From contig JAXHVO010000119.1 in NCBI GenBank assembly GCA_034189135.1, positions 1 through 38,999 of the forward strand: a DNA stretch of 38,999 nucleotides, given 5' to 3'. Shown one piece after another: positions 1 to 38,999 of this stretch. The notes under the pieces are model-generated. The model had not been told where the DNA came from and made no database searches. It saw nothing but the letters and a program-made list of their open reading frames with translations. The position numbers and the translations under genes are program-made. Source of the DNA: Thermodesulfobacteriota bacterium. Its GTDB lineage: Bacteria; Desulfobacterota; Desulfobacteria; Desulfobacterales; JAUWMJ01. The number at the start of each line of letters is the position of its first letter. The first letter of the stretch is position 1.

Positions 1-41
1 AATGGATTTGGTCGCAGAACAGTAATTTTAACACAATAATA

Positions 42-109
42 CCCCTTAAGGGGTTATCAGTATCGATGCCCTTATAGGGCTTTATGCAAGCCTCCGGCTG
101 GGCCGGAGG
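42..109. repeat. Three consecutive inverted repeats (possible terminator cluster)
   Basis: Three palindromes follow one another: CCCCTTAAGGGG (42-53), GCCC-TTATA-GGGC (68-80), and an 8-bp GC-rich stem CCTCCGGC with loop TGG (91-109). They lie just downstream of the minus-strand methyltransferase gene. None has a clear T-run, so factor-independent termination is uncertain. They could also end a gene lying left of the window. Confidence 0.4.
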
Positions 110-155
110 TCATGACTCCTTTGATGTGTCTGCGGTTTTTTTAAATATTCAAGTA

Positions 156-797
156 TCAGCGTTTTTTTGCCACGGCCAGACAAATATTGCCGTGGAAAAA
201 CATGCGCTTTTTAATAATTTCAAGGTCGAGATTTTCTAAAAAGGATAAAATCCCTCCTTGCTTTAAAAATCTTCTTCCATTTCGATAATGATCGATTCCT
301 GCGATAAACTCGATGATCGTCAGAACAAATTTACTAAATGACCATTTGTGGGTGGGGGCGAAATCAAAAAGTATAAAAACAGCATCTTTTTTAGCCACAC
401 GAACCATTTCGTGTCCGCTTTTTATTCTGGCAGTATTTTCCATTTCATGTAGGCCCAGCTGCATGATAACCGCATCAAATGATTCCGCAAAAAAGGGCAT
501 GGTGGAGGCATCGCCGTGGATGACAGTGATCCTTCCTGTGCCGGCTTTATGTATTTTATTATAAGCCTGCCGAATCATGCTGTACGATTTGTCAAGGGCA
601 ACCACATGAAACCTGTTTTTTGCCAGAAGGTGGGATAAGGTTCCGGTTCCGCAGGCCACTTCAAGAAAACGCGGCTCAGGTGATATTTTAAATTTATGCA
701 GCAGAATTCTTACGGTGAGCAGTTTTACCCGTGCTAAAAATGGCTCGATAAAAAAATCGTAAGCGTTAGATCCGATCGTATAAGAATCTTTTGCCAT
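156..797 (-). CDS. Class I SAM-dependent methyltransferase (UbiE/Methyltransf_11-like)
   Basis: Probably transfers a methyl group from S-adenosylmethionine in the cytoplasm; the acceptor is unknown. The 213-aa length is normal for a single-domain enzyme. Motif I is FLEVACGTGTLSHLLA (about residues 44-59), the acidic residue ending strand beta-2 is in VVALDKS, and motif II/III is HGDASTMPF followed by FDAVIMQLGLHEM. This order matches the UbiE/COQ5-like Methyltransf_11 fold. The C-terminal part is short and hydrophobic with no membrane anchor. It is the last gene of a minus-strand run, 17 bp after the small 80-aa protein. Quinone or lipid methylation is possible, but nothing nearby fixes the substrate. 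Confidence 0.85.
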   Translation of the reverse strand: MAKDSYTIGSNAYDFFIEPFLARVKLLTVRILLHKFKISPEPRFLEVACGTGTLSHLLAKNRFHVVALDKSYSMIRQAYNKIHKAGTGRITVIHGDASTMPFFAESFDAVIMQLGLHEMENTARIKSGHEMVRVAKKDAVFILFDFAPTHKWSFSKFVLTIIEFIAGIDHYRNGRRFLKQGGILSFLENLDLEIIKKRMFFHGNICLAVAKKR

Positions 798-814
798 TAT
801 AGTTTATACTCCCT

Positions 815-1057
815 TTAATCCATTGGTAACGGGTCATTTGATTCACTAAAGAAGATAAGCTCCCATTGCCATTTTTCCTCATCATGGCGGATAATGTAGG
901 TGGCGTTGTCATCGCCGATAAGTTTAAAGTACCTGTGATCCGGGGCAAGCCAGCGGTCAAGAATTTTTCTAACTTCTACTTTCCGGGTTCCCATTAAAAT
1001 ACGTTTCGGGGTTTCCTCACCCCGATATCCGCAGTAGCAATCGACTTTAATTTGCAT
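815..1057 (-). CDS. Conserved hypothetical small protein (80 aa)
   Basis: An 80-residue soluble protein with no recognised domain. It begins MQIKVDCYCGYRGEE, with a CxC pair near the N-terminus, and has a WLAPDHRYFKLIGDD segment and an aromatic C-terminal half that looks like a small beta-rich fold. The composition is protein-like, and it sits 12 bp downstream of the large membrane protein and 17 bp upstream of the methyltransferase, consistent with one operon. An overlapping minus-strand frame at 766-960 was judged a shadow because this frame fits the gene spacing better. Function unknown. Confidence 0.6.
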   Translation of the reverse strand: MQIKVDCYCGYRGEETPKRILMGTRKVEVRKILDRWLAPDHRYFKLIGDDNATYIIRHDEEKWQWELIFFSESNDPLPMD

Positions 1058-1069
1058 ATTGCTCCATGA

Positions 1070-3508
1070 TTATAAATAAGTGGTATTGAAACCATCATGC
1101 TTCACGATACAAAGAAAAGCAAGAGCATATGATAAAACAGAGCAGACCAGGATGGTTGAAATTCCCCAACTGATTGCGATTTGAGCAGATAAGATGGCGC
1201 TTAACACCGAGGTGCAGCCGTTTGCCGTCCATGCATATGCTCGTTCCACAGGACTTTTTAACAGATAACGCATGCCCATGGGGAAGGGGAGACCGATTAA
1301 AAATCCTGCCGGCAACAAAAGCAGAAGTGCAAGAAAATAGCGTAGGAAGCTGGGAAAGGCGAGGATGTGGCGAACAATATCATCAAGGCTGAGGAAAACG
1401 ACCACAAGAAGCAAAATCAGGGTGAGAAAAATCTTTTTAAGATTATGGGGCGATAGGTGTTGCGACCAGATAGCACCCATGCTGGAAAATACAAGGATTC
1501 CTGAGACAACGATGGTAAAACTGACAGTGGGATTCCCCAGCAGGAGGATATAATTTTTTATAAAGAAAAGCTCGAGAAACATGAACCCTGCACCCACAGC
1601 TAAAAAGTAAAAAACATGAGATTTTACAGGTCTTTTTCTTTTCTGGGTGGTGGCCAACAGGGGAAGAATAAGAAGAAAAATCGAAATGACCAGCGCTTCA
1701 AGGAACACAACGGAAACCACAATTTCACCGGACATGAGGATAGAATAAAGTCGGCTCCCCGTGCTTTTATAAAGCGTCTTGAACCCCGACCATTTAAGGA
1801 TTCTCGAAGGGAAAGGTCGGTTGTCCGTTTGGGGAGAAACGTCGAGGAAGTAGGATTGAAAAAAACTTTTATCAGTCCCTGATTGATAGGCCTTTGCGAG
1901 CCGGCTGATTTCAATAAAATGGTATGGCTGGTCAAATACATTGAATATGTTTGCCATATCACTCGATATTCCGCTGAAATACACCAGATCAAAATTACAA
2001 TTTCCGGCAAACTTTTTAATTATAGCTAACTCCTTTTGCTTAAAAGGGTTTGCTGAAACAATAAGGGTGAACGTATCCCAGTTACGCAAAATGACAATAT
2101 GCTGTTTTGGAGATTCAACTTCAAGGGATTTCAGGCTTTCATAGGCCACGCCAAACAGGCGGATCGAATCGGCAGGCGGCAAAAGGAGCTTGCGTGAAAT
2201 GATGAGGAACCCATTGTCAGCAAGGTGATTTAGGTACTGAATGAACGCATCAATGGTAAGCAGATGGTTCTGTTTAAGAGCCGCCATCCCCGGGATAGAA
2301 GTTCCCCAGTTTTCCACATGAATAATGTCGAACCGTTGGTGTGAGCCGGCCAGGAATGATCTTGGATTTCGGTTGATCACAGGAAGGTTGTATTGGCGCC
2401 GGACAGTTTCTGCTATCTCAGGGTTTTGTGCAATAATGGTGATTTGTTTCGCACCGGATGCGACGGCGCAGGGGATGGCCGTTCCGCCGCCATGCTGGAT
2501 CAACAGCACATTCGAACCCTCGGGGGATAAAACATATCCTGAGTAGGGGAGGGTGAATTGGGAAAACAGGGCGTCTTCTTGCGTTTGCAGGTCATAAAAA
2601 ACAAAGGGATGGTCTCCGTCCTTAAACCCGGCACTTTGTACGGGCAATTTATCTGCGTATTTAAGGCTCAATCCGGGAGCAAAGCGGATATATTTGCTGT
2701 TGACATGATCTATTCTGCCTTTGAGGTCATTAACGGTTCTGGTTATACGGGTATGGGGAAAACGCAGAACCTGACTGAGCGCTTTGTATTGAGAGGGTTT
2801 GATTTTGATGATAAAATCCCCCACAGGTGATATAAGCAATATGGAAGAAATGACGATTGAAAATCCGGTTATTTTATAACTGCCTTGTTTTTTCCGTGCG
2901 GTATCTTCCTTTGCACCCTCTTTTTCTGGATGATCCGATTTTCTCCACGGCCATTTCAACGGCATCATTATAACGGGAAAAAGAGCGGAAATGACAATCA
3001 GTTTGCCCTCACCCAGGAAAGGAAGCAGGGGAATCGGAAACAGAGCGCCGCAGGCAGAACCTGCCATGGTGGAAAAGTACACCAGGCCGGATTTTTCAGG
3101 GAGAAATGAGTAAGCGATGCCAACCGTCAAACCGGCAAAGAAGAAGGGAAGGGCCAGGAAAACAAAGGCGGTCAGCAGATAAATCGCCTGGACAGGATCA
3201 AGCGGAAGCCTGAAATAGTCCAGTGGCATGTTGTTTAAAAGTAAAAAAGAGATGATGGTAAAAACAGCGTAAAGGCAGATGAAGTAAAAAAGACTCCTTT
3301 TGGTGGACAGACGCTTTTCCCACTGTGTACTCCTTGTATTCAGGATGCCTAAAAAGGTGCCGCTTGCGGCAAATCCAAACAGAGCGATGCTGATGACCAT
3401 AAAGGAAAGGTGATTCCACTGATTGATGGAGAACACCCTGGTGAGGAGTACTTCCAAGGTGAGGGATGAAAGAGATAATAAAAATACGGCTTTAAGGATC
3501 ATGAGCAT
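1070..3508 (-). CDS. Polytopic membrane protein with spermidine-synthase-like core domain
   Basis: An 812-aa protein. The N-terminal about 240 residues hold roughly seven to eight membrane segments, beginning LKAVFLLSLSSLTLEVLLT. A soluble middle region (about 290-580) has a Rossmann/spermidine-synthase-like nucleotide site VLLIQHGGGTAIPCAVASGA. The C-terminal about 220 residues again hold five to six membrane helices. This membrane-synthase-membrane layout is known in bacterial spermine/spermidine synthase-like proteins of unknown substrate. The canonical GGGDG motif is altered to HGGGTA, so aminopropyl transfer is uncertain and methyltransferase-like or non-catalytic roles are possible. It lies 15 bp downstream of the exported isoaspartyl methyltransferase gene. 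Confidence 0.75.
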   Translation of the reverse strand: MLMILKAVFLLSLSSLTLEVLLTRVFSINQWNHLSFMVISIALFGFAASGTFLGILNTRSTQWEKRLSTKRSLFYFICLYAVFTIISFLLLNNMPLDYFRLPLDPVQAIYLLTAFVFLALPFFFAGLTVGIAYSFLPEKSGLVYFSTMAGSACGALFPIPLLPFLGEGKLIVISALFPVIMMPLKWPWRKSDHPEKEGAKEDTARKKQGSYKITGFSIVISSILLISPVGDFIIKIKPSQYKALSQVLRFPHTRITRTVNDLKGRIDHVNSKYIRFAPGLSLKYADKLPVQSAGFKDGDHPFVFYDLQTQEDALFSQFTLPYSGYVLSPEGSNVLLIQHGGGTAIPCAVASGAKQITIIAQNPEIAETVRRQYNLPVINRNPRSFLAGSHQRFDIIHVENWGTSIPGMAALKQNHLLTIDAFIQYLNHLADNGFLIISRKLLLPPADSIRLFGVAYESLKSLEVESPKQHIVILRNWDTFTLIVSANPFKQKELAIIKKFAGNCNFDLVYFSGISSDMANIFNVFDQPYHFIEISRLAKAYQSGTDKSFFQSYFLDVSPQTDNRPFPSRILKWSGFKTLYKSTGSRLYSILMSGEIVVSVVFLEALVISIFLLILPLLATTQKRKRPVKSHVFYFLAVGAGFMFLELFFIKNYILLLGNPTVSFTIVVSGILVFSSMGAIWSQHLSPHNLKKIFLTLILLLVVVFLSLDDIVRHILAFPSFLRYFLALLLLLPAGFLIGLPFPMGMRYLLKSPVERAYAWTANGCTSVLSAILSAQIAISWGISTILVCSVLSYALAFLCIVKHDGFNTTYL

Positions 3509-3523
3509 TACCGGGAAGGAAAT

Positions 3524-4246
3524 TTAATTTCTATCCAGTGCGTAACCTGTCATGGGGACAAACAGGACACCGGTGATTTGTTTGACCTTGAAATCATTGC
3601 CATGTTTCGTTATCAGAACAAGATTTTGATAGCTAAAGGGATTTCCCAGGGGAAGGATAAGTTTTCCCCGATTTTTAAGCTGTTTTAGCAGAGGAGGCGG
3701 GATATGGTCCACAGCCGCAGTGATCATAATACAGTCAAAGGGTGCCATTGTTTCCCAACCGAAATAGCCGTCGCCGCAGTGGGTATAAACATTACTAAAG
3801 TTAAGTAATTTAAGGATGTTGTCGGCTTTTTTACAAAGCTTTTTTTTGATCTCCATGGTGTAAACGTCTTTTACGATTTCAGCTAGAATGGCCGCCTGAT
3901 ACCCGGAACCTGTGCCGACTTCAAGTACTTTTTCCTTGCCTGTTAAACTTAAACTTTCGGTCATCAAAGCGACAATGTACGGTTGAGAAATAGTCTGCCC
4001 CTGTCCGATGGGAAGAGGGCAGTCTAAGTACGCATTGGAAATAAGCCGTTTGGGTACGAAAAGGTGTCTGGGAACTTCCGACATAGCGGCAAGAACATTT
4101 CGATCAGATATTCCGCGCGATTTAATTTGGGTGGAAACCATGTTTTCTCTGGATCGTTTCAGTTGGGGAGGTTCTTCCGCAGTTTCAGCAAAAAGGGGTA
4201 TAGATATTAAGATAATGATAATAAAAAAAAGAAAGACTTTTTTCAT
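3524..4246 (-). CDS. pcm: Exported protein-L-isoaspartate O-methyltransferase
   Basis: Repairs isoaspartyl residues in damaged proteins using SAM. The frame is open further upstream, but the ATG at 4246 is chosen because TAAGGAG lies about 7 bases before it and the product then starts with a clean signal peptide, [20 protein letters not shown]. The mature part is a full [39 protein letters not shown], motif [18 protein letters not shown] and [20 protein letters not shown]. The length (240 aa, about 219 mature) is normal. The oddity is a SAM-dependent enzyme with an export signal (see findings). It is first in the minus-strand run and divergent from the bactofilins. Confidence 0.88.
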
Positions 4247-4557
4247 GGCGATTCTCCTTAACAAATTAGTGCATCCGTTAAAAGTAACGCCGATGGATGA
4301 GTGGTAAATCCTATATAACACAAATTTTAACAAAACCGCAATTTTTACATAACAGTTCACAAAATATTGCTTTTTTTCCCAAAAAGCTATATCCCATGGA
4401 ACAGATCTATCTGCAGGGGGAAGATGATATTGTATGTTAACAGATATGCGGACTGATTCCGCCATAGATCATTCAAAGATAACTATACAGTTTAAAAAAA
4501 TGTGAAGCACAAAACACCAACTTAATTTTACGCAACCCAAAAAGGAGAAATTAAACG
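4247..4557. other. Divergent intergenic region between pcm and bactofilin
   Basis: About 310 bases separate the two start codons. The region holds the pcm ribosome-binding site (AAGGAG at its left end) and the bactofilin site AAAAAGGAG at its right end. It must contain divergent promoters, but no -35/-10 pair stood out convincingly. The AT-rich stretch around 4480-4500 is the likeliest area for the rightward one. No further gene is supported here. Confidence 0.4.
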
Positions 4558-4938
4558 ATGTTTTTCAAGAAAAAGAAAAGCAAAGAACAAACAGTTTTAC
4601 CTCTGGAAAGCACTGAGGAAGTAAATAAAGTAGCCTACCTGGGAAAAGACCTGAGTATAAAAGGAGTCATTTCCGGGCAGGATGATATTCAGATTAATGG
4701 CAAATTTGAAGGAGATCTGAAACTGAAAGGAAGACTGGATATAGAGCAATCAGCAACAATAAAAGGTTCTGCTGTGGCCAAAACAATGTATGTAAAAGGG
4801 AGAGTAAACGGAAGATTGGCTGCAGTCAGTAAAATGTTTATCGACCGCACGGCAAAAATTAATGGCAAATTATTTACTCCGGTAATATCCGTTGTCGAAG
4901 GTGCGCAATTTAACGGAGAGGTAAAAATGGTAGATTGA
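4558..4938 (+). CDS. Bactofilin family cytoskeletal protein
   Basis: Bactofilins polymerise without nucleotide into filaments of right-handed beta-helix subunits that scaffold cell-envelope proteins. This 126-aa protein has the family plan: a basic MFFKKKKSKE N-terminus suited to membrane contact, then short hydrophobic/glycine repeats from about residue 28 (DLSIKGVISGQDDIQINGKF, LKLKGRLDIEQSATIKGSA, MYVKGRVNGRL, INGKLFTPVISVVEGAQFNG). AAAAAGGAG lies 9 bases before ATG. A second bactofilin gene follows after 197 bp, so the pair may co-polymerise. Confidence 0.92.
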   Translation: MFFKKKKSKEQTVLPLESTEEVNKVAYLGKDLSIKGVISGQDDIQINGKFEGDLKLKGRLDIEQSATIKGSAVAKTMYVKGRVNGRLAAVSKMFIDRTAKINGKLFTPVISVVEGAQFNGEVKMVD

Positions 4939-4976
4939 ATTATAGCAACCACTTAGGTAGTCAGGCTGAAGCGGTT

Positions 4977-5098
4977 TAGGCTGAAGTCTGAAGGGATTGG
5001 GCAAGACAATGGCCGTATTTTGGCAGAAAAGTCTGATTATTGCATCAAACATGGATTAAAAATGCGCTTTTCCCTGAAAGTCTTCAACCTTCAGCCTA
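4977..5098. repeat. Inverted repeat between the two bactofilin genes
   Basis: TAGGCTGAAG at 4977-4986 is matched by its reverse complement CTTCAGCCTA at 5089-5098. Related GGCTGAAG and CTGAAGG words lie around the left arm. The roughly 100-bp loop is non-coding. It may be a small dispersed repeat or a structured intercistronic RNA. Confidence 0.4.
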
Positions 5099-5135
5099 TC
5101 CACCTGGGCAGTTATGAAAAAAGGGAGTTACAGTA

Positions 5136-5477
5136 ATGGAAAGTGAACGGATAACAGGATCGATTTCTTTGATTACCAGAAATATGAAAATAGAAGGCGA
5201 AGTGAATGGCAAAGAGAGTTTAACCATCGAAGGCGATTTAAAAGGTAGCATAAATATAAATGGAGATTTGCATATTGAGAGCACAGGTGTCGTTGAAGCG
5301 GATATAGAGGCCAACAATATTAGCATCCAGGGAAAAGTGACCGGCAATGTGACCGCACGGCAGCACCTGGAAATCGAATCTTCTGGAATAATGAACGGCG
5401 ATATTTCGGCTCGGTCCATTGATATTAAGGAAGGTTCTTCATTTGAGGGCCGGTCCAATATGATTAAATCTTCGTAA
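5136..5477 (+). CDS. Second bactofilin
   Basis: A 113-aa bactofilin-domain protein consisting almost entirely of the beta-helix repeat: SISLITRNMKIEGEVNG, LTIEGDLKGSININGDLHIE, VEADIEANNISIQGKVTGN and IMNGDISARSIDIKEGSSFEG. It lacks the lysine-rich N-terminal tail of its upstream neighbour, so it may join filaments rather than contact membrane directly. AAAGGGAG lies 9-10 bases before ATG. Expression with the first bactofilin is likely. The TRAP transporter genes follow at once, although no functional link between the two is established. Confidence 0.9.
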   Translation: MESERITGSISLITRNMKIEGEVNGKESLTIEGDLKGSININGDLHIESTGVVEADIEANNISIQGKVTGNVTARQHLEIESSGIMNGDISARSIDIKEGSSFEGRSNMIKSS

Positions 5478-5520
5478 TCGATAAATGATCGATTACAAAA
5501 CGACACCTGGAATATACCAC

Positions 5521-6525
5521 ATGCTTAGATTTATATTAAAGATATGGTTGCCAATCTTGCTAATTTTTGCAGCTGGTGAAATGGCAGCTGCCACCACGAC
5601 TATTAAAGTGGCTGTAGTTATGCCCGATGGAAGCACCTGGACCAACTCATTACGCAACATGACCGGTGAAATTGAAAAACAAACCGCGGGGGAGATTAAA
5701 TTTAAAATTTATGCAGGAGGAGTCAGTGGCGATGAGGTGGACGTAATCAGGAAAATGCAGGTGAACCGTATTCACGCCGCCGGGTTTTCCGGTGTCGGGC
5801 TGGGGATACTGCTTCCTAAAATTCGTATTTTAGAAGCTCCGATGTTATATGAAAGTTACCAGGAAATCGATCTGGTTAAAGAAAAGCTGTATGATGAACT
5901 CTCACAAGATTTTGCAAACCGAGGCTATGTTCTGCTTGGTTTTGCAGAAGCAGGGTTTGTCTATTTTTTTTCCAAAAAACCCATGTCAGGAGCAGACGGA
6001 CTTAAAAGCATCAGGATGTGGGTGTGGAAAAGCGATGCCGTTGCCAAAACCACTTTGGAAACCTTTGGCATCAAAACATACCCATTGCACCTGGCAGATG
6101 TGAATACAGGACTTGAGACAGGAATGATTGACTCTTTTTATTCTCCACCCCTGGCTGCCATCGTCTTTCAGTGGTTTTCCAAAATTCAATACATGTTGGA
6201 TTATCCTATGGTCAATTCCACCGGTGCGTTACTGATAAAAAAGAATATATTTGATAAACTTTCTAAAGAGAACCAGGGGATTTTTAAAAAGACAGCTAAA
6301 AAATATTGCGGAGAATTAATCCAGCTTACCCGCAGGGACAATCAACAAGCCCTTGCTGTTTTACGAAAAGAAGGCATCATTTTTGAATCACCTCCCAAAA
6401 AGCAGGTCACTTCTTTCCATGAAGATGCCGGAAAGATATATGAAAAAAGCATTCCTCAATTATATTCCAAAGATCTGTTTAACAGGGTTCAGGACATTTT
6501 ACGGACATATCGTACGGCGCATTAG
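5521..6525 (+). CDS. dctP: TRAP transporter periplasmic substrate-binding protein, DctP family
   Basis: Binds an organic-acid-type ligand in the periplasm and delivers it to the DctQM permease. The chosen start gives a signal peptide (MLRFILKIWLPILLIFAAGEMAAA); an ATG 36 bases upstream is also in frame, and neither has a strong ribosome-binding site. The mature protein begins IKVAVVMPDGSTWTN and contains the family segments IYAGGVSGDEVDVIRKMQ, RILEAPMLYES and the TRAP signature around LKSIRMWVWKSDAVAKT, where an Arg usually contacts the ligand carboxylate. The length of 334 aa is normal. Ligand not deducible; C4-dicarboxylates, keto acids or other carboxylates are all possible. Confidence 0.9.
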   Translation: MLRFILKIWLPILLIFAAGEMAAATTTIKVAVVMPDGSTWTNSLRNMTGEIEKQTAGEIKFKIYAGGVSGDEVDVIRKMQVNRIHAAGFSGVGLGILLPKIRILEAPMLYESYQEIDLVKEKLYDELSQDFANRGYVLLGFAEAGFVYFFSKKPMSGADGLKSIRMWVWKSDAVAKTTLETFGIKTYPLHLADVNTGLETGMIDSFYSPPLAAIVFQWFSKIQYMLDYPMVNSTGALLIKKNIFDKLSKENQGIFKKTAKKYCGELIQLTRRDNQQALAVLRKEGIIFESPPKKQVTSFHEDAGKIYEKSIPQLYSKDLFNRVQDILRTYRTAH

Positions 6526-6608
6526 AATTGATGCATGAACGAAAGCTTTTGCTTTAACGCTTTGGTAACAACATTTTTACAACGATGGAAAAACAAAAAT
6601 AGAAAAAC

Positions 6609-7070
6609 ATGCGGTGGATTCGAAAATTTGATGAGTTTCTTGCAGTATGCGAAAAGTCGCTGGTGGTTTCTTTTTTTTCCGCACTTATTCTACTGATTAC
6701 GCTTAATGTAATTTCAAGAAATCTACTCCAGGTTTCCTTTCAAAAAATTCTGGAAATATCTCCTTCGTTAGTACTCTGGATGGCTTTGCTCGGGTCATCG
6801 CTGGCCCTCAGAAATCAACGTCATATCAAACTGGAAATCCTGTTTCGCTTTTGTTCGGAACAGATTAAAACTTTTGCCATCATCGCCCAGAGCATCTTTG
6901 GAATGACGGTAATGTGGATATTGTTTTTAGTATCGATTGAATTTGTGGGAAACGAGGTCACGATTTTTGGAAAATGGGGATGGATTTCAATCATCATTCC
7001 CTTGTTTTTTGCCATATCCTTTTTCAGGTATTTTATTCAGTTAATAAATCATATGAAAGCCGATGCATGA
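6609..7070 (+). CDS. dctQ: TRAP transporter small membrane subunit DctQ
   Basis: The four-helix small permease subunit, 153 aa. Helices are at about 18-38, 50-64, 88-110 and 122-146. The family segment LVLWMALLGSSLALRNQRHIKLEIL sits between helices 2 and 3, with the conserved RHIK. Its stop codon overlaps the start of dctM in ATGATGA, indicating translational coupling. It begins 83 bases after dctP, with no good Shine-Dalgarno visible. Confidence 0.9.
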   Translation: MRWIRKFDEFLAVCEKSLVVSFFSALILLITLNVISRNLLQVSFQKILEISPSLVLWMALLGSSLALRNQRHIKLEILFRFCSEQIKTFAIIAQSIFGMTVMWILFLVSIEFVGNEVTIFGKWGWISIIIPLFFAISFFRYFIQLINHMKADA

Positions 7071-8362
7071 TGAGTATCACAGTCCTGCTCATTTTTATTG
7101 TTGTTTGCTTTGCGCTCATAGAGACGCCGCTATTTACCGTAATAGCCGCCTTGTCGATTGTTTGCTTATATTTTATCGAATATGATCTGCAGGCGTTACA
7201 GCTGATCGTCATAGAGATGAATCGACTGGCCTCGATGCCGGTATTGACTGCGCTGCCGCTGTTTACCATGGTGGGATGTTTGCTGGCTTCGACCAAAGCG
7301 CCTGAACGGATCATGAATTTTGTCCAAGCGCTGTTAGGATGGCTTCCCGGGGGAATAGCAATAGCTGCGCTGTTCAGTTGTGCTTTGTTTACGGCACTTA
7401 CAGGTGCCAGTGGCGTAACCATTGTGGCTTTAGGTGGTGTTTTGTTTCCCATATTGCGTCGACAAAACTATAAGGAAAAGTTTTCGCTCGGGTTGCTGAC
7501 CACATCCGGAAGCCTTGGACTGTTATTTCCCCCCAGCCTGCCCATCATTCTTTACGGTATTGTATCCGGGATTGCCATACTCGATATTTTCAAGGCGGCT
7601 TTGGTGCCGGGGATCCTGTTGGTGATGGTGTTATCGATTTATGCCTTCTGTCATGAAGCCTTTTCCAAGGAGACTAATAGGCAAAAAATATCGTTTAAAA
7701 CGATATCATGGGATCGGGCAAAAGCGACTTTTATTGCCGGGATGTGGGACTGGCCGATTATCGGAATTATCCTTGTCGGAGTCTACGGGGGTTTTGTGAC
7801 AATTGTGGAAGTATCGGCGATTGTTCTGGTCTATGTAATCATAACCGAATGTTTTATTTTAAAGGAAATACGATTTATCAAGCAGGTCCCCGGTATAATG
7901 ATTGAAAGTGCGATGCTGTCGGGAGCGATTATCGTAATCCTGGGGTTTGCTCTGGGCTTTACCGGATATCTGGTCGATGAACAGATACCCAACCGCATAC
8001 TTGCTTATTTAACAGCGCTTACCGATAATAAGTATGTTTTTCTGGCAGGGCTCAATCTTTTTTTACTGGCAGCCGGCTGTATTATGGATATTTTTTCCGC
8101 CCTTGTCATTATCGTGCCGATTATGATTCCGATTGCCGTGCAGTACGGCATTGACCCGGTTCATCTTTGCATCATCTTTTTGCTAAATCTTGAGATCGGT
8201 TACTCCACACCACCTGTGGGGATTAACCTGTTCATTTCCAGCCTTAAATTTGAAAAACCGGTTACATTTCTGTATCGAGCGTCGGTTCCCTATCTTCTGT
8301 TACTGCTCGGTCTGCTTATCCTGATAACGTATGTTCCTGTATTGAGTCTATTTCTTGTTTGA
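7067..8362 (+). CDS. dctM: TRAP transporter large membrane subunit DctM
   Basis: The main transport subunit, which moves the DctP-bound ligand inward using an ion gradient. It is about 431 aa with roughly 12 helices. The diagnostic stretch FTALTGASGVTIVALGGV leads into LLTTSGSLGLLFPPSLPIIL, and a second conserved region is NLEIGYSTPPVGINLFI. The frame is open further upstream, but the ATG overlapping the dctQ stop is chosen because it gives family-typical coupling and N-terminus; a second ATG follows immediately and is equally possible. No terminator is evident after it; the 38-bp inverted-repeat element starts about 40 bp downstream. Confidence 0.92.
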   Translation: MMSITVLLIFIVVCFALIETPLFTVIAALSIVCLYFIEYDLQALQLIVIEMNRLASMPVLTALPLFTMVGCLLASTKAPERIMNFVQALLGWLPGGIAIAALFSCALFTALTGASGVTIVALGGVLFPILRRQNYKEKFSLGLLTTSGSLGLLFPPSLPIILYGIVSGIAILDIFKAALVPGILLVMVLSIYAFCHEAFSKETNRQKISFKTISWDRAKATFIAGMWDWPIIGIILVGVYGGFVTIVEVSAIVLVYVIITECFILKEIRFIKQVPGIMIESAMLSGAIIVILGFALGFTGYLVDEQIPNRILAYLTALTDNKYVFLAGLNLFLLAAGCIMDIFSALVIIVPIMIPIAVQYGIDPVHLCIIFLLNLEIGYSTPPVGINLFISSLKFEKPVTFLYRASVPYLLLLLGLLILITYVPVLSLFLV

Positions 8363-8399
8363 TCGGGTGAGGGGTCGAGAAGTTTTTCATTCTTCGTCC

Positions 8400-8639
8400 A
8401 GTTCGTCCGGTGTATCGCCTATTCGCCTGTACAAACCTTAACAATAATATTTAGAAACTGACGTACGGCAGCTATCTCGCTGAGATAAGATTTGAACCAG
8501 CCCCTGTAGACATAATTCCCACGGCAGCGTTGGTCGTCTCTGCCTGTACGCAATTCGCAGAAGATAGGGGGCGACTATGAGGAAATGTAGATGTTTGTTA
8601 CGGTTTGTAAAGGCGAATAGGCGATACACCGGACGAACT
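8400..8639. mobile_element. MITE-like element with 38-bp terminal inverted repeats
   Basis: The left arm (8400-8437) and right arm (8602-8639) are reverse complements with one mismatch in 38 positions, beginning AGTTCGTCCGGTGTATCGCC. The 164-bp interior holds a second nested pair (CGTACGGCAG near 8462, CTGCCTGTACG near 8541). It fills most of the 376-bp gap between the convergent dctM and tonB genes. A minus-strand frame (8438-8671) crosses it but has no family resemblance and spans the terminus, so it is not called a gene. No clean target duplication is visible. A small non-autonomous transposable element or a folded repeat are both possible. Confidence 0.55.
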
Positions 8640-8738
8640 TCTGAGAATATAAAACGTAATGGATTAACCAAAAAAGGCTTTAAAGAGAAACTTGCCGATT
8701 CCTCAATTAGCTGTTAGTGACGTGGATAGCCTGTCCAG

Positions 8739-9416
8739 CTAATTTAACCTGAATCGTATGGGAACCCTGACCCACATTTCGATTTTTTCTGTGCCTAACA
8801 TACCCGGTTGAAAGGACCATTTCTTAACAGAAGCCATGGCGGCTTTATCAAGTATCGAGTGTCCGCTTGATGAAAAAACCCTTATGTCAATAACTTTGCC
8901 TTGTTGGTTAATCAAAGCTTCCAGAATAACATGACCCTGATAGCCTCTTTTTCTTGCAATAAGGGGATATAAAGGAGGAGGGTTTACCCGGTACATTGGC
9001 TTGGCCTCCAGTAAGGATTGCGAGGTGTGAATGACTGCTTGATGGTCCGTTGGCGCCGAAGAAATGACCGGTGAGGGCTCAGGGGTATGGTCGGAAAATA
9101 ATTCTTTGGTTGGTTTAGCGGGTTCCGGTTTTTCTGGATCAGGCCTGGATTTAGCTTCATTTGATGTCTCTTTTTTTTCAATCGCAGACGGTTTGATATT
9201 TTTTTGCAGTGGCTTTTTTTTACGGACATATTTGGGTTTGTGTTTTACAGAGGGTTTTATTTCAGGCTTTTTTGGCAACCGGTGAACAAGGGATATGGTG
9301 ATTTGATGAGATTCGGGCATGGCAGCATTGATTTCCGCAAACCATTCGGTTTCCATGCTGAACAGAAGCCCATGAAGACCAAGAGAAATAATAGCTGCAA
9401 GGAAAATCCGTTTCAC
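8739..9416 (-). CDS. tonB: TonB family energy-transducing protein
   Basis: Spans the periplasm to deliver proton-motive-force energy to outer-membrane receptors. A 225-aa protein starting at GTG. The N-terminal anchor is FLAAIISLGLHGLLFSM with the conserved SxxxH-type histidine. A long Lys/Pro-rich spacer follows (about 48-115: KPEIKPSVKHKPKYVRKKKP, then PEKPEPAKPTKE). The C-terminal TonB fold (about 140-225) has NPPPLYPLIARKRGYQGHVI, GKVIDIRVFSSSGHSILDKA and VKKWSFQPG. GTG overlaps the exbD stop as GTGA, so translation is coupled. Last gene of the cobalamin-riboswitch operon. Confidence 0.92.
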   Translation of the reverse strand: MKRIFLAAIISLGLHGLLFSMETEWFAEINAAMPESHQITISLVHRLPKKPEIKPSVKHKPKYVRKKKPLQKNIKPSAIEKKETSNEAKSRPDPEKPEPAKPTKELFSDHTPEPSPVISSAPTDHQAVIHTSQSLLEAKPMYRVNPPPLYPLIARKRGYQGHVILEALINQQGKVIDIRVFSSSGHSILDKAAMASVKKWSFQPGMLGTEKIEMWVRVPIRFRLN

Positions 9417-9823
9417 GGTGTTTTTTCCGAATCCGCCTGGAGTGAAACCCGATGAATACCGGCCAACTGAATACGGTCCAGGACTTTAAAAAGTTTCTGA
9501 TAAGAAATGCTGCGATCGGCAAACAGAAGCACACCGGGGTCAGTTTCATCTTTGGCTTTGAGTTTTAAAGCTTCGGTAAGACCTTCAAGACCAACCGGGT
9601 ATTTATCCAGATAAATGGTTCCGTCTGATTTTATACTGACGGATAAAACCAGCTTTTTGTCGATTTCAGCAGTAGATGAAGAGGGGAGCGATAATGTTAA
9701 ACCACGATGTACCGCCATGGACAGCATGGCATATATGAAAAAAACCAGAAGCAGAAAAACAACGTCGATTAAGGGAAGCATTTCAATTCTGGGATTTTTC
9801 CTTTTGTATGCGTTGAGCTTCAT
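9413..9823 (-). CDS. exbD: ExbD biopolymer transport protein
   Basis: Inner-membrane partner of ExbB and TonB; its single helix carries the proton-coupling aspartate. The ATG at 9823 is chosen because it overlaps the exbB stop as ATGA and has GGGAA upstream; an upstream TTG in the same frame is rejected. The 136-aa product begins MKLNAYKRKNPRIEMLPLID, followed by the helix VVFLLLVFFIYAML. The Asp in PLID is the expected functional residue. The periplasmic domain holds LPSSSTAEID, ILDKYPVGL-like and LLFADRSISYQKL segments typical of ExbD/TolR. Confidence 0.92.
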   Translation of the reverse strand: MKLNAYKRKNPRIEMLPLIDVVFLLLVFFIYAMLSMAVHRGLTLSLPSSSTAEIDKKLVLSVSIKSDGTIYLDKYPVGLEGLTEALKLKAKDETDPGVLLFADRSISYQKLFKVLDRIQLAGIHRVSLQADSEKTP

Positions 9824-10452
9824 GGCAAATTCCCAGACCGGTTTGTTGAAGAACAAACCAGTTTTTCATAAACAATTTCAAGACTGGTGGCATATTTTTC
9901 AATAGAAATGGCGGCATTTTCCACGCGTGAGTTGAAATAGTTATAGGGGAAAACAGTAAGGATGGCGATTCCAAGTCCGGTAGCGGTGGTAATGAGTGCC
10001 TGGGAAATGCCTGCAGTAACGGCTTCGGGATGTTCAATTCCCGAGGTCCCAAGAACTTCAAATGACAGGATAATGCCGATCACGGTTCCGAAGATTCCCA
10101 AAAGCGGTGCTACCGTGATCATGGTATCTAAAATGTTCATATATCGGCGCATACGCTTGATTTCTTCCGCAGCGGCAGATTCCATCGCCTTGATCATGGA
10201 AAATTTTCTATGGAGAATGCCGGTAATCAGGATCTTTATGATGTAGTCTTTTGAACCGATTGTCTTTTGTTTTACAACTTCCCAGTCTCCTTTCCGGCAA
10301 AGTTCAAGAACTTCATTTAACAGAAGCTGATTTCGGTTTTTGTCCAAATGAATCCAGAAAATAATCCGTTCGATGATGACGGTCAAAACTATAAGGGAAC
10401 AGACTAAAAGCGGGTACATGACCGGCCCGCCGTTGATGAAGATATGGAGCAT
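9820..10452 (-). CDS. exbB: ExbB/TolQ/MotA-family proton channel protein
   Basis: Forms the inner-membrane pentamer that energises TonB with ExbD. A 210-aa protein with three helices: about 12-28 (MYPLLVCSLIVLTVIIERII), about 110-135 and about 147-172. The hallmark stretch is ITVAPLLGIFGTVIGIILSF, followed by GISQALITTATGLGIAI with the conserved T/A residues facing the ExbD helix. AAGGAA lies just before ATG. It is coupled to exbD by a 4-bp overlap and follows the BtuF-CbiZ gene by 92 bp. Confidence 0.92.
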   Translation of the reverse strand: MLHIFINGGPVMYPLLVCSLIVLTVIIERIIFWIHLDKNRNQLLLNEVLELCRKGDWEVVKQKTIGSKDYIIKILITGILHRKFSMIKAMESAAAEEIKRMRRYMNILDTMITVAPLLGIFGTVIGIILSFEVLGTSGIEHPEAVTAGISQALITTATGLGIAILTVFPYNYFNSRVENAAISIEKYATSLEIVYEKLVCSSTNRSGNLP

Positions 10453-10544
10453 TATTTATTCCTTAACGCGGAAGATGCCAGGTTAAATCCGAGATTTTTT
10501 TATTTTACAGTGAATCATTTTATCTAACATAAATGGATTATTTT

Positions 10545-12563
10545 TCAAATACCATTGTTAGAAAAATAAATACCATTTAGCAGTGCGTTCAGGGCGGATC
10601 TCAACACCAGCGGAACATCATCAATTTCAACAAGATCTTTTAATCCGGCAATTTTTTTGCCGGCTATCTTTTCTGCAATCCTTTTGCACTGAAGATTGTA
10701 TAAGGAAAGATTGTCTATCAGCCCCTTTTGATAGTCATCACTTAATGCGAGGGCCGATTGGAGAAAACCGGAAAATACAGGATCAAGAAGAATTGCTTCT
10801 AATGTAACCAAAGTTTTGCTTTTTTCCGGCATACAGTCGCAGTTAACGGAAGATACCAGGTTGTAAATGCTTATCCTTCTTTCCTTGAGACGCTGGAAAA
10901 TATTGCGGCCCGCATAAAAAGCATTTTGCTTGAAAATTGCTTTCAGGACAGCATCATAAACCGCCTTTGAGATGAGTTCTCCCATCTTGGTATGACCGCC
11001 GGAGCGATCAATCCTTATTCCTTGGCCTTGCACCACAATGATATTATCCGTTCCCGTACCGGTGGCACGGTGCAGCTTTGTTAAATAGCTGCTTCTGATG
11101 TCCAGATCCATTAAGGCGGTAGTCTTTGCCTCAGTCGCACTGATAATTGCCCGGGTCATGGCTCGTGAAGTGAGTTTCATGTTCGGCAAAAGGATGATGT
11201 TAATGGTTCCCGGTTCATAATATCTGCCCGCATCCTTTGACATCCTGATGGCATTCGATTTGACACCCGCTGTGACCAGTGCCCGGACTTCCATTTGCTT
11301 AAATCTTTTCTTCTGTATGACAAGGTGGTCCATATTAGCACCGGTAAACAGAAAGCTGGAGTTTTTCTCCGATTGACCAATAACCGGATATACACTTTCC
11401 CTTATCCCCCTTATACCGGATCTATGGCCGATTCTCCAGTATGGCGGAGGGGAGTAATGGTTACCGACCGATTCTATCGCTTTGCGTTGCCCTTCAAGGG
11501 TTGAAACCACAGATAACGGTTGGGTAAAATGAATCACCAGGGTTTTATGCTGAAAATCTTGGATGTGACTGTACAGAATCCGGGCGTCTTTAATATAATC
11601 AAGATTTAAATCGAGTCTGCGTGATTTAAATACCCGATCTTTAAGAACCTGATTTTCTTTATGGGAAAACTCATCTGCATAAATCACGGATGAGAGCCAT
11701 GAGACAAAATAGCCGGTATGGGTGGATACCCTGCATGTCAGATCGCAGGGGAAGTAGAATATATTTCTGTTTTTTATGGCGTCCACATCTTTCCAGCCTG
11801 GTCGATTAAAGAGATTATTAGCGATTTCTCTGTCACCTCCACAGCCGTAAATCACCTGCGGGTTGAACCTTCTCCACTCTTCTTGGTTAATAACTACGAT
11901 ATCTCCATTTCTACCAAGCACAGGCGGAATAGCTCCTGCGGCCCTGATCATCTCATTTTGAAAAGAATCATCTCCTGGCGTCATCACCGTGTCACCGCCC
12001 ATCAGGCGCAAAACCCTTTTCCGTTTAGATTCTGGGATTAGGCTTGTTTTTTTTTCAATGAGCTTCAGGCTGTTTTTTATTTCTGCTACGATGACGGCGG
12101 CATTTTTATTTTTATCAAATATATTTCCCAATAAATAGATGTTGTTATAACTGTCTGATATGGAGTCCGTTTTAAGGTCAACAAGGGTGCACTTTCCATG
12201 GGAGAACTTTTTTATTACTTTTTCATGCATACTGGAGAGAAAAATCATATCCGGCTGCAATGCTTCAATCGCCTTGAGCGAAGGTGAAAAAAATCCCCCG
12301 ACGGTCTCTTTTAAAGCCGCTTCACCGGGAAAAGTGTCATGATAAGTGACTGCCTTAATCGAATCACCGGCACCGAGTTTAAATATGATTTCGCTAATAG
12401 AGGGCACAAGAGACACAACCCTTTCCGGCTTTTTTTCAATGACAATCATTTTTCCCCGGGAATCGATAAATTTTACCGGATCGGACAGGGCAGGGGAAAA
12501 GCCAAATAAAATGACCAGCAAAGTTAGAAAAATATCGGTAAATAATTTAATGATTGATTTCAA
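10545..12563 (-). CDS. cbiZ: Exported BtuF-like corrinoid-binding protein fused to adenosylcobinamide amidohydrolase CbiZ
   Basis: A 672-aa fusion. Residues 1-27 are a signal peptide (FLTLLVILFGFSPALS). Residues about 30-295 are a BtuF/TroA-type periplasmic binding fold (VSLVPSISEIIFKLGAGD, EALQPDMIFLS, FNRPGWKDVDAIKNRNIF). Residues about 330-565 are CbiZ, which removes the aminopropanol side arm of (adenosyl)cobinamide or pseudocobalamins to give cobyric acid; the conserved cores are RALVTAGVKSNAIR, GTGTDNIIVVQGQG (about 502-515) and SGGHTKMGE (521-529). A roughly 100-aa helical tail is unassigned. CbiZ is normally cytoplasmic, so export is unusual. Position between the riboswitch-controlled receptor and ExbB supports corrinoid salvage. 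No BtuC or BtuD is nearby. Confidence 0.88.
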   Translation of the reverse strand: MKSIIKLFTDIFLTLLVILFGFSPALSDPVKFIDSRGKMIVIEKKPERVVSLVPSISEIIFKLGAGDSIKAVTYHDTFPGEAALKETVGGFFSPSLKAIEALQPDMIFLSSMHEKVIKKFSHGKCTLVDLKTDSISDSYNNIYLLGNIFDKNKNAAVIVAEIKNSLKLIEKKTSLIPESKRKRVLRLMGGDTVMTPGDDSFQNEMIRAAGAIPPVLGRNGDIVVINQEEWRRFNPQVIYGCGGDREIANNLFNRPGWKDVDAIKNRNIFYFPCDLTCRVSTHTGYFVSWLSSVIYADEFSHKENQVLKDRVFKSRRLDLNLDYIKDARILYSHIQDFQHKTLVIHFTQPLSVVSTLEGQRKAIESVGNHYSPPPYWRIGHRSGIRGIRESVYPVIGQSEKNSSFLFTGANMDHLVIQKKRFKQMEVRALVTAGVKSNAIRMSKDAGRYYEPGTINIILLPNMKLTSRAMTRAIISATEAKTTALMDLDIRSSYLTKLHRATGTGTDNIIVVQGQGIRIDRSGGHTKMGELISKAVYDAVLKAIFKQNAFYAGRNIFQRLKERRISIYNLVSSVNCDCMPEKSKTLVTLEAILLDPVFSGFLQSALALSDDYQKGLIDNLSLYNLQCKRIAEKIAGKKIAGLKDLVEIDDVPLVLRSALNALLNGIYFSNNGI

Positions 12564-12620
12564 TTTGCTACCTTTTATGGGTGCACGTTATCGCCTGGTT
12601 GTATTGTGGAAACAGTTAGG

Positions 12621-12655
12621 GGCCGGGAGTCATTTGCCTGCATAGACCCCCGGCC
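12621..12655 (-). promoter_or_regulatory. Intercistronic hairpin between btuB and the BtuF-CbiZ gene
   Basis: Read on the minus strand, GGCCGGGGGT pairs with ACTCCCGGCC (10 bp including one G-U) around a 15-nt loop. It starts right after the receptor stop codon. There is no U-run, so it is more likely an mRNA-stability or partial-attenuation structure that lets receptor be made in excess of the downstream proteins. Confidence 0.5.
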
Positions 12656-12662
12656 GGATATA

Positions 12663-14672
12663 TTAATAGTCGTATCTTAACCCTAAAAAGAAACTTCTTC
12701 CGGGCATGGGATAATCCTTTACGTACTCATAATCTTTATCAAACAGATTTTCAACTTCAGCTTTCAGGGTTAGATCTCCTAATTTTTCCGTATCTGCTAT
12801 TTTTTTGGAAATAGTCAGGTTGGCCACGTTAAATGACCCCTTTTCCACCACCGGAGCTGTCCAGGTCGGAGGACCGGCGCTTCTCCAGTCATCAATATCC
12901 TGCTTACCGACATAGGCAATATTAAGGTTGGCGGAAAGGCCGTTATATTCGGATAATTGGATCCCGTATGATACATTCCAATCCGATGTGTATTTGAGGT
13001 CTTCATGTGTCTCCTCATCTTTGTATTTGGTAAGACGAACAAAGCTGGCATAGGGTTTTAGTTGAAAATCCCAGTCAAAAAGGGTTCCGATATCATATGA
13101 AAGCTCGCCCTCGAAACCTGCCATTTCCGCTTTACCTATGTTAATCCAGGTTCTGTCCGGCCATCCGCCGTCATGCTCGATCTTATCTTTAAAATCAGTA
13201 TGAAAGTAAGTCAGCGACACGTTTAAGGAGGCGTATGAGAAATCCGCTCCGCCTTCATAGGTTTTGCTTTGTTCAGGGTCAAGGTTGGGGTTGCCGATGT
13301 AGTTGGTTCCAAATACGGTATATCTTCCAGCCAGTTGCTGAGCAGACGGCATTTTGAATGCTTCTCCATAGTTGGCCCTGATTTTTAAATAGTCGGTGAG
13401 AAGGTAGGCCGCACCAAAATTGGGGGAAAGGTTGTTATCGTCTTCTTTCCCCCCTTCGCCTTCCTTTATTTCAACTTCGTATTCATCGTATCTCAAGCCG
13501 CCGGAAAAAATAAGCCTTTTTTCCAAAAACCTGGTTTTGGCCAAAAGAAAATAGGCCGGGTTGTCATATTCGGTACTTTTCGGACTGTATGTATCATCTT
13601 TGGTTTCGTAATTCATCCAGTCAAAACCTGCAGTTAAAAGCAAGTAGTCTTGGTTGAAAGAGACCTGAGCCTGTGACCCCTTATGATCAACCGTATATTT
13701 ATTGGGAAGGTCATCATCCATAAAATCAGGGTTGCTCAACGTAGGATCAAACCATTTGCTTTTTTCTTTCCCTTCGTAATACCTGGCCTTCCAGGAAAAA
13801 AGACCCTCTGAAGTCTGGCCGTCATAAGTAAGGTTTACTGATCGATTGATAGAATCTTTATAATCATCAAGGTCATTTTGATACAGACCACCGGGGTTTC
13901 CTAGGTTATCGCCCTCGTAATTGGTATAAATCACTCCGATACGATTGCCGGGTAAAAATTCGGCGCCGATATTTAAACTGGTGTTATCTTCCCGGTGAAA
14001 ACCTGAGTTATAGTACCTGTCACCGTCTGTATTATCGGCCGTGTCATAATCATCCATTTTGGATCTGCTGAAACTGCCGGAAAAATCGAAAACATTCACT
14101 TTCCCGGAGAAACCGACACTTTTTTCAAGATAATCGAAACTACCTAACATGCTTTCAACAAAAAATGTGGGTTTACCTTTTCCCTGCTTGGTAATGACAT
14201 TGACTATCCCGCCCATGGCGGCCGAACCGTACTGAACTGAGGCGGGTCCTCTTATTATTTCCACCTTTTCAATGTTTTTGGTCATGACTTTGGACGCATT
14301 TCCCGTGGCGATCCGATGCCCATCCAGCAAAATAATCACGTATCCTTCAAGATCGATACCGGTTGATGACGACCTAAATGCTCTGATTCCGATTGAGGTC
14401 AGTCCGCCAGGGTATTTATGGGAGTGTCCGATTCCTTTTTGAATCAATAAATCACCCAAATTGGTTGCCGAAGAGTTTTTTATCTCTTCTTGGCCTATCA
14501 CGGTGATATTGGAGGTGATTTCCTTTTTCTTTTCTTTGACTCTTCCGGCGGTGACTACCGTTTCCTCCATCATGGTGACGGAACTTTTGTCCGTTGAATC
14601 TCCCTGGGCCTGAACAGAGCCGGGAAGTATTAGAGCTGTGACCACAAACATACAACAAATAAACTTTTTCAT
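12663..14672 (-). CDS. btuB: TonB-dependent outer-membrane receptor, BtuB-like
   Basis: Imports corrinoids across the outer membrane using TonB energy. A 669-aa protein. Signal peptide MKKFICCMFVVTALILPGSV; TonB box EETVVTAGR (about 36-44); plug domain with NITVIGQEEIKNSSATNLGD, GIGIRAFRSS-type and VEIIRGPASVQYGSAAMGGI; then a beta-barrel of about 530 residues with many aromatic-ended strands, ending in LRYDY with the terminal aromatic needed for outer-membrane insertion. A strong GGAGGAAAGGAG precedes ATG. Specificity for cobalamin is inferred from the riboswitch upstream and the CbiZ fusion downstream. The length is normal for the family. Confidence 0.92.
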   Translation of the reverse strand: MKKFICCMFVVTALILPGSVQAQGDSTDKSSVTMMEETVVTAGRVKEKKKEITSNITVIGQEEIKNSSATNLGDLLIQKGIGHSHKYPGGLTSIGIRAFRSSSTGIDLEGYVIILLDGHRIATGNASKVMTKNIEKVEIIRGPASVQYGSAAMGGIVNVITKQGKGKPTFFVESMLGSFDYLEKSVGFSGKVNVFDFSGSFSRSKMDDYDTADNTDGDRYYNSGFHREDNTSLNIGAEFLPGNRIGVIYTNYEGDNLGNPGGLYQNDLDDYKDSINRSVNLTYDGQTSEGLFSWKARYYEGKEKSKWFDPTLSNPDFMDDDLPNKYTVDHKGSQAQVSFNQDYLLLTAGFDWMNYETKDDTYSPKSTEYDNPAYFLLAKTRFLEKRLIFSGGLRYDEYEVEIKEGEGGKEDDNNLSPNFGAAYLLTDYLKIRANYGEAFKMPSAQQLAGRYTVFGTNYIGNPNLDPEQSKTYEGGADFSYASLNVSLTYFHTDFKDKIEHDGGWPDRTWINIGKAEMAGFEGELSYDIGTLFDWDFQLKPYASFVRLTKYKDEETHEDLKYTSDWNVSYGIQLSEYNGLSANLNIAYVGKQDIDDWRSAGPPTWTAPVVEKGSFNVANLTISKKIADTEKLGDLTLKAEVENLFDKDYEYVKDYPMPGRSFFLGLRYDY

Positions 14673-14728
14673 TTAATTCTCCTTTCCTCCTCAAAAGATA
14701 AAATAATGAATGCACCCGCCATAAGACC

Positions 14729-14767
14729 AAAAAAAATCCCCGAATCGAAACAAATCGATCCGGGGAT
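14729..14767 (-). terminator. Intrinsic terminator of the cobalamin riboswitch expression platform
   Basis: On the minus strand a 13-bp stem (ATCCCCGGATCGA paired with TCGATTCGGGGAT, one mismatch) with a 6-nt loop is followed by eight U residues. It lies between the riboswitch aptamer and btuB, so it is the probable OFF structure when adenosylcobalamin is bound. Two smaller hairpins (ATCCTATA/TATAGGAT at 14779-14799, and CTTC/GAAG just beyond) lie between aptamer and terminator and may take part in the switch. Confidence 0.85.
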
Positions 14768-14829
14768 ATCCCTTTTTTATCCTATAGATCATATAGGATT
14801 ATCTTCCGTCCACGAAGATTAATCCATCA

Positions 14830-15012
14830 GCTCAGGCAGGTCTTCTGACTTCCTTGCCTTTTTAACAGCCTTCCCATTCCGACTTCTCGAAACAGTGGCC
14901 TATCATGCTAAAAAGGTTCCCTTTTTTAAATTAAAAAAGGGCGGGGTTACAGCGGCGGGCCCGTCCCCGATTTTAACGGGGTTCCCTATTAAGCGAAACG
15001 AGCACCTGAACT
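14830..15012 (-). promoter_or_regulatory. Cobalamin riboswitch (AdoCbl aptamer)
   Basis: Minus-strand RNA leader with the conserved cobalamin-riboswitch landmarks in order: GGTGCTCG near the 5' end, GGGAACC, the core GCCGCTGTAACCCC, B12-box GCCACTG, GTCGGAATGGGAAGGC, and GTCAGAAGACCTGCCTG at the 3' end. P1 closes with UCAGG near 15005-15009 against CCUGA near 14832-14836. It precedes btuB with an intrinsic terminator between, so corrinoid binding should stop transcription of receptor, BtuF-CbiZ, ExbB, ExbD and TonB. Exact ends are approximate. Confidence 0.92.
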
Positions 15013-15020
15013 TTGAAAAG

Positions 15021-15049
15021 GCTTTAATGAAAGACGGGATGAAAGTCAA
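15021..15049 (-). promoter_or_regulatory. Candidate sigma-70 promoter of the B12 operon
   Basis: On the minus strand TTGACT (15049-15044) is followed 17 bp later by TAAAGC (15026-15021). The -35 matches 5/6, the -10 only 3/6. The predicted start, about 7-9 bases downstream, coincides with the 5' end of the riboswitch, which supports the assignment. It sits just after the maf stop codon. Confidence 0.5.
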
Positions 15050-15069
15050 TAAAAAAAAGAGGTTTGTAT

Positions 15070-15669
15070 TTACAGTTTCAAATCGGTAACACTTTGTTGG
15101 ATCAGAAATTCGATGACCTCACAAACCGGAAGCCCCACCACATTGGTGTAGGAACCTTTGATGCTTTTCACAATAAAGGTGCCAAGGCCTTGAATCGCAT
15201 AGGCACCGGCCTTGTCAAAAGGCTCCGATGTATTTATATACCATTCGACCTCTCTATCTGACAGATTTTTAAAGAGTACATCTGTTTTAACCGTATCTAA
15301 AAAAACTATTTCTTTGGCACGGCAGCAGATGCAGTAACCCGTATATACCTGGTGTGTTTTGCCGCTAAGACTTTTTAACATGGTGCGGGCCTGCTGCTTT
15401 GAATCGGGCTTGCCCAGGATAGTACCGTTTATCACCACAATGGTGTCGGCTCCAATCACCCAGCTTTCAGGATATTTCCTGGATATGTCGGTCGCTTTTG
15501 CTTCAGCAAGGGCTTTTACATAAGATTCAGGCGTTGAGGGAGATATCAGGTTCTCATCAAAACCGCTGGGAATAACAGTAAATCTAAGACCAGCCTGCTC
15601 TAAAAGATAACTGCGTCGCGGAGACATGGAAGCCAGTATTAACCGAGGATTATGCTGCAATTTACTCAT
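15070..15669 (-). CDS. maf: Maf family nucleoside triphosphate pyrophosphatase
   Basis: Hydrolyses non-canonical or excess nucleoside triphosphates (dTTP/UTP or m7GTP type) to monophosphate and pyrophosphate. The ATG at 15669 gives a 199-aa protein of normal length; an upstream TTG would add 22 unrelated hydrophobic residues and is rejected. Motifs: ILASMSPRRSYLLEQAG near the N-terminus (P-loop-like SxRR), catalytic ADTIV in WVIGADTIVV, GKP, LSGKTHQVYTGYC, and FDKAGAYAIQGLG. The KTHxVYTG form suggests the dTTP/UTP subgroup. It is upstream of the riboswitch, so probably a separate transcription unit. Confidence 0.93.
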   Translation of the reverse strand: MSKLQHNPRLILASMSPRRSYLLEQAGLRFTVIPSGFDENLISPSTPESYVKALAEAKATDISRKYPESWVIGADTIVVINGTILGKPDSKQQARTMLKSLSGKTHQVYTGYCICCRAKEIVFLDTVKTDVLFKNLSDREVEWYINTSEPFDKAGAYAIQGLGTFIVKSIKGSYTNVVGLPVCEVIEFLIQQSVTDLKL

Positions 15670-15805
15670 AACTATCAAATAACAGATGAAATAGGATTTG
15701 ACAACAATGATGGGATATAAATAGTATAAAGACAAAAGGCTGGGAGCACAGCAGGCTGTTCAGCTGGTGTGGAAAAATGGAAATGTCAATTTTTCGGAAG
15801 TAAAG

Positions 15806-16459
15806 ATGAAAAGTATCTGGATACTGGGTGCAGGCAGGTTCGGGTTAAAAGCTGCCACAGCGTTGTCGCGGAAAAGTAAGAAGATTAAAGTTACCGTGGT
15901 TGAAAAAAACAATGAAATTTGCAAAAAGACAGAAAAGCTGGGATTCCAAACCGTGTGCATGGATGCAATTCAATATTTGGATCAACGCCTTAAAAATCCA
16001 GATTATCCCGACTGGATCATTCCGGCAATTCCTGTTCATGTGGTATATGAATGGGTGAGATTAAAACTAAAAAATAGCTGTATTCTAAAGACAACACCGG
16101 TACCTGAAAAAGTGATAACGGATCTTCCTAACGTTTTCAAAGGGAAGAAAAATGAAATCTATATGAGCATTGCCGATTTTATCTGCCCGGATAACTGTCC
16201 TGAACCAGAAAATATTTGCACCCATACAGGCAAACCAAGGCCGTTTACTCTATATCAAAAGCTCGAGTTAATCAGATATGATCATTTTCGTTCGGTTGTG
16301 GTTAGAAGTCGCCAATTGTCACCCGGAGTCGGAGGTTATTCACCCGGAGCTTTATTTCGCGCCTTGGATGTAATCCGGACTTCAACTGCTCCGCTATTAT
16401 TAAGTACCGCCTGTCGCTGCCATGGGGTCATGCATGCATTTAACATAGAAAAAAAGTAA
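15806..16459 (+). CDS. NAD(P)-binding Rossmann-fold protein with cysteine clusters
   Basis: A 217-aa protein of unknown function. It starts with a dinucleotide-binding motif SIWILGAGRFGLKAA and a second-strand acidic residue in VTVVEKN, resembling TrkA-N/RCK domains. The second half is unlike Trk subunits: CPDNCPEPENICTHTGKP places four cysteines as a possible metal or Fe-S site, and the C-terminus has STACRCHGVMHA. ATG at 15806 is chosen because GGAAG lies 8 bases upstream and the Rossmann motif starts immediately; the longer frame has no such site. A redox or metal-sensing role is possible. Confidence 0.75.
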   Translation: MKSIWILGAGRFGLKAATALSRKSKKIKVTVVEKNNEICKKTEKLGFQTVCMDAIQYLDQRLKNPDYPDWIIPAIPVHVVYEWVRLKLKNSCILKTTPVPEKVITDLPNVFKGKKNEIYMSIADFICPDNCPEPENICTHTGKPRPFTLYQKLELIRYDHFRSVVVRSRQLSPGVGGYSPGALFRALDVIRTSTAPLLLSTACRCHGVMHAFNIEKK

Positions 16460-16882
16460 AGTTTTTAGAAAAAGTACCGATAGTATAAGTTAACGGCTTC
16501 TTGAGTATGCGTGCATCTTTTCAACCGGGCAACGTTAAAATAAAAATAAAAAACAGATGTGCACGGGGGTCAATAACGGTACTTTGGAAAAACCGGTTTT
16601 AAATCAGTTTCGAAGAATTGAAGTCCGTATTACAGATATAGCTAATACGCAATGTGATGTGGAAGTTCCGCGAGACTCCATGGAAAATGGCTCAAACGGA
16701 TCGAAAATATTAAAAAAAGCAGCGATTCTTCGAAAAAATAAAGACAGGGTCTAAATGGACCCTGTTTTTGTTAGAGCTCTTTTACCGCTTAGCGCCTTGA
16801 AAATGATTAAAATCAGCGTTGCGAAACGTGCGATAAAATTACCTGGCTTTTTATCACACCATCGATAATAAAAGGAAGCAAA
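16460..16882. other. Intergenic region without a supported gene
   Basis: A 65-codon frame (16557-16754) exists but has no ribosome-binding site and no family resemblance. A short frame from the ATG at 16507 encodes MRASFQPG..., whose DNA partly resembles 21580-21650 (see findings). The region ends with an intrinsic terminator and the AAGGAAG site of the next gene. Confidence 0.4.
16744..16769 (+). terminator. Intrinsic terminator
   Basis: A perfect 8-bp stem ACAGGGTC/GACCCTGT with a 6-nt loop, followed by five T residues. It would end rightward transcription from the Rossmann-fold gene or from a small RNA in the preceding spacer. Confidence 0.75.
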
Positions 16883-17668
16883 ATGTCCATTAAGGAACAC
16901 GAGTACATAAGGCAGACACTGGAACGATATACCAACTGCAGCCTGGAAAGTTTCTGCGACCATGTGCTCATCACTAATTTTAAACAGTATATCACTCGTT
17001 TTCAGCAAAAGACAAAGGGCGAGTACTTTGAGGGGAACTTTGGGATTGTAAATGTAAAAGAGATAAATTGTACCATGATAGATTTCAGTATCGGCTCGCC
17101 CCAGGCAGCGCTGGTGATTAACTGTCTGGCTTATCTTGGTAATCTCAAGTCCGTGGTTATGCTGGGAATGTGTGGTGGTATAGATGACATCCTTGAAATT
17201 GGTGACTTCCTGATTCCTTCTGCAGCTATTCGTGGTGAGGGGACAAGCAGACATTATCTGCCTCCGGAGTTTCCTGCGATTCCAGCCTCTTCAGTTAATC
17301 TTTTTTGTATCGGGGCGGTAAAAAAAGCAGGTTTTTCTCCCAGGTGTGGCATTGTATACACAACGGACAGAAGGCTATGGGAGTTTGACGATGAGTTTGT
17401 GGACTACTTGCGACGCCAAAGGATACTTGCCATAGAAATGGAACTGGCCACTCTCTTTTCTGTGGCCTACAAGTACGAAGTACCTATCGGTTCCATCATG
17501 CTGGTTTCGGATATGCCATTGCAAAAACGAGGCATAAAAGATAAGAAGCTACAAGACGAGATATTTTCCAAATATATGGATATTCATTTGAATATCGCAT
17601 TGGATGCAGTGGATCAATTGAATACCAGGTGGGACGAAGTGGAAAGAAAGCTCACCAGTGAATGGTGA
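16883..17668 (+). CDS. AMP nucleosidase-like nucleoside phosphorylase superfamily enzyme
   Basis: Probably cleaves the N-glycosidic bond of AMP to adenine and ribose-5-phosphate. At 261 aa it resembles the short AMP nucleosidases rather than the 480-aa E. coli Amn. Seen: the phosphate/ribose-site glycine motif VVMLGMCGGIDDILEIGDFL, and the substrate-binding AIEMELATLFSVAYKY with the invariant Met-Glu that grips ribose hydroxyls, followed by IGSIMLVSDMPL. AAGGAAG precedes ATG. Purine nucleoside phosphorylase or MTA/SAH nucleosidase are alternatives, but the C-terminal SDMPLQKRGIK resembles AMP nucleosidase. tRNA-Leu follows. Confidence 0.8.
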   Translation: MSIKEHEYIRQTLERYTNCSLESFCDHVLITNFKQYITRFQQKTKGEYFEGNFGIVNVKEINCTMIDFSIGSPQAALVINCLAYLGNLKSVVMLGMCGGIDDILEIGDFLIPSAAIRGEGTSRHYLPPEFPAIPASSVNLFCIGAVKKAGFSPRCGIVYTTDRRLWEFDDEFVDYLRRQRILAIEMELATLFSVAYKYEVPIGSIMLVSDMPLQKRGIKDKKLQDEIFSKYMDIHLNIALDAVDQLNTRWDEVERKLTSEW

Positions 17669-17825
17669 CGACAGCTAGTATTTTTTGCTGATGTGTTTAC
17701 CCTGTATGAAATAACTTTTTTCTTGAACTTTTCATTAAGTTAAAGTATTCAACTATCGTTTCTTTTCTTTAAAACAAACATACAGGAACCTGCGAAATCA
17801 CCGTTTTTTTAAGGTCTAACATCTT

Positions 17826-17914
17826 GCCTGGGTGGCGGAACTGGTAGACGCAAGGGACTTAAAATCCCTCGGGGCTCAGTCCCTGTACGAGTTCAATTCT
17901 CGTCCCGGGCACCA
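17826..17914 (+). tRNA. tRNA-Leu (anticodon UAA)
   Basis: A complete class II tRNA: acceptor GCCTGGG/CCCGGGC with one G-U, D-arm GGCGGAACTGGTAGACGC, anticodon stem AGGGA/TCCCT with loop CTTAAAA (anticodon TAA), long variable arm CGGGGCTCAGTCCCTG, T-arm with GTTCAATTC, and an encoded CCA. The long variable arm and anticodon fix it as leucine, reading UUA/UUG. Its 3' end appears to have served as an integration site. Confidence 0.97.
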
Positions 17915-17921
17915 TCAAAAT

Positions 17922-17957
17922 AAGGGGTTAATCGTTTTTATGGTTGCCCCTTTTTTT
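17922..17957 (+). terminator. Intrinsic terminator downstream of tRNA-Leu
   Basis: AAGGGG pairs with CCCCTT across a loop of about 19 nt, followed directly by a T7 run. Position right after the CCA end suits termination of tRNA transcription. The sequence reappears in degenerate form near 22580. Confidence 0.6.
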
Positions 17958-18155
17958 GTTTAAATGGTACATTGTGGCTCTAATTGCGTCCGCCGTGACC
18001 ATTGAAAATTTTAAATATACGTATTGTTTTTTGGCTGTATCCTTCACAGCGGTCACATTTATCATGTGGTATCGGTTAAATAGCGATCTAGTTTTATGTG
18101 ATGAACTTATCATAGCCTTTATCATCTTTACGCCTAACTCCACAGCTTTTCTCAC
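17928..18155 (-). pseudogene. Decayed C-terminal fragment of a tyrosine recombinase (integrase)
   Basis: A 75-residue minus-strand frame begins with GTG and contains MISSSHKTRSLFNRYHMIN. This closely matches the C-terminal active-site segment of phage-type integrases (consensus ISGHKTRSxFxRYNI), including the conserved His and the nucleophilic Tyr. The preceding GVKMIKAM fits the helix before it. The catalytic core box I and the arm-binding domain are absent, the conserved Gly before HKTRS is Ser, and no intact upstream frame exists. It abuts tRNA-Leu with its C-terminus toward the tRNA, the usual place for an integrase. It is very unlikely to be active. Confidence 0.7.
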
Positions 18156-18222
18156 ATTTTTTCCATTGCCTGTTTTATCCAGAAGTGATATGTAAAATCA
18201 TCCTATAATACGGGAGGCATTA

Positions 18223-18360
18223 ATGGAGGAAAGGCTGGAACCAAAAGACCATGTCTCTTTCAAAGAATTTCTAGTTGCTAACACTATAGAAATTGGGGCC
18301 CTATCACAACTGCTTGTCAAAAAAGGTATTCTCACCTTTGAAGAAATATTTAAAAACTGA
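18223..18360 (+). CDS. Small conserved-looking protein (45 aa)
   Basis: A short frame reading MEERLEPKDHVSFKEFLVAN then TIEIGALSQLLVKKGILTFE and ending EIFKN. A strong GGGAGG lies 6-7 bases before ATG. The composition is amphipathic and helical. The pattern (acidic/helical, 'xFKExLxANxIExxALxQLLxxKGIxxxEE') resembles short uncharacterised proteins seen in sulfate reducers, by recollection rather than search. No domain or function can be assigned. It begins the run of genes inside the putative fossil island. Confidence 0.65.
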   Translation: MEERLEPKDHVSFKEFLVANTIEIGALSQLLVKKGILTFEEIFKN

Positions 18361-18424
18361 TTGAAGCCAAAAAAAATTATTCAAAGCCATCGGATGCTTA
18401 AAAGATAATATATTGCAGGTGACA

Positions 18425-19234
18425 ATGATTAAGAGGTTTGAAATCTTTCTGTTAATCATTTTGTTCAGTATCGTATTTACACCAATTGTAAATGGCAGTG
18501 ATTATGAGGTCAATACAGATGCTCAATCTTATATTATCAAAAAGTTAAAAACCCACCATATCGTTTTTCTTGGGACCGTGCATAAAAAACCCGCGATTCA
18601 CAAGTTCCTGTTAGAGATAATTCCGACGCTGAATGATGCTGGGGTAACCCACATCGGTCTGGAGATTGCTTTCGATCAGCAAGCCAAGATTGACAATTTT
18701 ATTCAGTCCGGAAAAAAACTTGCCAATATCCGGATACACCCGGATATCGATGGCCCCGGATACAGAAAATTGCTGATAAAATTAGCAGCACTTGATCCGA
18801 ATATCAGACCGAAAACAATTGCCCTCGATCAGCCAAAATCCAGATATCGTGGGAAAATAAGTCGCACTAAATGGATGGCAGGGTCCATAGTGCAAATTTT
18901 TCATAAAAATCCGAAAGCAAAAATACTGGTGGTGGTGGATAATTTTCATGTATTAAAGGTGCTGAACTGGCAGGAAAACTCACGCAATCAATACAAATCG
19001 ATTTGCCACTATCTTAAGAGTATGATACCTGAATTTCGCATATTTTCTATTTCGCAGCTTGTGGATGAAGACCCTGAAAAATGCGATTTTACAGCTGTAT
19101 TTGGTGCTGTTAACGGTTCGGTAGTGATTGATTGTGATCATAAATTTGATGGTTGGAAATTCGGTCCCGCGTCAAAAATTTCCATTAAGCCCACTGAAAC
19201 ATGCGACCTTGTTGACGGATTAATCATATATTAG
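18425..19234 (+). CDS. Exported ChaN/Tiki (TraB-superfamily)-like protein
   Basis: A 269-aa protein with a signal peptide (FEIFLLIILFSIVFTPIVNG). The core begins THHIVFLGTVHKKPAIHKFL and continues to THIGLEIAFDQQ, matching the GTxH...GLE metal/haem-binding pattern of the ChaN/Tiki/TraB fold. Later, ILVVVDNFHVLKV supplies a further conserved acidic-His strand. Members bind haem or act as metalloproteases; which applies here is not decided by sequence. The ATG is chosen over an upstream in-frame TTG because AGGTGA lies directly before it. Its neighbours do not indicate a pathway. Confidence 0.7.
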   Translation: MIKRFEIFLLIILFSIVFTPIVNGSDYEVNTDAQSYIIKKLKTHHIVFLGTVHKKPAIHKFLLEIIPTLNDAGVTHIGLEIAFDQQAKIDNFIQSGKKLANIRIHPDIDGPGYRKLLIKLAALDPNIRPKTIALDQPKSRYRGKISRTKWMAGSIVQIFHKNPKAKILVVVDNFHVLKVLNWQENSRNQYKSICHYLKSMIPEFRIFSISQLVDEDPEKCDFTAVFGAVNGSVVIDCDHKFDGWKFGPASKISIKPTETCDLVDGLIIY

Positions 19235-19405
19235 ATTGGGTGGAATTTGCCATCTTGGCAACATAACTGAATTATTTCGATCGCCTGATCTTTTTGGAAT
19301 CCTATCACCATAACCCAAGCCCGGGTGTTGTTGCGATATGAGCATATCTTGGAATTTGTTAATATATGAGCGTTTTTATTTTAAAGATGCAAGAAAGGTT
19401 TTTCC

Positions 19406-20452
19406 ATGATCAACGAAAATGTCAAACGGAAACTTGCGGCGATTTTCAGTGCTGATGTCAAAGATTATAGCCGTCTAATGCGGGATGACGAAACAGCGAC
19501 TGTCAGAACGCTAAATGCCTGCCGCGAAGTGATGACCAAGCTCATCTTGCAACATCATGGCCGAGTGGTGGATTCGCCGGGCGATAATCTGTTGGCAGAA
19601 TTTGCCAGTGTCGTTGATGGGGTACAAGCGGCAGTTGCCATACAGAAACAGCTCAAGGCCCTGAACGCCAAACTTGCCGCCAGCCGAAGAATGGAGTTTC
19701 GTATTGGGATAAACCTTGGAGACATAATTGAGGAAGGGGATCGAATTTACGGTGATGGAGTTAATATAGCCTCTAGACTGGAGGCATTGGCTGATCCCGG
19801 TGGTGTCTGCATCTCTAGAACCGCCTATGATCAAATCGAGGATAAGTTGCCACTGGGTTACGAATATCTCGGGGAAAAAATGGTAAAGAATATCCCCAAA
19901 CCAATACGGGCATATAGAGTCTTGGTTGAGGCCGAAGGATTTACAAAAAAAGCTTGGAGCAAAGAGATCGCCAAAGACCCACCAGAAGATAGGAAGAAAG
20001 AGGAAACTTTCATTGCCAAACCTTCTAGTGAAAAGGACAGGGCTAAAGATGTTTTCCATAACCATCTGTATGTTTATTTAGGCGTGATAGGTTTTCTATT
20101 CCTCATCAATTTATTTACTTATAGTGATGTTATTTGGTTCCATTTTCCAGCTCTCGCCTGGGGATTAATATTGTTCATTCACTGGCGGCTGCAAATTTCA
20201 GGCATTGGTTTGATAAAGCCGACGGAAGAGGGGTCATCTATTAGCGAAAGGAAAAGATTGATAGCAGCTATTCTGGCTTTCTTCTTCGGGGTTTTTGGGG
20301 CTCACAGATTCTACGCAGGAAAAACTGCAACCGGTTTTATGCAGGTTTTCACCATTGGAGGCCTTGGGATTTGGTGCTTCATAGATTTCCTCATCATTCT
20401 TTTCGGTGAATTTACCGATATTAACGGGAAAAAAATAAAACAATGGGTATGA
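19406..20452 (+). CDS. Class III adenylate/guanylate cyclase with C-terminal 2TM and TM2 domains
   Basis: Makes a cyclic nucleotide from NTP. Residues about 8-175 form the cyclase domain: LAAIFSADVKDYSRLM with metal-binding D17, VVDSPGDNLLAEF with the second Asp (D60), and GDGVNIASRLEAL with the transition-state Asn/Arg (N120, R124). After a charged linker, residues 218-262 match the 2TM domain (FHNHLYVYLGVIGFLFLINL) and 284-340 match TM2 (FFFGVFGAHRFYAGKTATGF, ending DINGKKI). The cyclase is N-terminal and cytoplasmic, so membrane regulation would act from the C-terminus, the reverse of most bacterial membrane cyclases. GAAAGG precedes ATG. Confidence 0.88.
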   Translation: MINENVKRKLAAIFSADVKDYSRLMRDDETATVRTLNACREVMTKLILQHHGRVVDSPGDNLLAEFASVVDGVQAAVAIQKQLKALNAKLAASRRMEFRIGINLGDIIEEGDRIYGDGVNIASRLEALADPGGVCISRTAYDQIEDKLPLGYEYLGEKMVKNIPKPIRAYRVLVEAEGFTKKAWSKEIAKDPPEDRKKEETFIAKPSSEKDRAKDVFHNHLYVYLGVIGFLFLINLFTYSDVIWFHFPALAWGLILFIHWRLQISGIGLIKPTEEGSSISERKRLIAAILAFFFGVFGAHRFYAGKTATGFMQVFTIGGLGIWCFIDFLIILFGEFTDINGKKIKQWV

Positions 20453-20581
20453 GTAAGTAAGAAAATCTTATAGCGGAAAAACTGAAACGCGGTTATGCCC
20501 AACCGTAATAATTACTCAAATTTCACATCCCGGTTTGGCGGAAAGTAATGCCCTAACGGCAGGTCACATATAAAATCAGAT

Positions 20582-20786
20582 GTGAATCGAAACTGGTTAT
20601 ATTTTTTTCTGTAAGGGGATATGGGAGTCATCTGTTCCACCTTTTCGCAGTCTCCGGATATTTGAGATAGACCGACCCTGTTATATGGTTTAGCAACGGA
20701 TAGAATTTATCCCAAATATCCGGACACGCTGCAACCGATTCAATTCATATCCCCTGAAAGAAAATAGTATAACTTTCTCGATTCAC
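20582..20786. repeat. 205-bp long imperfect palindrome
   Basis: Three paired blocks are nested: GTGAATCGA near 20582 with TCGATTCAC ending 20786; GGGGATATG (20615-20623) with CATATCCCC (20746-20754); and TCCGGATATTTGAGATA (20653-20669) with TATCCCAAATATCCGGA (20708-20724). The central loop is about 38 bp. Its right end runs into the dispersed repeat copy A. It may be a MITE-like element or a structured RNA. Confidence 0.65.
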
Positions 20787-20865
20787 CGCTGCAAGGCGAA
20801 TAGACGTTTTAAGAACTCCGCCTCTACCGTTGATAAGGGTTGCGAAGCTTAAGCAATTATTTGTC
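20768..20865. repeat. Dispersed repeat, copy A
   Basis: Aligns without gaps to 22669-22766 over about 98 bp at roughly two-thirds identity, starting TATAACT-T/G-TCTCGATTCAC and sharing TTTAAGAA, TCCGC, GATAAG and TGCGAA words. Copy A overlaps the right arm of the 205-bp palindrome. Confidence 0.6.
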
Positions 20866-21070
20866 CTAAACAAAAAATTACCGAAAATCAGATACTACTT
20901 TTATAGCTTTTATTTTTTGCTCTGATAAGCCAGACAAATACTTTTATTGTAAGAATTCTTTTCTTAACAATTTACCTCAAAGTGCACATCTTAAGTCGCA
21001 TGCAGCGGCTTCATTTCCGATTTATACCGCTTGTCATAAATTATGCTCCGAAATATGGGATTGAGGTATA

Positions 21071-21124
21071 AGTGGTTGTAGAAAAAAACGTTTAATAACG
21101 GAACGTTTTTTTTTGATAACCACT
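21071..21124. repeat. 54-bp AT-rich hairpin
   Basis: Outer stem AGTGGTT/AACCACT and inner stem AAAAAAACGTT/AACGTTTTTTT are separated by 4-5 unpaired bases per side and a 9-nt loop. Either strand gives a stem with a U-run inside it, so it could act as a bidirectional terminator or a small-RNA fold. Confidence 0.5.
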
Positions 21125-21429
21125 ATAAAAGCAGATATATCTCTCTAATATCCATATTCAGGCACTCACTTCTTTAAAACTTGGTAAAAAGGAGATTGAA
21201 GCTAAAATAAAAATGAAAAAATTTTCATAGAAATTGAGGCATTTATTTCACAAAATCATGTTTTTTAACAATCATTTTTATTATATAATCGATCTATCTA
21301 GTTGAATTTATTGTAAACGGTAGGATATCTAATTTTTCGGCACGAATTGTGCTAAAACTTACATTACTCTTGTAGTTTTACTGGATTCATAAAAAGTGAA
21401 TTAACCATATTTTGACAGGAAACCAGAAA

Positions 21430-21516
21430 TTGGAACGATTTTTAATTTCACTCGGCTTGGCACTTTTTGTGGTTTTATTGCTTATCACATCTTTCGAACT
21501 CATGTTTGCCTTATAG
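21430..21516 (+). CDS. Possible 28-aa single-pass membrane microprotein
   Basis: From a TTG start the frame reads a short basic head (LERF) then a clean membrane helix, LISLGLALFVVLLLITSFEL, ending MFAL. AGGAAA lies 7 bases upstream; an earlier in-frame TTG is 18 bases further back. The composition is that of a real membrane segment, but the non-ATG start and lack of a family make this tentative. Confidence 0.25.
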   Translation: MERFLISLGLALFVVLLLITSFELMFAL

Positions 21517-21737
21517 CACAGAAAAAGTAGGTTGTTTGATAAAAATATTATAACAGAGCTAATTAACAAGAGAATATGAGATGCTCTTCTCGGATGTGCG
21601 TGCATCTTTTCAGTGGGCTGGCGAAACTATCAATAGAAAGGCGGCACAGGAGAAAATAACGGCATTTTGGGAAGACAATCAATTATTTTCTTTAAGAATG
21701 ATCCAAAATCAGATCAGAGAGATGTGACATATAGAAA

Positions 21738-21932
21738 ATGTTAGACACTTTAAAAAATAACGGTAGCAGGCGCTCAGTACCTGATAGGCGTCGAAGTTCC
21801 AGCGCAAAACATTTCCCAGAGAGAAGGTCTTACCGATTTCGCAGAAGCGAATCGGACCGTAGAAACTCTAGAGTTTTTGGAGTTATAAGAAGAGGCGCTG
21901 AACGGCGGGGAGCCTTTAGTTATATTCGATAA
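21738..21932 (+). CDS. Arginine-rich small protein (64 aa)
   Basis: About 18 of 64 residues are arginine, arranged as repeated R-R pairs (RRSVPDRRRSSS, FPERRSYRFRRSESDRRNS, VIRRGAERRGAF). The strong positive charge suggests a nucleic-acid- or membrane-surface-binding peptide. It ends 12 bp before the PilZ gene, so the two are probably co-transcribed. No good Shine-Dalgarno is visible before ATG. Short proteins with repeated DRR/ERR motifs next to PilZ domains occur in related bacteria (recollection, not searched). Function unknown. Confidence 0.5.
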   Translation: MLDTLKNNGSRRSVPDRRRSSSAKHFPERRSYRFRRSESDRRNSRVFGVIRRGAERRGAFSYIR

Positions 21933-21944
21933 AAGGAATCTAAA

Positions 21945-22358
21945 ATGTACAAAAAACTTGAAGAAAGAGAATATTCGCGTTTTAAAAATATAATGCCAAT
22001 TGTTATTAGTGATTGCAATTTTGAACAGTATAAGGAAGCAAAAATATATAATAGCAGCAGTAGCGGCATTTATTTTGAATCGGATGTTCCCATTCGGCCT
22101 GGGACAGAGATTTGTGTTAAAAACAATAATGCAACTCGTTTTTCCGGTTCAGATATTTGCCATGTTAAAGTAATATGGTGTGAAAGAATACAGGACTCGC
22201 ATGTTTTTTACCGTTTTGGAATTGGTGCCAGATATTGTTTCCCGGATGACTATTGGAGATGGATTTCCCAAGCTAAGTTCGTTCGCCGAAATTTGAAAGT
22301 AATACAGGGAGGAAAGGCTTTGGGCAAATTGAAAAGGCTAAAAAAATGGAAAAATTGA
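21945..22358 (+). CDS. PilZ-domain protein, probable c-di-GMP receptor
   Basis: A 137-aa stand-alone PilZ protein. Both c-di-GMP-binding signatures are intact: R-x-x-x-R as REYSR near residues 8-12, and N-x-S-x-x-G as NSSSSG near 36-41, followed by the beta-strand IYFESDVPIRPG. Later strands include VKVIWCER and YRFGIGARY. A basic C-terminal tail (FVRRNLKVIQGG, then LKRLKKWKN) may contact membrane or partner. AAAGGAA lies 7 bases before ATG. It probably senses second messenger and acts on motility or surface polymers; the upstream Arg-rich protein is a possible partner. Confidence 0.85.
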   Translation: MYKKLEEREYSRFKNIMPIVISDCNFEQYKEAKIYNSSSSGIYFESDVPIRPGTEICVKNNNATRFSGSDICHVKVIWCERIQDSHVFYRFGIGARYCFPDDYWRWISQAKFVRRNLKVIQGGKALGKLKRLKKWKN

Positions 22359-22542
22359 TTTAAAGGCAAGGCGATGTTTGATTCTGCATTTTTTTGTACC
22401 TACCGCAACCATTCTTTCCTAATATCTGCTAATATTCGCAAACTGATTGAGTAAATAAACGTAATGAAATTTAATAGATAGCTGATATCAATGATTTTAC
22501 CAAATACCCCATTTTGGGTTTAAAGTTCTTAGGAACCCAGAC

Positions 22543-22596
22543 GCAGTATAAGTTCTGTTCTCATCACTGGAACTAATAAAATAAAAGGGTTAAGCG
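22543..22596. other. Candidate attachment-site remnant (degenerate tRNA-Leu 3' end)
   Basis: This stretch aligns to the 3' part of tRNA-Leu plus its downstream flank (17883-17936) at roughly 70% identity over about 46 positions, with one 1-nt gap. Shared words include AGTTC, TTCTC, and ATAAAATAA/AAAATAA followed by GGGTTAA. It cannot fold as a full tRNA. It would be the distal boundary of a roughly 4.7-kb fossil integration. Confidence 0.45.
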
Positions 22597-22618
22597 AAAC
22601 GCTTAACCCTTTTATTTT
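22578..22618. terminator. Strong bidirectional intrinsic terminator
   Basis: A perfect 19-bp stem AAAATAAAAGGGTTAAGCG / CGCTTAACCCTTTTATTTT with an AAA loop. T-rich on the 3' side of both strands. It ends the PilZ transcription unit. Confidence 0.85.
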
Positions 22619-22668
22619 GAAACTGTCTCCCACCGGAAAAAATCTCTTAACCCCGTGGTTAAAAATAT

Positions 22669-22766
22669 TATAACTGTCTCGATTCACACCTTCAACACCA
22701 ATCGGCACTTTAAGAATTCCGCTCCCACCGTAGATAAGAAGTGCGAAACTTGAGTAATTTATTCTT
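22669..22766. repeat. Dispersed repeat, copy B
   Basis: Partner of the copy at 20768-20865; same orientation, about 1.9 kb away. Unlike copy A it is not attached to a long palindrome. The two reverse-complement translations are also similar in one frame (around FATLING / FALLIYG), but each is interrupted and no gene is inferred. Confidence 0.55.
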
Positions 22767-22811
22767 ACAATCGGTTGTGTTGATATTAATAATAAAACAC
22801 AACATAGTGTG

Positions 22812-22825
22812 TTTTCACGTGAAAC
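22812..22825. promoter_or_regulatory. parS-like ParB-binding palindrome
   Basis: TTTTCACGTGAAAC differs by one base from the near-universal parS core GTTTCACGTGAAAC. The palindromic centre TTTCACGTGAAA is perfect. No parA or parB is in the window, and a single site is weak evidence for function. Confidence 0.35.
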
Positions 22826-23015
22826 TTGTTATTTTTACTTAATATTTTTCAAGGTAAAACTTAAAACCTATCATCTTGATTAGAGCAAAATAATTGTCGA
22901 ATATCCTTAAGAAAAAAATTTATTTGCCGATAAAGAAATAGAGAGGTTTAACACAATTGGTTAAAAAGAACTAAAACAGCAACCAGACTACCTCGGATAA
23001 TAAAAAAGGTTTGAA

Positions 23016-24902
23016 ATGAGTGATGAAATAGAAAAAGCTTCTGATGAAAAGGAAAGCCAAACCAGGGAATCAAAAAACTTGGGACAGGATGAGATCTCAA
23101 AACTTATAGATGAGATACAAAGTGGAGAGAATTCATCGGAAACCAAAGAACAGACCGAAAAAACGACCGATACTGAAACTAAACAACACGCTGGTGAGAC
23201 AACAGATGCTGAAAGCGAGACCAGAGAGTCAAATAATCTCAACCAGGATGACGTTTCCCAGCTTATAGATAAAGTGCAAACCAAGGAAAACTCATCCGAA
23301 ACTGGAGAGGAGAAGGATACGACGGGGCCTGTTGAAAATGATAATGAAGGCAAAAAAAGTACCGACAGTAAAATGCCTGACGATGAAAATAGGCAAGCTC
23401 TGGAAGGTAATAATAATAATGCTAACAAAAGAGAATTAGAGGAACGGGTTAAAAGTCGGGAAAACGACGAGAAATTAATTGAAGGGGATCAAAAATCAGC
23501 CAAGGAAAATGACACAAATAATAAGCGAGAAGAAAATGATAAAGAGGATGATGATCGATTCAATGGTTTAGATTCTGATAACGAAGTGGAAATTGATGGC
23601 AATGCTGACAATCCACCGGACACCGGCAAGATTGAGAGCGAAAATGAGGGAGACAAACATAAAAAAACCAAAAATGATGAAGACCAGGGGCTGAAAACGA
23701 TACTAAATCAGGTGAAAAAGAAGCCCAAAGGAAAAAAACTTAAAGTTTACCTGTCATGCATTTCGAGTGTCGCAATTATTGTTATTTTACTCGGAGTATA
23801 CGCCATTTTTCCAAAATCAGCGGCGGAAGGTATCAACGCGGAAAAACCTGTCAAAACGAAAAAGGTGGCAAAACAAGGAAATAAATATAGCGCTAAGCTG
23901 GATGAGATAACAAGGCTTAGAAAAAAATTGCTGATTAAGGAAAAAGAGATCGCTGATCTTATAAAGAATTATAAAAATGGCATCAGTAAAATGGAAAATG
24001 AAATAGTAAGGGTAAAACAAAATCACCAAATAAACTCCTTTAACACTGCCATAAAAAATAAAAAAATTGAATTCGGTATACTGACCATCCAAAGACGCCT
24101 GGCATATATTAAAAAAATCAACACGCCTTATAAATGGATTAATCAGGGAATAGAAGAACTGTTGTATTTGAAACACAAAATTGAAATAGATGCCCAGATA
24201 AGTCGCGTCATCAGTGGAATCGATATGGACCAAATGATTCAGGAAATTGATGTGGTGATACAAAGCTATCGCAGCGGTATGGAAAAGTTGGAAATAGACA
24301 TGAAAAATGTTGAGCTGATGCCCCTTGAAACGATCTGGGAAAGAATAATCGAAAAGGACCAATTTACCTCAGGAAATAATAACCAATCAGATGAACCGGC
24401 GCCGATAACTCAAAAAGCTCTTGCAGCCAAAGAAAAAATTAATCGAATGATATGGGAAGAGATCTGCAACGGTAATTTTCAGAGAAAAAATGAAATAACC
24501 ACACTCTCAACAGAGGCGGCAAAATGCCTTTCCAAATGGAAACATGCTGATCTTTTTCTCAATGGAATAAGCGAAATTTCCCCTGAGGCAGCAAAATATT
24601 TATTAAAATGGAAAGGAAACTGGATATGCCTTAACGGTGTGAAAACGCTTTCTGCTGAAACTGCAAAACATCTGTTTCAATGGCAGGGGAATTGGATTTC
24701 TTTGAACGGGTTAGGTGAAATTTCATCCGGGATGACGAGATATTTACCGCAGTGGCAAGGAAATCAGCTTGAACTCATGGGACTGAAATATAAAAAGAGC
24801 CAGAGCGAACGAGCAGGGCTGAGATCTTTGGCAAGGTGGGAAAAGTCAGGCGGAAAGCTTTATATCCCTGTACAAATTAGAAAGCTGATGAACAAGCTCT
24901 AG
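23016..24902 (+). CDS. Membrane protein with duplicated FliM-N-like motifs and C-terminal LRR-like repeats
   Basis: A 628-aa protein not recognised as a known family. Residues 1-240 are acidic and disordered but contain a 30-residue duplication, about 17-46 and 70-99, whose cores LGQDEISKLIDEIQ and LNQDDVSQLIDKVQ resemble the N-terminal LSQDEIDALL segment of FliM/FliN-type proteins. A single membrane helix follows at 243-264 (YLSCISSVAIIVILLGVYAI), then coiled coil (about 290-340 and 400-430). Residues about 495-590 hold four 23-24-residue repeats of the form 'LSxEAAKxLxxWxGxxxxLNGL', a leucine-rich-repeat-like module. AAGGT precedes ATG. N-in topology would place the motifs in the cytoplasm and the repeats in the periplasm. 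Confidence 0.8.
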   Translation: MSDEIEKASDEKESQTRESKNLGQDEISKLIDEIQSGENSSETKEQTEKTTDTETKQHAGETTDAESETRESNNLNQDDVSQLIDKVQTKENSSETGEEKDTTGPVENDNEGKKSTDSKMPDDENRQALEGNNNNANKRELEERVKSRENDEKLIEGDQKSAKENDTNNKREENDKEDDDRFNGLDSDNEVEIDGNADNPPDTGKIESENEGDKHKKTKNDEDQGLKTILNQVKKKPKGKKLKVYLSCISSVAIIVILLGVYAIFPKSAAEGINAEKPVKTKKVAKQGNKYSAKLDEITRLRKKLLIKEKEIADLIKNYKNGISKMENEIVRVKQNHQINSFNTAIKNKKIEFGILTIQRRLAYIKKINTPYKWINQGIEELLYLKHKIEIDAQISRVISGIDMDQMIQEIDVVIQSYRSGMEKLEIDMKNVELMPLETIWERIIEKDQFTSGNNNQSDEPAPITQKALAAKEKINRMIWEEICNGNFQRKNEITTLSTEAAKCLSKWKHADLFLNGISEISPEAAKYLLKWKGNWICLNGVKTLSAETAKHLFQWQGNWISLNGLGEISSGMTRYLPQWQGNQLELMGLKYKKSQSERAGLRSLARWEKSGGKLYIPVQIRKLMNKL

Positions 24903-25246
24903 GGAAGTTTGGTAATTTTGTTTTTATCAGATGAATTTTTGTCAAATTTATAAAGAAATACAGCGATTGCCAGACTTATAAAGTGAACTGAAAAGAAAAA
25001 ATAAAGCAAATCATTTTTGACTTTTATGGCTATAATGAAGAAAATAATTGCACTATAAACCAGCAGTTTTGTATTCATATCATTTGAGCCTCTGGGGTGT
25101 ATCAAAAAAGTTGTTCCATTAATTATATCGGCTAAACAGATAAAAACTTTAGGGTTTAAATATATCGCAGCAATCAATCTATTGAAAACCGGTTTAGCGA
25201 TTACAGCCAATGAGCCGTTTGCGACATCTTCAAGTTTTACTTGCAA
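24899..25246 (-). CDS. Putative small membrane protein (115 aa)
   Basis: Begins at TTG (MQVKLEDVANGSLAVIAKPV) with no strong ribosome-binding site. It has hydrophobic segments VFICLADIINGTTFLI, LLVYSAIIFFIIAI and LYFFFSVHFISLAIAVFLY, suggesting three membrane helices, and a charged tail. The protein-like composition supports a real gene. It converges on the preceding gene with a 4-bp overlap. No family recognised. Confidence 0.5.
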   Translation of the reverse strand: MQVKLEDVANGSLAVIAKPVFNRLIAAIYLNPKVFICLADIINGTTFLIHPRGSNDMNTKLLVYSAIIFFIIAIKVKNDLLYFFFSVHFISLAIAVFLYKFDKNSSDKNKITKLP

Positions 25247-25350
25247 ATTGTGGTTTTATTCGCTATCATTGTAAAGAAAACGGATAGATATGATGGGGTT
25301 AGAGAGGACTGGGGAATTTAAAATTACAACTTAAACTTGAGGATGTGGAT

Positions 25351-25755
25351 ATGAAAAAAATGGCTTTGGTTGTGACTTTGCTGATGTTTGCCTTACTGGT
25401 TACTTTAAACTGTTCGCGCAAACCCAAACCGATACTGGAAGAAGAGGAATTGATGAAGTTATTAACAAAAATGCAAAATGGCATTGAAGCTAAAATATCT
25501 TATAATGATTTCGGAAAGCTACTTACCGAGTCAAAGAATATGCTTGAGCTGCTTAAAAAAGCAGAAAACAAAAACAGCTGTTTTTTTAATTCGGTGACGA
25601 AATGTTACACTTCTTATGAGATAAGTAAAAAAGCCTGGAAGCTAAGAGACGATGCTCTAACTGAGAAAAGAAGAATAGACATGGATACCACCCTGTCATT
25701 TTCACTGGGATTCGGAGCGGTAAGTCTTGCCAAGGCGAAAGAATGCTTTAAGTAG
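25351..25755 (+). CDS. Exported or lipoprotein-like hypothetical protein
   Basis: A 134-aa protein starting MKKMALVVTLLMFALLVTLN then CSRKPKPILEEEEL. The N-terminus is a signal peptide with a cysteine at the expected lipidation point, though LNC is not a canonical lipobox, so lipidation is uncertain. The mature part is helical and charged, with a pair of cysteines (SCFFNSVTKCY) and a final Cys. The ATG is preferred over an upstream in-frame GTG because GAGG lies 8 bases before it. No family recognised; it converges with larB. Confidence 0.6.
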   Translation: MKKMALVVTLLMFALLVTLNCSRKPKPILEEEELMKLLTKMQNGIEAKISYNDFGKLLTESKNMLELLKKAENKNSCFFNSVTKCYTSYEISKKAWKLRDDALTEKRRIDMDTTLSFSLGFGAVSLAKAKECFK

Positions 25756-25763
25756 TTTTACCC

Positions 25764-26546
25764 TTATGTTCTGTTTATAACTGATGCAAAATACCCAGCA
25801 CCAAACCCGTTATCAATATTAACCACCGCAACATTCGAACTGCAGCTATTTAACATGGCAAACAAGGCTGTTATCCCTCCAAAACTGACTCCATACCCGA
25901 CACTGGTCGGTACAGCGATAACAGGTTGTGATACCATTCCTGCCACAACGCTGGGAAGGGCACCTTCCATTCCTGCAACCACAATAAGAATGGATGCGTC
26001 ATCAATTTGTTTTTTATAGCTAAAAAGACGGTGAATACCGGCTACCCCTACATCGAAAACAGCTTCTACCTGGTTTCCCATGCTTTCTGCGGTCAGGTAA
26101 GCTTCCTTTGCCACTGGAATATCGGATGTGCCTGCGGATAGGACTAAAATTTTCCCCTTTCCCTGCAGCGGAATTTTGATTTTCTTAAAAATGATCATCC
26201 TGGCATCTTCATGATACTCAATATCAGGAAGGTGCGATTTTATTTTTTGCGCCTTATGACGGTTGACCCTGGTAACCAGGACAATGTTTTCCTGATCAAG
26301 TATTTTTTCAATGATGCGGATGATTTGCTCTGCTGTCTTTCCCGGGCCAAAGATGACTTCAGGAAATCCTTTGCGAAGGGATCGGTGGTGATCTATTTGA
26401 GCAAAGTCAATGTTTTCAAATGAAATGTGCGTCAGAGTTCTGGCTGCATCATCAACGGATGTTTTGCCAGTGGCCACTGAATGAAGGAGTTTATGTAAAG
26501 TTTCCGAGTTCATGGAACTGTATAGATCAAAAAGATTAAAAGGCAT
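25764..26546 (-). CDS. larB: LarB, nickel-pincer cofactor biosynthesis carboxylase
   Basis: Carboxylates and hydrolyses nicotinic acid adenine dinucleotide, the first step towards the nickel-pincer cofactor of lactate racemase-type enzymes. The 260-aa protein has the family N-terminus (DDAARTLTHISFENI, DHHRSLRKGFPEVIFGPGKT) and the PurE-like C-terminal domain: LVLSAGTSDIPVAKEA, GVAGIHRLF, IVVAGMEGALPSVVAGM, PVIAVPTSVGYGVSFGG and VVNIDNGFGAG. An internal ATG 33 bases downstream is a plausible alternative start. LarC and LarE are not in the window. Confidence 0.92.
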   Translation of the reverse strand: MPFNLFDLYSSMNSETLHKLLHSVATGKTSVDDAARTLTHISFENIDFAQIDHHRSLRKGFPEVIFGPGKTAEQIIRIIEKILDQENIVLVTRVNRHKAQKIKSHLPDIEYHEDARMIIFKKIKIPLQGKGKILVLSAGTSDIPVAKEAYLTAESMGNQVEAVFDVGVAGIHRLFSYKKQIDDASILIVVAGMEGALPSVVAGMVSQPVIAVPTSVGYGVSFGGITALFAMLNSCSSNVAVVNIDNGFGAGYFASVINRT

Positions 26547-26645
26547 TCCGTCAATAAAAGACTATATTCCTCTAACTTTTAATTTTTTATCGCTACTTTT
26601 GTGCCCTCCTACCTTCTGCCTTTGTGCCTTCTACCTTTTTGGGGA

Positions 26646-27470
26646 TCATAGGTCCTTTTCAATAATTTTTCCGGATTTTTTAGCAGGTTTTTTAACTGTT
26701 GGCTTTGCAGGAGAAACAGGCTTTGATGTGTTTTGAGATTTTTTCCGGGGTAACTTCAGTCTTTTTTCAATTTTGTTTAACTGTTTTTGCATGGACAGCA
26801 GTTTTGTCTTGAGTTCTTTTCTTATCTGATTAAACTCTTGCTGGCTATTTTTCTCTTGCTTTTTTAATTGATCATCAAGATATAGTCGATTTATTTTCTT
26901 TTGAGCGGAAAGGCTTGAAATATCTTCATTAAATTTAGTCAGATCCTTTTTTATCGAATTTTGTTCTGCGGTTAACCCCATCAGTTTCCCGGAAAAAATA
27001 GCGTCAAGATTGTCTAATTTGGTAGAAAAATTATTTATTTCATTTTTTACAGTTTCCAGATCTTTAATGTCTGCCTTTGAGGATTTTATTTTTTTGATCC
27101 TGTTTTCCGACTTATAAATTCTGAATTTCAAAGATGATAATTTTTTTTCATAGGAGGCAGTATTGGAGGCAAGCGACTCTTCAATTTTAGCAAGTTGTGA
27201 GGAAAGTTCGTTGAGTCTGGTATCAAAATTCTTTGACAGGCTCTGGATGCTAGTGACACCCACGCTTTCGTTGACAGTCACCCTGTTTCGTAAATCAAAA
27301 TAGACCAAAACAAGAAGAACGCATAAAACGCAAGGGATTAAAATAGAGATGATGGTCACGCGTTTACCTAATTTTTCAAGACGAAGGTTTTTAATTTCAT
27401 CCTGAAAAACAGTATCCGGGCTTTCTTCATCAATACGGATTTGAAATTCCTTAGATCTATCTTCTGACAT
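26646..27470 (-). CDS. Single-pass membrane coiled-coil protein
   Basis: A 274-aa protein. A charged cytoplasmic N-terminus (1-36) is followed by one membrane helix (about 38-58, VTIISILIPCVLCVLLVLVY), then about 170 residues of predicted coiled coil rich in Lys, Leu, Ser and Glu, and a Lys/Pro-rich tail (KPVSPAKPTVKKPAKKSGK). No enzymatic motif. It lies 6 bp downstream of guaA, so it is probably co-transcribed. An envelope scaffold or spacer is possible but unproven. Function unknown. Confidence 0.75.
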   Translation of the reverse strand: MSEDRSKEFQIRIDEESPDTVFQDEIKNLRLEKLGKRVTIISILIPCVLCVLLVLVYFDLRNRVTVNESVGVTSIQSLSKNFDTRLNELSSQLAKIEESLASNTASYEKKLSSLKFRIYKSENRIKKIKSSKADIKDLETVKNEINNFSTKLDNLDAIFSGKLMGLTAEQNSIKKDLTKFNEDISSLSAQKKINRLYLDDQLKKQEKNSQQEFNQIRKELKTKLLSMQKQLNKIEKRLKLPRKKSQNTSKPVSPAKPTVKKPAKKSGKIIEKDL

Positions 27471-27476
27471 TTTTAC

Positions 27477-29006
27477 CTATTCCCATTCTATTGTACTGGG
27501 CGGTTTTGAACTGATATCATACACCACCCGGTTTACACCGTCTACCTCATTTATTATTCTGTTTGATATCCTGCCGAGAAATTTATGAGGCAACCTTGCC
27601 CAATCTGCCGTCATTGCATCGTTGCTGGTAACCGCCCTGATCGCCACGATGTTTTCATAAGTTCGCATATCCCCCATTACCCCCACGCTTTTAAGGGGCA
27701 AAAGGACAGCAAATGATTGCCATAATTTTTTATAATAACCGGCCTTCCTTATTTCGTCAAGCAGGAGATCATCTACATTTCGTAAAATTGAAAGATGTTT
27801 TCGGGTCACCTCTCCCACGATTCTAATGGCAAGACCCGGTCCGGGAAAGGGCTGGCGCCGGATCAACTCTTCTTTAAGACCGAGCTCTTTGCCCAGCAGC
27901 CGGACTTCATCCTTAAACAGAAATTTCAAAGGTTCCACCAATTTTAATTTCATTTTTCGTGGAAGTCCACCCACATTATGGTGGGATTTTATCACAGAAG
28001 TGGGACCTCCAAAGGCTGATACTGATTCAATCACATCTGGGTAAAGGGTCCCCTGGGCTAAAAATGCCGCATTTTTTATTTTTATTGCTTCGGCTTCAAA
28101 AATCTCCATGAAGATTTTTCCAATAATTTTGCGTTTTTTTTCCGGATCGATGATATTTGCCAGTGGTTTTAAAAATTTATTTTTTGCGCTTACAAAACGA
28201 ATATTGATTTTAAGATTGAGCTTTAAGGTTTTTTTCAGTTTGTCTGCTTCATTCTTCCTCAGCAACCCGTTATCTACAAATATACAAGTCAGATTTTTAC
28301 CGATCGCACGATGCAGCAGCAACGCGGTGACCGAAGAATCCACCCCGCCACTTAGGCCGAGTATCACCTTTTTATCCTTTACCGTTTCTTTTATTTGAGA
28401 AATCGCATCTTTGGCAAAAGATTTCATGGTCCAGGAGCGCTTGCATTCGCATATTTTAAACAGAAAGTTACGAATAATTGTTTTGCCTTGAGCGGTGTGC
28501 TCCACTTCGGGGTGGAATTGAAGACCGTAAAGATTTTTTTTCCTGTGTTCAGTCGCAGCTATCGGCGTATTTGCCGTAGATGCGGTTAATTTAAACCCGG
28601 CGGGCAATTTTTCGATGGAATCCCCATGGCTCATCCAGCATTTTGCCGGGGTATTGACTTTGGTAAAAATATCACCCTTATGTTTAATATTCAGTTCTGC
28701 GAAGCCATATTCGCGCTTTTCGGCCCGTTTAACCGTTCCGCCCATGGCGCCGATCATAAACTGCATGCCGTAGCAGATTCCGAGTACGGGGATGTTTATA
28801 TTAAATATTGCGGTATCTATTTTCGGACTTTGCTTTTCATAAATACTGGATGGACCCCCTGAAAGAATAATCCCTTCAGGGTTAAGTGATTTAATGTAAT
28901 CTATTGTAATATCAGGTGGTTCAATCTGACAATAAATATGGCACTCGCGCACGCGGCGGGCAATGAGCTGATTGTATTGAGATCCAAAATCAATGATTAA
29001 TATCAT
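27477..29006 (-). CDS. guaA: GMP synthase (glutamine-hydrolysing)
   Basis: Converts XMP to GMP using glutamine and ATP. A 509-aa protein, full length. The class I glutamine amidotransferase domain has nucleophile Cys78 in VLGICYGMQFM and the His/Glu pair in GLQFHPEVEH (H165, E167). The ATP-pyrophosphatase domain has the PP-loop GLSGGVDSSVTALL (about 217-230). The C-terminal dimerisation domain includes RQPFPGPGLAIRIVGEVT and ends KPPSTIEWE. A promoter is visible upstream. It is the first gene of a two-gene unit with the coiled-coil protein. Confidence 0.97.
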   Translation of the reverse strand: MILIIDFGSQYNQLIARRVRECHIYCQIEPPDITIDYIKSLNPEGIILSGGPSSIYEKQSPKIDTAIFNINIPVLGICYGMQFMIGAMGGTVKRAEKREYGFAELNIKHKGDIFTKVNTPAKCWMSHGDSIEKLPAGFKLTASTANTPIAATEHRKKNLYGLQFHPEVEHTAQGKTIIRNFLFKICECKRSWTMKSFAKDAISQIKETVKDKKVILGLSGGVDSSVTALLLHRAIGKNLTCIFVDNGLLRKNEADKLKKTLKLNLKINIRFVSAKNKFLKPLANIIDPEKKRKIIGKIFMEIFEAEAIKIKNAAFLAQGTLYPDVIESVSAFGGPTSVIKSHHNVGGLPRKMKLKLVEPLKFLFKDEVRLLGKELGLKEELIRRQPFPGPGLAIRIVGEVTRKHLSILRNVDDLLLDEIRKAGYYKKLWQSFAVLLPLKSVGVMGDMRTYENIVAIRAVTSNDAMTADWARLPHKFLGRISNRIINEVDGVNRVVYDISSKPPSTIEWE

Positions 29007-29107
29007 AGTTATTCCTGATGGAAATCTTCATTTGGCCATCGGTTATGTTTTTTGGGCAAATTTACTAGGTTAAAAAGAATTGCGAAACGGTTTGTTAAAA
29101 CAGGCTG

Positions 29108-29136
29108 AATATGTTAGAGACAGCGCAAAATGTCAA
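29108..29136 (-). promoter_or_regulatory. Candidate sigma-70 promoter for guaA
   Basis: On the minus strand, consensus TTGACA (29136-29131) and CATATT (29113-29108) are separated by 17 bp. The leader to the guaA ATG would be about 95 nt. No purine-riboswitch core was found in that leader. Confidence 0.6.
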
Positions 29137-29298
29137 CTGAATTCTGGTGGCTTTATCACAAGTTATTTTTTAGCCGTAGAGACTGAAGAGAGTGCATATA
29201 ATATATTACACAGTTAACACTTCATGCTCTCTGCATGGAAAATATAGTTTTATTTACCAACTCATTCTTTCCATGTTTAATAAAAAACCAGGAGGGAT

Positions 29299-30072
29299 AT
29301 GAGCGGAATGATTACCCAGATTTATGAGGTTCAAACGCCAGAGGAGGCCATACAGCTTATCGAACTTGGCGTAGATCATATCGGCAGTGTAATTGTTTCT
29401 GAAGACAACTGGAAAGTGCCGCCAATAAAGGAAACAATAGAAAAGATAAGAGAGACGGATTCTAAAAGCAGCTTGATCCCTTTGTTTAAGACACACCAAA
29501 GCATTTTTAAAGTGATTGATTATTACCAACCGGATGTGATTCATTTTTGTGATGTTCTTTCCTATCATAACCCTGTTTATGGAAACCATCAGGATCTTTT
29601 AGAACTGCAACAAAAGATTAAGGTAAAATTTCCTCAAGTTAGAATTATGCGATCGATTCCGATTGCACAGACAGGAAATGAAAAAGAGGTAGATACGATG
29701 AAGCTGGCTGAACTATTTGAGCCGGTGAGTGATTTTTTTCTTACTGATACATTATTGACTGCAAAATCAAGCATATCGGCTGACCCGCAACCGGTCCACG
29801 GGTTTATCGGCATAACCGGGAGAACCTGTGACTGGGATATTGCGCTTGAGCTAGTGAATTCGAGCAGTATACCGGTCATTTTGGCCGGCGGTCTGTCACC
29901 GGATAATGTTTTTGCCGGTATTGCTCACGTTAGGCCTGCGGGTGTTGACAGTTGCACCGGAACGAACGCCAAAGATGAAAAAGGAAATATAATAAGATTT
30001 AAAAAGGATTTTGAGAAAATAAAACGTTTTGTTAAAGAAATCAGAAGTGCTGAAAAGCACTTGATACCTTGA
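29299..30072 (+). CDS. TrpF-like (phosphoribosylanthranilate isomerase family) protein lacking the catalytic cysteine
   Basis: A 257-aa TIM-barrel protein. The C-terminal half matches TrpF clearly: ITGRTCDWDIALELVN, IPVILAGGLSPDNVFAGI and VRPAGVDSCTGTNAKDEKGN with a phosphate-binding GG. The N-terminal segment where TrpF has KICGIT reads TQIYEVQTPEEAIQLIELGV, so the catalytic Cys is Tyr; the second acid may survive in FLTDTLL. It is also about 50 residues longer than typical TrpF and lies outside any trp operon. It is therefore probably not an ordinary PRAI. GGAGGG precedes ATG. It lies divergent from guaA and upstream of efp. Confidence 0.75.
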   Translation: MSGMITQIYEVQTPEEAIQLIELGVDHIGSVIVSEDNWKVPPIKETIEKIRETDSKSSLIPLFKTHQSIFKVIDYYQPDVIHFCDVLSYHNPVYGNHQDLLELQQKIKVKFPQVRIMRSIPIAQTGNEKEVDTMKLAELFEPVSDFFLTDTLLTAKSSISADPQPVHGFIGITGRTCDWDIALELVNSSSIPVILAGGLSPDNVFAGIAHVRPAGVDSCTGTNAKDEKGNIIRFKKDFEKIKRFVKEIRSAEKHLIP

Positions 30073-30156
30073 ATCATTTGTCCATACAAATTTGAAGAAG
30101 AACAAAAAAGATTAATAAAATACGAATTTGATATAAATAAAGGAGATTATAAACCT

Positions 30157-30720
30157 ATGTATGAAAGTGGTGATTTGCGAAAAGGTCTGAAAATCGAAAT
30201 GGACGGGGAGCCTTATATCATTGTAAAGTTTGATTTTGTTAAACCCGGGAAGGGCCAGGCGCTTTATAAGTGCACGCTGAAAAACATGATCACCGGCACA
30301 AGATTTGACAAGACCTTTAGATCAGGTGAAAAATTTAATGAAGCAGACCTTGAAGAGATAGAAATGGAATATTTGTATTCGGACAAACAGGGGTATTGCT
30401 TTATGAATACAAGTAGTTACGAACAGGAATTTCTTGTTGAAGACCAGATTGCCGAATCTAAACCTTTTTTAAAGGAAAATACGGTTTGTAGCGTCTTGCT
30501 TTTTGACGGAAAACCCATTGGTATTACCCTGCCCAACTTTATTAATTTGAGGATAAAAAAAGCCGATCCCTGGGTAAAAGGGGATACCGCTTCGGGAGAC
30601 ACCAAACCAGCCACACTTGAAACAGGATATACCATCCAGGTCCCCACCTTTATTGAACAGGAAGAACTGGTTAAAATTGATACCCGAACAGGGGAATACG
30701 TGGAAAGGGTGAAGGAATAA
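30157..30720 (+). CDS. efp: Translation elongation factor P
   Basis: Relieves ribosome stalling at polyproline stretches. A 187-aa protein with the three-domain family layout. The KOW-like domain I carries the loop DFVKPGKGQA with the modifiable lysine at K32 (beta-lysylation type rather than the rhamnosylated-Arg type). Domains II/III include GTRFDKTFRSGEKF, LYSDKQGYCFMNTSSYEQ, LPNFINLRIKKADPWVKGDT, and the signature GYTIQVPTFIEQEELVKIDT. AAAGGAG precedes ATG. No EpmA or EpmB is in the window. Confidence 0.97.
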   Translation: MYESGDLRKGLKIEMDGEPYIIVKFDFVKPGKGQALYKCTLKNMITGTRFDKTFRSGEKFNEADLEEIEMEYLYSDKQGYCFMNTSSYEQEFLVEDQIAESKPFLKENTVCSVLLFDGKPIGITLPNFINLRIKKADPWVKGDTASGDTKPATLETGYTIQVPTFIEQEELVKIDTRTGEYVERVKE

Positions 30721-31293
30721 GTTAATTCGATTCCCTGTTTTAACAAATAGTTAATGCCTAAAACTCAAATCGTTTGCCAAAAAAATGGTTTTTAGCTTTT
30801 GGCGAAACAATCATATGTATTGCACAAAAATATGTGCAGTACACACATGTATGTGGACTTTAACCTACATTTCATATCCTTTATATCAATAAACATCTTT
30901 CCCAACAATATTGCGTTTATTTCACAACTAACTGTTAATATTGTGATAAAATCCAAAAACGTGAGTTGCTTGGCAAAAAACGGGTTATAAATTTTTGCCA
31001 AACAATTTAGGGATTGCACATATTCATGTGCAGTGCACATATATATGTGCAATTTTACATTCAAATAACATTCGTTTTGCCGACAAACTGCTTTCATACA
31101 ATAGCCTGGTTATCAATAACTTATTGTTTATACAGCTATATATTGCACTGTTTATTTAATATACTTTACATAAAGACAAACCTAACACTTTGGCATAAAT
31201 ATTGAAAGGAGATTCGGATAAAAACAAAATGAACAGAGTTCATAGTCAGTGACTTATCAAAAAAACAGCGATGAAATGGTTTTTGTAATGTGG
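30721..31293. promoter_or_regulatory. Duplicated control region with four 18-bp palindromes
   Basis: Between efp and the ChrB-domain gene lies AT-rich, gene-free DNA with a direct repeat of about 97 bp (about 30771-30867 and 30966-31062, offset about 195 bp). Each copy contains a TTTTG-SC-RAAACAAT box, then two 18-bp palindromes 19 bp apart: 30821-30838 and 30840-30857 in copy 1; 31015-31032 and 31034-31051 in copy 2. The last, TGCACATATATATGTGCA, is perfect; half-site consensus TGCACA/TGTGCA. A third partial box (TTTTGCCGACAAA) is near 31075. Short frames on both strands arise from the palindromes. AAAGGAG (31206-31212) lies downstream. Confidence 0.7.
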
Positions 31294-31791
31294 ATGAAAA
31301 AAATATCTGTTGTTATAATTCTATTTTTAACTGCGTCCGATCTTTATTCACAGGGTAGCGTTCATATTTATTCAACCGGATCGATCATGGAAATTGACCG
31401 ATGCGCTTCAGCCTGGCTAATTAAAAAATTCGTAGATAAGAAAGCTGTATTCAAGTTTTTTCCTGATGGGGAGATTATCGAAGTCGGAATTCCTTTTGAT
31501 ACACCTGATGCCGAGCTGTCGCGTACACATCGTCGGTCAACCTTTGAGGTTATTATGGATACGTACCAGATTGTCGATCACAGATTGGAAACATTAAAGA
31601 AAAATATTCATGATATAGAAATAAATTTCTGGGGGAAAAAGGGTTCAGCGGAATCAACAATTTTTGCCGCGGATGTAAATAAGATAATCAACCAGGCAAA
31701 GAATAATGATGATTGTCTGGAGAAGTGTTTTATCTACCTTGATAAGATGATCGAAAATAGGGATCTTTCTCAGAAGATAAAAGTGAAATAA
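31294..31791 (+). CDS. Exported ChrB-domain protein (chromate-resistance-type)
   Basis: Matches the C-terminal ChrB domain: IMEIDRCASAWLIKKFVDKK, FFPDGEIIEVGIPFDTPDAE and LSRTHRRSTFEVIMDTYQIV. ChrB proteins sense or bind chromate and regulate or assist ChrA efflux. Here the domain stands alone behind a signal peptide (MKKISVVIILFLTASDLYSQ), so it acts outside the cytoplasm. The start is uncertain: in-frame ATGs at 31276 and 31288 and a GTG at 31249 are also open, and the best Shine-Dalgarno (AAAGGAG) is too far upstream of all. No chrA is in the window; the ABC importer follows after 60 bp. Confidence 0.75.
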   Translation: MKKISVVIILFLTASDLYSQGSVHIYSTGSIMEIDRCASAWLIKKFVDKKAVFKFFPDGEIIEVGIPFDTPDAELSRTHRRSTFEVIMDTYQIVDHRLETLKKNIHDIEINFWGKKGSAESTIFAADVNKIINQAKNNDDCLEKCFIYLDKMIENRDLSQKIKVK

Positions 31792-31851
31792 TAGCAGTTT
31801 TGGGAATTCAAATTTTTATAAAAAAGGAGCGTAACAGGAAAGGGAGGAATT

Positions 31852-32868
31852 TTGCAGAAAATAGTATTGGGGTGTGTTGTTTTAATTGTTTTGGTTGGCG
31901 GGGGACGCATTGGTTATTATGCTGATGCAAGGGAAGTGGTGGTTTTTACAGCACTGGACCAGATCTTTTCGGAACCGATCCTGCAGGATTTTGAAAAAGC
32001 AACCGGTATCACTGTCAAAGCCGTTTACGATATTGAAGCCACCAAAACCACCGGGCTGGTTAACCGGCTGATTGCCGAGAAGAAGAATCCCCAATGCGAT
32101 GTTTTCTGGAATAATGAGGTCATCAAATCGATTATACTAAAACGCAAAGGAATTATTACTCCTTATGTATCTCCGGCATCTGTAGATATTCCAATCCACT
32201 TTAAAGATAAAGATGGATACTGGACCGGCTTTGCGGCCCGCGCACGGGTTTTGGTGATAAACACCGAACTTGTTGATAATAATCAACAACCGGATTCCAT
32301 CTTCAATCTGACCGATTCCAGATGGAAGGGAAAAATTGCTATAGCAAATCCGCTGTTCGGTACAACATCCACCCATGTGGCCGCATTGTTTTCCTATTTA
32401 GGTAAAGATAAAGCCCGGCAGTATTTTGAAAATCTGAAAAAAAATCAAATCAGGATTGTCGACGGTAACTCAGTTGTCAAAGACCAGGTGGGTGCCGGGG
32501 AGTTGAAGGCCGGTTTTACGGATACGGATGATGTCAATATGGGTTTAAAATTCGGAATGCCGCTTCGACCATTATACCCGGACAAAAGAGGAATGGGAAC
32601 CCTGTTGATACCCAATACGGTGAGCTTGATCGCTAATTGCCCCAACCCTAACGAAGGAAAAGAATTAATCGATTATTTACTCAGCAAAGAGGTTGAAAAG
32701 AAGCTGGCATTTTCCCCATCGGTACAAATGCCTTTAAGGCCCGATGTTCCGACGCCAGAAAATTTTGTAAACATTGCTCAAATTAAGGCAATGGAAGTCA
32801 ATTATGAGAAGGTGGCGGATGAAATGGATGGTGCCGTCATTTTCGTGCAAAATCTGTTTATTCGATAA
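31852..32868 (+). CDS. Ferric-iron-type ABC transporter substrate-binding protein
   Basis: Periplasmic binding protein of the FbpA/AfuA class. It starts at TTG, supported by GGGAGG 5 bases upstream, and has a signal peptide (QKIVLGCVVLIVLVGGGRIG). Mature motifs: VVVFTALDQIFSEPILQDFE, NPQCDVFWNNEVIKSIILKR, GYWTGFAARARVLVINTELV, KGKIAIANPLFGTTSTHVAA and IPNTVSLIANCPNPNEGKEL. The length of 338 aa is normal. Typical FbpA paired tyrosines are not obvious, so Fe(III) is a family-level guess; another metal or an oxyanion is possible given the ChrB neighbour. Confidence 0.87.
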   Translation: MQKIVLGCVVLIVLVGGGRIGYYADAREVVVFTALDQIFSEPILQDFEKATGITVKAVYDIEATKTTGLVNRLIAEKKNPQCDVFWNNEVIKSIILKRKGIITPYVSPASVDIPIHFKDKDGYWTGFAARARVLVINTELVDNNQQPDSIFNLTDSRWKGKIAIANPLFGTTSTHVAALFSYLGKDKARQYFENLKKNQIRIVDGNSVVKDQVGAGELKAGFTDTDDVNMGLKFGMPLRPLYPDKRGMGTLLIPNTVSLIANCPNPNEGKELIDYLLSKEVEKKLAFSPSVQMPLRPDVPTPENFVNIAQIKAMEVNYEKVADEMDGAVIFVQNLFIR

Positions 32869-32940
32869 AACCCGTTACGAAAGGACATCGCCATACAACC
32901 CAAACCCATTACATATTTATCGATTTTTCTATTTACGGCT

Positions 32941-34488
32941 GTGGCTATATTGCCCATCGGGCTGATGTTTGCTCATTCCATCCATATTGATGGAGAATTG
33001 TCCTTGGAACATTATCGGACCGTATTTACGGATATGAGACAATTGACTCTGCTTTTAAAAACCTTGGTGCTGGCATCAGGTGTCACTATATTTTGCCTGA
33101 TTATAGGAGTATCGTTTGCGTTTTTACTGGCGCGTACCGATGTATATGGGAGAAGAATCTGGCAATGGTTATACCTCCTGCCGTTATGTATTCCGCCTTA
33201 CCTTCATGCTGTAACCTGGATCTGTCTCCTGAAGGAAAAAGGTTTAGTCAACACATTTCTGATAAAATGGTTTCATCTTAAAGCACCTTTAATCGATATT
33301 TACGGCATTAGCGGGTCTATGGTTGTGTTAACTTTTTCCTATTTTCCCTTTATCGTTTTGTTAACCCTTTCCGGTTTCCATACCATGGACCAGCGGATGG
33401 AAGACGCTGCCCGGCTGAATTACCGGCCATTTGGCGTGATGAAAAAAGTAACGCTTCCCTTGATCAGTCCGTATATTTTTTCCGGGGCCGTATTTGTTTT
33501 CATCTTCTCCTTGTTTAACTATGGCGTTCCGGCCCTGTTGCGGGTGCACACTTATCCGGTGGAGATATTTGCCCGGTTTAGTGCTTTTTATAATGAAGGC
33601 GGGGCCACGGCTCAATCTTTTCCGATAGCGGTGATTGCCCTGATCCTGATTACATTTCAGCGATATTATATGGGGTCACGCTCTTATGTTACCATAAACA
33701 CGGAAAGCAAAGGCGCTTCAATTTTTTACCTGAACAGATACCGGGCGGTTGCCGGCTTGTTTATTTTTGTGATTATACTGTTTTCAGTGGTGTTACCGCT
33801 GGTCATTCTATCGATGCAAGCCGGATCATTCAAAAGCTATCAGGTGGCTTTCAGCAAATCGTCAAGGGAAATCATCACCACTGTTTCTCTTTCCGTAGTA
33901 GCTGCTACGGCAATGATCTGCCTGGCTTATTTTCTTTCACATCCTATTGAGGATAGACAGGTTAAGGGGCATACTTTGCTGGATTATTTAACTTTTGCTC
34001 CTTTTGCTTTTCCGGCCACCGCACTTGGTATCGGGATGATCCGTTTTTGGAATCGACCGCTGACGGAAGCGATTTACAATAGTTCGCTTATCGTTGTGCT
34101 TGCCTATATCGCCCGCTTTATTCCTTTTTCTATACGTACCTTAAATTCAAATTTAAAACAGATCAGTACGAGCGTAATAGAAGCCGCGGTATTATGTGAA
34201 AAATCCTGGTTTAAAAGAACGGTGAAGATTCAACTGCCCCTTTCACTTAAAGGGGTGGCAGCCGGTTGGGTGATCGCTTTTATTTTATGTACGGGTGAGT
34301 TAGGCGCCACACTTTTGGTGATACCACCCGGTAACGGTTCAATTTCTCTAAAAATTTATACCCTGATGCATTATGGGGCCAATAAGATTGTGGCGGCTTT
34401 GGCATTGATAGTAATCGGAATCAATTTACTAATATCCTTTACAGTTCTTTCAAGCATGCGCTTTGGCTGGCGAAGGCAGCAGATTTAG
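32941..34488 (+). CDS. ABC transporter permease, FbpB-type double-domain
   Basis: Inner-membrane permease with two fused BPD_transp_1 units, about 12 helices. Each half carries the EAA-type cytoplasmic loop: MEDAARLNYRPFGVMKKVTL (first) and VIEAAVLCEKSWFKRTVKIQ (second). Fusion of both units in one chain is typical for Fe(III) importers. The GTG start used here cuts into the first helix; the frame is open back to the preceding stop, and AAAGGA sits 7 bases before an ATA at 32893 that would add MQPKPITYLSIFLFTA (with initiator Met) and complete that helix. The true start is therefore probably upstream and non-canonical. Confidence 0.88.
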   Translation: MAILPIGLMFAHSIHIDGELSLEHYRTVFTDMRQLTLLLKTLVLASGVTIFCLIIGVSFAFLLARTDVYGRRIWQWLYLLPLCIPPYLHAVTWICLLKEKGLVNTFLIKWFHLKAPLIDIYGISGSMVVLTFSYFPFIVLLTLSGFHTMDQRMEDAARLNYRPFGVMKKVTLPLISPYIFSGAVFVFIFSLFNYGVPALLRVHTYPVEIFARFSAFYNEGGATAQSFPIAVIALILITFQRYYMGSRSYVTINTESKGASIFYLNRYRAVAGLFIFVIILFSVVLPLVILSMQAGSFKSYQVAFSKSSREIITTVSLSVVAATAMICLAYFLSHPIEDRQVKGHTLLDYLTFAPFAFPATALGIGMIRFWNRPLTEAIYNSSLIVVLAYIARFIPFSIRTLNSNLKQISTSVIEAAVLCEKSWFKRTVKIQLPLSLKGVAAGWVIAFILCTGELGATLLVIPPGNGSISLKIYTLMHYGANKIVAALALIVIGINLLISFTVLSSMRFGWRRQQI

Positions 34489-34506
34489 GAAATGGTTTAG
34501 GGAAAA

Positions 34507-35250
34507 ATGATTGAACTTTGCAGCATCGATCACAGTTACGGAAAAAAAAGGGTCTTAAATGGCTTAAACCTGAAGGTTGATTCCGGAGAATGTCTGGCTC
34601 TTTTAGGCCCTTCGGGATGTGGCAAAACAACTGCATTGCGTTTAATTGCCGGCCTGGAAAGACCCGAAAGGGGAGAAATCCGAATCAACGAGCGCCTGGT
34701 CAGTTCTCCAAGAAAGCTGATTCCGCCATATAATCGTTCGATCAGCATGGTATTCCAGGACCTGGCCTTGTGGCCGCATATGAATGTGGAGAAACACATC
34801 GATTTTGCCCTGGTGTCGCATATTAAAAGCAACAAAATAAAATCGGAAAAAACAAAAAAAATATTACACTTGGTACACCTTGAAAAGCACTCCGAAAGTT
34901 ATCCCCACCAGCTATCCGGCGGGGAAAAACAACGTCTCGCACTGGCCAGGGCGCTGGTAAATGAGCCGAAAATATTACTTCTGGATGAGCCTTTCTCTGG
35001 GCTGGATACCGATTTAAGAAATGAAATGCTTCATCAAACAAAAAGAATTATCAACAAAATGAACATGACTACCATTTATGTCACCCATGATGAAAGAGAA
35101 GCGGTTTTTATAGCCGATAGAATCATGCTGATAAAAAGCGGCAAGATCAATCAAATAAAAATTACGAATAAAAAAATAATCTGTTTGAATAATAAAATAC
35201 ATAACAGCCAGACAAGGGAAAGAGAAAATGAAAAGAGAATTCAGCATTAA
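34507..35250 (+). CDS. ABC transporter ATP-binding protein, FbpC/PotA-like
   Basis: Energises the permease. Walker A GPSGCGKTT (34-42), Q-loop in SMVFQDLALWPHM, signature LSGGEKQRLALARAL, Walker B ILLLDEPFSGLD and switch His in TIYVTHDEREAVF are all intact. At 247 aa it is shorter than FbpC/PotA: after the nucleotide-binding domain only about 30 basic residues remain, so the usual C-terminal regulatory (TOBE-like) domain is missing. The gene starts 18 bp after the permease, and its last 23 bp overlap the FlgD-Ig-like gene. Confidence 0.93.
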   Translation: MIELCSIDHSYGKKRVLNGLNLKVDSGECLALLGPSGCGKTTALRLIAGLERPERGEIRINERLVSSPRKLIPPYNRSISMVFQDLALWPHMNVEKHIDFALVSHIKSNKIKSEKTKKILHLVHLEKHSESYPHQLSGGEKQRLALARALVNEPKILLLDEPFSGLDTDLRNEMLHQTKRIINKMNMTTIYVTHDEREAVFIADRIMLIKSGKINQIKITNKKIICLNNKIHNSQTRERENEKRIQH

Positions 35251-36337
35251 ACGGATATCCGGTTTGAATTTCATGCTCCTGGTTTCGATTTTACTTGTTT
35301 TTTCACTGCCGCCTGCCCACGCAGGTCGATTGCTGCATGCGGTCCGTATTGAGCCACAAAAAATTGATGTCTTTAAAAACGAAACAGTACAGATTTCCTG
35401 GCACCAGTCAGAAGAAGGCAATCTGGACGTTTTTATTTGTAATTTGGATGGAATAATAGTCCGAACATTTTACCACCGGGAAGATTTAAAAAGCGGCAGT
35501 TATATCGTAGCCTGGGATGGCCGCGATACTTCGGGAAGATTATGTCCCAATGGGATATACATACCCATTATAAAAATCAGATCAAAAAGATGGGGCCGTG
35601 AGCTTTATAATCCCACCGACTCTCCCTGGGGAGAGGATCGCACCATAAAAGATTTGAATTATGATTTCAAGAGCCGGACCATCAATTATACCCTAGCCAA
35701 ACCGATGCTGTGCAAAATGAGAGTCGGACTAAAAGAAGGGGGGCCTTGTTATAAAACTATATTCGAATGGCAGCCGCATGAGGCGGGATATCATGAAAAA
35801 CAATGGGACGGGAAGGATTTAAACGGTATTGTCGAGGTATGGAAAAAAGATAAATTTCAGATTGTACTCGATGGGTTTTCAGTACCCAAAGAGGCCATAT
35901 TCCTTGAAGGGTCTGAAAATCCGTCCCACCGGTTTAAAGGAATTGAAAAAAGATTTTCCCTTAATCCGCCGCGGGGGGAAAAAATTATGGTCCATGCGCT
36001 GCATAAAAGAGAGTTTTGCCATGACATACCGATAAAAGTAGATTTGATTGGCACCCGGGGAACCATAAAAGGCAGCCCGATCATTGGTGGTACTGCCGAT
36101 ATCAAAGTGATGACTGCATATAAAAGCGATTTGGAGCATATCATACGGGAAAGATTTGAACTCTATCAGTTTATGGATGGAAATTTTGTATATGAAGCTC
36201 CCCAAAAAACACTGCCTGTTATTATGAAACTAAATACGAACAAGTTTACCAACGGACTCCATATATTCACGATTAATCTAAGAACCTCGGAAGATCATGT
36301 GGGAACCTATTCAATGAAAGTATATATCAAGAACTGA
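35228..36337 (+). CDS. Exported protein with FlgD-type Ig domains
   Basis: A 369-aa secreted protein. Signal peptide (FMLLVSILLVFSLPPAHAG). The first FlgD_ig module (about 40-120) has FKNETVQISWHQSE, GSYIVAWDGRDTSGRLCPNG and IYIPIIKIRS. A second begins about 150 with FEWQPHEAGYHEKQWDGKDL. The C-terminal third has beta-rich repeats without a named domain. Such modules occur in extracellular and cell-surface assemblies, not only in flagellar hooks. It overlaps the ABC ATPase gene by 23 bp, so translation may be coupled, although a functional link to import is not obvious. The YD-repeat gene follows 39 bp later. Confidence 0.72.
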   Translation: MKREFSIKRISGLNFMLLVSILLVFSLPPAHAGRLLHAVRIEPQKIDVFKNETVQISWHQSEEGNLDVFICNLDGIIVRTFYHREDLKSGSYIVAWDGRDTSGRLCPNGIYIPIIKIRSKRWGRELYNPTDSPWGEDRTIKDLNYDFKSRTINYTLAKPMLCKMRVGLKEGGPCYKTIFEWQPHEAGYHEKQWDGKDLNGIVEVWKKDKFQIVLDGFSVPKEAIFLEGSENPSHRFKGIEKRFSLNPPRGEKIMVHALHKREFCHDIPIKVDLIGTRGTIKGSPIIGGTADIKVMTAYKSDLEHIIRERFELYQFMDGNFVYEAPQKTLPVIMKLNTNKFTNGLHIFTINLRTSEDHVGTYSMKVYIKN

Positions 36338-36376
36338 ACCATGGACCAAAATTAAAGAAGAATAAGGGGGATAGCC

Positions 36377-36790
36377 ATGTCCACCAGGCTGATTGAATAT
36401 AAAAGGTTGATGACTGCAGTCATTTTTATTTTAGGTATCGGCATCAGCGCCTATGCTCAGGAGATTGTTAATTATTCCTATGATGATATGAACCGTTTGG
36501 AAAGAGCCGTTTATGCAGATGGTTCCGTGGTTGATTATACCTATGATTTAATGGGAAATCGCTTCACTAAAAACATTGCGGTAAACGGCTCCCCTGCCAA
36601 CAATACACCCAACATGCCCGCGCAGCCGTCACCGGCCGATGCAGTAACGAACGTCGATCCGTTAAGTGTGTCAATCTCATGGAACGGCAGTGACCCGGAT
36701 GTCGGGGATGAGCTGTTACCTCATCTGACCCTGTATTGTATGCCAGGACACGATCCACTGAAGTGCAAATCGAACCACTTGATATTTTAA
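36377..36790 (+). CDS. N-terminal part of a YD-repeat / Ig-like surface protein, ended by a frameshift
   Basis: Starts with AAGGGGG 7 bases before ATG and a signal peptide (LMTAVIFILGIGISAYAQ). One RHS/YD unit follows: VNYSYDDMNRLERAVYADGS and VVDYTYDLMGNRF. After a Pro-rich linker an Fn3/Ig-like domain starts (SVSISWNGSDPDVGDE), but the frame ends after 28 more, less domain-like, residues. The domain resumes in the -1 frame, as described in the next entry. Loss of one base near 36753-36760 (after the codon for the Asp-Pro of GHDP) explains the break. Single-YD plus Ig plus beta-helix proteins are typical of secreted proteins in this group. Confidence 0.7.
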   Translation: MSTRLIEYKRLMTAVIFILGIGISAYAQEIVNYSYDDMNRLERAVYADGSVVDYTYDLMGNRFTKNIAVNGSPANNTPNMPAQPSPADAVTNVDPLSVSISWNGSDPDVGDELLPHLTLYCMPGHDPLKCKSNHLIF

Positions 36791-38999
36791 AAACCTATTT
36801 CTGGAAAATCGTTGTCAAGGATTCTCGCGGAGGCATGACAGCAGGACCGGTCTGGAGCTTTACGACGATTAATAATCCACCCAACGCACCGGTATATCAA
36901 CTGCCGCATCATTCAGGCGAAATCGTACCGGAAAATGTACGCTTAACCTGGGCAGAAGCAACAGACCCCAATCCGGGCGATACTATCAGCGGTTATGATA
37001 TTTATTTCGGGACCACATCCAGCCCACCGCTTGCAGCAAGTAATCACAATGACACCCATTATTCGGCCGGAAATTTGAATCCGGATACCACCTATTTTTG
37101 GAAAATTGTCGCCAGAGACAATCATGACGCCCAAAGCCCAGGCAGTCCGCTATGGTCTTTTAAAACCTATGACCATGCACCGGTGGTTCTTTCCAACCCC
37201 ACCTATTCATCCGATACCACCCTGACTAAAAATGGTGGACCGTATATTGTTCAGGGTTCGATGACGATAGATCTCGGGGTTGTGTTAACCATTGAACCCG
37301 GTACAATTTTCAAATTTGAAAACGGCGCAACACTGAAAGTAAACGGGACGCTGGCTGCTCAAGGCAATGCAGGAAATCAAATCATTTTTACTTCCTGTAA
37401 GGATGATCGTTACGGGGGCGATACGAATGGCGACGGGAATGCGTCCGCGCCGGATCGGGGTGACTGGGGAGGCATTTCGGTAACCATCGGACCCAGCAGT
37501 GGAGCAGTGACCTTAAAATATTGCCGTATCGAATTTGCAACCACCGGGATTTCGGTTGCTGTTGACGGCAATAGTGCGGCATTGACTATTACCGAAAATG
37601 TCATCCGGAACCACTTGGAAGACGGGATATTTGTTGACGGGCGCAATGGTGCATCCATCAGCGCAGCTCTAAGCAATAATCAGGTTGAGGAAAACGGCGG
37701 AAACGGCATTCATTTTTACACCACAGATCAGTCTTCCCAGCTATCCGGACAAATTTCAGCGTCCGTCATTTCTCAAAATGAAGGATATGGCATCTATGTG
37801 CATACCTATAGCAAGGCTTTATGTGATCTGGATATAATCGGCAACACCATCGGTCACAATCAGGACAGTGGTATTTACGCTTTTTCTCATTACGCTTATC
37901 AATACACAACATTATTGACCATTAAGAATAATACCATTGATGAAAGTGGAACCGGCATTTACTGTTATGCGGCATTAAGCGAAATGAGCGCCGATATTAT
38001 CGGGAATGTGTGCCGTAACGGAAACGACGGAATTAAATGCATTGGCTATTCCGGAGCGAGGCCTTTATATGCTTTGATTACTGATAATGAAGTTTATGCG
38101 AACAGCAATATCGGGATTTATTGTTATTCTCGCAGTGCCAAGCTCTATCCCGAGATTCGCCAAAATAAAGTATATAACAATCAAAACGGCGGGGTACATT
38201 GTTTAAGATACGATGAAGGAGTTAATCATATCATAGAACCGGTCATAACCTTGAATGAAGTCTATGAAAATGAAGGTTATGGGATATTTTGTCATACCAG
38301 TGCTGAGGCGATTTTGCTTTATAATGAAGTCCGCAGCAATTTAAGCACAGGCGTGTATATCAAAGACAATGATGTCTCTGTTATCCATTTTAACAATATG
38401 TATAATAATGCCGGTAGCAGTGAAATGGAAAATGGTAATACCACGGCGGTGAATGCTCGCTTTAATTATTGGGGGAGTTATGGGACCTATGAAATTGAAA
38501 GCGGAAACAACCCCAAAAATATTTCCCGGATTTATGATATCTACGATGATATAGAAAGAGGTACTGCTTACTATATGCCATCATTACCAAGCATTTTAGC
38601 CTTGCCATCAACGCATGTATCAAAGATCACATCGCCCTTGACTGATCATGAGCAGAAATCCTCCGTGGTCAATATTAAAGGTATCGCCGTATCGCCCAAC
38701 GGGGTGGATTTTGTGGAAGTCAGCACGGACAACGGAATGACCTGGACCACGGCAGACGGTGCGGAAAGCTGGAATATCGAGCTAACCTTTCCGGGTGACG
38801 GAACCTATACGGTTCTTTCCCGCGTGACCGACAAGCTCAGTCAGGTGGAAACACCGGGAAGCGGGGTAACCTTTACTGTTAACAGCAGCCTGCCGACCAC
38901 CAAAGGAACGCTGACCGGTAACGAGACCTGGTCCGGCGAGGTGGCCATTACCGGGGATGTGATTGTTCCCCAGGGAGTCACCCTGACCATCGATCCGGG
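36712..38999 (+). CDS. C-terminal continuation: Fn3/Ig-like repeats and right-handed beta-helix, open at the window edge
   Basis: A stop-free frame from 36712 to the last base (762 codons), the reading-frame continuation of the YD protein. Segments: end of an Ig/Fn3-like unit (TYFWKIVVKDSRGGMTAGP then VWSFTT), a complete second one (VRLTWAEATDPNPGDTISGY, PDTTYFWKIVARD, LWSFKTYD), then a long parallel beta-helix (about 37200-38480) with repeated xxNxI/V...GIYxY turns such as NVIRNHLEDGIFVDG, SQNEGYGIYV and NEVYENEGYGIFC. A further Ig-like unit (VEVSTDNGMTWTTADG) and another LTGNETWSG helix cap follow. Beta-helix folds often bind or cleave polysaccharide; no catalytic signature seen. No own start codon: it depends on the frame upstream. 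Confidence 0.75.

Follow-up and report, generated by a model that had tools for sequence, protein, structure and literature searches.

At sigma-54 enhancers, activator and polymerase are brought together by DNA looping. In the NtrC (NR-I) system, exemplified by glnAp2, paired TGCAC palindromes precede a -24/-12 promoter, the consensus being a 17-bp site (GCAC-N7-GTGC), and the activator has a REC-AAA+-Fis-HTH architecture with an RNTL recognition helix. Quorum sensing by peptides is a textbook trait of Gram-positive bacteria, and sensor kinases assisted by a solute-binding protein (SBP) are represented by LuxP-LuxQ, ChvE-VirA and TorT-TorS.

Here we analysed a 38,999-nt stretch (the window, contig C119) from the draft genome of a Thermodesulfobacteriota bacterium (4.6 Mb, 140 contigs, 95.5% complete). 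The enhancer architecture found in it is of a known kind. With NtrC/glnAp2 it shares paired palindromic TGCAC half-sites, a -24/-12 promoter and a candidate activator of REC-AAA+-Fis-HTH type with an RNTL helix. It departs from NtrC in that its sites are 18 bp long, with 8 rather than 7 bases between TGCAC and GTGCA, its regulon consists of exported proteins and its activator scores 439 against a cut-off of 559. The main-text parts of two studies on Desulfovibrio vulgaris describe a sigma-54 regulome with many bacterial enhancer-binding proteins (bEBPs), small regulons, promoters mostly near enhancers (UAS) and common extracellular functions (PMC4641369, PMC3333781). As portrayed there, that regulome resembles the present one in phylum and in all of these features, while neither the TGCACA-N6-TGTGCA motif nor a peptide-SBP-kinase module appears in those main-text parts (PMC4641369, PMC3333781).

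Architecture of the enhancer region

The DNA upstream of the ChrB_C gene carries four 18-bp palindromes in two pairs with starts 19 bp apart (Table 1), as the preliminary description had stated; three match TGCACA-N6-TGTGCA exactly, one has two mismatches, and the pairs lie 194 bp from each other. The palindrome at 31034-31051, previously singled out as perfect, is so over its full length. Site 2 keeps the 19-bp distance to site 1 that is found at other pairs of the C22 regulator clade (see below). Under a first-order Markov model, 0.007 exact sites would be expected in the 39-kb window, compared with the three observed.

Both pairs belong to an imperfect direct duplication (local alignment score 117, whereas none of 300 shuffles exceeded 53). 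The repeat had been described as about 97 bp long at an offset of about 195 bp; the offset is upheld by two boxes 195 bp apart, whereas the alignment extends over ~188 bp at weaker similarity. The stem-loop-like inverted repeats that contain these boxes are absent from the other enhancer loci read, and a literature search on a TunR/tungstate regulator for the TTTTGGC boxes gave no relevant match. An Rfam scan of the window matched only a cobalamin riboswitch (RF00174, 14818-15024, minus strand) and a tRNA (17826-17911).

Table 1. Features of the window and of associated loci in the source genome. Positions refer to the window unless a contig is named.
Feature	Position	Strand	Details
Duplication copy 1	~30753-30940	.	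carries an enhancer pair; local alignment to copy 2
Box of copy 1	30797-30811	.	TTTTGGCGAAACAAT; right arm of inverted repeat 30773-30811 (TTTGCCAA...TTTTGGCGAAACAAT)
UAS site 1	30821-30838	.	TGCACAAAAATATGTGCA; exact match to TGCACA-N6-TGTGCA
UAS site 2	30840-30857	.	TACACACATGTATGTGGA; 2 mismatches to TGCACA-N6-TGTGCA
Duplication copy 2	~30950-31132	.	promoter-side; local alignment to copy 1
Box of copy 2	30992-31006	.	TTTTTGCCAAACAAT; right arm of inverted repeat 30966-31006 (TTGGCAAAAA...TTTTTGCCAAACAAT)
UAS site 3	31015-31032	.	TGCACATATTCATGTGCA; exact match to TGCACA-N6-TGTGCA
UAS site 4	31034-31051	.	TGCACATATATATGTGCA; exact match; palindrome perfect over all 18 bp
IHF-consensus site	31111-31123	+	TATCAATAACTTA; between enhancer and promoter
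Predicted sigma-54 promoter	31191-31206	+	TGGCATAAATATTGAA; score 0.88; -24 GG, -12 GA
Exported ChrB_C-only protein	31294-31791	+	PF09828, E=2e-27; signal peptide MKKISVVIILFLTASDLYSQG; ORF opens 31249; first operon gene
ABC solute-binding protein	31852-32868	+	SBP_bac_6/8 type
ABC permease	32896-34488	+	two BPD_transp_1 stretches
ABC ATPase	34507-35250	+
Exported protein with FlgD-Ig-like domain	35228-36337	+	E=4e-7
Short exported protein with RHS/YD repeats	36377-36790	+	PF05593
Large fn3/beta-helix exoprotein	36736-38999	+	PF13229, PF05048; runs off contig end
Candidate regulator, first clade	C22:4626-6020		receiver (REC), Sigma54_activat/AAA+, Fis-type HTH
Predicted exported peptide, ~30 aa	C22:4222-4311 (L016)	minus	MKKLMVQLFIIGVVIATYALPVLACGGGGP; signal-peptide-like, ending YALPVLA-CGGGGP
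Other target	C22		hybrid kinase beside regulator
Other target	C85		1373-aa cadherin/PKD/HINT protein
Other target	C128 (L019 10265-19146)		1964-aa CarboxypepD/FG-GAP protein, then SpvB-like/TcdB-middle-region-like protein

Sigma-54 promoters behind the paired sites

Elements of the -24/-12 type were scored around 112 pair places (score ≥0.8, within 500 bp), those pointing toward the pair serving as a control within the same DNA. An element pointing away from the pair was present at 99 of the 112 places, as against 14 with one pointing toward it, and at a score of ≥0.9 the counts were 59 and 1. Most elements sit 50-190 bp from the pair; in the window promoter, 171 bp separate the -12 base from the middle of the second pair, and the GA in place of GC at -12 recurs in 33 of 110 promoters of the set. 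Of 107 promoters, 16 have a consensus IHF site in the interval from pair to promoter, compared with 6 on the other side, a mild enrichment that gives weak backing to the IHF site of the window. The source genome encodes sigma-54 as well as bEBPs. Because sigma-54 promoters so regularly follow the pairs and point away from them, the paired palindromes are, judged from sequence, almost certainly enhancers of NtrC-family sigma-54 activators. The looping suggested in the preliminary description fits this enhancer type, as looping between activator and polymerase; DNA looping between the two window pairs is possible.

Genomic distribution and target genes

Across the source genome, 12 exact sites were found (0 for a reversed control), confined to five places: C22, C85 (three), C111 (two), the window (three) and C128 (three). 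A search of 84,980 species genomes, in which two exact palindromes had to be separated by 1-4 bp, recovered the pair in about 104 genome stretches, nearly all from Desulfobacterota, where about 0.004 would be expected by chance according to our own arithmetic (24 fixed bases, 257 Gb). The proposal to search related genomes for the paired motif and to list the genes behind it proved workable, and the earlier view of operators of one dimeric regulator, paired at a conserved spacing, is supported. Paired sites also occur in a Phascolarctobacterium MAG and a Tectomicrobia MAG (L045 and L071), where sigma-54 promoter and regulator are absent from the fetched stretch. The C111 pair (L018, 5118-5155) is accompanied by a sigma-54-like element; a gene or tiny ORF was sought there in both directions and none was found, and this pair perhaps serves a small RNA.

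Behind the window promoter stands the operon listed in Table 1, with no tiny peptide ORF directly behind the promoter. Its first product was rejected as a ChrB-type chromate regulator: such regulators are cytosolic and have an N-terminal regulatory domain, whereas in this protein only ChrB_C was found, with a signal peptide at the N-terminus. Elsewhere the paired site precedes unrelated genes, both in the source genome and in other genomes; targets in relatives include a DUF6531/RHS protein, a 14-repeat FG-GAP protein and orthologs of the paired C128 proteins. Giant secreted proteins are the common theme of the regulon, in agreement with the part of PMC3162934 that places the bacterial exterior under sigma-54 control.

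ChrB-like orthologs in six other relatives have no paired site. In G001, a congener, a different gene stands behind efp, again without the site. The ChrB/ABC operon is therefore a lineage-specific target, occurring under this enhancer in the source genome only among the genomes searched, and co-conservation of ChrB with the motif was rejected. Orthologous ChrB/ABC operons lacking the motif had been named in advance as evidence for a repeat element instead of an operator; by that criterion the six orthologs rule out an operator specific to ChrB, but do not bear against an operator in the wider sense.

Candidate regulator

Roughly one in three pair loci contains a bEBP gene, and these bEBPs fall into two clades. 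The first is represented in the source genome by the C22 regulator (Table 1), orthologs of which occur in 8 of 58 relatives at 650-1015 bits, the next class reaching at most 427. Although the source genome encodes more than 30 bEBPs, the C22 regulator is the only one with an HRNTL recognition helix among the C-termini read. In G001, G002, G004 and G020, pairs with an offset of 19-20 bp adjoin the regulator gene, and the window offset is 19. On these sequence criteria, the window sites are very probably targets of the C22 NtrC-family response regulator. It was rejected as an NtrC (NR-I) equivalog (438.8 bits, below the curated TIGR01818 cut-off of 558.6), as PEP-CTERM PrsR (418.7, below the TIGR02915 cut-off of 502.6) and as AtoC, where its score likewise falls below the cut-off.

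Members of the second clade (~450 aa) accompany pairs with an offset of 20-22 bp and the same half-site; none was found in the source genome, a 95.5% complete draft, in which the C22 regulator is their best match. As the half-site is common to both clades, it is not sufficient by itself to identify the regulator in other genomes. Its Desulfobacterales loci are L034, L077, L081, L083, L086, L101, L102, L111, L115, L122 and L126; at second-clade loci the sigma-54 promoter is directed at the clade's own bEBP gene, and neither peptide nor SBP was seen.

A further variation is offered by the more distant family f79. Where the helix reads SRNY, SRNH or SRIY instead of HRNTL, the corresponding position ~200 bp upstream of the promoter is taken by an AATTG-type palindrome, whereas members with RNTL retain a degenerate TGCC...TGTGCA site. 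Recognition helix and operator thus change together within one sigma-54 activator family.

Peptide, binding protein and kinase module

Alignment of the promoter regions beside the regulator gene brought out a tiny ORF for a predicted exported peptide (Table 1). At module loci this ORF has a Shine-Dalgarno site and a terminator and lies directly behind the sigma-54 promoter; genes for an SBP_bac_5 protein and for a membrane kinase come next. On C22 the module comprises the regulator, an orphan SBP_bac_5 (OppA-family) protein of the peptide-binding class, a HAMP/HisKA membrane kinase and the peptide; it was found again in at least 10 further genomes.

The peptides have a conserved ending, ...YALPVLA-XGG(G/A)GP, with ...LPVLASGGAGP, ...TTVLAYGGAGP and ...LPVLATGGGGP in relatives and ...LPVLACGGGGR in Desulfoferrobacter suflitae; further endings are GGGGN, CGGGGN, CGGGGD, QGGGGA, EGGGW, EGGGY and TGGGW. 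In a Nitrospinota MAG (L074), a peptide ending ...AYAAGGDGGE occurs with UAS pair, promoter, SBP, kinase and regulator. This MAG and a Methylomirabilota MAG (L039), both from outside Desulfobacterota, each have a related regulator with paired sites and also a very small ORF for a Gly-rich exported product, which in the Methylomirabilota MAG is cut by the contig end. The same module recurs at the f79 loci L251-L256, with peptides ending EGGGW/EGGGY and an AATTG-type operator where the helix differs. Two more peptide genes, ending SGGGGPW and GGGGGPW, lie away from the module in G041 (C171; L279, L280), and some genomes hold several copies, partly in tandem.

Pairwise dN of the peptide gene is 0.015-0.38, much below dS, which is mostly ~1 or above and saturated in several pairs, and differences at the three codon positions number 317, 116 and 687. 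Because of both patterns, the tiny ORF is, on coding-sequence evidence, a real gene under purifying selection. The peptide (E<1e-4) occurs in exactly the 8 regulator-bearing genomes of the 58 and in 0 of the 50 others, a co-occurrence of ~5e-10 by our own arithmetic, which ignores kinship. It matched no Pfam or NCBIfam family.

By profile, the SBP matches DppA, OppA and the enterococcal pheromone receptor PrgZ (1.5e-55), and its sequence assigns it to the SBP_bac_5 family; the AlphaFold model has a mean pLDDT of 64.6. No transport permease lies beside it in the loci examined. The peptide gene has a UAS pair and a sigma-54 promoter in G001, G002, G004, G020 and G022, whereas in the source genome its enhancer is degraded to the half-site TTGCACATA. 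Because of this loss, positive feedback in the source genome may be weak, or may come from the site at C22:6277.

Discussion

The explanation that best combines these observations, and a probable one, joins the window enhancers, the C22 regulator and a peptide-signalling circuit; at the level of sequence it is anchored in the sites, the promoters, the module, the coding selection on the peptide and the co-occurrence. In such a circuit, each 18-bp palindrome would be occupied by a dimer of the phosphorylated activator, and dimers on adjacent sites, with their 19-bp spacing, would join to form an AAA+ oligomer. By DNA looping, with an IHF-like site in between, the oligomer would contact sigma-54 polymerase at the window promoter, activating the operon for the ChrB_C protein, the ABC transporter and the FlgD-Ig and RHS/beta-helix exoproteins. 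The peptide would be exported, trimmed and then bound by the solute-binding protein, which would trigger the kinase; the kinase would phosphorylate the activator, and the activator would drive both the peptide gene, as positive feedback, and the large secreted proteins. The response may be density-dependent.

We lean towards the exported peptide being the signal of this regulon. That it acts as a pheromone in Desulfobacterota and at least one Nitrospinota MAG, through an OppA-like protein and a membrane kinase, on sigma-54 enhancers of giant RHS/adhesin-like secreted proteins seems to us slightly better than an even proposition. In the same joint reading, and to the same degree, the pheromone may be a Gly-rich peptide of ~5-6 residues released by signal peptidase (for instance CGGGGP, SGGAGP, TGGGGP, CGGGGN or EGGGW); alternatively, it may be an extended form that takes in the conserved YALPVLA. 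A short exported peptide from a signal-peptide-like precursor and an SBP_bac_5-family binding protein recall PrgZ/cCF10 and RRNPP pheromone systems; unlike those Gram-positive systems, the SBP here has no adjacent permease in the loci examined, is paired with a kinase and a sigma-54 activator, and belongs to diderm bacteria. The proposed presentation of a ligand to a kinase by a periplasmic binding protein is also a feature of LuxP-LuxQ, ChvE-VirA and TorT-TorS, from which the module differs in its family 5 SBP, proposed peptide ligand and sigma-54 output. PEP-CTERM PrsK/PrsR likewise places a sigma-54 response regulator over exported proteins, but the C22 regulator stays under the PrsR cut-off (419 versus 503).

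It is possible, though we regard it as the less probable reading, that the C22 activator does use the sites as its UAS but has a signal other than the exported peptide. SBP and kinase would then sense a nutrient or cell-wall peptide, while the product of ~30 aa would be a secreted effector, a membrane peptide or a by-product of a regulatory RNA. Such a role would accord with the many ligands bound in solved SBP_bac_5 structures (dipeptides, heme, nickel), with the lack of a Pfam/NCBIfam family for the peptide and with the degraded enhancer at the source genome's own peptide promoter. It accounts poorly for the joint retention of peptide, SBP, kinase and regulator across families and in the Nitrospinota MAG, the restriction of the peptide to regulator-bearing genomes among the 58, the purifying selection on its coding sequence and the tandem amplification of its gene in some genomes.

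Binding of the window sites by a bEBP of the source genome other than C22 is improbable. The genome offers more than 30 such proteins, the second clade uses the same half-site elsewhere at a 20-22 bp offset, and a gene may be missing from a 95.5% complete draft; against this, the second clade is absent here, its protein finds its best match in C22, and HRNTL occurs in none of the other C-termini read.

The metal- or oxyanion-responsive local regulator envisaged in the preliminary description, with an operator dedicated to the ChrB/ABC operon, drew on the ChrB_C domain and the ABC transporter downstream. This reading is very improbable and largely refuted: unrelated genes stand behind the same sites elsewhere in the genome, ChrB-like orthologs lack the sites, the ChrB protein is a C-terminal domain with a signal peptide only, almost all of the sites have a sigma-54 promoter downstream, and the candidate NtrC-family regulator is on another contig. 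A dispersed REP/MITE-like element with no regulatory role, suggested by palindromic sequences in several copies per genome, is scarcely credible, as copies share half-sites and an A/T-rich centre but hardly any flanking sequence and keep a fixed orientation and distance range upstream of sigma-54 promoters.

As for the favoured peptide-signalling circuit, no paper matched the literal motif, and a review on quorum sensing in sulfate reducers (PMC8586430) leaves peptides unmentioned. The peptide-SBP-kinase-sigma-54 circuit is undescribed for sulfate-reducer relatives in the literature searched, mostly main texts outside subscription journals; in sulfate-reducer-type bacteria it looks new, and an earlier description is possible.

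The palindrome is a usable tag that names a regulon, points to its regulator and yields testable peptide sequences, among them a candidate peptide available in a named species, Desulfoferrobacter suflitae, whose strain DRH4 has SBP, kinase, peptide and UAS together in one module (L029). Family f79 adds an example of joint change in recognition helix and operator in one sigma-54 activator family. If the pheromone reading is true, these systems would constitute a peptide quorum-sensing class of diderm bacteria.
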